In this document: positions 1-64,000 of the stretch, one piece after another | Numbering within the stretch: position 1 is the first letter of the stretch | Layout of the letters: each line of letters begins with the position of its first letter | Program-made: the position numbers and the translations under genes | Notes under the pieces: generated by a model | What the model was told of the DNA's origin: nothing | Database searches by the model: none | What the model saw: the letters and a program-made list of their open reading frames with translations, nothing else | From: Scardovia inopinata JCM 12537 | Lineage (GTDB): Bacteria > Actinomycetota > Actinomycetes > Actinomycetales > Bifidobacteriaceae | Assembly: GCF_001042695.1 (NCBI RefSeq) | Contig: NZ_AP012334.1 | Coordinates: 248,001 to 312,000 of the forward strand | Length of the DNA: 64,000 nucleotides | Reading direction: 5' to 3'

Positions 1-1
1 G

Positions 2-2110
2 GCAACAGGCGGTCCGGGAATGGTTCATGCTGCCTACACCTCAGGCAAGCCCGCCCTGGGAGTGGGAGCCGGCAATGCCCCTGCCTATGTAGATAAAGAT
101 GTGGATGTTGTGCGGGCTGTCAATGATCTGATCCTGTCCAAGCATTTTGATTATGGTATGATCTGCGCAACAGAGCAGGGAATCATTGCTCACCAAGATA
201 TTTATTCTGCCCTGGTGACAGAGATGAAGCGCCGTAAGGCCTACTTTGTCAATGCAGAAGAAAAGGCCAGGCTGGAACAGTACATGTTTGGGGTAACTTC
301 TTACCCAGGCAAGGACGCTCCTGAGCCCAAACTCAATTCCGTAGTCCCAGGCAAATCCCCTCAGTGGATTGCTCACCAGGCGGGATTCAGTGTGCCTGAC
401 GATACTACTATCATCGTTGCTGAGTGCGCAGAAGTGGGTACTCAGGAACCTCTGACTCTGGAAAAGCTCAGTTCTGTTCATGCCCTGCTCAAGGCAAAGG
501 ACAAGGATCAGGCCTTTGATATGTGCGAGCAGATGCTTCAATTCGGTATGGGTCATACAGCGGCCATCCACACCAACAATAAGGAACTGGTTGATGAGTA
601 CGGATTGAGAATGCCCGCCTGCCGCATCATCTGGAACTCACCGGCATCCTTGGGAGGCATTGGCGATATTTATAATGCCATTGCTCCCTCTCTCACCTTG
701 GGATGCGGATCTTACGGTGGTAACTCCGTGTCCGGCAATGTACAGGCCGTCAACCTTATCAACATTAAGCGCATTGCACGGAGGAACAATAACATGCAGT
801 GGTTCAAGGTCCCGCCTAAGACATATTTCGAGCCTAATGCCATCCGTTACCTGCGTGATATGGTGGGCGTCAACCGGGTGTGCTTTGTCTGCGACAAGAC
901 CATCCTGCAGCTGGGCATTATTGATAAGGCTATTCATCAGTTGCAGATGAGGTTGAATAAGGTGGAGTGGCGCATCATCGATTATGTAGAATCGGAGCCT
1001 TCGGTTCAGACAGTGGAACGTGGTGCCGCCATGATGAGGGAAGATTTCCATCCCGATACCATCATTGCCATTGGTGGTGGTTCTCCCATGGATGCGGCCA
1101 AGATTATGTGGCTGCTTTATGAGCATCCGGAAATTGAATTCAAGGATATTCGTGAGAAGTTCTTCGATATTCGCAAGCGGGCTTTCCGCCTGCCTGAGCT
1201 GGGGCACAAGGCCAAGCTGGTCTGCATTCCCACTACTTCAGGAACAGGCTCCGAAGTCACTCCCTATGCTGTAATCACCGATAAGGAAACAGGCTTTAAG
1301 TATCCAATCACCGATTATTCTCTGACTCCTTCTGTGGCTGTGGTAGATCCGGTCCTGTCCCGGACTCAGCCCCGCAGGGTTGCTTCTGATTCTGGCCTCG
1401 ATGCCATGACTCACTGCCTGGAGGCCTTTGTCTCCTGCTATGCCAATGATTTCACCGATGCTATGGCTCTGCACGGAATGAAGCTGCTCTGGGACAATCT
1501 GGATGAAGCTGTTCTCAAGGGAACAGAAGCTCCCGATGCCCAAGAACATGTTCATAATGCCGCTACTATGGCTGGTATGGCTTTTGGTTCTGCCTTCCTG
1601 GGTATGTGCCACTCCATGGCTCATACTATTGGGGCTGTCTGCCATATTTCTCATGGCCGGACTAACTCCATTCTCCTGCCCTATGTGGTTCGCTACAATG
1701 GATCCATCCCTGATGAACCTACCTCCTGGCCTAAGTACAATAAGTACATAGCTCCCGAACGGTACCAGCAGATTGCCAGGTATCTGGGCATTAAAGCAGA
1801 TACTCCAGAAGAAGGAGTAGAAAATCTGGCTGCTGCCCTGGAAGATTACAGGGACAATAAGTTGGGAATGGATCATGACTTCAAGGCTTGCGGCGTCGAC
1901 GAAGATTTCTTCTGGGATGAACTGGACCGTATTGGCATGAGGGCTTACGAGGATCAATGCACCCCCGCAAATCCCCGCATCCCCCTGATTGAGGACATGA
2001 AAGATATTGCCATCGGAGCCTACTACGGCGTTTCCCAGGCTGAAGGCCACAGGATTCGTCAGGAGCGGGAAGGGGGCGCCAAGAAGGGCAAGTCAGATAA
2101 GCAGAAATAA
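2..2110 (+). CDS. adhE: Bifunctional acetaldehyde-CoA/alcohol dehydrogenase, 3' part
   Basis: The reading frame is open from base 2, so the gene starts outside the window and only the C-terminal ~702 residues are seen. The protein converts acetyl-CoA to acetaldehyde and then ethanol, regenerating NAD+ in fermentation. The aldehyde dehydrogenase half is cut at its N-terminus but keeps the catalytic cysteine in GMICATEQG. The iron-dependent alcohol dehydrogenase half shows the nucleotide-binding GGGSPMDAAK and the metal-ligand histidines in GLDAMTHCLEAF and MCHSMAHTIGAVCHISHG. A Lys-rich tail (GGAKKGKSDKQK) ends the protein. The stop is TAA at 2108, followed by a 554-base gap before rpsJ. The position next to the S10 cluster is typical of bifidobacteria. 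Identification is secure. Confidence 0.96.
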   Translation, partial: ATGGPGMVHAAYTSGKPALGVGAGNAPAYVDKDVDVVRAVNDLILSKHFDYGMICATEQGIIAHQDIYSALVTEMKRRKAYFVNAEEKARLEQYMFGVTSYPGKDAPEPKLNSVVPGKSPQWIAHQAGFSVPDDTTIIVAECAEVGTQEPLTLEKLSSVHALLKAKDKDQAFDMCEQMLQFGMGHTAAIHTNNKELVDEYGLRMPACRIIWNSPASLGGIGDIYNAIAPSLTLGCGSYGGNSVSGNVQAVNLINIKRIARRNNNMQWFKVPPKTYFEPNAIRYLRDMVGVNRVCFVCDKTILQLGIIDKAIHQLQMRLNKVEWRIIDYVESEPSVQTVERGAAMMREDFHPDTIIAIGGGSPMDAAKIMWLLYEHPEIEFKDIREKFFDIRKRAFRLPELGHKAKLVCIPTTSGTGSEVTPYAVITDKETGFKYPITDYSLTPSVAVVDPVLSRTQPRRVASDSGLDAMTHCLEAFVSCYANDFTDAMALHGMKLLWDNLDEAVLKGTEAPDAQEHVHNAATMAGMAFGSAFLGMCHSMAHTIGAVCHISHGRTNSILLPYVVRYNGSIPDEPTSWPKYNKYIAPERYQQIARYLGIKADTPEEGVENLAAALEDYRDNKLGMDHDFKACGVDEDFFWDELDRIGMRAYEDQCTPANPRIPLIEDMKDIAIGAYYGVSQAEGHRIRQEREGGAKKGKSDKQK

Positions 2111-2179
2111 TTCTGTGCAAAGACACCTGATACTGATCTCAGATGCGAATCTGATGTACTGACATATGTAGGTACCTAT

Positions 2180-2385
2180 CATACATATCAGTCATACATA
2201 TCAGGCCGGGATTGAGAGCAAACAGACAACCTGTCTGCATCCGATCCCGGCCTGCATGTATCTTGCGGCCTGCATGTATCTTTTCTGTATCTTCCTGTAG
2301 CTTTCCTGTGCGAATCTTGCGGTCCGTATGGAACCTGACTGGTCTTTCGGTAACCTAATCTCCTGGTAATTTAATCTCCTGGTAA
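2180..2385. repeat. Three short tandem duplications in the adhE-rpsJ gap
   Basis: Three independent direct duplications sit here. A 13-base period repeats CATACATATCAG at 2180 and 2193. An 18-base period repeats GGCCTGCATGTATCTT at 2249 and 2267. A 16-base period repeats TAATCTCCTGGTAA at 2356 and 2372. They are non-coding and look like replication-slippage products. Confidence 0.75.
2202..2254 (+). terminator. Long hairpin downstream of adhE
   Basis: An 11-bp perfect stem pairs CAGGCCGGGAT (2202-2212) with ATCCCGGCCTG (2244-2254). A smaller CAGAC/GTCTG hairpin lies inside the loop. The stem is strong but no T-run follows directly, so it may be a terminator without a classic tail, or an mRNA 3'-end stabiliser for adhE. 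Confidence 0.5.
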
Positions 2386-2501
2386 CCGGTAAGGGATGGA
2401 TGAGTAAGGGGATGGCCTGAGGAGGGAAGGGAATAATCTGAGGCGAAAACACGCTCAGGAACTTTGGGCAGGGTTTATGTTTTAATAGACAAGTTGCCTG
2501 T

Positions 2502-2530
2502 TTGAGGCTCGTTTAAATTTGAATTATGAA
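2502..2530 (+). promoter_or_regulatory. Candidate promoter of the S10 ribosomal cluster
   Basis: TTGAGG (2502-2507) and TATGAA (2525-2530) are separated by 17 bases, about 135 bases before rpsJ. This leaves an untranslated leader of roughly 125 nt containing a nested hairpin (TCCCT 2579-2583 with AGGGG 2601-2605, and GCAC 2590-2593 with GTGC 2597-2600). The match to consensus is only moderate. Confidence 0.3.
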
Positions 2531-2664
2531 AAGCGAGCGCAGATGCAATCATAAATTGTAAGCTGCGCACTGGTGTGGTCCCTACCCATGCACGCTGTGC
2601 AGGGGATTGCTCGGTGCTCCTGGCAGGTTGGTAATGTAACGAATCGCAGAAAGGGCGGACGGCA

Positions 2665-2973
2665 ATGGCGGGACAGAAAATCCGCATCAGGCTAAAGTCC
2701 TATGACCATGAGGTCATTGACCAGTCGGCAAAGAAAATTGTCGAGACGGTCACGAACGCGGGCGCAACAGTTGTGGGCCCGGTTCCTCTTCCTACAGAGA
2801 AGAACGTTTTCGTAGTAATTCGTTCTCCTCATAAGTATAAGGATTCTCGCGAGCACTTCGAGATGCGCACGCATAAGCGTCTGATTGATATTGTGGATCC
2901 AACTCCTAAGGCAGTTGATTCCCTGATGCGTCTTGATCTGCCTGCAGATGTCAATATTGAGATCAAGCTGTAG
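2665..2973 (+). CDS. rpsJ: 30S ribosomal protein S10
   Basis: 102 residues beginning [19 protein letters not shown], a typical S10 length and opening. S10 sits in the 30S head and, with NusB, also serves in transcription antitermination. It is the first gene of the S10-spc cluster, which runs on the plus strand without a visible terminator until after rplO. AAAGGG lies ahead of the ATG. rplC follows after 12 bases. Confidence 0.98.
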
Positions 2974-2985
2974 GGGGGGGAGAAA

Positions 2986-3636
2986 ATGTCATCGAATCAC
3001 AATCGTAAGGCACTCGTGGGCAAAAAGCTCGGAATGTCACAGGTCTGGGACGACAATGGTTTCTTCGTTCCTGTCACCCTGGTGGACGTCTCTACTAATA
3101 TCATCACCGCAGTCAAAACAGATGAGACTGACGGCTACAAGGCTGTTCAGCTCGGGTATGGCGCTATCGATCCTACTAAGGTAACCAAGCCGCTGGCTGG
3201 TCACTTTGCTAAGGCCGGCGTTACTCCCCGTCGTCATCTGGTTGAGGTTCGCACAGAAGATGCAGACAGCTTTGAGCCTGGTCAGGAACTTCCGGTAGAC
3301 ACTTTCGCTGATGGACAGCGGGTCGATGTTACCGGAACCACCAAGGGCAAGGGTTTTGCCGGAACTATTAAGCGGTGGGGTTTCAAATCCTACCGTCGTA
3401 CTCACGGTTCTCACAAGAATGAGCGCCGTCCTGGTTCTGTAGGAGCATGTGCAACCCCCAGCCGTATTCTCAAGGGCAAGCGGATGGCTGGACGTATGGG
3501 CAACAACACTCACACCACTCAGGGTCTGACTGTTGTCTCTTCCAATGTTGACAGCGGCATTTTGGCTATTAAGGGAGCTGTTCCTGGGCCAAAGGGTGCT
3601 ATCGTTCTCGTCCGTTCTGCAGTGAAGGGAGAGTAA
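2986..3636 (+). CDS. rplC: 50S ribosomal protein L3
   Basis: 216 residues. L3 is an early-assembly protein whose extended loop reaches the peptidyl transferase centre. The family signature is visible in KGKGFAGTIKRWGF and in the GSVGACATPSRILKGKRMAG stretch. A very strong ribosome-binding site (GGGGGGGAG) precedes the ATG. rplD begins 3 bases after the stop. Confidence 0.98.
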   Translation: MSSNHNRKALVGKKLGMSQVWDDNGFFVPVTLVDVSTNIITAVKTDETDGYKAVQLGYGAIDPTKVTKPLAGHFAKAGVTPRRHLVEVRTEDADSFEPGQELPVDTFADGQRVDVTGTTKGKGFAGTIKRWGFKSYRRTHGSHKNERRPGSVGACATPSRILKGKRMAGRMGNNTHTTQGLTVVSSNVDSGILAIKGAVPGPKGAIVLVRSAVKGE

Positions 3637-3639
3637 GCC

Positions 3640-4299
3640 ATGGCTGATGTTTCTTTAAAGGTAACAGGTCTTGACGGTGTAGAAGCCGGAAGCGTTACTG
3701 CTCCGGAAGAAATCTTCGGAATTGCTCAGGACGAAGTTCGTACTCATATTCCCCTGGTACACCAGGTAGTGGTGGCTCAGCTGGCTGCAGCCCGTCAGGG
3801 TACTCATGCAGTTAAGAATCGGGCCCGGATTTCCGGCGGCGGCAAGAAGCCATGGAAGCAGAAGGGTACCGGCCGTGCCCGTCAGGGTTCAATCCGTGCT
3901 CCTCAGTTTGCAGGTGGCGCCGTTGTCCACGGACCGGTTCCCCGCGACTACTCTCAGCGTACTCCCAAGAAGATGAAGCAGGCAGCTTTGCGGTATGTCC
4001 TGTCTGACCGTGCCAATGCAGGTCGGGTACATGTAGTCGACTTTGGTCTGGGTGATAAGCCTTCCACCAAGTCTGCTCTGGCTGCTCTCAACCCGGTTGT
4101 GGCTCAGCGGTTCACCACGGTTGTTCTCGATCGAGAGAACATTAACGAGTGGTTGTCTGTCCGCAATCTTCCTACTGTTCATGTTCTTTTCGCTGATCAG
4201 CTTAATACATACGATGTTGTCACTGCAGAAGACCTGGTCTTCACCAAGGAAGGCCTTGAGGCTTTCACCGCTGATGACAAGTCCCAGAAGGAGGCTTAA
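3640..4299 (+). CDS. rplD: 50S ribosomal protein L4
   Basis: 219 residues. The conserved loop containing [20 protein letters not shown] lines the polypeptide exit tunnel in known L4 structures. In E. coli, L4 also represses its own operon; whether that applies here is not shown. rplW starts 2 bases downstream. The C-terminus ends in a short polar tail ([10 protein letters not shown]). Confidence 0.98.
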
Positions 4300-4301
4300 C
4301 A

Positions 4302-4598
4302 ATGGCAGCAGTACGCAAGACAGCTCACGACATCATCCTCAGACCTGTAGTTTCTGAAAAGAGCTATGCCAATTCCGACCGTGGCCAGTACACCTTTGTT
4401 GTTGATCCCAGCGCCAACAAGGTCGAAATCAAGCAAGCCATTGAAGAGATCTTCAAGGTCAAGGTAACAAGCGTCAACACTCTGAACCGCCAGGGAAAGA
4501 CCCAGCGGACTCGTACAGGTTTTGGCCGCAGGGCTTCCCAGAAGCGGGCCATCGTCACTGTTGCTCAGGGTCAGACCATCGATATCTTCGGTAACTAA
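4302..4598 (+). CDS. rplW: 50S ribosomal protein L23
   Basis: 98 residues with the L23 pattern [13 protein letters not shown] near the N-terminus and [12 protein letters not shown] centrally. L23 borders the exit tunnel and is the docking site for trigger factor and SRP. AGGAGG overlaps the end of rplD, so translation is probably coupled. Confidence 0.97.
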
Positions 4599-4628
4599 AG
4601 GTTAGCCGAGAAAGTTAGGTACTAGATT

Positions 4629-5459
4629 ATGGCTATCCGTCAATATAAGCCAACAACTCCAGGGCGGCGCAACGCTTCGGTCTCTGATTTTTCTGAGATC
4701 ACCCGTTCCACCCCTGAGAAGTCTTTGCTGCGCAAGCTCAGCAAGACCGGCGGCCGTAACTCTTACGGTCGTATTACCAGCCGTCATCGCGGCGGTGGGC
4801 ACAAGCGTCAGTATCGTCTCATTGATTTCAAGCGGTGGGATAAGGATGGAGTGCCGGCCAAGGTTGCACAGATCGAATATGATCCCAACCGTTCAGCCCG
4901 CATCGCCCTGCTCAATTATGCAGACGGTGAGAAGCGCTACATAATTGCTCCTGAGGGAGTCAAGCAGGGAGACCTGATTGAGACCGGTGCCCAGGCCGAT
5001 ATTAAGCCTGGCAATAACCTCCCTCTCACCAATATCCCTACAGGTACCATTGTTCATGCCATTGAGCTGCGCCCCCTGGGTGGGGCCAAGATTGCCCGTT
5101 CTGCCGGTGCATCTGTTCAGCTTGTGGCTAAAGATGGGGCCTATGCTCAGCTGCGTATGCCTTCGGGCGAGATCCGCAATGTGGATGCCCGCTGCCGGGC
5201 AACGGTAGGCGAGGTCGGCAACTCCGATCATGCCAATCTGGAGCTGGGTAAGGCCGGTCGCGCCCGCTGGATGGGCAAGCGGCCCATCACCCGTGGTGAG
5301 TCCATGAACCCTGTTGATCATCCGCATGGTGGTCGTACACGCGGCGGTAAGCCGCCAGTGTCCCCGTGGGGCAAGGGCGAAGTTCGTACTCGTCATCCCA
5401 AGAAGGCATCCAACAAGATGATTGTTCGTCGTCGTCCTGCTGGAAAGCATCGTAAGTAA
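4629..5459 (+). CDS. rplB: 50S ribosomal protein L2
   Basis: 276 residues, the normal bacterial length. The C-terminal region [18 protein letters not shown] includes the conserved histidine implicated in peptidyl transferase function. L2 bridges 23S rRNA domains and is essential for subunit joining. There is a 30-base gap after rplW and 15 bases before rpsS. Confidence 0.98.
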
Positions 5460-5474
5460 GGAAGTGTCGTACAG

Positions 5475-5753
5475 ATGACTCGAAGCATCAAGAAGGGCCC
5501 ATTCGTCGACGCCCACTTACAGAAAAAGGTCGACGCTCAGAATGCCAACGGCAGCCATGATGTTATTAAGACCTGGTCTCGTCGTTCCATGATTACCCCT
5601 GATTTCATTGGGCACACGTTTGCTGTGCACAATGGTCGGACTCATGTCCCGGTATTCGTCACTGAAGCAATGGTTGGTCACAAGCTCGGAGAGTTCGCTC
5701 CAACGCGCACATTCCGCGGGCATGTGAAAGATGATAAAAAGGCACGCCGGTAA
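5475..5753 (+). CDS. rpsS: 30S ribosomal protein S19
   Basis: 92 residues beginning [15 protein letters not shown], a standard S19 opening. S19 pairs with S13 in the 30S head and contacts the large subunit. The [19 protein letters not shown] stretch is the family signature. It lies between rplB and rplV in canonical order. Confidence 0.98.
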
Positions 5754-5774
5754 GGCGAGGAAGAGTAAAGACAC

Positions 5775-6134
5775 ATGGAAGCTAAAGCAATTGCTCGTCA
5801 CGTACGGGTGACACCGCGCAAGGCTCGCCGCATGGTCAACCTCATCCGAGGCAAGAAGGCGACCGAGGCTATCACAATTTTGAAGTTTGCACCGCAGGAT
5901 GCTGCCGTTCCAGTCCGTAAGGTTCTGGAAAGCGCTGTAGCCAATGCTCGTGTACTGGCCGATAAAGACAGCGTCCCGTTCCGCGAGAACGAGCTCGTTG
6001 TTAAGGAAACTTACGTTGATGAGGGTGTTACCCTCAAGCGCTTCCGTGCCCGTGCACAGGGACGCGCAGGACGTATCAACAAGCGTACCAGCCATATCAC
6101 CGTGGTTGTCGCCGACAAGGAAGGAGCCCGATAA
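5775..6134 (+). CDS. rplV: 50S ribosomal protein L22
   Basis: 119 residues. The N-terminal [19 protein letters not shown] and the C-terminal beta-hairpin region ([17 protein letters not shown]) are characteristic. The hairpin lines the exit tunnel, where macrolide-resistance changes map in other species. The stop codon shares one base with the rpsC start (TAATG), implying translational coupling. Confidence 0.98.
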
Positions 6135-6952
6135 TGGGACAAAAGATTAACCCCTTCGGCTACCGCCTCGGCGTAACCGAATCTCACCGCAGCAAGTGGT
6201 TCTCTGATTCCACCAAGCCGGGGGAGCGCTACCGCGACTTCGTTCTTGAGGATGACAAGATTCGCAAGGAAATGCAGAAGGACCTGGAACGCGCAGGCGT
6301 TTCCCGGATCGTCATTGAGCGTACTCGTGACAGAGTTCGTGTGGATATTCACACTGCCCGTCCTGGTATTGTTATTGGCCGCCGGGGAGCAGAAGCTGAC
6401 CGTGTTCGTGCCAAGCTGGAAAAAATCACAGGCAAGCAGGTCCAGCTGAATATCTTCGAAGTGAAGAATGCTGCCATTGATGCTCAGCTGGTTGCTCAGA
6501 GCATTGCTGAGCAGTTGACGAACCGCGTCACCTTCCGCCGTGCTATGCGTAAGGCTCAGCAGGATGCCATGCGCGCCGGTGCTCAGGGAATCAGGATCAA
6601 GCTCTCCGGCCGCTTAGGCGGAGCTGAAATGAGCAGGTCTGAGTTCTACCGTGAAGGTCGCGTCCCTCTGCAGACCCTTCGTGCCCTCATTGACTACGGC
6701 TTCTTCGAAGCTCGTACCACTTATGGTCGCATTGGAGTCAAGGTGTGGATTTACAAGGGAGACATGACAGAGCGTCAGTTTGAAGAGCAGCAGGCTCAGC
6801 AGAACAACAGGTCTCGCCGTGGCGGACGGTCTCGCCGTCCTAATAGATCCTCCCGTCCGGAGCAGGGTGCCCAGACCACAGCGGCTGCCCAGCAGACTGC
6901 GCCAGCCAGCGCAGAAGCTCCTGTAGCTCAAGAAGCAGAAGTAAAGGAGTAA
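6134..6952 (+). CDS. rpsC: 30S ribosomal protein S3, extended C-terminus
   Basis: 272 residues. The N-terminal KH RNA-binding domain carries [16 protein letters not shown] (a GxxG motif), followed by the S3 C-terminal domain ([12 protein letters not shown]). With S4 and S5, S3 forms the mRNA entry pore. After about residue 215 the protein continues into a tail that is first Arg/Gly/Ser-rich and then Ala/Gln/Glu-rich. E. coli S3 has 233 residues, and such tails are common in actinobacteria. Confidence 0.98.
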
Positions 6953-6956
6953 ACGA

Positions 6957-7376
6957 ATGCTTATTCCAAAGCGCGTTAAGTATCGTAAGCAGCAGCGCCC
7001 CAAGCGCCGCGGCATGTCCAAGGGTGGCAACGAGATCAACTTTGGTGATTTCGGCATTCAGGCTTTGGCCCCTGCCTATATTACCAATCGTCAGATTGAG
7101 GCTGCCCGTATTGCCATGACACGCTATATTAAGCGTGGCGGCCGTGTGTGGATTACCATCTTCCCCGACCGTCCTCTGACCAAGCACCCCCTGGGCTCCC
7201 GTATGGGTTCCGGTAAGGGCGCTCCTGAGTTCTGGATTGCCAACGTGCATCCTGGACGTGTTATGTTTGAGATTTCAGGTGTTTCTGAGGATGTAGCCCG
7301 TGAGGCACTTCGCAGGGCTATTGATAAGCTGCCTATGAAATGCAGGATCATCGCACGTGAAGGCGGTAACAACTAA
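6957..7376 (+). CDS. rplP: 50S ribosomal protein L16
   Basis: 139 residues beginning [16 protein letters not shown]16 lies near the A-site and helps position t[21 protein letters not shown] and the Arg-rich segments match the family. The stop overlaps the rpmC start by one base. Confidence 0.98.
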
Positions 7377-7630
7377 TGTCTATCGGTACTCCAGATTACA
7401 GTATGAAAAATCTCAATGAGAAGACCAATGCCGAAATTGAAGGCCTGATCAAGAAGTCTAAGGAAGAGCTTTTTAACTTGCGCTTCCAGAAGGCAACCAG
7501 TCAGCTCGAAAACAGTGCCCGCATCAAGGCTGTTAAAGCTGATGTGGCCCGTATGCTGACTGTTCTGCGTGAGCGCCAGCTCGGCATTACTGAAGCTCCC
7601 GAGGAAACAAGCGGAAAGGCTGATAAGTAA
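7376..7630 (+). CDS. rpmC: 50S ribosomal protein L29
   Basis: 84 residues if the TAATG overlap with rplP is used. An internal ATG at 7403 ([14 protein letters not shown]) would give the shorter classical L29. The helical-hairpin pattern [16 protein letters not shown] is diagnostic. L29 sits at the tunnel exit beside L23. The upstream start is preferred because of tight coupling, but it is not certain. Confidence 0.95.
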
Positions 7631-7632
7631 CT

Positions 7633-7899
7633 ATGGCTGAAAAGCTTGAGCGCAATGCGCGTAAGGTGCGCCGCGGCTATGTTGTGTCCGAAGCAATGGA
7701 CAAGACCATTACCGTGTCGCTGGAACAGCGTTCTACACACCCCCTTTATGGTAAGGTCGTGCGTAGCAATCGCAACGTTAAGGTTCATGATGAAAAGAAC
7801 GAGGCTCATGTAGGTGATCTCGTTACCATTATGGAAACCAGGCCTTTAAGCAAAACAAAGCGGTGGCGTTTGACTGCCATCGTGGAGCGTGCTAAGTAA
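7633..7899 (+). CDS. rpsQ: 30S ribosomal protein S17
   Basis: 88 residues. The OB-fold core is recognisable in [18 protein letters not shown] and [18 protein letters not shown]17 is a primary binder of 16S rRNA. It starts 2 bases after rpmC. A 70-base gap with a small hairpin separates it from rplN. Confidence 0.97.
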
Positions 7900-7969
7900 A
7901 TAAGTTCGGCAAGGCTCTTGGTACACCCCTGTGGTGTATCAGGAGGACCAGCTCGGCTAAGGAGAATCA

Positions 7970-8338
7970 ATGATTCAACCAGAATCACGGCTTCATGTTG
8001 CCGACAACACGGGTGCCAAGGAAATCTTGGCTATCCGCGTGCTCGGTGGATCGAAGCGACGCTATGCCGGCATTGGCGATGTTATTGTCGCCTCCGTCAA
8101 GGATGCAATTCCTGGCGGGTCGGTCAAGAAGGGCGATGTCGTTAAGGCTGTCGTCGTTCGTACAGTTAAGGAAAACCGCCGTAAAGACGGTTCATACATC
8201 AAGTTCGATGAGAATGCTGCTGTCATTCTGGGCAGCGGTCGCGAGCCCAAGGGAACGCGTATTTTCGGACCGGTCGGTCGTGAACTGCGTGATAAGCGCT
8301 TCATGAAGATTGTGTCCCTTGCACCGGAGGTGATCTGA
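7970..8338 (+). CDS. rplN: 50S ribosomal protein L14
   Basis: 122 residues opening [19 protein letters not shown], an almost invariant L14 start. L14 contacts 16S rRNA across the subunit interface and is the target of the silencing factor RsfS. TAAGGAGAATCA supplies the ribosome-binding site. The stop overlaps the rplX ATG (TGATG). Confidence 0.98.
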
Positions 8339-8673
8339 TGGTAGCCAAGATTAAGAGTGGTGACCAGGTCAAGGTTATCCGCGGCAAAGATAGGGGAGCC
8401 GAGGGCAAGGTTCTTCGCGTTCTGCCCAACGATCGTTTGATCGTTGAAGGCGTTCAAATCGTTAAGAAGCACGTCCGCGCCAATCAGCAGGGACAGGAAG
8501 CGGGAATTGTTTCCACTGAAGCACCCATTCACAGGTCCAATGTCATGGTGATTGACCCCGAGACCAAGAAGCCAACCCGCGTTGGTGTTAAGGTCTCCGA
8601 GGAAGCGCGTGATGGTAGAGTTAAGCGCGTTCGAGTGCGCGTAGCCAAGAAGTCAGGTAAGGAGCTAGCATGA
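8338..8673 (+). CDS. rplX: 50S ribosomal protein L24
   Basis: 111 residues. The KOW motif is visible in [21 protein letters not shown]24 is an assembly initiator and lies at the tunnel exit. It overlaps rplN by one base and rplE by four (ATGA). Confidence 0.97.
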
Positions 8674-9239
8674 GCACTGAAGTAGAAGCACCAGCAGTTC
8701 CACGCCTCAAGGTACGGTACCTGAAGGAAATCGTTCCTGCTATGGAAAAGGAATTTAACTATTCCAATCCTATGCAGGTTGCCAGGGTGCAGAAGGTCGT
8801 CGTCTCCATGGGCGTTGGCGCTGCAGCCCGCGATTCCAAACTTATTGAAGGTGCCATCCGCGATCTGACTTTGATTACCGGTCAGAAGCCCAAGGTAACG
8901 CGCGCAAAGAAGTCTGTTGCTCAGTTCCATCTGCGTGAAGGCCAGGCTATTGGCGCATTCGTTACCCTTCGTGGGGATCGTATGTGGGAATTCCTCGATC
9001 GTCTCTTGACGCTGGCCCTCCCTCGTATTCGCGATTTCCGCGGAATCAGCGCAGACCAGTTCGATGGAAACGGCAATTACAACTTCGGTCTGACCGAACA
9101 GTCCATGTTCCATGAGATCGATCCTGATTCCATTGATCATCGCCGCGGTATGGATATTACAGTCGTTACAAACACCACGGATGACAAAGAGGCTCGCTCC
9201 CTCCTGAAGCATCTTGGATTCCCATTCAAGGAGAACTAG
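8670..9239 (+). CDS. rplE: 50S ribosomal protein L5
   Basis: 189 residues. L5 binds 5S rRNA in the central protuberance. The sequence [17 protein letters not shown], the [12 protein letters not shown] patch and [19 protein letters not shown] fit the family. It has a short, non-conserved N-terminal extension ([13 protein letters not shown]), as in other actinobacteria. rpsZ begins one base after its stop. Confidence 0.97.
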
Positions 9240-9240
9240 T

Positions 9241-9426
9241 ATGGCAAAAACCGCTCTGAAGAATAAGGCGGCCCGTAAGCCCAAGTTCGGTGTGCGTGGT
9301 TATACCCGCTGCCAGGTGTGCGGACGTCCTCATTCCGTTTATCGCAAGTTCGGTCTCTGCCGTGTCTGCCTTCGCGAGAAGGCTCATCGCGGTGAGCTCC
9401 CCGGCGTTACGAAGTCCAGTTGGTAA
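9241..9426 (+). CDS. rpsZ: 30S ribosomal protein S14, zinc-binding type
   Basis: 61 residues. Four cysteines in two CxxC pairs (CQVC ... CRVC) form the zinc ribbon of the C+ S14 type, in contrast to the longer zinc-free S14. I chose the ATG at 9241 because AAGGAG precedes it and it gives the standard length. A longer in-frame start would run into rplE. S14 assembles late in the 30S head. Confidence 0.96.
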
Positions 9427-9511
9427 AAATTGACGCTGAAGGTCCGTGGCCCATACATCTTTCTGATGCCAAGCGACGGAAACCACGGCGAGGAAGGGCA
9501 TAAGCCCAAAA

Positions 9512-9910
9512 ATGACAATGACAGATCCAATCGCAGATATGTTGACACGTCTGCGTAATGCGAGTGCGGCAAAACACGAAACCGTGGATATGCCTTACTC
9601 CAAGTTCAAAGCACATATTGCTGAGATTCTGAAGCGCGAAGGTTATATCGCAGGCTTCGAAGCAAAGGAAGCCCGTGTAGGCCAGACCCTGGAGATTACT
9701 CTCAAGTATGGCCCCCGCGGTGAGCAGAGCATCAATGGAATTAAGCGCATCTCCAAGCCTGGTCTGCGTCGGTACGCGAAGTCCGATGCCCTCCCTATGC
9801 CTTTGGGAGGCTTGGGCGTGGCTATCATCTCCACAAGCTCCGGTTTGATGACTCAGAAGGAATGCCTCGATAGAGGTATTGGCGGCGAAATCGTTGCCTA
9901 CGTGTGGTAA
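9512..9910 (+). CDS. rpsH: 30S ribosomal protein S8
   Basis: 132 residues beginning [19 protein letters not shown]8 is a key 16S rRNA central-domain binder and, in E. coli, the repressor of the spc operon. The C-terminal [20 protein letters not shown] region fits. An 85-base gap after rpsZ is the longest in this part of the cluster and shows nothing obvious. Confidence 0.97.
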
Positions 9911-9924
9911 AGGAGGGGTAGTCA

Positions 9925-10464
9925 ATGGCATCACATATTGGTAAACTCCCCGTCACCGTTCCGGCTGGAGTAGAAGTAAAGATCGATGGCGATGTAGTCA
10001 CCGCCAAGGGCTCCAAGGGAAGCGACAGCTACACCCTGCCCCAGGGCATTACTGCAAAGCTTGATGGCAACGAAATTTTCGTTGAAGCAGCAGATGATGA
10101 GCGCCAAACCCGGGCTAAGCATGGCCTGAGCCGCTCTATTATTGCTTCCATAGTCAAAGGTGTTCACGATGGGTTCACCCGTCGCCTGCAGATTGTGGGT
10201 ACAGGTTATCGTGCTACGGCCAAAGGTAAGGGGATTGAATTCTCCCTGGGCTATTCTCATACGATTACTGTCAACCCTCCTGAAGGTGTTGAATTTGAGA
10301 TTCCTAATCCCAATGAGGTTATCGTCAAAGGTACAGACAAGCAGGTTGTAGGCCAGGTTGCCGCTAACATCCGCAAGCTCCGTTCCCCTGAACCTTATAA
10401 GGGCAAGGGAATCAAGTACGACGATGAGCGCATCATCCGCAAGGCTGGAAAGGCTGGTAAGTAA
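9925..10464 (+). CDS. rplF: 50S ribosomal protein L6
   Basis: 179 residues with two tandem L6 folds. The signature near the C-terminus is [22 protein letters not shown]6 lies near the factor-binding site. A near-perfect ribosome-binding site (AAAGGAGGGG) precedes the ATG. The stop overlaps the rplR start by one base. Confidence 0.98.
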
Positions 10465-10835
10465 TGACAGTCAAAATTATCGGTAAAGGTAAGAAGATCT
10501 CTCGCCTGCGTCGTCATGCCCGTCTGCGCAAGAAGATTGTCGGCACAGCCGAGCGTCCCCGTCTTGTTGTTACTCGTTCTAACCGTAATATGGTTGCTCA
10601 GATTGTTGATGATACCAAGGGTGTAACCCTGGTCAGTGCTTCAACTCTGGCTCATGATTTCGGTTCCTTTGAGGGAACCAAAACCGAGGCTGCCAAGAAG
10701 GTCGGTGAGCAGATTGCTCAGAAGGCAATAGATGCAGGGATTACCGCTGTTGTCTTTGACCGTGGCGGCAACAAGTACCATGGCCGCGTCGCAGCTGTTG
10801 CAGACGGCGCCCGTGAAGGAGGTTTGCAGCTGTGA
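10464..10835 (+). CDS. rplR: 50S ribosomal protein L18
   Basis: 123 residues. L18 binds 5S rRNA together with L5. [20 protein letters not shown] and the C-terminal [22 protein letters not shown] are characteristic. It overlaps rpsE by four bases (GTGA). Confidence 0.98.
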
Positions 10836-11569
10836 GCGATGAACAGACTGTAAAAGAAACTGAAGAGGTCACCGACGTGCAGACCGCTGATCAGGCTGCT
10901 GCCTCTGCCGGCAAGGAAGGCGCAGGCGAGCGCCGTTCCCGCAGGTCGGGCCGCGGACGTGGTGAGCGCCGTTCCCGCCGTGACCGTGAAGACAAGCGCG
11001 ATGAGCTGATGGACCGTGTGGTTACTATCCGTCGCGTATCCAAGACCAATAAGGGCGGTCGTACCATGAGCTTCGCAGCCCTGGTGGTTGTGGGCGATGG
11101 ACGCGGAACTGTTGGCGTGGGCTACGGCAAGTCTCGTGAGGTCCCGGCAGCTATTGCCAAAGGCCAGCTCGAAGCCAAGAAGCACATGTTTACTGTTCCC
11201 CGTCTGCGTGGCACTATTCCTCACCCGGTTATTGGCCATGAGTCTGCAGGCACAGTTCTCCTGCGCCCGGCAGCCCCTGGTACCGGTGTAATTGCAGGCG
11301 GCGCTGTCCGTGCTGTTTTGGAGTGCGCTGGCATTTCCGATATTCTCAGCAAAACCATGGGATCAGGCAACGCTATCAATACCGTTCGTGCAACTATCCA
11401 GGCTTTGCAGAGTCTGGAGGAGCCTCAGGAAGTTGCAGCCCGCCGCAATATGACTTTGCAGGAGGTTGCTCCTGATCGTCTTCTGCGTGAACAGGCTGCC
11501 GGTATTGATGAGGAACGCAAGGCTCGTGAAGAAGCTCAGGCCGCAAAAGCAGCAAAGGATGGTGAGTAA
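10832..11569 (+). CDS. rpsE: 30S ribosomal protein S5, extended
   Basis: 245 residues starting at a GTG preceded by GAAGGAGG. The N-terminal ~55 residues are a polar, Arg-rich extension ([18 protein letters not shown]) absent from E. coli S5. The double-stranded RNA-binding S5 domain follows ([20 protein letters not shown]) and then the second domain. S5 takes part in decoding fidelity and the mRNA entry helicase site. The C-terminal tail is Ala/Lys/Glu-rich. Confidence 0.97.
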
Positions 11570-11757
11570 TGGCAGACAACAAGCAGATTAAGATCACCCT
11601 GAAGAGGGGGCTTGCTGGTGCCGATCAGCGTCAGAAGGACTGTGTGCGGACCCTGGGTCTGCATAAGATTGGGCAGAGCACTGTTCGCGAAGATACCCCT
11701 ATAGTTCGTGGCGTAGTCCGTCGGATTGCCCACCTGGTTACTGTTGAGGAGGCATAA
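11569..11757 (+). CDS. rpmD: 50S ribosomal protein L30
   Basis: 62 residues. The pattern [10 protein letters not shown]-like (here [15 protein letters not shown]) identifies L30, a small peripheral protein present only in some bacteria. It overlaps rpsE by one base and is followed by rplO 2 bases later. Confidence 0.96.
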
Positions 11758-11759
11758 CT

Positions 11760-12221
11760 ATGGCACAAGAGCAGGAAGTAGATATTCTTCAGATGCATGA
11801 CCTCCGTCCAGCAGTTGGTGCTAAGAAGAGCCGTACCCGTGTGGGTCGTGGTGAAGGTTCCAAGGGTAAGACTTCTGGCCGGGGCACTAAGGGCACTAAA
11901 GCCCGCTACCAGGTTCGTCCTGGTTTTGAAGGCGGCCAGCTGCCCCTTTATATGCGTCTTCCCAAGCTGCGTGGATTCAGGAACCCCTTCAAGGTTGAAT
12001 ACCAGGTAGTCAACCTTGACAAGGTATCTCAGCTTTTCCCTGATGGGGGAGAGGTCACTGTAGATGCACTTGTTGAGAAGGGAGCTGTCCGCCGGAATCA
12101 GCCGGTGAAGGTTCTCGGAACCGGCGAGGTTAAGGCTGCATACACCTTCAAGGGAGTCAAGGCCTCTGCCTCGGCATTGAAGAAGATTGAGGAGGCCGGT
12201 GGCTCTGTTTCCGCTGAATAA
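11760..12221 (+). CDS. rplO: 50S ribosomal protein L15
   Basis: 153 residues. The Gly-rich N-terminus ([18 protein letters not shown]) and the signature near [21 protein letters not shown] identify L15. It is the last gene of the S10-spc run; a strong terminator follows 50 bases downstream. Confidence 0.98.
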
Positions 12222-12271
12222 TCAGCAGATTACAGACTTTGGCTGAATATGTAAGCTTGTCTGATGACAGG

Positions 12272-12320
12272 ATGAGACCCTCTCAATGCATACGGTGTTG
12301 AGGGGGTCTCATGTTTTTTG
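12272..12320 (+). terminator. Terminator of the S10-spc cluster
   Basis: A 15-bp stem pairs ATGAGACCCTCTCAA (12272-12286) with TTGAGGGGGTCTCAT (12298-12312), with one G-T wobble and an 11-base loop. Six Ts follow (12314-12319). Confidence 0.93.
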
Positions 12321-12326
12321 TATAAT
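12298..12326 (+). promoter_or_regulatory. Promoter of secY, overlapping the terminator
   Basis: TTGAGG (12298-12303) and a perfect TATAAT (12321-12326) are spaced by 17 bases. The -35 is the first part of the terminator's 3' arm and the -10 lies just after its T-run. The predicted leader to the secY start is about 38 nt. Confidence 0.75.
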
Positions 12327-12370
12327 TTTTGTTTAGTGTGTGTTAGAACTCCAAATTGTGAGGAGGCCCA

Positions 12371-13705
12371 GTGAGAACCCTCATCCAGGCTTTAAAAACC
12401 AAAGAGCTGCGGAATAAGATTCTTTTCGTGATCTTTATGATCATCATCTTCCGTATCGGCTCATTCATTCCTACACCTGGTGTGGACTATACTGCGGTGC
12501 AGAAGTGTGCGTCTTTAGAGACAGCAGAGAACTTCGTTGGTCTCGTCAACCTTTTCTCTGGTGGTGCTTTGCTCCAACTGTCCATCTTTGCTCTGGGCAT
12601 CATGCCCTACATCACAGCATCCATCGTTATCCAGCTTTTGCGCGTGGTTATTCCACGCTTTGAGGAACTCCACAAAGAAGGCCAGTCAGGCGAAGCCAAA
12701 CTTACCGAATACACCCGCTACCTGACCATTGGTCTGGCGGTGCTTCAATCCACCACTATTCTGGTAACTGCCCGGTCAGGCCAGCTCTTCAACGGCGCCT
12801 GCACCCAGCAGATAATTCCTGACAGCTCTGTCTGGAACCTGAGTGTGATGGTTTTGATCATGACCGGTGCAACCGGATTTATCATGTGGATGGCCGAGCT
12901 GATTACTGAAAAGGGAATCGGCAATGGTATGTCCATCCTCATCTTTACCTCCATCTGCTCCAGTTTCCTTCCGCAGCTCTGGACCATTGGCTACGCCAAA
13001 CATGAGTGGGTAAAGTTTGGTGTGGTTGTTGCTGTTATTATCTTTATCCTGATCTTTGTCAACTACATAGAACTGATGCAAAGACGAATTCCGGTCCAGT
13101 ACACCCGCAGAATGATTGGCCGCAAGATGTATGGGGGGACGTCCACCTACCTGCCTATTAAGGTCAACATGTCAGGCGTTATTCCTCCTATTTTTGCTTC
13201 GTCTATTCTGGCTATCCCCACCCTGGTTGCCCAGTTCGGCAACAGCAGCCAAAAATGGGTCATCTGGATTAATACAAACCTGGCCAACACCACCAGTACG
13301 TGGTATATTTGCCTTTATTCCCTGATGATTGTCTTCTTTACCTTCTTCTACACGTCTATCATCTTCAACACCGATGAAACTGCAGATAATATGAAGGAAT
13401 ACGGAGGCTTTATTCCAGGAATTCGTGCCGGCAGGGCCACATCAGAGTATCTGAAATATGTGGTAAACAGGCTTAACACGGTAGGCTCCATTTACCTGCT
13501 TTTTGTCTGCCTGATTCCTACAGTTCTGATTATGGCTCTGAACCTAAGCTCCCGCCTTCCCTTTGGCGGCACCACAATTTTGATTATTGCCGGTGTTGGT
13601 TTGGATACTCTTCGTCAGGCAGCTGCCCAGACAGAACAGTTCCAGTATGAGGGATTCCTGCTGAAAGCTGATGCTGCCAGCGCGAAGGCAGAACTGAATA
13701 AGTAA
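12371..13705 (+). CDS. secY: Protein translocase subunit SecY
   Basis: 444 residues, starting at a GTG preceded by GTGAGGAGG. SecY forms the channel of the Sec translocon in the cytoplasmic membrane. About ten hydrophobic segments are visible, and the plug/TM2 region reads SGGALLQLSIFALGIMPYIT. The QRRIPVQY motif in the cytosolic loop between TM6 and TM7 is diagnostic. It is separated from the ribosomal cluster by a terminator and has its own promoter. adk follows 131 bases later, the usual bacterial order. Confidence 0.98.
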   Translation: MRTLIQALKTKELRNKILFVIFMIIIFRIGSFIPTPGVDYTAVQKCASLETAENFVGLVNLFSGGALLQLSIFALGIMPYITASIVIQLLRVVIPRFEELHKEGQSGEAKLTEYTRYLTIGLAVLQSTTILVTARSGQLFNGACTQQIIPDSSVWNLSVMVLIMTGATGFIMWMAELITEKGIGNGMSILIFTSICSSFLPQLWTIGYAKHEWVKFGVVVAVIIFILIFVNYIELMQRRIPVQYTRRMIGRKMYGGTSTYLPIKVNMSGVIPPIFASSILAIPTLVAQFGNSSQKWVIWINTNLANTTSTWYICLYSLMIVFFTFFYTSIIFNTDETADNMKEYGGFIPGIRAGRATSEYLKYVVNRLNTVGSIYLLFVCLIPTVLIMALNLSSRLPFGGTTILIIAGVGLDTLRQAAAQTEQFQYEGFLLKADAASAKAELNK

Positions 13706-13836
13706 TTTCAGCATTACGCAACGACAGATATACAGCTGGTATGCGACTAGTATGCACATCACATACAATACAGGTGTACAGTGTGCACCCATGCAGGAAT
13801 GTGCCTGTATGGATATAAAGGATAAAGGAGCAGATA

Positions 13837-14415
13837 ATGCGTCTTTTGATTATGGGACCCCAGGGAGTGGGCAAAGGTACTCAGGCTGCTTTGCTGGCTG
13901 AGCACTACCAGATTCCCGCCATCTCGACCGGGGATATTTTTCGCTATAACCTGAAGAACCAAACTGACCTGGGCAAGAAAGTACAGGCTTTTATTGATAA
14001 AGGAGAGTTGGTTCCCGACCAGCTGACCAATTCTATTATCAAGGATCGTCTTGCCATGGAGGATGCTCAGCAAGGGTGGATTCTGGATGGGTACCCCCGA
14101 AATGCTGCTCAGGTTGAAGCCCTGGATCAGATGCTGGCAGAGCTGGAGACTCCTCTGGATAAGGTTCTTGCCCTTCAGGCTGACCGTCAGGTGCTCATGG
14201 ACAGGATGACCAAGCGGGCTGAAATTGAGGGCCGCTCTGATGATACTCCTGACGTTATTGCCAGGCGTTTGGACGTGTATGCCAAGGAAACCAAGCCCTT
14301 GCTGGACATTTATAAAGACCGTGGTCTCCTGCTGGAGATTAACGGGGTTGGCCAGATTGATCAGATTAGCAAAACCGTTATCAGCCAGCTTGATCATCTT
14401 GATCACACGGTATAA
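13837..14415 (+). CDS. adk: Adenylate kinase
   Basis: 192 residues. The enzyme interconverts 2 ADP with ATP and AMP in the cytoplasm. The P-loop is GPQGVGKGT at residues 7-15, with Gln and Val where GPPGAGKGT is commonest. The AMP-binding STGDIFR and DGYPRN motifs are intact. The LID is short and lacks zinc cysteines, so this is the short-type enzyme. ATAAAGGAGCAG is the ribosome-binding site. A terminator follows. Confidence 0.97.
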   Translation: MRLLIMGPQGVGKGTQAALLAEHYQIPAISTGDIFRYNLKNQTDLGKKVQAFIDKGELVPDQLTNSIIKDRLAMEDAQQGWILDGYPRNAAQVEALDQMLAELETPLDKVLALQADRQVLMDRMTKRAEIEGRSDDTPDVIARRLDVYAKETKPLLDIYKDRGLLLEINGVGQIDQISKTVISQLDHLDHTV

Positions 14416-14447
14416 ATAATAAGTAACAGACAAATAATAAGTAACAG
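14414..14447. repeat. 18-base tandem duplication starting in the adk stop codon
   Basis: AAATAATAAGTAACAG occurs at 14414 and again at 14432. The first copy contains the last two bases of the adk TAA. Confidence 0.8.
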
Positions 14448-14462
14448 GTTTTATGCATGATT

Positions 14463-14497
14463 AGCCGGGCCTCGCAATGAGGAGTCCCGGCTTTTTC
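14463..14497 (+). terminator. Terminator after adk
   Basis: AGCCGGG (14463-14469) pairs with CCCGGCT (14486-14492), with an inner CCTC/GAGG stem, and TTTTT follows. Confidence 0.88.
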
Positions 14498-14732
14498 ATA
14501 ACCCACGTAGCGGCGAATGCGTTCAGCTTCATGATGCAGTCAAGTGTGCACTCAATAGTGTACTCAACTGCACTCGGTCAGATGAAGCTGGGAAATTGAG
14601 GTATTGTGAAATCGGAGTATTGTGAAATCGGGGTATTTGGTAGAATGGTTACCGATGTCCTTCTGAAGGAATCGAAATGATAATCAGGTAAATGTAAGTC
14701 ACAGACCTAAGAGTCACAGACCTAAGAGACGG
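14498..14732. repeat. Repeat-rich gap between adk and the DUF2207 gene
   Basis: This non-coding stretch holds an inverted repeat (CAGCTTCAT 14524-14532 with ATGAAGCTG 14582-14590). A 16-base tandem repeat of GTATTGTGAAATCGG follows at 14601 and 14617. A 15-base tandem repeat AGTCACAGACCTAAG lies at 14697 and 14712, directly before the next gene. TAGAAT at 14641-14646 could be a -10 element, without a convincing -35. Confidence 0.65.
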
Positions 14733-14741
14733 GTGGAACAG

Positions 14742-17111
14742 ATGGGTGCTATCAACTGGCGATGGGCTGGAAAATCTTTCGGTAAGGCCTTGCTTACCTT
14801 TCCTTTTCTCCTTCTGGCCTGTGTCCTCATTTTTCCCAACCTGACGGGTAATCTGACTATCTTCAAAAATCACATGAAGTCTGGAAGTCAGCTCCGCTAC
14901 ACTTCTATGATTTACCATGCTCGCATGCAGACCAACGGCAATCTTGATGTGACCGAAAAGCTCACTGTCGATCTGCCGAACCGGGAAGGGGCCTGGAGGC
15001 AACTGTATACCCGTTTTCTTCTTGATAGCAGGCAGGCAACAGGAATAAAGAATATTTCCGTGACAAATGAAACCAGCCAGCAGACATATACGCAGACCAG
15101 CTATCAGAAGGCCAATACGCACGAGATTTCCATAGATGAATGGAATTCTCAGGCTGCCAACACCTGGTATCTGACCAAAGTTGATGATGACGGATATATC
15201 CAGGAAACGTCGTCAAACCCGGCAGATCTGAAGCTTAAACCAACCCAGCCAGGTGAATCCCGTCAGACTCAGAGAGTGGAGCTGGGCTGGAATATTCCCG
15301 TCACCTACAAGGGAACTTATACGTTCAGTATTCATATGACTTTTGAGAATGCTATTACTCAATATCGGGATGCTTCCCAGTTCCAATGGTCTTTGATTGA
15401 TAAATCCAACACGGTTCCCATAGATCATGTAAAGGGACATTTTTATTTTCCCGAGGGGACGAAAAAATCCTGGGCCTGGTATCATTTTACCGGAGAATCC
15501 ACCAAAAAAAGAGGAGCTCATAATTCCCTGATTTTTACGGCTGATGCTGTTGCTCCCGGCCAATACCTGGATATTCTTTCCATGTTTACCCATGACTCCA
15601 TGAAGTGTGCCCGCAAGAGTACCGCTGCCATTGTGGACAAGACGCAAAAAACAGAAGCTGATTCCGAGGCTCGCTATAATAAGCAGATCCAGCAGAAGGC
15701 CAGGAGAACTGTCTGGGTTTTCTTTGGATCCACTGCAGCCAGCATCATTATGGCTTGTCTTGCCTGGAGCATGGCCCTGAAAGCATACAAAAAGTATAGA
15801 TATCAACCAAGCGGGGATTACAGGAGGGAACCGCCCGATTTCAGCCCGTCTCTGGCTGTCAGAGTTTATGAGGATATGGCCGCCAATTTAGGGGAAAGGG
15901 TTCATGGAAAAACAAAGAGTAAGCAGATATCATCTCTTATGCTTTCCCTGATTTCCAAGAAGGCCATCGCAGTCTATCCGGGTAAATCCTCCTATTACAC
16001 GTCCTTTAATCTGGATAATCCCACCGATCAGGAGATTGGCTCTGCTATGGTTTCCATGCAGAACGACCGGCATCAACACTCTTATGCCTCTGCCATGACC
16101 GTTCATATCCTCCCTGCTTTGATCCATACCGACAGCCAGGAGTATCAGGATCTGCATCTCAATTCAACCGAGGCAGCGTTGGGTAAGGTTCTTCTTCGTG
16201 TTTCTGAGGAGAAAGGGTCGCCTACTTTCGACTCCACTGATATGTCCTCTATTCTGAAGAAGAAGAAAAATGCTAACCTGCTGAAGACATTTAACTCTTC
16301 CCTAGCCGGGGAATATAAGCAGGCTTATATTAAGTCAGCATCCTACCCGCTGGGAGCCACACTGACAGCTTACCTTATGGTTCTTCTTGGCCTCTGGGAG
16401 TTCTTCCAGGCTTCTCAGCTTTTCAGTCCTTTTGCCTATTACCTTGTTCTAGGGCTGGCAACGATTATCTCTGGTCTCGCTGCGCGGAAATATGGGAAAA
16501 TCCATCCGGTAACGGCCAAGGGGAAGGACTATTTCTATCAGGCGGAGTCTCTACGAAATTATCTGCGGGATTTCAGCCAATTTAATGACAGGGGAGTGCA
16601 GGATCTGGTCCTGTGGGATCGGTATTTGGTTTATGCTGCTGCCTTTGGAATGACCAAGGAAGTTTTGCAGCAGTTCCATCAGCAGATTTCGGCTATGAAT
16701 GCCATGGGCCAGGCTCAATCAGGAGTGGATGGACAGGCATCCCTGGGCATGGCCGCTGGAATGGATTACAGTATGTCTGCCACCCGCTGGTTCTGGATGC
16801 CTGATATTTTGGTCAGCCACAAGAGCTTTTGGGGATCCGGGATGGGCGAGTCATCTGGCCTCGGGGGACAGGGTTTTGCTAATGACATGCCTTCCTCAGC
16901 TTTTAACAACTTTGGGGATTTTGCTTCCGATTTCTCTTCCAGCTTTTCCAGTATTGGAGACACAGTGGGATCCGCTATTTCTCAGGCTTATGGATCGTCC
17001 GACAGTGGATATTCCAACAGCGGATATTCCGGCGGTGGTGGATTCTCTGGCGGAGGCGGCTTCGGCGGTGGAGGCGGCGGTGGAGGCGGCGGCTCCTTTG
17101 GGGGTCGCTGA
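14742..17111 (+). CDS. DUF2207-family membrane protein with Gly-rich tail
   Basis: 789 residues from the ATG at 14742, with GGTG spaced 6 bases before it; a GTG at 14733 would add three residues. An N-terminal hydrophobic segment (about residues 17-36) is followed by a ~290-residue predicted extracytoplasmic domain, a transmembrane segment near WVFFGSTAASIIMACLAW, a cytosolic domain, a hydrophobic pair (LTAYLMVLLGLWEFF; YYLVLGLATIISGLAA), and a C-terminal Gly run ending SFGGR. This layout, and the adjacent lemA gene, match DUF2207 (YciQ/TPM-like) proteins. Its function is unknown; a role in the cell envelope with LemA is an inference from pairing. Confidence 0.85.
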   Translation: MGAINWRWAGKSFGKALLTFPFLLLACVLIFPNLTGNLTIFKNHMKSGSQLRYTSMIYHARMQTNGNLDVTEKLTVDLPNREGAWRQLYTRFLLDSRQATGIKNISVTNETSQQTYTQTSYQKANTHEISIDEWNSQAANTWYLTKVDDDGYIQETSSNPADLKLKPTQPGESRQTQRVELGWNIPVTYKGTYTFSIHMTFENAITQYRDASQFQWSLIDKSNTVPIDHVKGHFYFPEGTKKSWAWYHFTGESTKKRGAHNSLIFTADAVAPGQYLDILSMFTHDSMKCARKSTAAIVDKTQKTEADSEARYNKQIQQKARRTVWVFFGSTAASIIMACLAWSMALKAYKKYRYQPSGDYRREPPDFSPSLAVRVYEDMAANLGERVHGKTKSKQISSLMLSLISKKAIAVYPGKSSYYTSFNLDNPTDQEIGSAMVSMQNDRHQHSYASAMTVHILPALIHTDSQEYQDLHLNSTEAALGKVLLRVSEEKGSPTFDSTDMSSILKKKKNANLLKTFNSSLAGEYKQAYIKSASYPLGATLTAYLMVLLGLWEFFQASQLFSPFAYYLVLGLATIISGLAARKYGKIHPVTAKGKDYFYQAESLRNYLRDFSQFNDRGVQDLVLWDRYLVYAAAFGMTKEVLQQFHQQISAMNAMGQAQSGVDGQASLGMAAGMDYSMSATRWFWMPDILVSHKSFWGSGMGESSGLGGQGFANDMPSSAFNNFGDFASDFSSSFSSIGDTVGSAISQAYGSSDSGYSNSGYSGGGGFSGGGGFGGGGGGGGGGSFGGR

Positions 17112-17215
17112 AAAGAGAGGCTTTGTCCGCTTGCTGCGGCTCTCTGTTGCTGCTTTCTTGTAGAATAAATCTGTAGCTGTAACACGCATTCCTACTACCC
17201 GACGAAAGGAACAAT

Positions 17216-17902
17216 ATGGGTGGAGCAATAGCAGCCATCGTCATTATCGTTATTCTTATAGTAATCGTCTTCTGGGCTATTTCTGTGTACAACAACCTGG
17301 TAACCATGCGTAACCGGGTGAAGAACGGATGGGCTCAGACCGATGTCCAGCTTAAGCAGAGAGCTGATCTGGTTCCTAACCTGGTGGCTACTGTTCAGGG
17401 GTATGCGGCCCATGAATCATCTGTTTTTGAAGAGGTGGCCAAGGCTCGGTCCCGGGTGGTAGACATGGCCGCCAATGGAACTATTGAGCAGAGAGCACAG
17501 GCAGAAAATGCTCTCGGCAGGGCTATTGTCAACATCCTGGCCACCGCAGAGAACTATCCTGAGCTGAAAGCCAATCAGAATTTCATGGATCTGCAGAACA
17601 AACTGAGCGAGCTGGAGCAAAAGATTGCTTATGCCCGTCAGTTCTACAATGATGTGGTCATGAAGTACAACACCAAGTTGGAAGTTTTTCCTTCTAACCT
17701 GATAGCCGGCATGTTCCATTTTGAACAGGCGCAGAGCTTTTCTGTAACCGATCAGCAGGACCGGGAAGCGCCCCGAGTGAATTTTGGGACCCCAGCCGGT
17801 TCAGTTCCTCCCAGGCCTTCTGCCGGCCCATCTGCTGACCCCGCTCCTGTAGGACCTGCACCAGACAGTCAGCCTCCCGCCCAGATGCCTTCCCAGCAGT
17901 AA
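17216..17902 (+). CDS. lemA: LemA family membrane protein
   Basis: 228 residues. One N-terminal transmembrane helix (about residues 5-27) is followed by the LemA helical domain, with [39 protein letters not shown] and the C-terminal [18 protein letters not shown] Pro/Ala-rich tail of ~45 residues ends the protein. It lies 104 bases after the DUF2207 gene; the two families are commonly paired. The biochemical role of LemA is unknown. CGAAAGGAACAAT is the ribosome-binding region. Confidence 0.93.
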
Positions 17903-17925
17903 GCCACAGGCTGCTGTCAGTAAGC
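17897..17925. repeat. 21-base duplication that repeats the lemA stop codon in frame
   Basis: CAGTAAGC occurs at 17897 and 17918. The period is a multiple of three, so the second TAA (17921-17923) is in the lemA frame and acts as a backup stop. Confidence 0.7.
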
Positions 17926-17950
17926 TGTCAGAAAAGAATAGTTCCTCTCC

Positions 17951-17979
17951 ACCCGCCAGACATAGATCGTCTGGCGGGT
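17951..17979 (+). terminator. Hairpin between lemA and infA
   Basis: An 11-bp perfect stem pairs ACCCGCCAGAC (17951-17961) with GTCTGGCGGGT (17969-17979) over a 7-base loop. The T-content that follows is weak (TCTTTCT), so termination may be partial. Confidence 0.6.
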
Positions 17980-18053
17980 ATGGTAGTCTTTCTACTTGGT
18001 GTGTTTTCGGTCGAGGACACACAGAGGTAACAGCAGCGAGGAAAACAGGATAT

Positions 18054-18272
18054 ATGGCAAAAAATGATGTGATCGAGGTTGAAGGCCGGGTTGTTGAGGC
18101 CCTTCCTAATGCTATGTTTCGGGTAGAGCTCGAGAATAAACACATCGTGCTGGCTACTATTTCCGGGAAAATGCGGAAAAATTACATCCGTATTCTTCCT
18201 CAGGACCGTGTGGTGCTCGAAATGAGTCCCTACGATTTGACCCGTGGCCGTATTACCTATCGATACAAGTAA
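18054..18272 (+). CDS. infA: Translation initiation factor IF-1
   Basis: 72 residues, opening [19 protein letters not shown], with the S1-like OB fold and the conserved [18 protein letters not shown]-1 binds the 30S A-site during initiation. It heads the infA-rpmJ-rpsM-rpsK-rpoA-rplQ group. Confidence 0.98.
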
Positions 18273-18310
18273 ATTGCCGGCTTACACGGTAATACAAGAA
18301 AAGGAAAGCC

Positions 18311-18424
18311 ATGAAGGTTAGTCCCAGTGTCAAGCGGATCTGCGAGAAATGCCGCGTCATCCGCCGCCACGGCCGCGTCATGGTGATCTGTGAAAACCCG
18401 CGTCATAAGCAGCGTCAGGGCTAG
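18311..18424 (+). CDS. rpmJ: 50S ribosomal protein L36
   Basis: 37 residues, [20 protein letters not shown] and onward, ending in HKQRQG. Zinc ligands Cys11, Cys14, Cys27 and His32 are all present, so this is the zinc-binding form. AAAGGAAAGCC is the ribosome-binding site. It lies 38 bases after infA and 120 bases before rpsM. Confidence 0.97.
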
Positions 18425-18445
18425 CAGATACAGCGGCACAGTAAG

Positions 18446-18526
18446 GCGCCTAATCACAGCAGAAGCTGAACCCTAAGTACGGAGACTTAGGCCACATAAG
18501 TGGACGATTAGGTGCACGATCTCCGT
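18446..18526 (+). ncRNA. Structured mRNA leader of rpsM with candidate pseudoknot
   Basis: A 10-bp outer stem pairs GCGCCTAATC (18446-18455) with GATTAGGTGC (18506-18515), with one G-T wobble. It encloses a 7-bp hairpin (CCTAAGT 18472-18478 with ACTTAGG 18485-18491) stacked directly on a 4-bp hairpin (CCAC 18492-18495 with GTGG 18500-18503). The loop ACGGAG (18479-18484) is complementary to CTCCGT (18521-18526), just outside the outer stem and 18 bases before the rpsM ATG. This is a plausible translational operator for a ribosomal protein; the ligand is not shown. Confidence 0.6.
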
Positions 18527-18544
18527 AGAACAGAAGGAATCGCA

Positions 18545-18916
18545 ATGGCACGTCTTGCCGGAGTCGACATCCCCAATGAGAAGCGCATTGAAGTTGCCCT
18601 CACCTACATTTTTGGTGTGGGACGCACACGCGCTAAAGAAACCCTCGAAGCGACCGGTATCTCACCGGATATTCGCGTCAAGGATCTGACTGACGAACAG
18701 CTCATTCAGCTTCGTGATTACCTGGAAGGCAATTATAAGATTGAAGGTGATCTGCGCCGTGAAATCGATGCAGACATTCGCCGCAAGGTTCAGATCAACT
18801 GCTATCAAGGTATCCGCCATCGCAGGCATTTGCCTGTGCGTGGTCAGCGTACAAAAACCAACGCACGCACCCGTAAGGGTCCTAAGCGCACAGTTGCAGG
18901 TAAGAAGAAGGTTTAA
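18545..18916 (+). CDS. rpsM: 30S ribosomal protein S13
   Basis: 123 residues from the ATG at 18545, chosen because AGAAGGAA precedes it and [19 protein letters not shown] is the standard opening. A longer in-frame start at 18512 would extend into the structured leader. The helix-two-turn-helix motif and basic tail ([17 protein letters not shown]) are present. S13 contacts P-site tRNA and the large subunit. Confidence 0.97.
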
Positions 18917-18961
18917 GGCGTTAAAGCCTAAGCAGAAAATCGTTTAAGGAAACGAGGGTTA

Positions 18962-19360
18962 ATGGCAGCTACAAAGCAGGCCGCGCGCAAGCCTCGCCGC
19001 AAGGACCGCAAGTCGGTACCGGTTGGCCAAGCGCACATCAAATCAACATTTAATAATACGATCATCTCCATCACTGATCCTTCAGGAGCCGTTGTTTCTT
19101 GGGCTTCCGGCGGTGATGTAGGTTTCAAGGGCTCCCGTAAGTCCACCCCTTACGCTGCTGGCATGGCTGCAGAAGCGGCTGCCCGTAAGGCACAGGAGCA
19201 TGGCGTTAAGAAGGTTGACGTATTCGTCAAGGGACCTGGTTCCGGCCGCGAGACCGCAATCCGTTCTCTTCAGTCTGCAGGACTTGAGGTTGGTTCTATT
19301 ACCGACCGCACCCCGCAGGCATTCAACGGTGTCCGCCCGCCTAAGCGTCGCCGCGTCTGA
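18962..19360 (+). CDS. rpsK: 30S ribosomal protein S11
   Basis: 132 residues. The conserved core reads [19 protein letters not shown] and the C-terminus carries [21 protein letters not shown]11 lines the mRNA exit region of the platform. rpoA follows after 76 bases; rpsD, which sits here in many bacteria, is absent. Confidence 0.98.
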
Positions 19361-19436
19361 AGCACTCAGACAAGAAATAACATCCAACCCGCATTGATTG
19401 GCAAGTGCACAGCCAATCTAGCTGAAAGGATACAAC

Positions 19437-20432
19437 GTGCTTATTGCACAGCGTCCGTCACTTACTGAGGAACAAGTTACTCCCCAGCGTTCGCGCTTTA
19501 CGATTGAGCCTTTGGAGCCCGGCTTTGGTTACACTTTGGGTAATTCCTTGCGCCGGACTCTCCTGAGTTCTATTCCGGGGGCAGCAGTGACATCGGTACG
19601 TATTTCCGGGGCCCTGCATGAGTTCACCACTCTGCCTGGGGTCAAGGAAGACGTTACTGAAATTCTTTTAAATATCAAAGAACTCGTGCTCACTTCTGAG
19701 TACGATGAGCCTGTTGTCATGTATCTGCGTAAAAGCGGCGAGGGAGAAGCCACAGCAGCTGACATTACTCCACCTGCTGGTGTAGTAATTGCCAACCCTG
19801 ATCTTCACATTGCTACCCTTGCCGAAGATGGAGAGCTCGAGATTGAGTTCACTGTTGAGCGTGGACGTGGCTACGTGCCGGCTCAGATGAACAAGCAGGA
19901 GGGCGATGAGATCGGTCGCATTCCTGTTGATTCCATTTATTCACCTGTGGTGAAAGTGAGCTACAAGGTGGAAGCAACCCGCGTGGAGCAGCGCACTGAT
20001 TTTGATAAGCTCATCGTTGATGTGGAAACAAAGCCGGCTATCACCCCCCGTGACGCCGTAGCTTCCGCCGGATCAACCCTGGTGGAGCTCTTCGGGCTTT
20101 TCCATGAGCTCAACAATCAGGCTGAAGGCGTAGAAGTTGGCCCTGCCCCGGTGACCGAAGAGGTCGATCCTCAGATGGAGATCCCTATCGAGGATCTTAA
20201 TCTGACTCAGCGGTCTTATAATTGCCTCAAGCGCGAAGGAATCCATACTATCGGCGAGCTGGTCAAGAGGTCGGAGCAGGACCTGCTTGACATTCGCAAT
20301 TTTGGTCAGAAGTCTATTGATGAGGTTAAAGATAAGCTCGCCAGCATGGGACTGTCTTTGAAGCAGTCGCCTCTGGGACTTGGCCAGATCGATCTTGACG
20401 ACAGCAATTTCTTCAGTCCTGAAGATTTGTAA
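19437..20432 (+). CDS. rpoA: DNA-directed RNA polymerase subunit alpha
   Basis: 331 residues, GTG start preceded by GAAAGGATACAAC. The N-terminal assembly domain includes [20 protein letters not shown]. The C-terminal domain (from about residue 255) has the helix-hairpin-helix pattern [20 protein letters not shown] and [16 protein letters not shown], which binds UP elements and activators. Alpha dimerises to nucleate polymerase assembly. Confidence 0.98.
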
Positions 20433-20509
20433 GCTAACCTGTCAAGACCCGCACAATAATACCGAGCGGATGTTCGGGCTGATGCCCACCCGACTCGGAA
20501 AGGAGAATT

Positions 20510-21112
20510 ATGCCACAACCAAAGAAAGGCCCACGTCTGGCTTCAAGCCCGGCTCATGAGCGCCTGATGCTGGCCAACATGGCTACAAGCCTGTTCGAGC
20601 ATGGTCAGATTAAAACAACCCTGCCCAAAGCCAAGCGTCTGCGCCCCCTGGCTGAGAGGCTGATCACCTTCGCCAAGAAAGGCGATCTGGCTTCCCGCCG
20701 CCGCGTTTTGCGCGTTCTGCGGAACAAGTCCGTAGTCCACAAGCTTTTCACTGAAATTGCTGAACAGATGGAAGAGCGCGAGGGCGGCTACACCCGCATC
20801 ATCAAGACTGCTCCCCGTCACGGAGATGCAGCCCCCATGGCCATCATCGCCTTGGTAACTGAACCCCTGTCAGCCAAGAAAGCTACTGTCGCCGAGGCTG
20901 AGGCTGCTACTAAGCAGGCCGCCAAGGAAGATGCAGAAGATGCTGCTGAAGCCGTAGAAGCTGAAAAGCAAGAGGATCAGGCTGCAGACGACAAAGCTGA
21001 GGAAACTGAAGCCGAAGCTGAAACTGACGCTCAGACTGATGTTGAAGAAGCTGCTGAGGCTGGCGAAGCAAAGGAAGAGTCTGACGATACTAAGTCTGTT
21101 AAGACTGAGTAA
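20510..21112 (+). CDS. rplQ: 50S ribosomal protein L17 with acidic tail
   Basis: 200 residues. The first ~120 are L17 ([20 protein letters not shown] ... [20 protein letters not shown]). The remaining ~80 are almost only Ala, Glu, Asp, Gln, Lys and Thr. E. coli L17 has 127 residues and no such tail; other actinobacteria carry comparable ones. L17 lies at the exit tunnel, so the tail probably projects into solvent. A terminator follows. Confidence 0.97.
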
Positions 21113-21155
21113 GTCAAACGTTCAGATTACTTTTTATATTCCTTGTTTTTTGATT

Positions 21156-21192
21156 GGACCTTGATGTGTTTTTCATATCAAGGTCCTTTTTT
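21156..21192 (+). terminator. Terminator after rplQ
   Basis: GGACCTTGAT (21156-21165) pairs perfectly with ATCAAGGTCC (21177-21186), and six Ts follow. Confidence 0.92.
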
Positions 21193-21257
21193 AAAATGGC
21201 ATCTGGACTATCATCTGCAATATCACCTGGATGAAGTCCAGAGAAGGAAGGTATATG

Positions 21258-22099
21258 ATGATGAGAATGAGAAATATTTTGTCAGCTCAGGACATCAGCA
21301 AGGAGTTCAAGGGGAAAACTGCCGTTTCCCATCTTTCCCTGGAGATTGTCCCCGGGCGGATCATGGGTTTGCTGGGTCCTAATGGGGCGGGCAAAAGCAC
21401 CACCCTGCGGATGATGTGCGGACTCATTCAGCCTGATTCAGGTCAGGTCACCTTTCGCGGAAAATCTGTTGAAAAATGGAAGAACAATCTCTATTCGCAC
21501 CTGTCCTGTGTTCTGGAAGATTCTTCCCTGGCCTATATGTTTCTTACTGGCTGGAATAACTTAGCCTATCAAGGTGCCTTGTATGGCCTGTCCCGTAAGG
21601 AAACCCTGTCTCGATCCCGCAATCTGATGGATGCTCTGGAATTGACTGAGCATATGAATAAACCAGTGGGGGACTCAGCAGAAATTGGCTCTGGTAACGG
21701 CTATGCTTGCTTCCCAGGCCGGAGCTTCTTATTTTGGACGAGCCCACTTTGGGCCTGGATGTGGTTTCCAAGAGGGATTTTCTTAAGACAGTTAAGAATC
21801 TGGCTCATCAAGGAGTGGGAATTATTATTGCTTCTCACCAGTCGGAAGTGATAGAAACAGTGGCTGATGACATCACCCTCATCACTCATGGTCAGACCCA
21901 ATGGCAGGGAAGCTACCAAAACTTTCTTGATGTTCACAGCCGCCAGATGGGAGCAGCAGAAGGGGAACGCTACGGCCTGGAGGCGATTCTTCTGAGCCTT
22001 TTTGACCAGGATAGTCTATCTTCTGGGGACTTTGCAGACGGGGGTGGTCTGGCTGACCAGGAGAAAGCGGAAGACTCTGATCAAAAGGGAGCTGACTGA
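21258..22099 (+). pseudogene. ABC transporter ATPase, frameshifted
   Basis: The N-terminal part is a normal ABC-2-type ATPase, with Walker A LLGPNGAGKSTTLRMM near residue 38, and is readable to about base 21680. The C-terminal part reads in another frame from 21707, LLPRPELLILDEPTLGLD (Walker B), through the switch histidine in IIIASHQSEV, to TGA at 22097. In between, the expected signature (YSxGMxQ) is absent. A short stretch KLALVTAML is readable in the third frame, so there appear to be two lesions: a deletion before AAATTGGCTCTG and a duplicated GCTT at 21706. AAGGAAGG precedes several tandem ATGs at 21255-21263; 21258 is chosen. It is coupled to an intact permease. Confidence 0.85.
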
Positions 22100-22854
22100 T
22101 GCGTAGATACGGAATTTTACTGGCTGCGGAAATCCGCCGCTATCTGCTGGAACTGCGCATGTACTGGAGTAATTATGTCTCTGATCTAATATTGACTAGC
22201 ATCCTTATTGCTATGTTTGCTCTGTCCACCGACGCCCGGTCAAATTCCACTGCCTGGCTGGGATATTTTCTCTGGACAGCCTCCTCAACCATGATCACTG
22301 AGTCCAGCGTCTCCATTTCGACCGATAAACAGGACAGCACTTTTACCCAACTGATGCTTAAACCGACCTCGCTCTTCACCCAGATCATGGTGAAAACTTT
22401 AACCTGGAGCCTGGTTGCCATAGTGATTGATGCTCTTTTCATCGCCGGTCTTTTTGCTCTTCTGCGTATTCCCATGGCTGTGAACTGGCCGATTATTGGC
22501 CTCTGTCTCATTATTCTTGTCGGGCTCTTTGGCTTCACTCTCATCTTTGTTGCTTTAATAGTGGTTTATACCCGTACTCAGTCTTATTCCAGCCTTTTTA
22601 CCTATATTCTCATGCTGGTTTCAGGAATGGTCGTTCCGCTGAGCCTTCTTCCTCGGCCTGTCATGTGGCTGGGAAGAATTCTTCCCCTCCAATATGGATA
22701 TGAATTGATTCAGCGGGCCTGGACCCGGCCTGTCGCCGTTTCTCAGTTGCTGATAGTCAGCGGACAGAGCCTGATTTACCTACTTATCGGGTATCTGCTT
22801 TTTAGCCTCATTCTGCGTCGCGGTCGCAAGAACGGTATAAATATGCGGTACTAG
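22099..22854 (+). CDS. ABC-2 type transporter permease
   Basis: 251 residues with about six hydrophobic segments (for example WPIIGLCLIILVGLFGFTLI and YSSLFTYILMLVSGMVVPLS). The start overlaps the stop of the broken ATPase gene by one base (TGATG), so the two were one export system of unknown substrate. With the ATPase signature lost, the permease is likely non-functional unless another ATPase serves it. Confidence 0.82.
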   Translation: MRRYGILLAAEIRRYLLELRMYWSNYVSDLILTSILIAMFALSTDARSNSTAWLGYFLWTASSTMITESSVSISTDKQDSTFTQLMLKPTSLFTQIMVKTLTWSLVAIVIDALFIAGLFALLRIPMAVNWPIIGLCLIILVGLFGFTLIFVALIVVYTRTQSYSSLFTYILMLVSGMVVPLSLLPRPVMWLGRILPLQYGYELIQRAWTRPVAVSQLLIVSGQSLIYLLIGYLLFSLILRRGRKNGINMRY

Positions 22855-22907
22855 ACCAGGGTTTGGGCTTTCAACCTATTTCCTTTCCCTATGGGAAAAT
22901 GGGCTCT

Positions 22908-24056
22908 ATGCGCTTGAAGATTGATTGTTCCTATGATGGTACAGATTTTCACGGATGGGCCCGTCAGCCTGACCTCAGAACTGTCCAGGGGGAACTGGAG
23001 GCAGCCATTGCCAAGGTTCTCCATCTGTGGCAGCCTGCCGGTCAGACTGCTGACTATCCCTCAGCTTTCGCCAAAGCTCTCGCCAATCAGTCAGCCCCGG
23101 TATCGTTTTGGCCTCATCTGGTGGTTGCCGGCCGTACAGATACAGGGGTTCATGCCCGAGGCCAGGTCTGTCATCTGGATCTTGATCAGGATCTCCTGGG
23201 GCGGGCTCAGGGACATCTGGATCCGGCCCGCTTCAAGCCTTGGGATGCTTTAACTTATCGGCTCAGGCGCATTCTTCCCGATGATCTCAGCGTCTCTGCT
23301 ATTAGTCCTGCCCCTGAGGGCTTTGATGCTCGTTTCTCTGCTTCAGACCGGGTGTATGTATACCGGGTGGCAGATGATCAGACCTCCTATGATCCTCGGC
23401 TGCGTTCTTTTGTACTGAATCTGCGGCGATCGACGGACATCCAGATTATGAATACAGCCCTGGCGGAAATAGTTGGCCTCCACGATTTTGGTTCTTTTGC
23501 CACCCCTAATCCGGGCGGAACCACTATCCGTGAGGTCAAGTATGCTCATTGGCGGCGGGTGGGAGCAGATTCTCTGAGCTTGAGCAATTACTCCCCCAAC
23601 TCCGGTAATCTCATGGTTGAGACTGACAGGAACGCTGCCGATTGTTCCCCCAGCAGTTCCGGGGATAGTTCCCGGGCCAGTTCCGACCATAAGTCTCAAA
23701 TTCCGACAGCACATCCTGGCCAATCCCAATCCAAGACTCAGGCCGTAGGCTGGCGGCCCGGTCAGGACAGCGCTTATCAAATCGATATTCTGGAGTCGGG
23801 CCTGCTGGAGTTTACCATTATTGCCGATGCTTTTGCCCACAACATGGTCCGGTCCCTGGTGAATGCCAGCCTTCAGGTAGGCATGGGCAAGAAGAGTCTG
23901 GAGTGGTTCCTGGATAAGATACATAATCCCCAGCGGGAGGGGGCCAGCGGGCCGGCTCCGGCCTGTGGACTGACACTGGAAAAGGTAAATTATCCCCCTG
24001 ATAATCTTCTGGCTGCCCGCTCTCAAGCGATCAGGGCCAAAAGGACCTTGGACTGA
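22908..24056 (+). CDS. truA: tRNA pseudouridine(38-40) synthase TruA, with insertions
   Basis: 382 residues from ATG 22908 (MRLKIDCSYDGTDFHGWARQ); an in-frame ATG at 22899 is an alternative. TruA converts U38-U40 of the anticodon arm to pseudouridine. The catalytic aspartate is in GRTDTGVHARGQ, and the C-terminal FAHNMVRSLVNASLQVG motif is intact. E. coli TruA has 270 residues. The surplus is an N-terminal-domain insertion before the catalytic motif and a Ser-rich, low-complexity insertion of ~60 residues encoded at about 23600-23790. The core residues are kept, so activity is likely retained. Confidence 0.95.
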   Translation: MRLKIDCSYDGTDFHGWARQPDLRTVQGELEAAIAKVLHLWQPAGQTADYPSAFAKALANQSAPVSFWPHLVVAGRTDTGVHARGQVCHLDLDQDLLGRAQGHLDPARFKPWDALTYRLRRILPDDLSVSAISPAPEGFDARFSASDRVYVYRVADDQTSYDPRLRSFVLNLRRSTDIQIMNTALAEIVGLHDFGSFATPNPGGTTIREVKYAHWRRVGADSLSLSNYSPNSGNLMVETDRNAADCSPSSSGDSSRASSDHKSQIPTAHPGQSQSKTQAVGWRPGQDSAYQIDILESGLLEFTIIADAFAHNMVRSLVNASLQVGMGKKSLEWFLDKIHNPQREGASGPAPACGLTLEKVNYPPDNLLAARSQAIRAKRTLD

Positions 24057-24161
24057 GCTGAGCTCAAGACTGAACTGAGTCCAAGAGACTAGGCTGAGCT
24101 CAGAGAGAACTTTGGACTGGGCCTAAAGTTGTGGCTCTGTGGCATAATTGCCAAAACAGAA

Positions 24162-24247
24162 GGATGATTGTCCGAGCGGTCGAAGGAGCACGACTCGAAA
24201 TCGTGTGAGGCTCAATACCTCCGTGAGTTCGAATCTCACATCATCCG
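24162..24247 (+). tRNA. tRNA-Ser (CGA)
   Basis: The 86-nt cloverleaf has a 7-bp acceptor stem (GGATGAT with ATCATCC), a discriminator G at 24247, anticodon stem CACGA/TCGTG, and loop CTCGAAA with anticodon CGA at 24196-24198. The long variable arm GAGG...CCTC is typical of tRNA-Ser, and the T-arm is GTGAG/CTCAC with TTCGAAT. CCA is not encoded (CCT follows). It reads UCG. Confidence 0.96.
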
Positions 24248-24251
24248 CCTG

Positions 24252-24293
24252 AAGGTCCTGACTTGAGTTATTGAGCCAGGACCTTTTATTTTT
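24252..24293 (+). terminator. Terminator of tRNA-Ser
   Basis: AAGGTCCTG (24252-24260) pairs with CAGGACCTT (24277-24285), followed by TTATTTTT. Confidence 0.9.
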
Positions 24294-24515
24294 CATAAGA
24301 TTTACGCTAAGAGCACAGGGGAACGGGCCATTGATGGCCTAGCTACTGATGAAAAGTCTGGTGAAAAGTCCTGGCCCTGGCCTATTATTTTTACTGTTTT
24401 GAGCAGTGTCATATTGCGGGCACTCTCCCTGACGCCCGCGATGATGTATATAGCGGCACATCGCCTGCGTTTGCAAGTAAATCATAAGAAATTACAGTAG
24501 ACGATAGGAAAATCC
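24294..24515 (+). promoter_or_regulatory. rpoB upstream region
   Basis: This non-coding 222-base stretch has two small hairpins: GGCCAT/ATGGCC (24326-24339) and GCGGGC/GCCCGC (24416-24439). It also has a short direct repeat of TGAAAAGTC. No promoter matches consensus well. The rpoBC promoter is presumably here because a terminator closes the tRNA unit upstream. Confidence 0.4.
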
Positions 24516-27500
24516 TTGGCTGCGAAAAAGACACAAAGCACTACGGCTCCTTATGCTCGCGCTGATCAGCACGAAATTGAACTCCGTAAAGCAACTGATC
24601 GCATTAATTTTGGATCCATCCGAGAACCTATTTCCGTTCCCGACCTTCTGGGCGTGCAGACCAACAGTTTCGATTGGCTGGTGGGCAATGAGCGCTGGCG
24701 TAAGCGGGTCGAAGAGGATGAAAAAAACGGTACCTACACCGTGGGCCACACCTCAGGTCTGCAGGAAGTTTTCGATGAAATTTCACCCATCGAAAATTTT
24801 GCTCAGACTATGTCCCTGACCTTCACTGACCCTTACTTTGAAGAACCCCGCCACACCGTGCAGGAATGCCGGGAGAAGGATCAGACTTACTCTGCACCCC
24901 TGTATGTGAACGCAGAGTTCACCAATTATGATACCGGTGAGATCAAGTCTCAGACCGTTTTCATGGGTGATTTCCCCCTGATGACTAAGCATGGCACCTT
25001 CATTATTGGCGGAACTGAGCGGGTCATTGTTTCTCAGCTGGTCCGGTCTCCTGGTGTTTATTTTGGCCGTACTCCAGACCGCACATCAGATAAGGACGTC
25101 TTTGATGCCAAGATCATCCCTTCCCGGGGAGCCTGGCTGGAATTTGAGATTGACAAGCGTGATGTTCTGGGTGTTCGTATTGACCGCAAGCGCAAGCAGT
25201 CCGCCATCATTTTCCTCCAGGCTATTGGCATGACCCGATCCGAGATTGCAGAGGCTTTCACAGACTATCCTCTGGTCATGGATGCCCTGTCGAAAGAACC
25301 AGAAATTAGCCAGGACCAGGCTCTGACCGAGCTTTACCGCCGCATTCGCCCTGGCGATACCGCCACGCCTGAAGCGGGACGGAACCTGCTGGAATCCTTC
25401 TATTTTAATAATAAGCGTTACGATCTTGCCCGGGTTGGCCGCTACAAGATCAACCGCAAACTGGGACTGGATACTGACTACCAGAATCGAAGCCTGACCC
25501 GGGACGATATCGTAGCCACCATGAAATATCTGGTGACCCTGCACGACGGAAAGGATACTTTCCCTGGCAAGCGCGAGGGCAAAGATATTGAACTCCCGGT
25601 TGACACTGACGATATTGATAACTTCGGCAACCGCCGCATTCGCCAGGTGGGTGAACTGATTCAAACTCAGCTGCGCACCGGCCTGTCACGCATGGAGAGG
25701 GTTGCCCGCGAGCGTATGACTACCCAGGAACCTGAGGCTATCACCCCTCAGTCCCTGTTAAATATCCGTCCCGTGGCGGCAACGATCAAGGAGTTCTTCG
25801 GAACTTCTCAGTTGTCCCAGTTCCTGGATCAGAACAATCCTTTGGCATCGGTAACCAACAAGCGCCGCCTGTCGGCTCTGGGTCCCGGCGGTCTGTCCCG
25901 TGACCGTGCCTCCATGGAAGTTCGTGATGTACACCCATCTCACTTTGGGCGTATGTGCCCCATTGAGTCTCCTGAAGGCCCCAACATTGGTTTGATTGGA
26001 TGCCTGTCCACTTTCGCCCGAATTAATCCCTTTGGTTTCATTGAAACTCCTTACCGCAAGGTGGAAAACGGCCATGTGACCAACGATGTGGTCTACATGA
26101 CTGCTGATCAGGAACACGGCCATGTGATTGCTCAGGCTAACCAGGAGCTGGATTCAGAAGGCAATTTCCTGACCAAGAGCGCTTTGGTCCGTGATGATGA
26201 AGCGGAAGCAGAGGATGTGCCCGTGGATCAGGTGGATTACATGGATGTCTCGGCCCGCCAGATGGTCTCGGTTGGTTCCTCCCTCATCCCCTTCCTGGAG
26301 CATGATGAAGGGCACCGAGCCCTAATGGGCGCCAACATGCAGCGCCAGGCCGTCCCCCTGGTCAAGTCCGAACGGCCCCTGGTGGGAACCGGAGGTGAAT
26401 GGAGTGCTGCTGTAGATTCAGGCGATGTGGTCCTGTCTGAAAAGAACGGTGTAGTCACCTATGTGTCTGCTGACCTGATCCGGGTCATGAACGATGATGA
26501 CACCACCTCCAGCTACAAGCTGACAAAGTTCCAGCGGTCCAACCAGATGACCTGCTACAATCAGGTTCCCCTGGTTTCCCAGGGAGAGCGGGTTGAGGAA
26601 GGATCTGTTCTGGCTGACGGTCCTGCTACCGATCAGGGTGAAATAGCCCTGGGCAAGAACCTTTTGGTCGCCTTTATGCCTTGGAACGGCTACAACTACG
26701 AGGATGCTGTGATTATTTCCCAGCGCCTGGTCCGAGACGATACTCTCAGCTCCATTCATATTGAAGAGTTTGAGATTGATGCCCGCGAAACCAAGCTGGG
26801 GTCCGAGGAAATTACCCGGGACCTGCCCAACGTGTCGGAGGATGCTGTAGCTAACCTGGATGACCGGGGAATTGTTCGCATTGGAGCTGAAGTAGAAGCA
26901 GGCGATATTCTGGTTGGCAAGGTCACTCCTAAGGGTGAGACTGAACTGACGCCTGAAGAGCGACTCCTGCGGGCTATCTTTGGCGAGAAGAGCCGGGAAG
27001 TTCGTGATACTTCTCTGCGGGTACCTCACGGAGAACGGGGAACGGTCATTTCCATCAAGGAGATTACTAAGGAAGAGGCCGAAGAGGCTGGCGATGAGCT
27101 GCCTACCGGCGTTAACCAGATGATCCGGGTTTACATTGCTCAGCACCGCAAGATTACTCAGGGCGACAAGCTGTCCGGTCGTCACGGCAATAAGGGCGTG
27201 ATCTCCCGGATTCTGCCCGAAGAGGATATGCCTTTCCTGGCCGATGGAACCCCCATTGACATTATGCTCAACCCCCTGGGTGTGCCCAGCCGTATGAATC
27301 TGGGTCAGGTCCTGGAACTTCATCTGGGCTGGATCGCTCATTCCGGTTGGGACATCAGCATTGATCCCGATCTGGAAGCCGAGTGGAAGAAGCACATTCC
27401 TGCCGGGGCCGAAAAGGGTGATCCTGGCAGCCATGTAGCAACTCCTGTCTTTGACGGTGTTCGTACCGATGCTATGCATGGTCTTCTTCACACCACCCGG

Positions 27501-28085
27501 CCCGACCGTGACGGCAACTACCTGGTAGGAGATGACGGCAAGGCTCAACTCTTCGATGGCCGCACTGGCGAGCCTTTCCCCAAGCCGATCTCTGTAGGCT
27601 ACATGTATATGCTGAAGTTGCATCATCTGGTAGACGACAAGATCCATGCCCGCTCTACCGGCCCCTATTCCATGATTACCCAGCAGCCTCTGGGCGGTAA
27701 GGCCCAGTTTGGTGGCCAGCGCTTTGGCGAGATGGAAGTCTGGGCCCTGGAAGCCTATGGTGCTGCCTATACCCTGCACGAAATGATGACTATCAAGTCT
27801 GATGATGTTGATGGCCGCGTGCGGGCATATGGGGCCATTGTTAAGGGCGATAACCTGCCTCCGGCCGGTATCCCTGAGTCCTTCAAGGTTTTGCTTAAAG
27901 AGATGCAGTCCCTGTCCCTGAATGTTGAGGTCCTGAATGCAGAAGGTCAGGCCATTGACATGAAGGAAGAGGACGATGATCCTCAATCGGCAACCGACGA
28001 TTTGGGCTTTAACATTGGGGCTCGGCCTGATGCCTCTATGGCAGCCAATGATACTGTCGACACCACTGCTGCAGCCAGCTTCTAA
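24516..28085 (+). CDS. rpoB: DNA-directed RNA polymerase subunit beta
   Basis: 1189 residues starting at TTG, preceded by ATAGGAAAATCC; no upstream ATG fits. Beta forms half of the polymerase active cleft. The rifampicin-pocket cluster is readable ([17 protein letters not shown] and onward). Asn448 stands where E. coli has His526, and Leu replaces Met515, whereas the Ser531 equivalent ([10 protein letters not shown]) is normal. The C-terminal [20 protein letters not shown] is intact. It is co-transcribed with rpoC after a 71-base purine-rich spacer. Confidence 0.98.
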
Positions 28086-28156
28086 ATAAGCAGGCAAAAG
28101 CAGAAGCAAGAATCAAGAAAACAAGAAATCATAAAAATCAACAGACAGGACACATA

Positions 28157-31100
28157 GTGCTGGACGTTAATGCATTTGATACGGTACGTATCGGTCTCGC
28201 AAGCGCCGATGATATTCGCAGCTGGAGCTACGGAGAGGTCAAGAAGCCGGAGACTATCAACTATAGAACCCTCAAGCCTGAGAAAGACGGTCTTTTTGGA
28301 GAACAGATCTTTGGACCGACCAGGGATTGGGAGTGTGCATGCGGTAAATATAAGCGCGTGCGATTCAAAGGTATTGTCTGCGAACGCTGCGGGGTGGAAG
28401 TTACCCGTTCCCGTGTGCGCCGCGAACGGATGGGGCATATTGAACTTGCTGCCCCTGTAACCCACATCTGGTTCTTCAAGGGAGTTCCCAGTCGTCTGGG
28501 TTATCTCCTGGACATTTCCCCCAAGGACTTGGAGAAAGTCATCTACTTTGCTGCCTACATGGTCACTTCTGTCGATGAGCAACAGCGTCAGAAAGATCTG
28601 GTTAAGCTGCAGAATGAGCTGGATACTGATATTCAGACCTTGAGCAAGCGGCGTGACAACGAACTTGACAAACGAGCCAAGAAACTGGAAGAGGACCTGG
28701 ATACCCTCTTGGAATCTGATCCTGAAACAGATCCCAAGGCTAAAGCCAAGCTGCGTACCAGCGCAGAGCGTGAGCTGAAGGCAATCCGTCAGCGTTATGA
28801 CGACGAGATTTCCCGTTTGCGCGCGGTCTGGGACCGCTTTGTCAGCCTCAAGCCTGGCGATATGGAAGGCGATGTTGACCTCTGGCGGGAAATGAAGGAC
28901 CGCTACGGCGATTACTTTGATGGCAGTATGGGTGCCGAGGCTGTCAAGAAGCGTCTGCAGGACTTCGACTTGCAGTCAGCTGCTCAGAGCTTGCGTGAAG
29001 ACGTGGAGAAGGGCAATGGCCAGCGCAAGGCCCGGGCTTTGAAGAGGCTCAAGGTGATCATGGCCTTTATCAATACAGGAAAGAGTCCTGCTGATATGGT
29101 TCTGGATGTCATCCCTGTCATTCCTCCGGATCTGCGTCCAATGGTGCAGCTGGACGGCGGTCGTTTTGCTACTTCCGATCTGAACGATCTCTACCGCCGA
29201 GTAATCAATCGCAACAACCGCCTCAAAAGGCTGATTGAGCTGCACGCTCCTGAAATCATGCTTAACAATGAAAAGCGCATGCTTCAGGAAGCTGTTGACT
29301 CCCTCTTCGACAACGGCCGCCGTGGCCGTGCAGTGACCGGTGCTTCCAACCGGCCGCTAAAGTCCCTGTCAGACATGCTCAAGGGCAAGCAGGGCCGGTT
29401 CCGCCAGAATCTGTTGGGCAAGCGGGTAGACTATTCCGGCCGTTCTGTAATCGTGGTTGGGCCCAGCCTGCGCATGCATCAGTGCGGTCTGCCCAAATCC
29501 ATGGCTTTGGAGCTTTTCAAGCCCTTTGTTATCAAGCGTTTGGTGGAACAACAGTATGCTCAGAATATGAAGAGCGCCAAGCGTCTGGTTGATCGCGGGG
29601 ACTCTGTGGTGTGGGATGTTTTGGAAGAGGTTATCTCTAACCATCCAGTTCTGCTCAACCGTGCACCTACCCTGCACCGACTGGGAATTCAGGCCTTCGA
29701 GCCGGTCCTGGTGGAAGGTAAGGCTATTCATCTGCCTCCTCTGGCCTGCGCCGCTTTCAACGCAGACTTTGATGGAGATCAGATGGCAGTCCATCTGCCC
29801 CTGGGAGCTGAAGCTCAGGCTGAAGCCCGGGCCCTCATGCTGGGTTCTGACAACATCCTCAAGCCGGCTGATGGTCATGCTGTTACTATGCCTTCCCAGG
29901 ATATGATTCTTGGCCTTTATTATTTGACCACGGAAAAGGCCGGGGCCAAGGGCCAGGGCCGGATTTTCGGTTCCCGGGAAGAGGCACGGATGGCTTTGGA
30001 TTTGGGTGAAATTGACACCCAGGCTACCATCCTTCTGCGTATGCCGGCCGATTTTGTTCTTCCTACCGGCTGGGAGCCTGGCCAGGTTGAGGTTGTTGAC
30101 CCTCGTCAGGGTGAGGATTCTCTCGCCCACGAGGAACGTATGGCTGACGGAACCATCCTTTTTGCCACCACTTACGGACGTCTTCTCTTTAACGAGACCC
30201 TGCCTGTAGATTACCCTTATATCAATGAGCAGGTTCCCAAGGGCAAGCTGTCGGGCATTGTCGATGATATAGCTGCCCGCTATCCTACTGAACAGGTTGC
30301 TGCAACCCTGGACGCTCTCAAGGATCTGGGCTTCACCCGGGCTCAATGGGCTGGCGTAACCATTGCTTTCTCTGATATTGTTGCTCCTCCTGAGCATCAG
30401 CAGATAGTCAGTGAATACGAAGCTCAGGCAGACAAGGTCAACGATCAGTATGCTATGGGTCTGCTGACAGAAGAGGAACGCCGTCAGGAGCTGATCAACC
30501 TCTGGACCGAATGCACCGATAAGGTTGCTGACGCCATGCAGAAGAATTTCTACGAGGACAACAACGTGAACATTATGGTTCAGTCTGGTGCCCGCGGAAA
30601 CTGGATGCAGATCCGTCAGATTGCCGGTATGCGTGGCCTGGTGGCTAACCCTCGAGGCGAGATTATTCCTCGTCCTGTCAAGTCCAACTATCGGGATGGT
30701 CTGTCGGTGCTGGAATACTTCATTTCTCAGCACGGTGCCCGCAAGGGTCTGGCAGATACAGCATTGCGTACAGCAGAGTCTGGTTACCTGACCCGTCGTC
30801 TGGTGGATGTATCCCAGGATGTGATTGTTCGTGAAGAAGATTGCGGCACGAAGCACGGCCTGAAAATTGTGGTTGCTGAGCCTGACGAGAATGGAGACCT
30901 GCAGCTGGTCAAAAATGCTGACGGCGGCCCTTACTCCCGTTTGCTTGCTGCCGATGTAGTAGATCCGGCTGATGGTAAGACTGTCCTCTACCGTCGCGAT
31001 CAAGCCCTGTCTATGGACGTGCTCAAAGATCTGGTAGCTCACAAAGTTACATCAGTCAGGGCCCGGTCTGTACTGACCTGCGAATCCAAGAGGGGGGTGT

Positions 31101-32236
31101 GCGCTAAGTGCTACGGCTGGTCCCTGGCTACCAACCGACTGGTTGACGTGGGCGAAGCAGTAGGTATTGTGGCTGCCCAGTCCATTGGCGAACCTGGTAC
31201 CCAGCTAACTCTCCGGTCCTTCCACTCGGGTGGTGTGGCATCAGCTTCCGATATCACTCAGGGTCTTCCTCGTGTTGCTGAGCTTTTTGAAGCCCGCACT
31301 CCTAAGGGTGAAGCTCCCATTACTGATGTGGATGGAACTGTTCATATTGAAGACAATGACCGGGGGCGGACTATTACAGTTTCTGCTGATGAGTCCGATG
31401 AGACCTATGAGTACAAGGTTACCCGCCGGGTTCCTCTCTTGGTCAAGGATGGTCAGCATGTAGACGCCGGTACCGCCCTGATTGAAGGTTCCGTTGATCC
31501 TAAGCGTATCCTGGAAGTCCTCGGCCCCCGTGCTGCCCAAGTAGCTATTGTGGAAGGCGTTCATGATGTCTATCGCTCCCAGGGTGTAGACATCCACGAT
31601 AAGCATATTGAAGTCATTGTTCACCAAATGCTGAGGAGGGCTGTCATTACTGCCCCTGGAGACAGCAAGTATCTGGAAGGCGAGCTTGTCGACCGTCAGA
31701 TTCTTCGTGCGACCAATGAGCAGATTGCTGCCGCAGGCGGCCGTCCGGCAGATGGTCGTCCTGAACTGATGGGAATTACTAAGGCTTCCCTGGCAACCGA
31801 GTCCTGGTTGTCTGCCGCCTCCTTCCAGGAGACAACCCGGGTTCTGACAGAAGCTGCTATTCAGAATAAGGTTGATGATCTCAAGGGTCTGAAAGAGAAC
31901 GTTATCATCGGTAAGCTCATTCCTGCCGGTACCGGCCTGGCCCGTTACCGCAATGCCCAGGTGGAGCCTGACAAGGCCATCCGTGACACTATCTACCCCA
32001 GTTTTGGCTTAGGTGATGAGCCTGAGGAAATTACTGTTGATGATGGTCAGGGTCTGGATGATATTGATTTCAACAAGATTGATTTCAACCAGCTCAACAT
32101 CAGCGATGACTTCAATCCTGATGACTTCCTCAACGATTTGGGCGGTGCGGCAGAAGTCGATCCGTCAGAAGCTGAAAAGCCCACGTCAGACGAGCCTGAG
32201 CAGGATCTACCTGATCAGCCTGATCTGAATCAGTAA
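28157..32236 (+). CDS. rpoC: DNA-directed RNA polymerase subunit beta'
   Basis: 1359 residues, GTG start. The catalytic magnesium loop NADFDGDQM is at residues 535-543. The N-terminal zinc finger (CACGKYK ... CERCG) and the second zinc site ([13 protein letters not shown]) are present. The bridge/trigger region follows ([18 protein letters not shown]). The last ~75 residues form an acidic tail rich in Asp, Glu, Asn and Pro. A strong terminator follows 30 bases after the stop. Confidence 0.98.
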
Positions 32237-32265
32237 GCTGTCCGTATAAAGACAGCCAAGTCCTT

Positions 32266-32300
32266 AGCCTGTGGGCGGTGTTTCGCCCACAGGCTTTTTT
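32266..32300 (+). terminator. Terminator after rpoC
   Basis: A 12-bp perfect stem pairs AGCCTGTGGGCG (32266-32277) with CGCCCACAGGCT (32284-32295), followed by a run of six Ts. Confidence 0.95.
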
Positions 32301-32364
32301 GTAAGTATCAAATGAGAAGATGAAACAAGCAATGGGGAATAGTCACAATAAAGGTGGTATGACC

Positions 32365-33312
32365 ATGAGCAAAAATCAGCTTATGCCAGAAGAAGGAGAG
32401 GACCAGGAACGGGAGGAGCCCATGAGCAAACCTCTGCCTGGTCATGTTCCTTATGTCATCCTTAATAATGGTGTGGCTATGCCTCAGGAAGGTTTTGGTG
32501 TTTTTCAGATTCCTAAGGCAGAGGAATGCCAGGAAATTGTTGATCAGGCCCTGGATGTGGGTTACCGTCTGATTGATACTGCCCAGTTTTATCATAATGA
32601 GGCAGCGGTTGGCCTGGCTGTGGAGGAAAGTGGAATCAAGAGGGAAGAGGTTTTCCTGACCACCAAGGTCTGGGTCAGCAATTTTGGTTATGACAAGACC
32701 ATAGATAGCGTGGAACGGTCCTTGTCTTTGCTGAGGACTGATTATCTGGACCTGGTTCTCCTCCATCAGAGTGTGGGCAACTACCTATGGGCTTACCGGG
32801 CCCTGGAGGATCTCTACCACGAGGGGAAAATCCGGGCAATTGGTGTTTCCAATATGGAAAACGATCGGCTTCTTGATCTTGCCGGCAGAGCGAATGTTGT
32901 TCCTGCGGTGAATCAGGTGGAAAATCATGTTTTCTTCCAGCAGAAAGAATCTGTGAGCCTGATGAAGCAAAACGGAATCCAGCCCGAGGCCTGGGCTCCC
33001 ATGGCAGAAGGCAAGAAGGGAATTTTTACAAACCCGCTTCTGATTGAAATTGGTGATCAGTACAATAAAACTGCTGCCCAGGTAGCCCTGCGCTATGTGA
33101 CCCAGCAGGGAACGGTCATTATTCCCAAGTCTTCTCACAGGGACCGGATGGAACAGAACCTTGATATTTGGGACTTTACCCTCTCGGCTAACGATATGGC
33201 TCAGATTGAGACTCTCGATGGAGGTCGGTCCCTCTTTGGCTATGCCCGCATGTTCTCCGGTATCCAGAAGCTGGGGTTGCTGACAGCCAAAAAGAAACCT
33301 GCGGCTGATTAA
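32365..33312 (+). CDS. Aldo/keto reductase (2,5-diketo-D-gluconate reductase-like)
   Basis: 315 residues from ATG 32365, preceded by AAAGGTGG at a 7-base spacing. A second credible start is ATG 32422 (MSKPLPGHVPYVILNNG) behind GGGAGGAG, which gives the usual family length; both starts sit in an identical CCATGAGCAAA context. It is an NADPH-dependent TIM-barrel oxidoreductase. The catalytic Asp and Tyr lie in RLIDTAQFYHNE, Lys in TTKVWV and His in LVLLHQS. IIPKSSHRDRMEQN binds the cofactor phosphate. The substrate cannot be told. Confidence 0.9.
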   Translation: MSKNQLMPEEGEDQEREEPMSKPLPGHVPYVILNNGVAMPQEGFGVFQIPKAEECQEIVDQALDVGYRLIDTAQFYHNEAAVGLAVEESGIKREEVFLTTKVWVSNFGYDKTIDSVERSLSLLRTDYLDLVLLHQSVGNYLWAYRALEDLYHEGKIRAIGVSNMENDRLLDLAGRANVVPAVNQVENHVFFQQKESVSLMKQNGIQPEAWAPMAEGKKGIFTNPLLIEIGDQYNKTAAQVALRYVTQQGTVIIPKSSHRDRMEQNLDIWDFTLSANDMAQIETLDGGRSLFGYARMFSGIQKLGLLTAKKKPAAD

Positions 33313-33366
33313 GATAAGAAGGGATTAAGACGAGAGTTGATTAAGATGAGAGCTGATTAAGTCCAG
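33304..33366. repeat. Degenerate ~16-base tandem repeat at the 3' end of the reductase gene
   Basis: About four copies of a TGATTAAGATGAGAG-like unit start near 33304, 33321, 33337 and 33353. The first contains the gene's TAA stop. Confidence 0.65.
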
Positions 33367-33394
33367 GTGTACTGGATTTTTCGGGTCCGGTGAG

Positions 33395-33400
33395 TATACT
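33395..33400 (+). promoter_or_regulatory. Candidate -10 element for rpoZ
   Basis: TATACT lies 72 bases before the rpoZ start. The region 17-18 bases upstream (CTGGAT) matches the -35 consensus poorly. Confidence 0.35.
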
Positions 33401-33471
33401 TAATTCTCTGTAAACGTGTACAAGAATTGAAGAGTCCGGTCTGGCCGGGTTCGTGTCTGCATTGGAGAAAA

Positions 33472-33762
33472 ATGGCATTAGGTACTGTTCCTCAGCCTGA
33501 AGGTTTGGCTAATCCCCCTATTGATGAGCTCGACAAGCATGCTCAGTCACGCTATGCTTTGGTGATGTTTGCTGCCAAGCGGGCCCGCCAGATTAATTCT
33601 TACTTCACCCAGCTCAATGAGGGACTCCTACAGAATGTTGGCCCTCTGGTGGAGTACAAGAATCAGGAGAAACCGTTGACCATTGCCTTCCGGGAGATTA
33701 ACGAAGGTCTTTTGGAAGAAACTTTGGGTGAAGATGACTTGTCTGAAGGCGTCTTGAACTAA
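33472..33762 (+). CDS. rpoZ: DNA-directed RNA polymerase subunit omega
   Basis: 96 residues from ATG 33472, preceded by TTGGAGAAAA; an earlier in-frame start would add an unlikely 15-residue Cys/Trp-containing peptide. The omega pattern [19 protein letters not shown] and the later [13 protein letters not shown] identify it. Omega stabilises beta'. metK follows 39 bases later. Confidence 0.95.
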
Positions 33763-33801
33763 AAAATCAATCAGATTTATTGCATATTTTTATTGTATAT
33801 T

Positions 33802-35028
33802 GTGAATAACCACCGTTTTATTACCTCCGAATCCGTCACTGAAGGCCACCCGGATAAAGTATGTGATCAGATTTCTGATGCCGTATTAGATGCTCTTCTT
33901 AGCCAGGATCCGACTTCTCATGTGGCAGTGGAAACCTGCGCAACTGTTGGCCAGTTCCTGGTCTTTGGCGAAGTCAGTTCTCAGGGCTATGTCAACATTA
34001 ATCAGATTGTGCGTGATACCCTGAAAAAGATTGGCTATACTAGCTCCCGCGTGGGTATGGATGCTGACAGTGTAGGGGTGCTGGTTTCTATTAACGAACA
34101 GAGTCCCGAAATTAATGCCGGTATTTCCCGCCAGGCGTCAACCCGGGAAGAGCGGTACGAGAGGCAGGGGGCTGGCGACCAGGGAATTATGTTCGGGTAT
34201 GCCAGTGACGAGACGGCTGTCCTCATGCCCCTGCCTATAGAACTGGCTCACCGCCTGGCTGAACGTCTGGCTTATGTGCGCAAGAAAGGACTTGTCCCTC
34301 ATTTAAGGCCGGATGGGAAAACCCAGGTGACGGTGGAATATGGGGATGACGGCCGTCCTGTGCGCATTGATACTATTCTGATTTCTACCCAGCATGATCC
34401 TGAAGTCAGCCAGGATTGGCTGCGGGAACAGCTGGTGGAGCATGTAATCAGTCCCACCCTGGATCTGGTTCTGACAGCTGAATGCACGGGTCAGATCGAG
34501 CACAGCAGCTACCGCTTGCTGGTTAATCCCACCGGATCTTTTGTCCTGGGAGGTCCGGCTGCTGATGCTGGCCTGACCGGACGCAAGATTATTGTGGACA
34601 CCTATGGGGGTCTGGGCCACCATGGGGGAGGGGCTTTTTCGGGTAAAGATCCCAGTAAGGTGGATCGGTCTGCTGCCTATGCTGCTCGCTGGGTTGCAAA
34701 AAATATCGTTGCTGCCGGCCTGGCCCATAAGGTCGAAGTCCAGTTAGCCTACGCCATTGGAGTAGCTGAACCTGTATCCATTAATGTTGATACTTTTGGG
34801 ACCGGGACTCATCCGCAAATTTCCGATGCTCAGCTGGCTCAAGCTGTGGAATCCGTTTTTGATCTGCGGCCCGGTGCTATTATTGATGATCTTAATCTAC
34901 TGAGGCCAATCTACAGCAAAACTGCTGTCTACGGCCACTTTGGCAGGACTGATGACACCTTCACCTGGGAAAAAACCACGAAGACAGATCAGCTGACAGC
35001 AGCCCTGGGCTTGCAGGATCTCAGGTAG
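33802..35028 (+). CDS. metK: S-adenosylmethionine synthetase
   Basis: 408 residues from GTG 33802 ([19 protein letters not shown]); a TTG at 33793 is an in-frame alternative. It makes SAM from methionine and ATP. Signatures [28 protein letters not shown] and [20 protein letters not shown] are intact. No purine-rich ribosome-binding site is visible in the AT-rich 39 bases after rpoZ, unlike its neighbours. Confidence 0.96.
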
Positions 35029-35044
35029 ACAAGACCTCAGGTAG
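35020..35044. repeat. 16-base tandem duplication across the metK stop
   Basis: CTCAGGTAG occurs at 35020 and 35036; the first copy contains the metK TAG at 35026. A second 13-base-period repeat (TTAGATA) follows at 35047 and 35060. Confidence 0.65.
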
Positions 35045-35163
35045 TGTTAGATAGCAGGGTTAGATAAGGGATAGCCAGGGTCTGGGAGACCTGCGGCAAC
35101 ACATCGTTTCAGGCACCGGGATAACTATTTTGTCTCTTAGTCTCTCTGTAGTAGGGTAACAGT

Positions 35164-37476
35164 ATGGTCATTTTGGGCGAACAGATGACGCTGGAAGGCC
35201 TGGCCCCGCGCAAGCGCAGGAGTTCTGCTCAGCAGAAGGTTCCTGCTGGGAGCCTGCCCTTTGCTCAGGTAGTCATAGATGTGCAGGCAGCTCATCTGGG
35301 CCAGACTTTTGATTATCTGGTGGAAGAATCCCAATCAGACAGGGCTCAGCCCGGCGCTTTAGTGCGGGTGCGTTTTGGAGGCCGGCTGCTCAACGGAATT
35401 ATCTGGAATCGATCTGATACAAGTACAGCCCCCCGCAGTTCTTTACGCTTTCTCGAGCGGGTTATGGGATCCTCCATTCTTGTTCCAGCTCAGATGAGGC
35501 AGGATATCAGTGATATTGCAGATTTTTTCGGGGGTACCAGGGCTAATATTATTCGCCTGGCGGTTCCTCCCCGGGTGGCTCATGTAGATAAAGAGCCCAG
35601 ATTCGGCAGGTCGTCAGCCAGGCCTGGCAGGCAGTCTGGTTTTTCTGCAGGTTCCCGGGCGGGTTATCCTTTTAGTCAGGAAACTCTGCAAGCGTATCAG
35701 AATCAGACTGAGCGCATTCGTAAACTGTATCAGCACAGTGATGCCTTGAATCGCGCCTGGGAGCAGTCTGCAGTCAACAGCCTTGTCTGGGATTGCCTGC
35801 CCGGAGTCAATACCTGGGCTGACGACCTGTCCTGGTTGATCATGAAAAGCCTGGAGTCGGACCGGCCCATCGTAGTGGAATTGCCTGATGCTGCTCACAT
35901 CCGTCAGCTTCATCAGCGTCTTCAGGCCTGCGGGCTTAAGGCTTATGCCCAGCGTTCTGCTCGCGGGGTCTGGCAGGGAGATTACTGTATTCTCGCCGGA
36001 ATGATGACTCCAGAGGAACGATATCGCTCCTACATGGCCTTGGCCAGATCTGAAGTAACCTGTGTTATTGGGGCCAGGGCTGCCATGTACGCTCCGGTAG
36101 AAGGCCGGGCTGTTTTTGTGGTTGTGGATGACTGTGCTTATCAAAATGCGGATGGTTTTACCCCTTATGCCAATGCCCGCGATGTTCTTCGGCTAAGGGC
36201 CAGGAATCACCAAGGAACATTTATTGCCCTGGGACATGTTCGCAGTCCTTACAGTCAGTGGGAGCTAGAAGGCAGGCCGACTGCTATAGACTGTGGAAAA
36301 GTCCTGGAGGTCAGGGGACTGCCAACAGAGACAAAAAGAATGACCCCCTGGGTTCGGCTTTTTAATAGGCAGGAATTGGAAAATCTGACCGATCCCACCA
36401 TTGGGGCCAGGGTGCCCCATACGGCTGTTTCCATCATTAATAATGCCCTGAAAGTGGGTCCTGTTCTGCTTTGCGTACCCCATGATGGCCAGTCTATGAC
36501 CCTAATCTGTTCTTCCTGCCACAGACAGGCCCGTTGTCGGCGCTGCGCTGGCCCTCTTAAGCAGTCCCTGACTCAGGGGCAGGCCCCCCGCTGTCTCTGG
36601 TGCGGATTTGCTGCAACTGAATGGACCTGCCCTCATTGTGGGGGAGAAAAAATGAGGGTTATTCAGGTTGGGGCTTTGGGAACGGCTCAGGAGCTGCGCG
36701 GACTTTTCCCCCATACCCGCATTGTGACTTCAACTCCTCATCAGCCGAGGGGAATAGTGACCCAGATTGAAGACCGACCTCAGGTGGTCATTGCTACTCC
36801 TGGCGCCGAGCCTCAGATTATCAGCACCGGTCTAACCCGAATGGAGCATAGGGAGGGCCTGAGGGTCCAGCAGACCTACCAGGGGCCTCACCATCCTTCT
36901 GCCGCCTGTTATCAGGCTGTGGTAATTCTGGATACCTGGACCAGCCTCTATGCTTCACAGCTAGATTCCAGGATTGACATTCTCACCGCCTGGATGAGGG
37001 CCGCCTCCCTGTGTGCTTCCCATGAGGATGGGGGGCAGGTACTTTTACTAGGAGAGTGCGAACCTGCGATTGCTCATTCCCTTATGACGTGGGATTCTTC
37101 CTTTTTGTCTGCCAGGGAAACGGCTGACCGCCAGGAAACTGATATGCCCCCTGCCATTACTGTCGCCAATGTGTGGGGCCGGCGGGAAGTTATTGATGAC
37201 CTGCTTTCTGAGATTGGTGTGGAATCAGACGGCGACTGGGGTTTCCTGCCGGATGGTATGCCTGCTGTCTTGGGGCCAATCTCTATTCCGCCTCCTTCCA
37301 CGGTTAAAGACCGGCAGTTGGAGGGAAGCAATGACCGGGTTCGGGCGGCGGTTCGGGTACCTGTTGCCAAGACCAGGCAGCTGGCTCAGCGTCTTCACCT
37401 GGCTGCTGCCAGGCACGCTACCTCCCGGCTCAAGGGGGAACTAAAATTCCAGATTAATCCTAAATCTTTGAGCTAG
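35164..37476 (+). CDS. priA: Primosomal protein N' (PriA), helicase-deficient actinobacterial form
   Basis: 770 residues. The N-terminal 3'-DNA-binding domain (VDVQAAHLGQTFDYLVEE) is present. The zinc-binding region has paired cysteines in CSSCHRQARCRRC and CLWCGFAATEWTCPHCGG. The helicase core lacks a Walker A GxGKT, and the Walker B position reads VVVDDCAY instead of DEEH. This matches actinobacterial PriA, annotated as a probable replication-restart protein without helicase activity. It lies in a run with fmt (34-base gap). The ATG at 35164 is probable but its ribosome-binding site is weak. Confidence 0.9.
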   Translation: MVILGEQMTLEGLAPRKRRSSAQQKVPAGSLPFAQVVIDVQAAHLGQTFDYLVEESQSDRAQPGALVRVRFGGRLLNGIIWNRSDTSTAPRSSLRFLERVMGSSILVPAQMRQDISDIADFFGGTRANIIRLAVPPRVAHVDKEPRFGRSSARPGRQSGFSAGSRAGYPFSQETLQAYQNQTERIRKLYQHSDALNRAWEQSAVNSLVWDCLPGVNTWADDLSWLIMKSLESDRPIVVELPDAAHIRQLHQRLQACGLKAYAQRSARGVWQGDYCILAGMMTPEERYRSYMALARSEVTCVIGARAAMYAPVEGRAVFVVVDDCAYQNADGFTPYANARDVLRLRARNHQGTFIALGHVRSPYSQWELEGRPTAIDCGKVLEVRGLPTETKRMTPWVRLFNRQELENLTDPTIGARVPHTAVSIINNALKVGPVLLCVPHDGQSMTLICSSCHRQARCRRCAGPLKQSLTQGQAPRCLWCGFAATEWTCPHCGGEKMRVIQVGALGTAQELRGLFPHTRIVTSTPHQPRGIVTQIEDRPQVVIATPGAEPQIISTGLTRMEHREGLRVQQTYQGPHHPSAACYQAVVILDTWTSLYASQLDSRIDILTAWMRAASLCASHEDGGQVLLLGECEPAIAHSLMTWDSSFLSARETADRQETDMPPAITVANVWGRREVIDDLLSEIGVESDGDWGFLPDGMPAVLGPISIPPPSTVKDRQLEGSNDRVRAAVRVPVAKTRQLAQRLHLAAARHATSRLKGELKFQINPKSLS

Positions 37477-37510
37477 TCTTCAATCGTCCGGAGTAGATAA
37501 AGTGGACCAT

Positions 37511-38563
37511 ATGAGAATTCTTTTCGCAGGAACCCCGCAGGCAGCAGTCACGCCATTGAAGGTTTTGTCTCAGGCTGGGGGAGATTTGCAGCTGGTGGGT
37601 GTTCTGACCCGGCCGGATGCTCCCTCTGGCCGCGGACGGAAGCTGACCCCCAGCCCGGTCAAGGAGGCTGCCCAGGAGCTGGGCCTTCCTGTTGTTGAAG
37701 CCAGTCCGGATTCTGAAGAGTTTTTTGAACAGATTGAAGCCCTTCATCCTGATCTTGCCGCTGTTGTTGCATATGGGAAGATCCTCAAGCCCCCGGCTCT
37801 GAACGCTCTTCCTCTGGGCTGGTACAACCTTCATTTTTCCCTTCTCCCTCAATACAGGGGGGCTGCTCCTGTTCAAAGAGCCATCTGGGCTGGGGAGGAA
37901 ATCACAGGGGCGACCGTTTTTAAGATTGGGCCTGGTCTTGATGATGGACCTATCCTCGCTCAATCAACCGTTGAAATTGGGCCTCAGGAAACTGCCGGGG
38001 AACTTCTCGATCGTTTGTCTACTGATGGGGCTTATCTTTTAGCCGCTGCCCTGCAGGGGCTGGCAGAGGGGAAAATAAGCGCCCATGATCAGGAAGAGGG
38101 CGTTTTTGAGACTGCTTCCAAAATTCATCCTGCTGATGCCCATATTCGCTTTGATGTCCCTGCTTTTGCGGTTGACCGTCAAATTCGTGCCTGTACCCCG
38201 CAGCCGGGTGCCTGGTGCAGGGTTCATCGTGGTGATGATCCAGGACGGGATGATCCCGGACGTGATAGCCTCGGAGGTGATGATCCCGCCTGGAATGCTG
38301 CAAATAAGCCGATTTCTGGCCATGGAACCGGTTCGGGAATTACTATGACCCTTGGCCGGGCTCATATTGATAAATCCAATAATCCTTCCCGCCCTCCCCG
38401 CCTTTCACCGGGTCAAGTGGCTGTAACAAAGAAGCATGTGTGGGTTGGCACTCTTACTAATCCCCTGGAATTGGACTTGGTTAAGCCTCAGGGGAAAAAA
38501 ATGATGAAGGCTGCCGACTGGGCTCGTGGTGCTCATCTGTCTCCTCGGGCGTATTGCGATTAG
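37511..38563 (+). CDS. fmt: Methionyl-tRNA formyltransferase
   Basis: 350 residues from ATG 37511 (MRILFAGTPQ); a GTG at 37502 would add three residues. It formylates initiator Met-tRNA using 10-formyltetrahydrofolate. The folate-binding/catalytic region NLHFSLLPQYRGAAP and the aspartate in GLDDGPI are intact. The C-terminal tRNA-binding domain is interrupted at about residues 238-276 by an Asp/Gly/Pro/Arg-rich insertion (GDDPGRDDPGRD) encoded by tandem DNA repeats. It is followed by rsmB after 16 bases. Confidence 0.96.
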   Translation: MRILFAGTPQAAVTPLKVLSQAGGDLQLVGVLTRPDAPSGRGRKLTPSPVKEAAQELGLPVVEASPDSEEFFEQIEALHPDLAAVVAYGKILKPPALNALPLGWYNLHFSLLPQYRGAAPVQRAIWAGEEITGATVFKIGPGLDDGPILAQSTVEIGPQETAGELLDRLSTDGAYLLAAALQGLAEGKISAHDQEEGVFETASKIHPADAHIRFDVPAFAVDRQIRACTPQPGAWCRVHRGDDPGRDDPGRDSLGGDDPAWNAANKPISGHGTGSGITMTLGRAHIDKSNNPSRPPRLSPGQVAVTKKHVWVGTLTNPLELDLVKPQGKKMMKAADWARGAHLSPRAYCD

Positions 38564-38579
38564 AGACAAGGGATAAGGA

Positions 38580-40106
38580 ATGAGTGTGACCAGTCACAGA
38601 GAACAATCAGCACGGTCGGCTGCTTTCCGGATTATTCATCGAATTCATTCCGATGATGCTTTCTCGAATCTCCTTCTTCCCCAGGAACTGGATCGTCTGC
38701 ATGTTCCGGCTCAGGATAGGGCCTTTATTACCGATGCAGTTTATGGGTCCCTGCGCTGGCAGGGCTTTCTGGACGCAGTCATTGCAGCCGTCGCCCATCG
38801 GCCTGTAGAGAAAGTCGATGCCGTCAGCCTTGATATTCTTCGGCTTGGTGTTTATCAGGCCTTGTTTATGCATTCTGCTGATTATGCCGTGGTATCAACT
38901 ACTGTAGATTTGGGGAAAAATGGTGCTCCTCATTCCAGTCCGGGCTTCCTCAATGCCGTCATGCGTGCAGTCACCTCCCGAACCCGGCAGGAATGGGAGG
39001 CTATGCTTGTTTCCCGGATTCCTAAAAATAATCCTGATAGACGGCTGGCACTTCGCTATTCGCATCCTCAATGGATTGTTGAAAAGTTTCGGGAGTCGTG
39101 GAATTATGCCGGATATAGCTTGGAGTCTGGTCAGTCTAATTCCTCTTCTCCCCTAGAAGAGCTACTGGCGGCAGATAATGAGCCGGCAGAAGTGGTTTTG
39201 TGTGCCCGTCCGGGTTTGATTACAGTGAAAGATCTGGTTGCACAGGTCCAGCAATCTTCGGGCGGTACCGCCCGGTGGGCAACCGGTTCCTATTCTCCGT
39301 ATGCCCTTCATGTTAAGGGGCTTGATCCCGGTAGCTTGCCTGCGGTGCGTCAGAATTTGGCAGGTGCAGAGGATGAAGGCAGCCAACTGGCAGCCCTGGC
39401 TTTGGCCAAAGCTCGCAAAATCAATCCTGCTGGCGAACAATGGCTTGATATGTGTGCCGGCCCAGGGGGTAAAGCTGCTTTATTGGCTGCCTGCGCATAT
39501 CAGGAAACCTCTGCTGAGTCTCCTCTTTATCCTCGTGCAAGGGCAGTTACTCTCATTGCCAATGAGCCAGCTCACCATCGCGCTAATCTGGTGAGGAAAA
39601 ATCTTTCAGCTTTTATTGAGCCAGGTAGGGCGCAGGCGATTCCACAGCAGACTGGAATCATTAGCCATGTTACTGAATGGGATGGGCGTGACATAGGGGA
39701 GAAGTACAGGCAGGCTTGCGATCGCATTCTGGTTGATGCTCCCTGTTCCGGGCTCGGGGCCCTGCGCAGGAGGCCCGAATCCCGGTGGCGCAAGCAACCT
39801 GAGGATATTGCCAATCTAACAACCCTGCAAATGCGGCTGCTGGACTCTGCTTATCTGGCACTTAAACCGGGTGGAATTCTTGCTTATGTTACCTGTTCTC
39901 CGGTTTTGGCAGAGACCAGTCATCAGGTCGACGCTCTTCTGAACCGGCATCCTGATCTTTCCCGTCTCGATACTCGGCCGATTGTGGCTTCGATCAGTTC
40001 GAAAAATGATATTCCCCTTCCCGGCCGGCCGGGAGACATTCAACTCTTCGAGCATCTACATGGAACAGATCAGATGTTTATCAGTCTGTTGGTCAAAAAG
40101 GGTTGA
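38580..40106 (+). CDS. rsmB: 16S rRNA (cytosine-967-C5)-methyltransferase
   Basis: 508 residues. An N-terminal NusB-like domain (about residues 10-140, LPQELDRLHVPAQDRAFITD) precedes the methyltransferase. SAM-binding DMCAGPGGKAAL is near residue 290, DAPCSGLGALRRRPE at 386 onward, and the nucleophile cysteine is in TCS at 438-440. It methylates C967 of 16S rRNA. The priA-fmt-rsmB arrangement suggests one operon. Confidence 0.95.
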   Translation: MSVTSHREQSARSAAFRIIHRIHSDDAFSNLLLPQELDRLHVPAQDRAFITDAVYGSLRWQGFLDAVIAAVAHRPVEKVDAVSLDILRLGVYQALFMHSADYAVVSTTVDLGKNGAPHSSPGFLNAVMRAVTSRTRQEWEAMLVSRIPKNNPDRRLALRYSHPQWIVEKFRESWNYAGYSLESGQSNSSSPLEELLAADNEPAEVVLCARPGLITVKDLVAQVQQSSGGTARWATGSYSPYALHVKGLDPGSLPAVRQNLAGAEDEGSQLAALALAKARKINPAGEQWLDMCAGPGGKAALLAACAYQETSAESPLYPRARAVTLIANEPAHHRANLVRKNLSAFIEPGRAQAIPQQTGIISHVTEWDGRDIGEKYRQACDRILVDAPCSGLGALRRRPESRWRKQPEDIANLTTLQMRLLDSAYLALKPGGILAYVTCSPVLAETSHQVDALLNRHPDLSRLDTRPIVASISSKNDIPLPGRPGDIQLFEHLHGTDQMFISLLVKKG

Positions 40107-40136
40107 TTTTGGTTGGTCCTAGGTTGATTTTGGTTG
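40101..40136. repeat. 21-base duplication repeating the rsmB stop codon in frame
   Basis: GGTTGATTTTGGTTG occurs at 40101 and 40122. The TGA stop is inside the unit, and the second copy puts another TGA in the same frame at 40125. Confidence 0.8.
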
Positions 40137-40233
40137 ATTTCAACGGAAAACGACTCCTTCTGCCTGAGGCTTGGGAGGAGGATGCGATTCCTTGATGCCC
40201 GAAATTTGATCTTTCAGGTGACTGAGGCGAATT

Positions 40234-40320
40234 TACCCTTCACCCAACTGCACAGGGAATAAATTGAAACCGCGAAAATTAGCCATTTTTGTTTTCTCCA
40301 CTTGCAGTTGGGTGAGGGTA
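40234..40320. repeat. 18-bp inverted repeat upstream of the amylopullulanase
   Basis: The left arm at 40234-40252 and the right arm TGCAGTTGGGTGAGGGTA (40303-40320) are reverse complements except for one extra T, separated by a 50-base AT-rich spacer. It could be a paired operator, a large hairpin or a remnant of a small mobile element. Confidence 0.75.
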
Positions 40321-40331
40321 GGTTTTATATA
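40302..40331 (+). promoter_or_regulatory. Candidate promoter of the amylopullulanase gene
   Basis: TTGCAG (40302-40307) and TATATA (40326-40331) are 18 bases apart. The -35 lies inside the right arm of the inverted repeat. This would give a leader of about 305 nt. Confidence 0.3.
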
Positions 40332-40431
40332 AAATCATAAATCAGACCGAATGTTCGATATTTAGAGATGTAGAATCTTTTTTCATCAATATAGCTGGAT
40401 GCTCTTTTCTTCGGCTAGATGACCACAGGTG

Positions 40432-40582
40432 TCCTGGGGGAAAATCCCCCGGAATCGTGTCCGCAGGAGAAGACACGCTCTGGATCGAGTGGACCTCTTG
40501 GACGAAATTTTATAGAATCGATTAGTCGCTATTTGAACGGTCTAATAACGGCAACTGTGCTCCGCGGACGTAGTAGTCTGCG
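40432..40582 (+). ncRNA. Hairpin-rich leader before the amylopullulanase
   Basis: Three stems are visible: TCC-GGGGG with CCCCC-GGA (40432-40453, loop AAAAT, one bulge), CGTGTC with GACACG (40456-40477), and CGCGGAC with GTCTGCG (40563-40582, one wobble). I do not recognise a riboswitch class. The open frame at 40419-40640 overlapping it has no family I recognise. Confidence 0.4.
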
Positions 40583-40643
40583 TGCGGATGATATAACCAA
40601 GGTTAAGAGACCATACGGCGGCCTGTTAGCAGTAAGGTAAGAG

Positions 40644-43600
40644 ATGAAAAAATTAAAGATAAGCAAGATTGTGTGGTCGTTGCTTGCCGCGATTTCCATG
40701 ATCATTGTCAGCTTTGTTGGTATAGACTCATCTGCCTATGCAACAATGCCGGCAAACACGGCAACTGCATCAGGAACAGCTGCAACCACCAACCGCAATG
40801 TAACGGTTATCGCTTTTCAGCAAAACTGGAATTCGATTGCCAAGGAATGTACTGATACATATGGCCCCGAGGGAGTGGGATATGTAGAGATTTCTCCTCC
40901 TCAGGAAACTATCAAGGGTGCTCAATGGTGGACCTCCTATCAGCCGGTCAGCTATAAACTTGACTCCAAGCTAGGGACCGAGGCAGAGCTGAAAAGCATG
41001 ATTGCTACCTGCAAGGCTGCCGGTGTAGGAATTATTGCTGATGCTGTCATCAACCATATGGCAGGGACGGGCCAGGCAGGTACCGGTGTTGCTGGGAGTA
41101 CCTATTCTGATGGCAATTTCCCTGCTGTCCCCTATACATCCTCCGATTTCCACACCTGCACTAAGAATGTCAGTGATTATACCAAGGCTGATGAGGTATG
41201 GAACTGCCGGGTAACTGGTCTGCAGGATCTGAACACAGCCAGCAGCTCTGTCCAGGACAAGATTGCGGCCTATATGAAGAAGCTCCTAGATCTGGGTGTG
41301 GCAGGTTTCCGAGTTGATGCAGCCAAACACATGGATCCCAAGGATTTAAGTGCTATTAAGGTGAAACTGGCTCAAAAGTCCGGCATTGCGGAAGACAAGA
41401 TCTATTGGAATCAGGAGACCCTGGGCAATGCCAGTGAGGCAGCAGAGATTCAGCCTGAGAACTACACCAGCACTGGTGAAGTTCACGAGATGAATTTTGC
41501 TTACGATCTGAAGAATGCTTTCAATGGGAATAACGGCGGTCTGGCCGGCCTGCAGAATTTTTCCAGCAAGCTGCTTCCCTCAGAGAATGCTTCTGTTTTC
41601 GTTTCAAACTGGGACAGCGAACGCAACAACAGCACACTGACTTATCGAAACGGGTCTAAGTATCAGTTGGCTAATGCCTTCATGCTGGCCTATGGGTACG
41701 GCACCCCTTACATCAATTCTGGCTACACGTTTGAAAACTCTGCTACAGGCCATGACGCCGGTGCTCCAGGCGCCACCCAGACCAGCATCCCCGACGTTTC
41801 TTGCACGCCTAAATCGGGTTGGCTCTGTGTTCAGCGCTGGACGTCCATCCGTGGCATGGTGGGCTTCCATAACAATGTCAGTGGGGCGGTGACCAACTGG
41901 TGGTCTAATGGCTCGGATGCCATCGCATTTGAGCGGGCAAAGACCGGCTACCTTGCCATCAATAATTCATCCAGCGACATAAGCAGGACTTTTACCACCT
42001 CCCTGCCTGCTGGCGAATACTGCAACGTTTACGCTGCAGGTGACTGCTCTTCTACGGTTACTGTAGGGGCTGACGGCAGCTTCAAGGCTACTGTTCCTAA
42101 GCATTCTGCCTTGGCTATCTATACCAAGGCTCTCAAGTCCTCGTGGAAGGGGACTCAGAAGTCCGATCCTATGGATCCTGATATCTCTCAGGAAGACAAT
42201 AAGTCTTCCCAGAAGACCGATAACACGGTTACCATTTACTTCAAGACTGATTGGAAGACTCCATATATTCATCATCAGACCGCTGACGGATGGACTGATG
42301 TTCCCGGGGAGGCAATGACCAAGGCCTGCGATGGCTACTATTCAGCATCAGTCAAGCTGGTGGATGGAAGTTTGGAGTTCCTTTTCAATGATGGCAATGG
42401 TACCTGGGACCATCCCAACGGGGCCGACAGCGGGAACTACACGATCTCCAAGCAGGAGGATGTTACCGTTGCCAACGGGAAAATTTCTGCCTCAGCTCCC
42501 TGCTCAGTAACCGACAAAGCATCGACCAAGCTGATTGTCCATTACCGGCCGAAGTCCGGCGATACAGCTGCTGATCAGCGTGGAGTCTATGTGTGGGGAA
42601 CCAGCAAGACTGGGAAGACCCTTGATGGAAAGAATTATGCCTTCAATCAGGCCAGTGATTCCTTCGGCAAGGTGTTCTCCATGAACTTCGATGGAGCGTA
42701 TAAGTCCCTGGGTGTGATTGTCACCACCACCGATTGGAACAAGGACGGTCAGTCTGACCGCACGGTCGACACGTCCAGCGGAACCGGAGAAATCTGGGTC
42801 CTGGGAGGCGATGAAACAACCTATACTGAACCTCCTGCCCAGGCAGGAATCAAGCTTACTAAGCTGGATGTGACCATTCACTATCATCGTCCCGATGGCA
42901 ATTACGACAACTGGGATGTGTGGAAGTGGGCCGATGGTATTGCTGACGGCCTGCCGGCCACCTTCAGCTCCCATGATTCCTTCGGCAAGATTGCCACCTA
43001 CAGTCTGAGCTCAGACAGCGGAGTAACGGGAGCGAAATTCATCATCCGCTATGGCGGGGATGCCTGGACTGGCCGTGAGAGCAATGGCGTGGATGCTGAT
43101 GGCGGCAGGTCTATTCCTTGGTCAGCTATCACCATAACCGGGAAGAATACGGGCAAGGCAGAAGTCTGGATTGTGTCTGCAGACACTACGGTATATACCA
43201 ACCCTAGTGTGATAGACCTATCCAGCAAGATTACCCATGCGGAAATCAGCGGTTTGAATGAGATTACTGTAACCCTCAACCGCACAGCTTCTGCTGACAA
43301 TCTACAAGGGAAGATCAGCCTGGACTCTAAAAAGATTAAGTCCTATAAGGTCGATGGCACCAAGGTCATTATCACCACTAGTGATGAAATCAAGGCTAAT
43401 GAAGCTGTGAAGATTTCCATTACCGGCTACAATGATGCTACTGCCATCGCCGGTTCCATGGTTAGGACTAATGCTTTTGATGCCAAGTACTCATACAGTG
43501 GCAACGATCTTGGCGCTACTTACTCTCAGAAGAGCACTACCTTCAAGGTATGGGCACCGACTGCTCAGTCTGTCAAGCTCAATACCTACAGATCTACCGT

Positions 43601-46088
43601 ATCTGATTCTGGCTTGGACAAGTCCTACAACATGACCCTGTCCGGTAGGGGAGTGTGGACAGTAACCGTAAAGGGAGACTGCAAGGATACTGCCTACGAT
43701 TTCACCCTGACCTTCCCCGACGGAAAAGTCAATCAGGCTGCCGATCCTTATGGACGGGCTTCTACAGTCAACGGAGGCCGTTCAGTTGTGCTTTCTGCCA
43801 AGGAAATGACCCCGGCGAATTGGGGCAAGCGCATGTCAGCCTTCAGCAACCCGACCGATGCGGTGATCACCGAGATGTCCATCCGAGATTTCTCTGCCTC
43901 TTCTACTTCTGGAGTGTCTCAGTCCAAGCGAGGCAAGTATCTGGGCGTTGTTGAGAAAGGGACCAAGAATTCCAAGGGGCAGGCCACGGGTCTGGATTAT
44001 CTGAAGGAGTCCGGCACCACTCACGTTCAGATTATGCCTACTTACGATTTCAACAATGTCAACGGAGAGATTGGCAACAATGTGGCCTATAACTGGGGCT
44101 ACGATCCTATGAACTACAATGTTCCTGAAGGGTCATATTCCAGCAATCCGGCCACCCCATCCACCCGCATCACTGAGATGAAGCAGATGATTCAGGGCTT
44201 GCACAAGGCCGGAATCAGGGTCATCATGGATGTGGTTTATAACCATGTTTATGATGCCAACAAGCATGTTTTCAATCAGATTGTTCCTGGCTATTACTTC
44301 CGCTATGACAGCAGCGGAAACCTGGTCAGCAACTCTGGATGCGGCAATGATACGGCTTCGGAGAGATCTATGGTTCGTAAGTACATTGTGGATTCAGTGA
44401 CGTACTGGGCCAAGAATTACAACCTGGATGGCTTCCGCTTTGACCTGATGGGTCTGCTTGATCTGCAGACCATGAAGGCCGTCCGTTCTGCCCTCGATAA
44501 GATTGATCCTTCCATCATGGTCGTTGGTGAAGGCTGGGATATGAATACCACCATGGGCAAGGACAAGATGTCCATTCAGCCTAATGGCTACCAGTTGACG
44601 ACGAACAAGTCCACAATTGGTTTCTTCAATGATTCCTACCGCGATGCCATCAAGGGCAGCGTTTTCAATGCTGAAGCCAAGGGATTTGTTCAGGGACAGT
44701 TTGGGAATGAAAGCCTGCTGGCTAATAACTTCTTGGGCTGCCAGAATCAGAAAGGATTTGCTGCCTGCACTAACGGGAATGCCAACGTGAAGTACAGTGG
44801 CCCCTCTCAGGTAGTGCAGTATGTGGAGGTTCACGATAATCTGACCTTATATGACAAATTGAAGGCCAGTATGCCCAAGGAGAGTGACGCCACCATTACC
44901 AAGCGTGATGAGCTGGCCAACTCCATGGTTCTGCTCTCTCAGGGCACTCCTGAAATTCAGCTGGGTCAGGCTTTTCTAAGAACTAAGGGCGGCAATGACA
45001 ACAGCTACAATGCCGGGGATTCGGTCAACGCTATTGATTGGGATCGGCTCAGTACCTATAAGGCTTCTGCTGATTACGTTAAGGGTTTGATTGCCTTGCG
45101 CAAGGCTGTTCCTGCCCTCAGGCAGAGGAGCTATGCTTCTTTGAACGCTCACAGCAAGGTTTTGGCTCAATCTGACGGAGTTCTGGCTTTTGAGCTGTCC
45201 GATTCTTCCGGTACCTATGTGGTGGCTTTCAATGCCAACACCAGCCAGAAGAAGCTGTCCGGCCTGAAAAAGTCCACCTATACGGTAGTTTCCTCTGGGA
45301 ACACAGTTGATACCAAGGCTGTTGCCGCCATCGCCAAACTGGTGAAGACAGGAAAGATGGACAGCAGGGAGGGACAAGGCTCCCGGTTCACAGAGGTAAA
45401 CTCTGATGGAACCTACATTCTGCCTGCCCTGGGAACTCTGGTTCTGCGCCAGGGCAGCCTGCTCAAGGCTTCCAGCGGCAAGTCTGATCAGGACAAGGAT
45501 CATGGTAAGAGTTCCAAGCCTGCCTTGAAGCTCAGTGTCCATGTGATTGTTGCCGGCGGTCGGCTGACAGTGTTCATTTCTGGTCTGAAGGCCCATACCG
45601 AGTACACGCTCTGGCTGCACTCGTCTCCGATCAGGCTGACTAATGTCACCACAGACAGCAAGGGGAGTGCCTCTGTCACGGTGACAATTCCTGCTTCGGC
45701 ACCAGCAGGGAAGCATACTATTGTGGTGACTGATGTGGTGACCGACAAGAATAAGACGGCACCGGCTCTTGCCAGTGACTCCCTGAAGGTGAAAGCTCCG
45801 GCTAAGTCTGCCCCGTCTCCTTCAAAGAATCCGTCCGGTAAGAACACTCAGTCTCATGGGTCAGCAGATGGGAAGATTGCCCAGCATCCGGCTGGTGATA
45901 AAAACCAGAACGGTGTGAACCGGAAGGGAGGCAAGATTTCCGCTGCTCCTGCCACAACATCTCCAGGCACTTCCCGCCTGTCAGCAACAGGCGCTGGCCT
46001 GGGGGCCGTCAGCTCTGTCTTCCTCCTCTTGCTTGCTGCCGCAGCTGGAGCAGTGATTATTCGCAGGAAGGCTGACAGCAAAAAGTAA
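40644..46088 (+). CDS. apuB: Cell-wall-anchored bifunctional amylopullulanase
   Basis: 1814 residues. A signal peptide (about 1-33, AYA) precedes an N-terminal GH13 alpha-amylase domain (~50-495; Asp225 in GFRVDAAKH, Glu258, Asp324). A CBM25/26-type starch-binding domain starts near 527 and two CBM41/PUD domains near 628 and 739. A CBM48-like segment lies near 958 (TFKVWAPTAQ). The GH13 pullulanase domain has YNWGYDP at 1149, Asp1267 in GFRFDLMG, Glu1296 and Asp1398. An Ig-like module (~1626-1719), a polar linker, LSATG at 1779-1783, a hydrophobic helix and RRKADSKK end it, a sortase-type layout. It hydrolyses alpha-1,4 and alpha-1,6 links of starch or pullulan outside the cell. Region IV of the amylase half reads FVSNWD, with Trp replacing the usual His. 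Confidence 0.95.
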   Translation: MKKLKISKIVWSLLAAISMIIVSFVGIDSSAYATMPANTATASGTAATTNRNVTVIAFQQNWNSIAKECTDTYGPEGVGYVEISPPQETIKGAQWWTSYQPVSYKLDSKLGTEAELKSMIATCKAAGVGIIADAVINHMAGTGQAGTGVAGSTYSDGNFPAVPYTSSDFHTCTKNVSDYTKADEVWNCRVTGLQDLNTASSSVQDKIAAYMKKLLDLGVAGFRVDAAKHMDPKDLSAIKVKLAQKSGIAEDKIYWNQETLGNASEAAEIQPENYTSTGEVHEMNFAYDLKNAFNGNNGGLAGLQNFSSKLLPSENASVFVSNWDSERNNSTLTYRNGSKYQLANAFMLAYGYGTPYINSGYTFENSATGHDAGAPGATQTSIPDVSCTPKSGWLCVQRWTSIRGMVGFHNNVSGAVTNWWSNGSDAIAFERAKTGYLAINNSSSDISRTFTTSLPAGEYCNVYAAGDCSSTVTVGADGSFKATVPKHSALAIYTKALKSSWKGTQKSDPMDPDISQEDNKSSQKTDNTVTIYFKTDWKTPYIHHQTADGWTDVPGEAMTKACDGYYSASVKLVDGSLEFLFNDGNGTWDHPNGADSGNYTISKQEDVTVANGKISASAPCSVTDKASTKLIVHYRPKSGDTAADQRGVYVWGTSKTGKTLDGKNYAFNQASDSFGKVFSMNFDGAYKSLGVIVTTTDWNKDGQSDRTVDTSSGTGEIWVLGGDETTYTEPPAQAGIKLTKLDVTIHYHRPDGNYDNWDVWKWADGIADGLPATFSSHDSFGKIATYSLSSDSGVTGAKFIIRYGGDAWTGRESNGVDADGGRSIPWSAITITGKNTGKAEVWIVSADTTVYTNPSVIDLSSKITHAEISGLNEITVTLNRTASADNLQGKISLDSKKIKSYKVDGTKVIITTSDEIKANEAVKISITGYNDATAIAGSMVRTNAFDAKYSYSGNDLGATYSQKSTTFKVWAPTAQSVKLNTYRSTVSDSGLDKSYNMTLSGRGVWTVTVKGDCKDTAYDFTLTFPDGKVNQAADPYGRASTVNGGRSVVLSAKEMTPANWGKRMSAFSNPTDAVITEMSIRDFSASSTSGVSQSKRGKYLGVVEKGTKNSKGQATGLDYLKESGTTHVQIMPTYDFNNVNGEIGNNVAYNWGYDPMNYNVPEGSYSSNPATPSTRITEMKQMIQGLHKAGIRVIMDVVYNHVYDANKHVFNQIVPGYYFRYDSSGNLVSNSGCGNDTASERSMVRKYIVDSVTYWAKNYNLDGFRFDLMGLLDLQTMKAVRSALDKIDPSIMVVGEGWDMNTTMGKDKMSIQPNGYQLTTNKSTIGFFNDSYRDAIKGSVFNAEAKGFVQGQFGNESLLANNFLGCQNQKGFAACTNGNANVKYSGPSQVVQYVEVHDNLTLYDKLKASMPKESDATITKRDELANSMVLLSQGTPEIQLGQAFLRTKGGNDNSYNAGDSVNAIDWDRLSTYKASADYVKGLIALRKAVPALRQRSYASLNAHSKVLAQSDGVLAFELSDSSGTYVVAFNANTSQKKLSGLKKSTYTVVSSGNTVDTKAVAAIAKLVKTGKMDSREGQGSRFTEVNSDGTYILPALGTLVLRQGSLLKASSGKSDQDKDHGKSSKPALKLSVHVIVAGGRLTVFISGLKAHTEYTLWLHSSPIRLTNVTTDSKGSASVTVTIPASAPAGKHTIVVTDVVTDKNKTAPALASDSLKVKAPAKSAPSPSKNPSGKNTQSHGSADGKIAQHPAGDKNQNGVNRKGGKISAAPATTSPGTSRLSATGAGLGAVSSVFLLLLAAAAGAVIIRRKADSKK

Positions 46089-46148
46089 AAGAAAGTAAGT
46101 AAAAGTAAAAATAAAAATAAGGAAAACTAAAAACTAATCACATAGTGG

Positions 46149-46190
46149 CTAAGGGCTGTCTATCCATAAAGGGAAGACAGCCCTTAGTTT
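46149..46190 (+). terminator. Terminator after the amylopullulanase
   Basis: A 13-bp perfect stem pairs CTAAGGGCTGTCT (46149-46161) with AGACAGCCCTTAG (46175-46187), with only three following Ts. The minus-strand operon converges on it, but no T-run is present in that direction. Confidence 0.8.
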
Positions 46191-46327
46191 ATTGAGCACC
46201 GAGACGGTGACAGAGCGCGCTATCGCGCTATCTGGTACTACCTGCCGGAGTCAAGATCTGAGCAGCCTGGGCAGCCTGAGCAGCTCTTGACTTCTCCAGC
46301 CTATGGTGGTCGCCGATCTGCCTCGGT

Positions 46328-47851
46328 CTACTTTTTCAGCAGCCCCTCCTTGAGCAGGTAAGCATGAGCTACGCTGGAAGCAGACTTGCCCTGTACCTTC
46401 ACCTGGTAGTTCATCTGGCTCATCTGAGCATCGGTAATCTTGCCCGCCAGCTTATTCAGAATCCCTTCCAGCTCTGGGTGTTTTTTCAGAAGGGATGCCT
46501 TCATCAGAGGTGCTCCCTGGTAGGGAGGGAACAGGTGCTTGCTGTCGGTCAGAGTTACCAGATTATACTGGGCAATTTCAGCATCGGTAGAGTAAGCATC
46601 AACAATCTGAACTGTGTTATCCTTAATGGCTGTATACCGCAGCGAGGGATCCATAGTGATGACCGACAGTTTGAGGCCATATTTGCTGGCAAGCCCACGG
46701 TTGCCATCATCCCTGTCGTTAAACTCAGCAGTAAAGGCCGCCTTGGCGCTGGCTTGGACCTTTTTCAGATCGGAAATATCTTTCAGCCCAAACTGGTGTG
46801 CATATGATTTCTTGACAGCGACGGCATAAGTATCTTCAAACTTCATAGGCTTCAGGAGGATCAGGCTATCCTGCTTTTTTATCCCATCCCTGGCTTGACG
46901 GTAAACCGTGGCGGGATGAGTGGATACAGGAGGCTTGGTTTTGAGCAGGCTTTCGGTAACAGTTCCGGTGAATTCAGGGTAGATATCTATATCGCCCCGC
47001 AGAAGAGCCTTGTAGAGGAAGGTTGTTTTGCCAAAGTTAGGCTTGACGGTCACCGAAATATTGGTCTCATCCTCAATCAGCTGTTTATACATATTCATGA
47101 GAATCTCCGGCTCGGGGCCCAGCTTCCCGGCTATGACCAGGGTATCGGAACTGGTGGCATGGGTAATCATGGCAGGAGTAAAGGAGCCGATCAGGCCAAG
47201 GACCAGGACCAGGAAGGCAGCCATGATTTTCTTCAGCGATTTCTTTTCCAGCCAGCGGATTACGGCACTGAAGAGAATAGCCAGAAGGGCTGAAGAGATG
47301 GCACCAATTAGAATGAGCGAATTATTATTCCTGTCGATTCCCAGCAGAATGAAGTCTCCTAAACCTCCGGCTCCAATGAGGGAAGCCAGGGTAGCGGTGC
47401 CAATAATCATGACTGCAGAAGTCCTCACGCCGGCAATAATAACCGGCATTGCCAGGGGAAGCTCATATTTTCGAAGCCGTTCCCAGGAGGTCATGCCAAA
47501 GGCAGTACCAGCTTCCACCAGATTGGGATCAATTCCTTGCAGGCCGGTGATGGTTCCTTGAACGATAGGGAAGAGAGCATAAATTACCAGTGCTGTCACT
47601 GCTGGTACAGTACCGATTCCCATGAAGGGGATAAGCAAGCCCAGAAGGGCCAGGGAAGGAATGGTCTGGAAAATTCCGGTTACCTGCAAAATGGCTTCAG
47701 CGGCTTTTTTCTTGTTGTAAAGCCAGATAGCCAGGGGGATGGAAATCACAATCGCCAGCAGGAGGGAGAGAAGGGAAATCTGCAGGTGCTGGAGAAGGGC
47801 CGCTGTCCAGTCGGAAAAACGAGAGGTGAATGTGTTAATCAGGTTGGTCAT
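46328..47851 (-). CDS. ABC importer permease fused to substrate-binding domain (OpuB/OpuC/EgtU type)
   Basis: 507 residues. The N-terminal half is a ProW-like permease with five to six membrane segments and the coupling motif [21 protein letters not shown] further hydrophobic segment ([15 protein letters not shown]) leads into an extracytoplasmic binding domain of the glycine-betaine/OpuAC fold ([20 protein letters not shown] ... [13 protein letters not shown]). Fusion is known for choline/betaine importers and for the ergothioneine importer EgtU; the ligand cannot be decided by eye. Its start overlaps the ATPase stop by 4 bases. Confidence 0.9.
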
Positions 47852-48585
47852 GCTTTCCTCCTGCGATGAGTGTGGGTAAACAGGTCAGACACGAATTGGT
47901 TTGCTGGGTGATTCTCAATGTCATCCGGGCTTCCTGTCTGGGCAATGCGACCATCCTGCACTACACAGATGCGGTCAGCGAGATAGAGAGCTTCATTAAT
48001 ATCATGGGTAACGAAGATTATAGTAATGTTCAGTTTGTTGTGCAGATCCACAGTAACATCCTGGAGCTGGGCTCTGGTTATGGGGTCCAGGGCGCTGAAG
48101 GGCTCATCCATCAGGAGGACTTTGGGATTGGCAATAATGGCGCGGAGGATTCCAATCCTCTGCTGCTCCCCTCCGGACAACTCAGAAGGGTACCGGTCGA
48201 AGTAGGTGCTTGGGTCTAGCCCTACAGTTTCCAGCAGTTCTTTGGCTTTAGCTGTCCGCTTGTCTTTATCCCACCCTTTCATTTCGGGGATAAGAACAAT
48301 ATTTTGCCCTACGGTCATATTGGGGAAGAGGGCAATCTGCTGAAGCACATAGCCCATTTCCAGCCGAAGCTGTCGCAGGGGGATGGTGCTTATATCCACC
48401 CCATCCAGCAGAATTTGGCCCGAACTGGGGTCAACCAGGCGGTTGATCATTTTCAGGGTGGTGGTTTTGCCTCCTCCGCTGGGGCCGACTAAAACAAAGA
48501 ATTCACCGGTTTGTACGGTAAAAGTCTCCTCATCGATGACTGTGCTGTCTCCGTAATATTTGGACACTTTCTTAAATTCAATCAT
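47848..48585 (-). CDS. ABC importer ATPase (ProV/OpuCA/EgtV type)
   Basis: 245 residues. Walker [19 protein letters not shown], signature [14 protein letters not shown], Walker [13 protein letters not shown] and switch histidine FVTHD are all intact. It lacks the C-terminal CBS pair found in many osmolyte ATPases, so it has no visible ionic-strength sensor. AAGGAGAAAG precedes the ATG. It overlaps the MarR gene by 8 bases and the permease by 4. Confidence 0.92.
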
Positions 48586-49390
48586 GGATTCTTTCTCCTT
48601 CCTGAGAGTTTCTCTTTCTGAAAGATTTTTTCTGATCCTGACCGTTCTGTTTGCTCGGAAATACGGTAGTTAATGCAGTAGTTTCTGTTTCTATGGGTGT
48701 TTCTGCTTCTATAGGTTTTCCCTCTGCTTGGGAACTTCTTGCTGAGGCAGGCAGGGCAGTAAGAATTGCCGTAAAAGCCTGACTGTAGGCTGCATAGAGG
48801 GCAACAAGCTGGTTTTGTTCTACCGGGGTCAAACTAGCCATAGCCCGGTCTTCGGCCTGTCGCAAAGGATCGAGAATTCCTGCGGCGAATATTCTTCCGG
48901 CGGTTGTCAGAGCAATCTTTTTTTGCCGCCGGTCCGGTCTGCTGAAAATACGGTCAGGCGGAGGTCCTCCATCTGCTGTGTCGGCAAGATCGGCAATATA
49001 CCCCTTTTCCCGCCAGGTTTTTATGGTGGCGTTGACAACCTGTTTGGTGGACAGGGTCCGCTTAGCTATGGTTTTCTGGGTAATCCCCCGGGGTGAGTAG
49101 TAAATCCACAGGAGGATGGCCAGGGCTTTGCCCTGGAGCCCATTCTTGCGGGAATAGTATTCATAGAGGGACGTCTGAGAATCAAAAAGGCGTATAAAAA
49201 TTCGGGAAGGAGATTCTTGCTCAGCTTCTTGCCCTGCTACCTCCTGACCAGGATTCTTCTTCCTCGAAGGATCAGTTGGAGGTTTTGCTGCCGCCCTGGC
49301 TGTCACTCCGGCTGAAGTTGTAAATCCTCTTTCCGCCCGGCTCTTCTTACCATTCTTTATGGCTGGATTCTTTACTGGAGTTCCTGTCAT
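48578..49390 (-). CDS. MarR-family transcriptional regulator
   Basis: 270 residues, much longer than the ~150 of a typical MarR. Residues 1-80 are a Lys/Ala/Pro/Ser-rich segment of low complexity. The winged helix follows (ITQKTIAKRTLSTKQVVNATIKTWREKGYI, then the wing with DRRQKKIALTTAG). The C-terminal ~60 residues are again low-complexity. As first gene of the importer operon it probably controls it. A perfect palindrome in its promoter region is a likely operator. The effector is unknown. Confidence 0.85.
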   Translation of the reverse strand: MTGTPVKNPAIKNGKKSRAERGFTTSAGVTARAAAKPPTDPSRKKNPGQEVAGQEAEQESPSRIFIRLFDSQTSLYEYYSRKNGLQGKALAILLWIYYSPRGITQKTIAKRTLSTKQVVNATIKTWREKGYIADLADTADGGPPPDRIFSRPDRRQKKIALTTAGRIFAAGILDPLRQAEDRAMASLTPVEQNQLVALYAAYSQAFTAILTALPASARSSQAEGKPIEAETPIETETTALTTVFPSKQNGQDQKKSFRKRNSQEGERIHD

Positions 49391-49502
49391 GGTCTGGTCC
49401 TCTGTGTTTTCCTTCCTTGACTGTCACCTGCCCCAGCAGCATGCGCACAGTGGATGGTGGCACACAGCGCTCGCTCAGGAGAGATAGTCACATGTTTTTA
49501 TG

Positions 49503-49525
49503 GTCAAATTATTTGACTAATTATA
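49503..49525. promoter_or_regulatory. Candidate MarR operator and divergent promoter
   Basis: GTCAAATTATTTGAC (49503-49517) is a perfect 15-bp palindrome of the MarR-operator type. On the minus strand, TATAAT (49525-49520) lies just upstream of it, placing the palindrome over the regulator's expected start site. On the plus strand, TATAAC at 49522-49527 overlaps the same AT block and could serve the reductase. Confidence 0.6.
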
Positions 49526-49614
49526 ACTTGGCTCTATCGACAAGTATCATAGCAAGTAAGAAACGGTTCCGTGCGAACCGCGATATTGGTGATTTTCAAG
49601 GTTTAGAGGGACAT

Positions 49615-50484
49615 ATGACTAAGCGATTAACCCGTCAAATTGGATCGTATACCACAAGCGCAGTGGGGTTAGGAACCATGGGGTTGGCAATTGAAGGAAA
49701 ACCGTCTGCTGAAGAGTCGATTGACATTATCCATCAGGCTTTGGATGCCGGCTGCAGGCATATAGATACAGCCTGGGCCTATTATCAGTCCGGCGGCCAG
49801 GAAGAAGTGGCAGAGATGTTAGTCCGTCAGGCACTGGACAGCTGGGAAGGGCCCCGAAAGGAAGTCATAGTGGCTACTAAAGCTGGGCACTACCGGAATT
49901 TTACTGACGGCAAACCTACCTGGGCGGTAGATGGCCGGCCTGAATCCCTGATCCGCTACGCCAAGCAATCAGCGCAGACTTTAGGGGTTGACACCATTGA
50001 TCTCCTCTATTTTCATCGCCCCGATCCTCAGGTTCCATATGAGGAATCCATTCAGGCTATGAAGGAAATCTACGATCAGGGCTTGACTGCATCTATAGGC
50101 ATTTCCAATGTTAGCTGTGAGCAGATTGATATTGCACGCACTATCCTGGGCCCGGCCCTGGTGGCTGTACAAAATCAATTTTCGCCCATCTACAGGGAAA
50201 CTCAGGATACTCTGGATTATACGGCTCAGCTGGGTTTGGCTTTTGTCTGCTGGAGCCCTCTGGGAGGGTTCCGCAAACCGTATGATCAGGCTCTTTTTGA
50301 TCCTTTCCGCACGGTTGCTGCTGCTCACCAGGTTAGTTACCAGCAGATTGTCTTGGCTTGGGAACTTGCCCGGGGCACACACGTTTTCGTCCTTCCTGGC
50401 ACGCACAGGGCCTCCACCTTCCTGGATTCCCTGGCTGCGGATCAGGTAGAGCTGACCGAAGATGAACTCGCTTACCTAGGCTGA
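49615..50484 (+). CDS. Aldo/keto reductase
   Basis: 289 residues from ATG 49615, preceded by TTTAGAGGGACAT; longer in-frame starts run through the divergent promoter. The TIM-barrel reductase fold shows the catalytic Asp and Tyr in HIDTAWAYYQSGG, Lys in VATKAGH and His in LLYFHRPDP. The C-terminal FVLPGTHRASTFLD binds the cofactor. It differs clearly from the 32365 reductase and is closer to the Tas/voltage-channel-beta-like group. It is divergent from the MarR gene and may share its operator. Confidence 0.88.
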   Translation: MTKRLTRQIGSYTTSAVGLGTMGLAIEGKPSAEESIDIIHQALDAGCRHIDTAWAYYQSGGQEEVAEMLVRQALDSWEGPRKEVIVATKAGHYRNFTDGKPTWAVDGRPESLIRYAKQSAQTLGVDTIDLLYFHRPDPQVPYEESIQAMKEIYDQGLTASIGISNVSCEQIDIARTILGPALVAVQNQFSPIYRETQDTLDYTAQLGLAFVCWSPLGGFRKPYDQALFDPFRTVAAAHQVSYQQIVLAWELARGTHVFVLPGTHRASTFLDSLAADQVELTEDELAYLG

Positions 50485-50556
50485 AAGAGGGAAGGGCTAG
50501 GAATAGCAGAAACTGGACTGGCGGTAGCCTGGACAGGAAAGCAGAAAGATTTATTG

Positions 50557-51495
50557 ATGACAGATAGCGTAGCCAGTATAGACAGGGCAGACAGGGCAGA
50601 AACCGCCCCCATCCCCGCCCTTATCCCTATCGCTTTGACCCAGAGGGTTACTGTTTATTACAGCACCAGGCTGGGGGGAGGATCAGAAGACGATTGGGCC
50701 TTCTGCAATCTGGGGGCAACTGTAGGAGAGGAACCTAACCAGGTTCATGCTAACCGTCGGGCTGTCAATAAGATAATTGGGTCTCCTGTTCATGTGGTCA
50801 CCCAGGTTCACTCAGCCCTAGTAGTCGATGATACTGATGCTATTGTGCAAACGAAATCTGCAGAGGCTCTCGGCCAGATTCAGGCTGATGGGCAGGTGAC
50901 CAGTCAGGCTGACAGGGCAGTAGGGATTTTTACGGCTGATTGCCTGCCTGTTTTTCTTGCCGATCCTGGTCAGGGCATAGTTGGCGCCGCCCATTGCGGA
51001 CGGAAAGGTTTGCAGGCCGGGGTTCTGCAAACCTTAGTGGAGGCAATGATTGCTCTGGGGGCGCATCGATCTGATCTGACTGCCACTTTGGGGCCTCGGA
51101 TTTGTGGCAGGTGCTATCAGGTTGGAGATGATATTGCTGAAGATTTTGATCGTCAATTTCCCGGAACGGTGACTCACTCCCGTTTTGGGGGCCAGGGGAT
51201 TGATATTAGTCTGGCCGCCTTGCAGATTCTGGCCCACGAGGGAATTCACGGGCGGCAAATTGTTGACTCCAGTCCTCGTGTAAAATCCGCGACTTATTAT
51301 TTGGAATCAGACCCGGAATTCCAGCAGCTTTGCCAGGTTGATGGCCAGGGGCCAGATTTGACTGCTCGTCTGGATGAAATGGCAGATCCCATGTGCACCC
51401 TGGAGAATCCCCTCTGGTATTCTCACCGAAGAGCAGTCAGGGCTGGAAAAAAACATGAAGGCCGGCAGCTGAGCATTATTGTCAGAAAGGAATAG
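50557..51495 (+). CDS. pgeF: Peptidoglycan editing factor PgeF (YfiH/LACC1 family)
   Basis: 312 residues from ATG 50557, preceded by AGAAAG; a TTG lies one codon upstream. The family metal site is visible as His in TQVHSALV, Cys in FTADCLPVFL and His in GAAHCGRKGLQAG, with GPRICGRCYQVGDD following. Members have been reported as copper oxidases, purine nucleoside-active enzymes and a muropeptide editing factor. The metal-site residues suggest an active enzyme. It is 6 bases from pcp. Confidence 0.88.
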   Translation: MTDSVASIDRADRAETAPIPALIPIALTQRVTVYYSTRLGGGSEDDWAFCNLGATVGEEPNQVHANRRAVNKIIGSPVHVVTQVHSALVVDDTDAIVQTKSAEALGQIQADGQVTSQADRAVGIFTADCLPVFLADPGQGIVGAAHCGRKGLQAGVLQTLVEAMIALGAHRSDLTATLGPRICGRCYQVGDDIAEDFDRQFPGTVTHSRFGGQGIDISLAALQILAHEGIHGRQIVDSSPRVKSATYYLESDPEFQQLCQVDGQGPDLTARLDEMADPMCTLENPLWYSHRRAVRAGKKHEGRQLSIIVRKE

Positions 51496-51501
51496 AACAG
51501 T

Positions 51502-52161
51502 ATGGATACTATCACCGTTGTGGTCTGCGGATTCGATCCCTATAAAAATATAACAGTCAATCCTTCTAGAGAAGTATGCCTGGCCCTGGATCGGGAAGGG
51601 GTGACTGCCGACCGGTCTGACCTTGCCATTGGGGTGACCTCAGCTCTCCTTCCCCTCAGTTTTCAGAATGCTTGGCCGAAACTGCAGGAAACCCTAGAAA
51701 AGGTCCATCCTGATATTGTTATTGCTACAGGGTTAAAAACTCACGCCCAATCGGTCATGTTGGAAAGATGCGCCACTAACTTTATTGATGCTACCAAGCC
51801 TGATGCTGATGATGTGCAGCCCAGGCGTCTGCCTATCATTCCGCACGCCCCTGAGGCATATTGGACTCATCTTCCTCTTCACGCCATTTTGGGTAGATTC
51901 GCCAAACATGACATTCCAGCTTCCTTAAGCTCTGACGCCGGTACCTTTGTCTGCAACTCTCTTTTCTATCAGCTGCTGAACTGGAGTCAGGAGCATAATC
52001 GGACTTTGGCTGGTTTTGTCAGTCTTCCTTTGGTAGATCAGGCTCACGGTTATATGCCGGGCATGTCCCTGGACCGCATGATTGAAGCTACCCGGGAGGT
52101 TGTCCTGGCTGCTGTTGATTACTATCGCCGTCCTTTGCCCCCGGAAATTTTGCGGGCCTGA
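51502..52161 (+). CDS. pcp: Pyrrolidone-carboxylate peptidase-like protein lacking catalytic His
   Basis: 219 residues. The family (peptidase C15) removes N-terminal pyroglutamate using a Cys-His-Glu triad. Glu88 (MLERCATN) and Cys151 (SDAGTFVCNSLFY) are in the expected contexts. The canonical GFIHxP histidine is replaced by Ser174 (AGFVSLPL); the next His is nine residues on. The fold is secure but activity is doubtful. It is a tight operon partner of pgeF. Confidence 0.85.
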   Translation: MDTITVVVCGFDPYKNITVNPSREVCLALDREGVTADRSDLAIGVTSALLPLSFQNAWPKLQETLEKVHPDIVIATGLKTHAQSVMLERCATNFIDATKPDADDVQPRRLPIIPHAPEAYWTHLPLHAILGRFAKHDIPASLSSDAGTFVCNSLFYQLLNWSQEHNRTLAGFVSLPLVDQAHGYMPGMSLDRMIEATREVVLAAVDYYRRPLPPEILRA

Positions 52162-52280
52162 CTGCCTGAGTGTGTGGGTTCAGTTAAACACTGGGATAAT
52201 TTTTCCCCTTCCGGCCTTTTACGACTAATCTGAAAAATAAGTGCCGTACATTAGTATCGGCCTGAGATAACGGAGACATC

Positions 52281-53642
52281 ATGCCTGAGAATTTTCCTAT
52301 TACCCTGCGTGGTTATGACAAAGATCGTGTAGACGAAGCAATAGCCCGACAGAATGAGAATATTGCACGTTTGCGGGAGCAAATCAAGGCTTATGACGAA
52401 CGAATTCTGCAACTTGACGCCCAGCTACAGGAGGAGAAGAAAAAGCAGGCTCACAATTCTGGCAGTTCCTTCGCTTCCCTCGGGGCCAACGCCCAACAGC
52501 TGCTGGCTTCTGCCGAACAGACCAGCATGGAGCTGATCCAGAGAGCCCAGCAGGATGCAGCAGCAGCCCGGGCTAATGCCCAGTCTCAGGCACAAACCCT
52601 GGTTAATAATGCCAGCCTCGATGCCGCTCAAACCCTTGCCCAGGCAAAGAAGAAGGCTGAAACCATTGTTCAGAAGGCACAGGATCAGGCAGCTTCTCTG
52701 ACGGCGAATGCCAAGGAAGAGGCGGATCATACTGTGGCTGCTGCCCAACAGGAGAGCGACAGCAAGCTGAATGCCCTTAGAATACAGCTGGAAAATGCCA
52801 GCCAGGAGGGCAGAAAGCAGATGGAAGCTCAGAGAGCTGCTCAGGAAAAAGCGATTGCAGATATGCGTCAAAAGGCAGCAGAAGACATTGCCCAGTCTCG
52901 TCGTGATGCTGATGCTGATATCACTGCCAAAAAAACTGAGGCCAATGATCAAATCCAGGCAGCAGTCGATAAGGCTCAAAAGAAGCTGGCTCAGGCCAAC
53001 GAACAAGTAGCAACCATGATATCCGATGCCCAGCGCCGGGCAGGAGAGATTACCGATGCTGCTCAGGGGCATGCCCAGCAGATTGCAGATCAGTCCAACA
53101 TCGAAAAAGCTCAGTCTCATAATGCTTTGGCACAGGAAGAGCAGGAAGCCCGGGAAAAAATTCAAAAACAGCAGGAAGAGGCATCGGCTCAGGTAAAGGC
53201 TTTGCTGGATCAATTGGATCAGCGCCGGACTCAAGTGGAAGCTGATGCTGCCAAGCTGTTGGAACAGGCCAGAGAAGCCCGTAGTCAGGCTGATGATTAT
53301 GCTCAGGACAAACGGGTACGGGCGGATGAAGAGGCTAAGAAAATACTGGACGAAGCGAATAAGAAGGCTTCCGGCTTGGTCGAAGACAGGAGGGCTGCCG
53401 CTCAGAAAGAAATCAGCAGCCTCCAGGCGCAGATTAAGAATTTGCAGGAGAGGGAGGCGGCTATTACCTCCCGGGTTGATCAGCTTCGGTCGATTTTCTC
53501 CCAGGCTTTTGGACAGCTGGGGCCAATTTCAGGGCAGGGGCAGGCTGATCAGCCTGACAATAATCCCAGTCAGGACAATCCCGATCAGGGAAATCAGGAT
53601 CAGGACAATTCCGATCAAGGGAATTCTGATCAGGAAAAGTAA
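52281..53642 (+). CDS. DivIVA-like coiled-coil protein
   Basis: 453 residues. The N-terminus carries a DivIVA-type signature, FPITLRGYDKDRVD at residues 5-18, and is followed by ~390 residues of almost continuous Ala/Gln/Glu/Lys coiled coil. The last ~35 residues are tandem DNPDQGNQ-like repeats encoded by repeated DNA. No membrane segment is seen. In actinobacteria, DivIVA-like coiled coils organise polar growth and division; that role here is inferred. CGGAGA precedes the ATG. Confidence 0.75.
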   Translation: MPENFPITLRGYDKDRVDEAIARQNENIARLREQIKAYDERILQLDAQLQEEKKKQAHNSGSSFASLGANAQQLLASAEQTSMELIQRAQQDAAAARANAQSQAQTLVNNASLDAAQTLAQAKKKAETIVQKAQDQAASLTANAKEEADHTVAAAQQESDSKLNALRIQLENASQEGRKQMEAQRAAQEKAIADMRQKAAEDIAQSRRDADADITAKKTEANDQIQAAVDKAQKKLAQANEQVATMISDAQRRAGEITDAAQGHAQQIADQSNIEKAQSHNALAQEEQEAREKIQKQQEEASAQVKALLDQLDQRRTQVEADAAKLLEQAREARSQADDYAQDKRVRADEEAKKILDEANKKASGLVEDRRAAAQKEISSLQAQIKNLQEREAAITSRVDQLRSIFSQAFGQLGPISGQGQADQPDNNPSQDNPDQGNQDQDNSDQGNSDQEK

Positions 53643-53880
53643 TACAAAAAGCTGCATGGCTCAGATGTCGAGATAATTCGACGGGTTCAATACTCATTAC
53701 TCATGAGCTCATGGCTTGTTACCCATAGCCCTGAGCTCATTATTCATAGGCTCATTGGTCCATGGAGACAATGCTGAGGTTTTTACCATCTGAGATAATG
53801 CTGAGATATGCTTCAGACACACATGACCCCGTCCGGCTATACTGACTTACGTATTAGCTCCTCCTTCATGAAAGGAAATC
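53643..53880. repeat. Degenerate repeat cluster and candidate pepC promoter
   Basis: CTCATT/GAGCTCAT units recur at about 53692-53755. GAGACAATGCTGAG and GAGATAATGCTGAG follow at 53765 and 53793. CAGACA (53814-53819) and TATACT (53838-53843), 18 bases apart, form a candidate promoter with a ~30-nt leader to pepC. Confidence 0.45.
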
Positions 53881-55221
53881 ATGTCTGACATGTCTGATCT
53901 GAAACCGCTGGATTCGCAGAAACTGACAGATCTTCAAGATCGTTTCGCTGCCAGCCCTTCCAACCGTCTTGCTATGAATGCCGTCACTGTTTCCGGCATT
54001 AACAAGGTAGCCAAGAATTATGACCGCGCTCGCCTGCTTCAGCGTCGTTTTTCCACCATCATTGACAACGGACCTGCTACCAGTCAGAAACGGTCTGGCC
54101 GCTGCTGGCTCTTCAGCTCATTGAATGTTGCACGCTTTGTAGCCAAGAAAAATTTGGGGCTGAAAAAGTTTGAGTTCTCTCAAAACTACGCCATGTATTT
54201 TGACAAGCTGGAGCGGGTCAATTACTTCCTGCAGGATGTTCAGGCGTTGGTCGCTCAAGGACAGGAAAATGATTCCCGGCTGATTCAGTTTTTGCTTGCT
54301 GATGTGATGGGCGACGGCGGTCAATGGACCATGGCCATGAATATTTATACTAAGTATGGAGCCGTCCCTCAGGATCTTTTCCCAGAAACGGAATCTTCTC
54401 AGAACACGGGGGAGATGAATTCGCAGCTGCGTTCTGTTCTTCGCCAGGCTGTAGCTCACATGTATGAGCAGCCTGATCGCAGTGACGATATTGTCAGAAA
54501 TGCTTTGGCAGCTGCTCACAGAATTCTGACTATTCATCTGGGAACTCCCCCTACCCAGTTTGACTGGGAATGGACCGACGAGGATGGTAATTTCCATCGT
54601 GACGGCATCCTGACTCCTCAGGAATTCTGGAAGAAGTATGTGGATGCTGGTCTGGAAGATTATGTCTGCCTGGTTGATGACCCCCGGCAGGAGCATCCTA
54701 AGGGGAAGATGATTGGCATTGAGCATTTGGGCAATGTTGTGGGAGGAACACCGACTGCTTATGTGAATGTAGACACTCAATTCATGAAGGATTGTGTGAA
54801 GAAAATCCTTACGGAACAGGGTATTCCTGTCTGGTTTGGAGCTGATTGCCGCCCTATGATGGATAGGGAAGCCGGAGCTTGGGCTACTGACATGTTCGAG
54901 TATGGCCGGGTCTATGATTTCGACTTCACCATGGATAAGGAAGAGCGGGTTCGCTATGGGGAGTCTGCTATGAACCATGCCATGGCTTTTGCCGGCGTAG
55001 ATCTTGATGATCAGGGGCAGCCCCGTCGGTGGCGTGTGGAAAACTCTTGGGGAACTGATATTGCCGACAATGGTTATTTCACTATGGATGATCCCTGGTT
55101 TGACCAGTATGTTTACGAGGTGGCTGTGCCCAAATCTATGCTCCCCGCTGATTATCAGAAGGCGTTGGAAGAGGAGCCTATCATGCTTCCAGCCTGGGAT
55201 CCTATGGGAGCCCTGGCATAA
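53881..55221 (+). CDS. pepC: Aminopeptidase C (bleomycin hydrolase family)
   Basis: 446 residues. This cysteine aminopeptidase of the C1 papain clan is cytoplasmic and usually hexameric. The catalytic Cys is in KRSGRCWLFSSLN, His in NHAMAFAGVD and Asn in WRVENSWGTD. The length is normal for PepC. No signal peptide is present. ATGAAAGGAAATC precedes the start. Confidence 0.95.
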   Translation: MSDMSDLKPLDSQKLTDLQDRFAASPSNRLAMNAVTVSGINKVAKNYDRARLLQRRFSTIIDNGPATSQKRSGRCWLFSSLNVARFVAKKNLGLKKFEFSQNYAMYFDKLERVNYFLQDVQALVAQGQENDSRLIQFLLADVMGDGGQWTMAMNIYTKYGAVPQDLFPETESSQNTGEMNSQLRSVLRQAVAHMYEQPDRSDDIVRNALAAAHRILTIHLGTPPTQFDWEWTDEDGNFHRDGILTPQEFWKKYVDAGLEDYVCLVDDPRQEHPKGKMIGIEHLGNVVGGTPTAYVNVDTQFMKDCVKKILTEQGIPVWFGADCRPMMDREAGAWATDMFEYGRVYDFDFTMDKEERVRYGESAMNHAMAFAGVDLDDQGQPRRWRVENSWGTDIADNGYFTMDDPWFDQYVYEVAVPKSMLPADYQKALEEEPIMLPAWDPMGALA

Positions 55222-55262
55222 ATCTGTCTGTTACCGATAATCCGTCAAGAGGGGGGTCGCCC

Positions 55263-56426
55263 ATGGAAAATGCAAAATCTTCCCAGAACACTGGGGAAGA
55301 TCAGCGTTGGGAAAATAGGGTAGGCCTGGGGCATATTCTTAACCGAAGGGTTAGGGAGCTGGCTCCTTTGCCTACACCTGCTCAGGTGCTTGCTGACTAT
55401 CCTCTTGACGGACAGGCTAAATCCCTGGTTGAATCCTCCAGGAATACAATCAGAGAGTGCATCAGTGGCAGGGACGGCCGGCTCCTGGTCCTGGTGGGGC
55501 CTTGCTCTATCCATGATCCCCAGGCTGCTGCTGATTATGCAGACCGCCTGTCCCATCTTGCTCGTCAGTTGCAGGATGATTTATACATTGTTATGCGTGT
55601 ATATTTTGAAAAGCCCAGGACTACCATTGGGTGGAAGGGACTAATCAACGATCCGGACCTGGACGGGAGCAACAAGATTCATAAAGGTCTGCTAGTGGCC
55701 CGTCAGGTTCTGATTGATGTTCTGTCATCTGGTCTTCCTGTGGCTACCGAGTTCCTGGAGCCAACTTCCCCTCAGTATATTTCTGACGCCATCTCCTGGG
55801 GGGCAATTGGAGCCAGAAACGTGGAAAGCCAGGTTCATCGGCAGCTGGCATCGGGCCTGTCCATGCCGGTCGGTTTTAAAAATTCCACAGACGGCAGTGT
55901 CAAGGCTGCTATTGATGGCTGTTTTACTGCTGCTCAGCCCCATACTTTTTTTGGTATTGATCATTTGGGCAGGGCAGCTGCTGTGGAGACTCTGGGAAAT
56001 CCTGATTGTCACCTTGTGCTCAGGGGATCTGCCCAGGGACCCAATTATGATGCTCAGTCAGTTGCCCAGGCTTTGACTGCTGTCCGCAATTTCATGCCTG
56101 AAGATTCACTGGCTGCCAGTGGGTTGGTCATTGATGCTTCCCACGGAAATTCAGGGAAAGATGAAAAGGTTCAGGCTCAGGTGGTGGAAAATATCGCTTG
56201 GCGGCTGGCTCACGGGGAACAGGGGATAAAGGGAATCATGATGGAAAGTTTTATTGTGGGAGGCAATCAGGCCCCCGCACCCCTGAACAAGCTTGTGTAC
56301 GGTCAATCAATTACGGACCGGTGCATATCGTGGGAAAGAACGGAAGAGCTGCTAAGGATCTTGGCTGATTCAGTCCGTCAAGGCAGGGGACAGGGGCGCA
56401 GATCTGTATCAGAGGTGCAGGAATGA
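55263..56426 (+). CDS. aroG: 3-deoxy-7-phosphoheptulonate synthase, class I
   Basis: 387 residues. First enzyme of the shikimate pathway, condensing PEP and erythrose-4-phosphate. Signatures include LLVLVGPCSIHDPQAA, MRVYFEKPRTTIGWKG, GFKNSTDGS and IDASHGNSGKDE, all of the AroF/G/H type. Which aromatic amino acid inhibits it cannot be told. GAGGGGGG is the ribosome-binding site. It overlaps mtnN by 4 bases (ATGA). Confidence 0.95.
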   Translation: MENAKSSQNTGEDQRWENRVGLGHILNRRVRELAPLPTPAQVLADYPLDGQAKSLVESSRNTIRECISGRDGRLLVLVGPCSIHDPQAAADYADRLSHLARQLQDDLYIVMRVYFEKPRTTIGWKGLINDPDLDGSNKIHKGLLVARQVLIDVLSSGLPVATEFLEPTSPQYISDAISWGAIGARNVESQVHRQLASGLSMPVGFKNSTDGSVKAAIDGCFTAAQPHTFFGIDHLGRAAAVETLGNPDCHLVLRGSAQGPNYDAQSVAQALTAVRNFMPEDSLAASGLVIDASHGNSGKDEKVQAQVVENIAWRLAHGEQGIKGIMMESFIVGGNQAPAPLNKLVYGQSITDRCISWERTEELLRILADSVRQGRGQGRRSVSEVQE

Positions 56427-57184
56427 ATCATGTCTCGGAAAGACAAGAGAAGCAAAGTTTTCGGCGAATAGCTGTCTTAGGGGCTCTCGATGAAGAGATT
56501 AATCTGATTGCTCACAATTTAACAAAAGTAAGGCAGATTCAGAAGGCTGGACTGTCCGTTACCCAGGGAGAGATGGACCCCGGGTCAGATTGCCCGCCTA
56601 TATATCTTGCTGCAACCGTTGCAGGCATGGGGTTGGTCAATGCTGCTGCTGCCACGCAGTTTCTTCTTGACTCTTTCCAGCCCGATGCCGTCATTTTCTC
56701 TGGAATTGCAGGGAATCTGAATCCCAGCCTCCATATCAACGATATTGTTCTAGGGCAGACCGTGCGCTATCTGGATTCCGATATGTCCCTGATAGGGCAA
56801 GCATACCCAGGATTGACAGAATATCATTCAGATCCTGTTCTCCTGTCTGCCGCCAGTGCTGTTCTGGATAGTCTGGGAATTATGTATAAAAAGGGAACTA
56901 TTGCTTCCGGCAACAGGTTCATTCAGGGGGATACGGCAATTGCCGAGGTCAAAGAACAGACGGGTGCCGATGCTGCTGAAATGGAAGGAGCCGCTGTCTG
57001 CCATATAGCAGCGAAAAATGATTGTCCTGCTCTTATTATTCGTGCCTTAAGCGACAATGCAGACACTGAATATGATACCTTTAAAGAATTTGATATAAGT
57101 GAGTATGCCAATACAGCTGCCCGTATTGTTGTTGAGGTAATCAGGGAACTGGGCAGGCATAGGGAATCTTCAGACAGTCGCTGA
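56423..57184 (+). CDS. mtnN: 5'-methylthioadenosine/S-adenosylhomocysteine nucleosidase
   Basis: 253 residues. It cleaves MTA or SAH to adenine in methyl-cycle salvage. Acidic residues expected for catalysis are present: GALDEEI near the N-terminus, AAEMEGAAV and RALSDNAD. An insertion around residues 45-58 makes it somewhat longer than E. coli Pfs (232). Other PNP-family nucleosidases are possible. Translationally coupled to aroG. Confidence 0.9.
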   Translation: MNHVSERQEKQSFRRIAVLGALDEEINLIAHNLTKVRQIQKAGLSVTQGEMDPGSDCPPIYLAATVAGMGLVNAAAATQFLLDSFQPDAVIFSGIAGNLNPSLHINDIVLGQTVRYLDSDMSLIGQAYPGLTEYHSDPVLLSAASAVLDSLGIMYKKGTIASGNRFIQGDTAIAEVKEQTGADAAEMEGAAVCHIAAKNDCPALIIRALSDNADTEYDTFKEFDISEYANTAARIVVEVIRELGRHRESSDSR

Positions 57185-57211
57185 TTTTAAGCTTAGTTTA
57201 AGCTTATAAAA

Positions 57212-57235
57212 ATGCAGACTTGCTTCGGTCTGCAT
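57212..57235 (-). terminator. Palindrome with T-run on the minus strand
   Basis: ATGCAGAC (57212-57219) pairs with GTCTGCAT (57228-57235). The A-run before it becomes a T-run on the minus strand, but no minus-strand gene ends here. On the plus strand it may mark the mtnN mRNA end. Confidence 0.35.
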
Positions 57236-57306
57236 ACTGGCCCGGGGATTTGCGCGGTCAGGCTCTGTCTGCGGCGTGTCCTGTGCTACTTATCCATGCT
57301 TTTGTG

Positions 57307-57312
57307 TATACT
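57307..57312 (+). promoter_or_regulatory. Candidate -10 element for rplJL
   Basis: TATACT lies about 215 bases before rplJ and directly upstream of the structured leader. No good -35 is seen at 16-18 bases. Confidence 0.4.
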
Positions 57313-57329
57313 CGCCCATGTAAACCACA

Positions 57330-57517
57330 GACCGTTGGTTGGATGGTGCATGTGAATGGTGCATAATTCCAACAATCGCAGATGCGGCCAACGCAGGTTG
57401 AGAATATGGATAGCGACTTAGTCGTTCTGATGCTCTGCCTGCGTGCAGGGCTTTTTTATTGCCCTGGGAAGTAAGCTTTCCGGCTTCGCTGTGATGCAGC
57501 GGTGACATAGGAAGGAA
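57330..57517 (+). ncRNA. L10 leader with attenuator hairpin
   Basis: The leader includes a CGAC/GTCG hairpin (57414-57424) and a terminator-like stem GCTCTGC (57432-57438) with GCAGGGC (57445-57451) followed by six Ts. Upstream ACGCAGG (57391-57397) can pair perfectly with CCTGCGT (57438-57444), which covers the terminator loop and closing base. Autogenous L10(L12) control of such leaders is established in other bacteria; its use here is inferred. Confidence 0.7.
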
Positions 57518-57523
57518 ATGCCA

Positions 57524-58045
57524 ATGAGAAGGCCCGAAAAGGGAGAGATGATCTCTAAGCTTACGGATAAGTTCCGTGATGCTGACGCGATTTATCTCAC
57601 CGAGTATCGAGGCCTGAGCGTTCCGCAGATTACTGAACTGCGTGAAAAGCTTGGCACCGATACTACCTATAACGTGGCAAAGAACACGCTGGCTCGTATC
57701 GCCGCTAAAGAAGCTGGCATTGAAGGTCTTGATGATTTGTTCAAGGGTCCTTCTGCCGTTACCTTCGTTAAAGGTGACTACGTACAGGCCGCTAAGGTCC
57801 TGCGTGACTTTGCTAAAGACAATAAGCAGCTCGTCGTCAAGGGCGGTTTCGCTGACGGAACCGTTTACGACGCCGAAGGCGTTTCCAAACTCGCGGATCT
57901 CGAATCCCGCGAGACTCTTCTCGCCAAGATGGCTGGTGCCCTCAAAGGCACCATGGCCAAGGCCGCATACGCATTTGTTGCTCTGCCTACCAAGGCCGTG
58001 CGCACTGTGGATGCCCTGCGCGAGAAGCAGGAGAAAGCCGCCTGA
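57524..58045 (+). CDS. rplJ: 50S ribosomal protein L10
   Basis: 173 residues from ATG 57524 (MRRPEKGEMISKL), chosen because AGGAAGG is 7-8 bases upstream; ATG 57518 is too close to it. LTEYRGLSVPQITELREKL and YNVAKNTLARIAA identify L10, the base of the L7/L12 stalk. The leader suggests autogenous control. Confidence 0.96.
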   Translation: MRRPEKGEMISKLTDKFRDADAIYLTEYRGLSVPQITELREKLGTDTTYNVAKNTLARIAAKEAGIEGLDDLFKGPSAVTFVKGDYVQAAKVLRDFAKDNKQLVVKGGFADGTVYDAEGVSKLADLESRETLLAKMAGALKGTMAKAAYAFVALPTKAVRTVDALREKQEKAA

Positions 58046-58211
58046 CTTCTTGCTTCATGTCCGTCCTGAGCCCAGGATGAGGCTGAAAGCACTAAGCACT
58101 GCATAAAAACGTAAAAAATGTAGGCACCAGGAAAAGTAAGAACTACTCAGAATTTTATTGGGCTGACATTGTATGGCAGGCCCGGGTGCCAGAAAAGAAA
58201 GGAAGCCGATT

Positions 58212-58592
58212 ATGGCTAAGCTCTCTACCGATGAGCTCCTTGATGCTTTCAAGGAAATGACCCTTGTTGAACTTTCTGACTTCGTCAAGAAGTTCGAAGA
58301 AGAATTTGATGTTGAGGCTGCTGCTCCTGTAGCTGCCGTTGCTGCTGCTCCTGCTGCTGCAGGTGCTGCTGAGGAAGAGCAGACGGAGTTCACCGTTGTT
58401 CTGTCCGCTATTGGTGACAAGAAGATCCAGGTTATCAAGGCTGTCCGCGCCCTGACCAGCTTGGGCTTGGCTGAAGCTAAGGCTTTGGTTGATGGTGCTC
58501 CTGCCAACGTTCTGGAGAACGTCAGCAAGGAAGACGCCGACAAGGCTAAGGCATCCCTGGAGGAAGCCGGCGCAACCGTCGAACTCAAGTAG
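58212..58592 (+). CDS. rplL: 50S ribosomal protein L7/L12
   Basis: 126 residues from ATG 58212 behind AAAGAAAGGAAG. N-terminal dimerisation helices ([20 protein letters not shown]), an Ala-rich hinge, and the C-terminal factor-binding domain ([20 protein letters not shown]) are complete. It forms the multimeric stalk that recruits elongation factors. The 166-base gap after rplJ has no clear terminator. Confidence 0.98.
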
Positions 58593-58615
58593 TTTCTTCT
58601 TTATAAGGTTTACAT

Positions 58616-58660
58616 TCCCTGATGCCGATATCGGTATCAGGGATTTTTATTTTTTGTTTT
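58616..58660 (+). terminator. Terminator after rplL
   Basis: A nearly perfect 28-base palindrome (58616-58643: TCCCTGATGCCGAT and its complement with one wobble) is followed by TTTTTATTTTTTGTTTT. Confidence 0.93.
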
Positions 58661-58661
58661 A

Positions 58662-58697
58662 TTATGCCGGTTATGCCGGTTATGCGGATTATGCAGA
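58662..58697. repeat. Four 9-base tandem units
   Basis: TTATGCCGG, TTATGCCGG, TTATGCGGA and TTATGCAGA lie in a row just after the rplL terminator. Confidence 0.8.
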
Positions 58698-58814
58698 CTT
58701 TGCACTTTTTTGGATAATTACACAGATCTTCTGGAGGATGTGCCACAATTGTAGTGGATCATTGCAGCTAGCAGACTTTTAACGATGAAAAGTTTAACGA
58801 TGGAAAGGCGCAGC

Positions 58815-59951
58815 ATGACTGAACCGGTTGAATGGGAAATTCGCGTTGATAATCACAGCGTCGCTCATGTAGAACCAGGTCAATCCTTGGTCATCGGACG
58901 CAAGCCTATCCGGCCTCTTCCCCAGGAAGAGGGCCGGGAGCGACTGGATATTGTTGATGATACCAAATCTGTTTCAAAACGGCATGCCTTGTTTACCACT
59001 GATGGCCAGGGAAATGCTACCGTTGAAGATTTGCAGTCGACTAATGGCACATATGTAGTTACTAAGACCGATGATTTATGGCGAATTGCTGCTGATATGC
59101 CTTTTGATCTTCCTCAGGAGTCAGTCCGCCTACAGTTAGGAGATGTGCCTGTAGAAGTGGTCCCGAAAGTTCGGAAACCTGCGGAACCTGAGCCTGTTTC
59201 TCAGCCAATGGCGGCTGTTTCTGATCTCTTTTCTTATGCATCCGCTATCCGCAGCGAGGGTTCCCAGGATTCTCAGGGCTCTCGGATGTCTGTTGATGAT
59301 ATTTTGGATGTCCGGCAGGGGGAACCTACGCATATATTTCATGCGATGAAGAAGGACAGCAGCCCCTTTAGTCAGATTCATGACCGGGTAATTAAGAATG
59401 AGTTGAATCACAATGTGGGCGTAGCCACTGATCAGTCCGAGGCTTCCTCCGAACCCGATCGGAATTCAGCTGAACCTGCTGAGTCGGAGCAGGATCCTTC
59501 AGAATCCAGGTCGACGCATGAGACACCAGCTCCAGAGCAGAAAGTTCCTGACTCCACTGATAATCCCACTGATGATCCCACTGACAAGTTCCGTCCTCAT
59601 CCAACTTCTTCAAAGGAGGAGGACACCCAGCCGGCTCCTGTTCCATCCTATCAGCCTGCCTTTGAACCCGGGTCTGTGTTTGACCGCCTGTCCCGAGGAG
59701 AATTTGACCGTAAAGAAGATGTAATTGAGTCCGGCGGCTTTACCTCTGAAGATGCAAAGAAAACCAGGGAATTTGATGACCAGTTTGCCATAGCCAGGCA
59801 CCCTAAACTTCTGCCTTTCCTGGCTTTAAATCCTTCTTTGTATGGAGATTTGTATGCTTGGCTTGAAGCTTTAGGCAACGCAGATATTGATGATGCCTTA
59901 AGAAGCAACAAGGGCTATCAGACGTGGAAAAAGCAGGAAAACTCCCACTGA
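58815..59951 (+). CDS. FHA-domain protein
   Basis: 378 residues from ATG 58815 (MTEPVEWEIRVDN), with AAAGG six bases upstream; an ATG at 58785 is less likely. The forkhead-associated domain spans about residues 25-115, with GRKP, SVSKRHA and LQSTNGTYV. It binds phosphothreonine peptides, usually made by PknB-like kinases. The middle (~125-300) is acidic and Ser/Pro-rich, apparently disordered. A short conserved-looking C-terminal helical segment follows (HPKLLPFLALNPSLYGDLYA). It precedes the helicase-like gene by 120 bases. Confidence 0.88.
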   Translation: MTEPVEWEIRVDNHSVAHVEPGQSLVIGRKPIRPLPQEEGRERLDIVDDTKSVSKRHALFTTDGQGNATVEDLQSTNGTYVVTKTDDLWRIAADMPFDLPQESVRLQLGDVPVEVVPKVRKPAEPEPVSQPMAAVSDLFSYASAIRSEGSQDSQGSRMSVDDILDVRQGEPTHIFHAMKKDSSPFSQIHDRVIKNELNHNVGVATDQSEASSEPDRNSAEPAESEQDPSESRSTHETPAPEQKVPDSTDNPTDDPTDKFRPHPTSSKEEDTQPAPVPSYQPAFEPGSVFDRLSRGEFDRKEDVIESGGFTSEDAKKTREFDDQFAIARHPKLLPFLALNPSLYGDLYAWLEALGNADIDDALRSNKGYQTWKKQENSH

Positions 59952-60071
59952 TGCTGTGTGCTGTGCAGATAAGCCGAGCGGTCCGTGTACTTCCTGAAAA
60001 AGTCAAGCAGCAAAAAAGCAGAGGAAATAAAGCAGCGTAACTCAAGAAGCAGTAAGCGGAAAGAAGTCGCA

Positions 60072-63000
60072 ATGGATAACGAGAAAAAACGTGATATTCA
60101 GAATGCAGCTGCCGAAGCAAATCCCACAGCGAGGAATAAGACTGAGGGAAGCAAAGAGGCAGACAGGCAAACAGAGGACAAGAGTGAGCTGGCCGTCAAC
60201 CAGGAACGCAAACAGGCTCTCAATGATATGCGTTCTTGGTACCGTGATTATCACGCAATTCATGGGGCAACGCCGGTTGAAGACATTACCCGTCTCAACA
60301 ACCGACTGGATTTATCCAATGCCCACCCTGCCGGTATGGCACAGTTCCTGGTGAATAAGAGTGTTTCTGTAGACAGTCTTTTCCGCGATAGTGCCTCCCT
60401 TACCGCCGGCCGCCGCAAGCTGGAGCGGGTGCTCAATGAACGTGATGAAAACCAGAAAAACAGCGGGGCAGCTTTTCTCTCCATGTGCCTGGGGGTGGCA
60501 ACCTGGGACAGCGGGCACCGAATGCCTATAGCCCTCTATCCCATCGAGGTATTTTATGATGAGAACAGTGAATCTTTAACCCATGCCAAGATTGCGATTA
60601 CCGGTCCTATTCAGCTCAATGAAACTTTTTCTTCTGCCCTGAAGGCAGCATCAGTTAGACTCGAGATCGCAGACATTCTCAATAGCTTTGAGTACTCCAG
60701 TGTTTTGGAAGAATCCAACCGGCTTTATGAGACCATCAGCCAGCAGGTTGGGCAGAAACTGCCTCATTTCTCTATTGAGAAAAGTATGATTATCGGCAAT
60801 TTTATTCAGACCTCTACCTTAGTCCTGGATGATACCCGCACTATCATCAACGCTGAGATCAGTGGTCCTTCAGGGAACCAGATCCTGGATGCCCTTGCCG
60901 GTGTGGAGTCTGCCAGACAGGATTTGCGCGACCTTCACCTGCCTGAATTCAATCCGTTCGACGGCGACCCTCATGATGAAGTCGGCGCAGGCGATGTTGA
61001 CAACGAGACCAGATATGTTGCCCAAGCTGCCCAAAATGAGCAGTCTATGGTATTGGAGCTGCCGGCTAATACGGATGCGACCGAACAGGCTCTGGCAATT
61101 GCTACTCAGGCTGCTATGAGCGGGAAAACTGTGCTCTATGCTCCTGGAGTCTCAACACAGAAAACCAGGTTCATAGTCCAGGCAGCGGCTCACCATGTGA
61201 ACAATCTGGTGGTCGATATTTCCCGCAGCACGTTTAACAAGTCCATCGACCAGCAGCTGATCAATGCTGTTGGCTTCCAGGCTGGCTCTGCCAGTTCTCA
61301 TTTTGAACAAACCGCCGATGAACTGGTGGGAGTTCGGGCCAGACTGGGCCGTTATTTAGGTGATCTGCATGGAAAAAACAAGCGCTGGAACGTATCTGCC
61401 TTTGAAACGTTGGAAAATCTTGCCCGAATTTCCGCCTTGCCAACACATCCTTCCACCCATGTCAGACTGACCACGCGAACAGCCGCTGCCATGGTGGGGA
61501 AGGAAAAGCAGTGGTGTGAAAAACTGGTCAGATTGGGTAAACTAGGCGGATACATTATTGGTCCTGAAGATACTGCCTGGTATGGGGCTGCTCTTTACAC
61601 AGAAGATGAGGCAATACAAGCTTACCGACGGGTTGTTGAGTTGCTTGATACCACTCTTCCTCAAACTCGGGAACAGATTGAAAGAACAGTGGAGACTTGT
61701 GGTTTCCCTATTGCTCAGAATGTGCAGGAGTGGTCTCGCCAGGTCAATGTTTTGTCCAATTTGAGGCGGGTTTTGGATGTTTTTCAGCCTGCAATTTTTG
61801 AGCGAGATATTGATTCCATGATTGAAGCTACAGAGTCTAAGGAGGAGCGCAAAGCCAGCGACTCCAAGCTCAGCTTTTGGGATCGGCGGCGGCTGACCAA
61901 AGAAGCCAAAGGACTCCTGAGGCCTGGTGCTCATGTGGATAATCTGCATGATGCTCTGGTGGTGGTTTCAGACCAGGCCCAGCAATGGAGACGCTTCGTT
62001 CCCCGGGGCGGATGGCCGGTCTTGCCGCACAAGCTTGATGAGATTGTTGAAACACAAGGCAATCTGGAGCAGGATATTACTGCTCTTGATACGGTTCTTG
62101 CATCCACTCCTGAGAAGGCAGGACTGGAACGGGTTGATTTTGCTGCTTTGGAGGAGCGTCTGCGTGGTCTTTTCGAGGATCATCGTGCCCTGGATACTTT
62201 GCCTGAGCGGGCCAGTCTGCTGAAAGAATGTGATGCCTTAGGCTTGTCTGAGCTCATCTCTGATTTCCGGCAGCGTGAGCTGGAACCGCAGTCCGCTCCT
62301 GCTGAGCTTCTCCTGTCATGGTGGACGACAGTTTTTGAAGATATTGTTAGGTCGTCCTCAGTTATATCCAATCAAGATGGAGCCACTCTGTCCTCTGTGT
62401 CCGAACGGTTTATGCAGGTCGATACCGAGCATGTGCGGAGCATAGGGGATATGGTCAACCAGGAACTGACTAAACGGCTGTCGGAAATCCTGTATTCGCG
62501 TACCCAGGATGCGAATGAGCTTCATACCCTTCTGGCAAGCAAAAATACAGTCAGCGTTCAACGCCTGCAAGAAGAATTTGGCGATATAGTAAGCGCAGCT
62601 AAACCTATTATGGTTGCTACTCCTGCTGCTCTTGCTAGCTCCGCTCCCTTGAAGAAACTGGCTGATATTGCCATTATTGATGCTGCGGCTCATATTCACC
62701 CCCTTGAGTTGCTGAGTGTTTTAGCCAGAACGCAAACGGTCATTGTTCTGGCGCATACGCCAACCGTTTCCTCTGCTTCGGTAAAGTCTCTGATATCGCT
62801 GCTTCCCTCTATAGCTGGACATGGTAAAAGCAGCGCTCGCGATCTGCGGCTTAATGCTTTTCTGCGCAATAATGGTTACGGCAATGATGTTCCCGCTCTG
62901 GCTACCGACCAGGCCAGGGGAGCGGTCTCGTATCATTTCGTTGCTGCTAATGGTCTGTCTTCCGCAACAACGGGGGCTGTGGAAAGCACTGGGCGGGAGA

Positions 63001-63827
63001 TCGATGCCGTTGCTGATCTTGTTGAGCAGCACTTTAAGAAGTTAGGCCAGGTTCCTGTTCAGTATCGGTTAGTGGTAGTATGTCTGACCGATACTCAGCG
63101 CATCCGTTTGGGAGCCGAGCTGAAAGCCCGAAGTGCAGGCAATGAGGACCTGCGTAACTTCATGAAACACATGCAGGTTATTGATATTGACCATGTGGCC
63201 GGCGTCAGTGCTACCGATGTTATATTGTCTGTCAGTTTTGGCAAGAATAACCAGGGCGTACTCCTGCAGCAGTTTGGTGCTCTGGAACGTCCCAGAGGCA
63301 ATACTATGCTTTTGGACGCGCTAGCCATGGCTGAACACAACCTCGATATTGTGGCGACTTTTAAGGCTTCGGATATGAATCCTGAGCGGATACACCAGGA
63401 CGGTCCTCTCCTGCTTAAGCGTCTTCTGACCTGGGCTCAGGGACTTTCTGATGCTGATATTGCCGACTATGCTCTGCCTGCGGAACACAAAGATGATGCA
63501 CAGGCCCTCCTTCCTGACCTGGCCCGCCGCATTCGGCAACGGGGTTTGAAGGTGTGTATGAACTATGGATATAATCACGGAGACCGCATCCCCCTGGTAG
63601 TTGGCTTACCTGATAAGCCTTATACTCTGGCTGTTTGCACCGATGACAGGAATTTCATGTCGATAGCCTCTACCAGGCAGAGGCATCGCTTTAAGGTGGA
63701 AAACCTCCAGATGTTGGGATGGTCGGTGATGTATGTATGGAGTGTAGGCATGTTTGTTGATCCGGATAAGGAAGTCGACCGTATTGTGGCCTATCTCGCT
63801 AATGCTTATGACGAGAGGCTGTCCTGA
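60072..63827 (+). CDS. Degenerate superfamily-1 helicase/nuclease-like protein (DUF4011-type)
   Basis: 1251 residues from ATG 60072, with GGAAAG 8 bases upstream; a GTG at 59985 would add 29 residues. After a charged N-terminus, the order matches actinobacterial DUF4011 helicase-like proteins: an N-terminal domain (FLSMCLGVATWDSGH), a RecA-like core, and a C-terminal Vsr/DUF559-like fold (LGWSVMYVWSVGMFVDP). The catalytic motifs are eroded. The P-loop position near residue 330 reads LPANTDATEQA, the DEAS box near 866 reads IIDAAAH, and motif VI near 1078 has no arginines (LLDALAMAEHN). I predict a fold-preserved, ATPase-dead scaffold. It overlaps the next gene by one base. Confidence 0.75.
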   Translation: MDNEKKRDIQNAAAEANPTARNKTEGSKEADRQTEDKSELAVNQERKQALNDMRSWYRDYHAIHGATPVEDITRLNNRLDLSNAHPAGMAQFLVNKSVSVDSLFRDSASLTAGRRKLERVLNERDENQKNSGAAFLSMCLGVATWDSGHRMPIALYPIEVFYDENSESLTHAKIAITGPIQLNETFSSALKAASVRLEIADILNSFEYSSVLEESNRLYETISQQVGQKLPHFSIEKSMIIGNFIQTSTLVLDDTRTIINAEISGPSGNQILDALAGVESARQDLRDLHLPEFNPFDGDPHDEVGAGDVDNETRYVAQAAQNEQSMVLELPANTDATEQALAIATQAAMSGKTVLYAPGVSTQKTRFIVQAAAHHVNNLVVDISRSTFNKSIDQQLINAVGFQAGSASSHFEQTADELVGVRARLGRYLGDLHGKNKRWNVSAFETLENLARISALPTHPSTHVRLTTRTAAAMVGKEKQWCEKLVRLGKLGGYIIGPEDTAWYGAALYTEDEAIQAYRRVVELLDTTLPQTREQIERTVETCGFPIAQNVQEWSRQVNVLSNLRRVLDVFQPAIFERDIDSMIEATESKEERKASDSKLSFWDRRRLTKEAKGLLRPGAHVDNLHDALVVVSDQAQQWRRFVPRGGWPVLPHKLDEIVETQGNLEQDITALDTVLASTPEKAGLERVDFAALEERLRGLFEDHRALDTLPERASLLKECDALGLSELISDFRQRELEPQSAPAELLLSWWTTVFEDIVRSSSVISNQDGATLSSVSERFMQVDTEHVRSIGDMVNQELTKRLSEILYSRTQDANELHTLLASKNTVSVQRLQEEFGDIVSAAKPIMVATPAALASSAPLKKLADIAIIDAAAHIHPLELLSVLARTQTVIVLAHTPTVSSASVKSLISLLPSIAGHGKSSARDLRLNAFLRNNGYGNDVPALATDQARGAVSYHFVAANGLSSATTGAVESTGREIDAVADLVEQHFKKLGQVPVQYRLVVVCLTDTQRIRLGAELKARSAGNEDLRNFMKHMQVIDIDHVAGVSATDVILSVSFGKNNQGVLLQQFGALERPRGNTMLLDALAMAEHNLDIVATFKASDMNPERIHQDGPLLLKRLLTWAQGLSDADIADYALPAEHKDDAQALLPDLARRIRQRGLKVCMNYGYNHGDRIPLVVGLPDKPYTLAVCTDDRNFMSIASTRQRHRFKVENLQMLGWSVMYVWSVGMFVDPDKEVDRIVAYLANAYDERLS

Positions 63828-64000
63828 TGGAGGAATCTTATTCAGCTTTATCTCAGCCATCTGAACCGACGGCTTCCCGTGAGCCGATCTCTTCCGAGCA
63901 TGATCTGTCTGTCCCGAAACCGCCCGCGGGCAAGAGACGCGCTCATAAGCGGGTAGTTCGCAGGGGTACCGAATGGTTTGACGCTGACGGTATTAAGCTT
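63827..64000 (+). CDS. Hypothetical protein, 5' part
   Basis: 58 residues are visible before the window ends, starting at the TGATG overlap with the helicase-like gene. The N-terminus is polar (MEESYSALSQPSEPTA) and then strongly basic (GKRRAHKRVVRRGTEWF). No domain can be recognised. The coupling suggests it works with the upstream gene. Confidence 0.7.
   Translation, partial: MEESYSALSQPSEPTASREPISSEHDLSVPKPPAGKRRAHKRVVRRGTEWFDADGIKL

Follow-up and report, generated by a model that had tools for sequence, protein, structure and literature searches.

A pseudoknotted four-way junction upstream of rpsM, a probable control element for ribosomal protein synthesis in actinomycetes

Among the described systems, the leader RF00140 (Alpha_RBS; S4, gammaproteobacteria) resembles the element reported here in being a pseudoknotted leader of the same operon located at rpsM. 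The pseudoknot of the E. coli alpha operon comprises the ribosome binding site, whereas the knot of our element is located upstream of this site, where it closes a four-way junction. The ribosome binding site of rpsM is not included in the knot, which ends at 18526, while the Shine-Dalgarno (SD) sequence starts at 18534. Membership in RF00140 was rejected, since the best weak match reached 15.2 bits against a gathering score of 38 and covers 18508–18577, mostly outside the element.

The S4 leaders of Clostridia and Fusobacteriales (Eckert and Weinberg 2020, PMC7247131) are, like our element, candidates found by covariation, and they are located upstream of rpsM-rpsK-rpsD-rpoA-rplQ. They belong to other lineages, and the word pseudoknot is absent from the main text of that survey, whose Table 1 contains no actinobacterial rpsM leader and names neither S13 nor S11 among the ligands. 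RF03132, the L17-Actino-Proteobacteria leader, shares the actinobacterial gene cluster, but it is located upstream of rplQ and not of rpsM. It has no match in the window and was found in one of 24 relatives' loci scanned. This single match (L238:2876–2932, minus strand, upstream of rplQ) scores 68.4 bits, and the threshold was unreached in 20 loci of the order. The mycobacterial rpsO operator (S15; PMC8470358, PMC10931766) likewise carries a pseudoknot upstream of, and not over, the initiation site, where it is needed for repression. That operator concerns another gene and another protein and has been tested experimentally, whereas the rpsM element is known from sequence comparison.

In the part of the literature covered, the nearest prior sign of our element is the rpsM 5' UTR of M. 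tuberculosis, which a table of PMC3207917 lists as abundant and 216 nt long. In that study, this 5' UTR was set by visual inspection, with contiguous intergenic transcription counted as 5' UTR; sequence homology with the rpoA 5' UTR is stated, and the passages covered give no structure. A term search of the main text of PMC11109978 and PMC8632094 revealed no named actinobacterial rpsM leader. Nor was a description found in the consulted parts of PMC10931766, PMC8470358, PMC2864571, PMC3388012, and PMC8388888, with supplements and most subscription journals outside the search, so that an alignment of the motif may exist in a supplement or in unpublished form. A scan with Rfam 15 at gathering scores gave no match at the element in the window or in the loci of 24 relatives (25 sequences). 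The original prediction knew of no described actinobacterial element of this form, which is in good agreement with Rfam 15 and with the literature as far as searched. At gathering score, the window yields a single Rfam match, an ordinary tRNA gene at 24162–24247.

Architecture of the rpsM leader in Scardovia inopinata

The window, i.e., the whole stretch of 64,000 nucleotides from S. inopinata JCM 12537 that was analyzed, contains infA, rpmJ, rpsM, rpsK, rpoA, and rplQ in this order (Table 1). The gap between rpmJ and rpsM measures 120 nt and harbors the element. Therein, the outer stem P1 encloses the hairpins P2, P3, and P4, and a base-by-base check confirmed the resulting four-way junction and its closure by a pseudoknot between the P3 loop and a strand downstream of P1. 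The original prediction had placed an element with a 10-bp outer stem at 18446–18526, which proved real with exact coordinates, and the complementarity that it had seen between the 6-nt loop ACGGAG and a CTCCGT located between the outer stem and the SD of rpsM is likewise exact. Both hairpins it had described inside the outer stem are present (P3 and P4), but a third one, P2, had been missed; the length of P2 varies among relatives. The pseudoknot ends 18 nt ahead of the ATG at 18545, and in 20 relatives measured its 3' strand lies 18–26 nt ahead of the start codon. A model search revealed one confident copy of the element in the genome.

The region 18420–18560 folds at -46.7 kcal/mol with a z-score of -3.70, and 0 of 200 shuffled sequences folded equally well. 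Pseudoknots are outside the model of the folding program, which paired the CUCC strand with the SD instead.

Table 1. Genes and structural features of the rpsM locus in the window
Feature	Position	Strand	Sequence or remark	Basis
infA	18054–18272			
rpmJ	18311–18424			ORF
P1 outer stem, 5' strand	18446–18455	+	GCGCCTAATC; 10 bp	sequence
P1 outer stem, 3' strand	18506–18515	+	GATTAGGTGC; partner of 18446–18455	sequence
P2 hairpin	18457–18468	+	CAGC 18457–18460 / GCTG 18465–18468; 4 bp here	sequence, fold
P3 hairpin	18472–18491	+	CCTAAGT 18472–18478 / ACTTAGG 18485–18491; loop ACGGAG	sequence, fold
Pseudoknot 5' strand (P3 loop)	18479–18484	+	ACGGAG	sequence, covariation
P4 hairpin	18492–18503	+	CCAC 18492–18495 / GTGG 18500–18503; ATAA loop	sequence, fold
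Pseudoknot 3' strand	18521–18526	+	CTCCGT	exact reverse complement of P3 loop
SD of rpsM	18534–18539	+	AAGGAA; block conserved in family alignment A1	sequence
rpsM (S13), putative first controlled gene	18545–18916	+	homologue in 188/189 family genomes	ORF
rpsK (S11), putative second controlled gene	18962–19360	+		ORF
rpoA	19437–20432			ORF
rplQ	from 20510			ORF

Covariation and distribution

The closest named relatives of the window's genome are Bifidobacterium and Gardnerella. Within the family, rpsM has a homologue in all but one of the 189 genomes, and the leaders of 70 of them were read. From these, 40 leaders of similar length, with near-duplicates mostly dropped, were aligned by MAFFT without knowledge of the structure (alignment A1), and pairs were counted against the structure including the pseudoknot. 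Of 1236 helix cells, 96.7% are paired, compared with 24–38% when the partners are shifted by one to three columns, and changes on both sides occur at 19 of 31 pairs (113 such cells vs 28.3 in shuffles). The share of paired cells amounts to 99.3%, 98.1%, 98.2%, and 96.2% in P1, P2, P3, and P4, respectively, with changes on both sides at 7 of 10 pairs of P1 and also in P4. The pseudoknot pair 18482–18523 is formed in 40/40 leaders, as C-G (24), G-C (12), or U-A (4), and the outermost pair 18479–18526 in only 17/40. In genus g3 (L005, L007, L010, L035), a CCCCCG strand stands opposite CGGAG, as in L036, which leaves a one-base mismatch. The original prediction had named two findings that would speak against it: a lack of compensatory changes in the rpmJ-rpsM gap of Bifidobacteriaceae, and loss of the stem or of the partner strand in close species. 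The compensatory changes were found at the 19 pairs given above, and the element withstood this comparison, with the partner mismatch of genus g3 as the one departure.

At the level of the class, 100 leaders were compared (alignment A4). All of them are prior model matches that were fitted to a P1–P4 model without the pseudoknot; the alignment thus leans towards P1–P4. Of its 2970 cells, 93.2% are paired (34–47% in slid controls), with changes on both sides at 25 of 30 pairs. P1 is paired to 87.8% (changes on both sides at 10/10 pairs), P2 to 84.1%, P3 to 99.5% (5/6 pairs), and P4 to 96.8%, again with changes on both sides. A further alignment, A3, made use of 61 of 89 sources. All six pseudoknot pairs are intact in 98 of the 100 class leaders, and the sequence of the pseudoknot is near-invariant over the class. 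The two exceptions are L036, with one A-C mismatch, and L203, whose mismatches may stem from misalignment.

For 112 of 120 leaders, the changes were placed on an S13/S11 tree (eight were dropped because the S13 match was absent from the locus or too short). For pseudoknot pairs 2, 3, 4, and 6, parsimony demands 4/4, 5/8, 3/4, and 2/2 changes (left/right side), respectively. Since repeated changes are needed on both sides, the matched changes do not go back to one inherited event. An automatic pseudoknot finder turned out to be unspecific (185/188 real leaders vs 147/188 with shuffled loops); therefore, our pseudoknot counts rest on alignments and hand annotation. Taken as comparative evidence, these counts indicate that selection maintains both the P1–P4 junction and the P3-loop pseudoknot at rpsM over the class.

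The distribution was studied from the order to higher taxonomic levels. With a covariance model that lacks the pseudoknot (R1), 85 of the 297 genomes searched in the order were matched at a threshold of E 0.1. Among the 61 matches outside the family, 58 were examined, leaving out G217, G299, and G309; in 56 of them, the match falls into the rpmJ-rpsM gap, while L149 and L153 are spurious. A second covariance model (R2) matched 210 of 394 genomes of the class and 22 of 296 genomes drawn from the phylum. All 44 in-class loci inspected (L161–L204) have their match in the rpmJ-rpsM gap; six genomes occur twice among L095–L160, and several of L161–L204 duplicate genomes counted earlier. Two matches outside the class (E 0.031 and 0.044) were rejected, as their loci contain neither rpsM nor rpmJ. 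rpsK follows rpsM in the rpsM-bearing loci of order and class, with the exception of L167, which ends within rpsM.

Eighty named loci picked by S13 similarity were searched with R2 (filters off, E 0.05 or better). A match was obtained in 74, including Cellulomonas, Arthrobacter, Brevibacterium, Rhodococcus, Nocardia, Mycobacterium, Mycolicibacterium, and Actinomyces, and it ends at the rpsM start in 71 of the 80. The remaining three matches are Micromonospora and are partial or displaced. The weakest matches among the named loci, e.g., Lentzea (E 0.02–0.03), are judged by R2 score. No R2 match was found in six of the 80 loci: Micrococcus (L337), Microbacterium (L360 and L376), Corynebacterium (L377), Pontimonas (L381), and Saccharothrix (L384).

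We further picked 20 genomes among those listed as having no match, some of which lack a match to the narrower model R1 only. Applied to their rpsM leaders with filters off, R2 recovered the right place in 18/20 at E 0.033 or better; L243 reached E 0.27, and L244 was not found. The P3 hairpin and the pseudoknot are present in all 20, where the strands were picked by eye and then checked pair by pair, and six of these leaders form only five pseudoknot pairs. Among them are the new compensated pseudoknots GCAGTGG:CCACTGC, CCGAAGG:CCTTCGG, ACGAGGG:CCCTCGT, GCAGAGG:CCTCTGC, and CGGGGG:CCCCCG. This sample shows that the misses of the models presumably reflect divergence and not absence of the element. 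Outside the class, all 16 genomes searched possess rpsM and lack the element, R2 with filters off giving nothing better than E 0.43; their rpmJ-rpsM gap is short, as judged by eye. On this sample, the element is apparently specific to the class.

Function, ligand, and alternative explanations

The element combines two properties of ribosomal-protein leaders, a conserved RNA structure that covaries and a constant placement in the 5' leader of ribosomal protein genes. It is probably a cis-acting translational operator of the rpsM-rpsK mRNA, with S13 or S11 as the likeliest ligand. A terminator-like site was looked for in the leader, and none was found; we therefore rejected attenuation in favor of translational control as the likelier mode, and this finding together with the position of the element points to translation initiation as the control point. 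The best reading of the sequence data is thus a putative new ribosomal-protein leader that would act on the initiation of rpsM-rpsK translation. A ribosomal protein encoded in the operon, when in excess over free rRNA, would bind the knotted junction; the pseudoknot would thereby be stabilized, and the 30S subunit would be kept from productive loading, by steric block or by entrapment.

As to the ligand, the element regularly precedes rpsM and rpsK while rpsD is variable, and hence S13 and S11 are the constant candidates. Within the limited flanks, rpsD was found behind rpsK in 25 of 112 loci, and the element occurs whether or not rpsD is there. The original prediction had stated that rpsD is not part of the operon in the window, and indeed the gene next after rpsK, which ends at 19360, is rpoA, starting at 19437; in the window's genome, rpsD is located at G000:C1:744981 without a copy of the element and hence outside its control. 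In the family, rpsD (S4) stands apart from the operon behind a leader of another kind, which makes S13 or S11 the likeliest ligand, with S13 being encoded by the first gene; the argument is one of gene content. The caution with which the regulator had been predicted (S13, S11, or another protein) is supported by this separate rpsD leader, which is conserved by eye and has no match to the element in the 27 loci searched.

A leader that binds S4, like those of other alpha operons, and thereby exerts control over rpsM-rpsK in trans, also in genomes whose rpsD has been relocated, appears unlikely to us, although other rpsM-operon leaders (E. coli, Clostridia, Fusobacteriales) have S4 as known or assigned ligand and the 25 loci with rpsD after rpsK would fit. 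The pseudoknot helix 5'-ACGNAGG/CCUNCGU-3' also resembles the lower helix of 16S h18, near which S4 presumably binds. However, rpsD of the family stands behind another leader, as judged by eye, without an R2 match in the 27 loci searched, and one confident copy of the element exists in the window's genome. Furthermore, the variable base of the leader is G, C, or T, whereas the 16S reads ACGTAG in every match among those listed (145 of 189 genomes matched). The longest words common to leader and 16S are not unusual in 8/8 pairs either (words of equal or greater length in a fraction of 0.17 to 1.0 of shuffles; mononucleotide shuffles, with two of the eight 16S pieces comprising only about 600 bases). 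Mimicry of 16S h18 at the level of sequence thus found no support on either count.

A bistable switch, in which the CUCC strand pairs with either the P3 loop or the SD and the ligand selects the state, is doubtful as well. When the window is folded to minimum energy with the pseudoknot left out, CGAUCUCC pairs with GGAAUCG; the SD is paired in this way in 3/3 leaders of the window's genus (UCUCCG), and in the local fold of 46 of 68 class leaders with CCUCCG-type strands vs 24.0 expected on shuffling the strand, a count in which some strands (e.g., UCUGCG) were misplaced by the regular expression. Against this, the family as a whole shows such pairing in 7/40 leaders vs 5.7 expected, three of the seven belonging to the window's genus, and leaders with CCUGCG or CCUACG strands show it in 1/28, while the variable pseudoknot pair is formed in 40/40. 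Because the pseudoknot is kept where CCUGCG and CCUACG strands lose SD pairing, it is the pseudoknot that constitutes the conserved interaction. SD sequestration as the conserved function was rejected on the same counts; some lineages may have SD masking in addition. It is very unlikely that the structure between rpmJ and rpsM is a constitutive one that acts, without a protein ligand, in the stability or processing of the mRNA. The element does sit between two cistrons, and mRNA can be protected by stable structures, but its fixed place near the start codon, the conserved knot instead of a simple hairpin, the near-invariance of this knot over the class, and the finding of a single confident copy in the window's genome argue against this reading.

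Control of rpsM-rpsK by S13 or S11 can be set in a wider scenario, which we put forward tentatively, as one that could well prove wrong. S13, S11, or both would be autogenous repressors via the class-wide knotted junction, and an old S4-controlled alpha operon would have been split in actinomycetes into separately sensed pieces. The element would serve rpsM-rpsK, small hairpins would serve rpoA, the L17 leader would serve rplQ in some of them, and a relocated rpsD would have its own leader. With one element common to bifidobacteria, arthrobacters, nocardias, and mycobacteria, the question of the ligand is directly testable. Should it be S13 or S11, this would add a ribosomal protein to the ligands in Table 1 of the leader survey PMC7247131.

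Leaders of rpsD and rpoA

Within the window's family, rpsD was found in 38 of 41 genomes. Its leader is long and of different sequence, with blocks conserved by eye (26 of 30 loci with a readable start), and is a candidate S4 leader. No Rfam match was obtained at gathering score in 5 loci, and a copy of the element at rpsD was rejected, as R2 with filters off yielded 0 matches at E ≤ 1 in 27 of 30 rpsD loci. Blocks seen in L277–L304 are, e.g., AGCCCGTCAATGGGTCGGCGGC, GAAGCATTGGAGAGGCCGACTC, and GTTCAGATAACGACAGA.

That rpoA has a copy of the element as well was likewise rejected: in 12 operons searched by R2 with filters off, the rpsM copy was recovered in 12/12, and nothing else was better than E 0.085. 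The rpoA leader of the window gave no Rfam match at gathering score. It carries a hairpin, GATTGGC..GCCAATC at 19396–19402/19412–19418, whose loop is of a conserved GTGCAC type; on its flanks are ATCC at 19382–19385 and GGAT at 19428–19431, the latter at the SD (whole span 19382–19431). Comparable blocks and a stem varying on both sides were seen by eye in the rpoA leaders of 30 family loci with long flanks.

In many order and class loci outside the family, another small hairpin is located just before rpoA, with the loop TCAWATRGCGG and a varying complementary stem. It has no Rfam match in 24 loci. The sequence UAGCGG is also present in 16S near position 690, which we mention as a lead only. 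The hairpin was seen at 97 places, duplicates included, e.g., in L228 near 2152–2190 and in L236 near 1650–1690.
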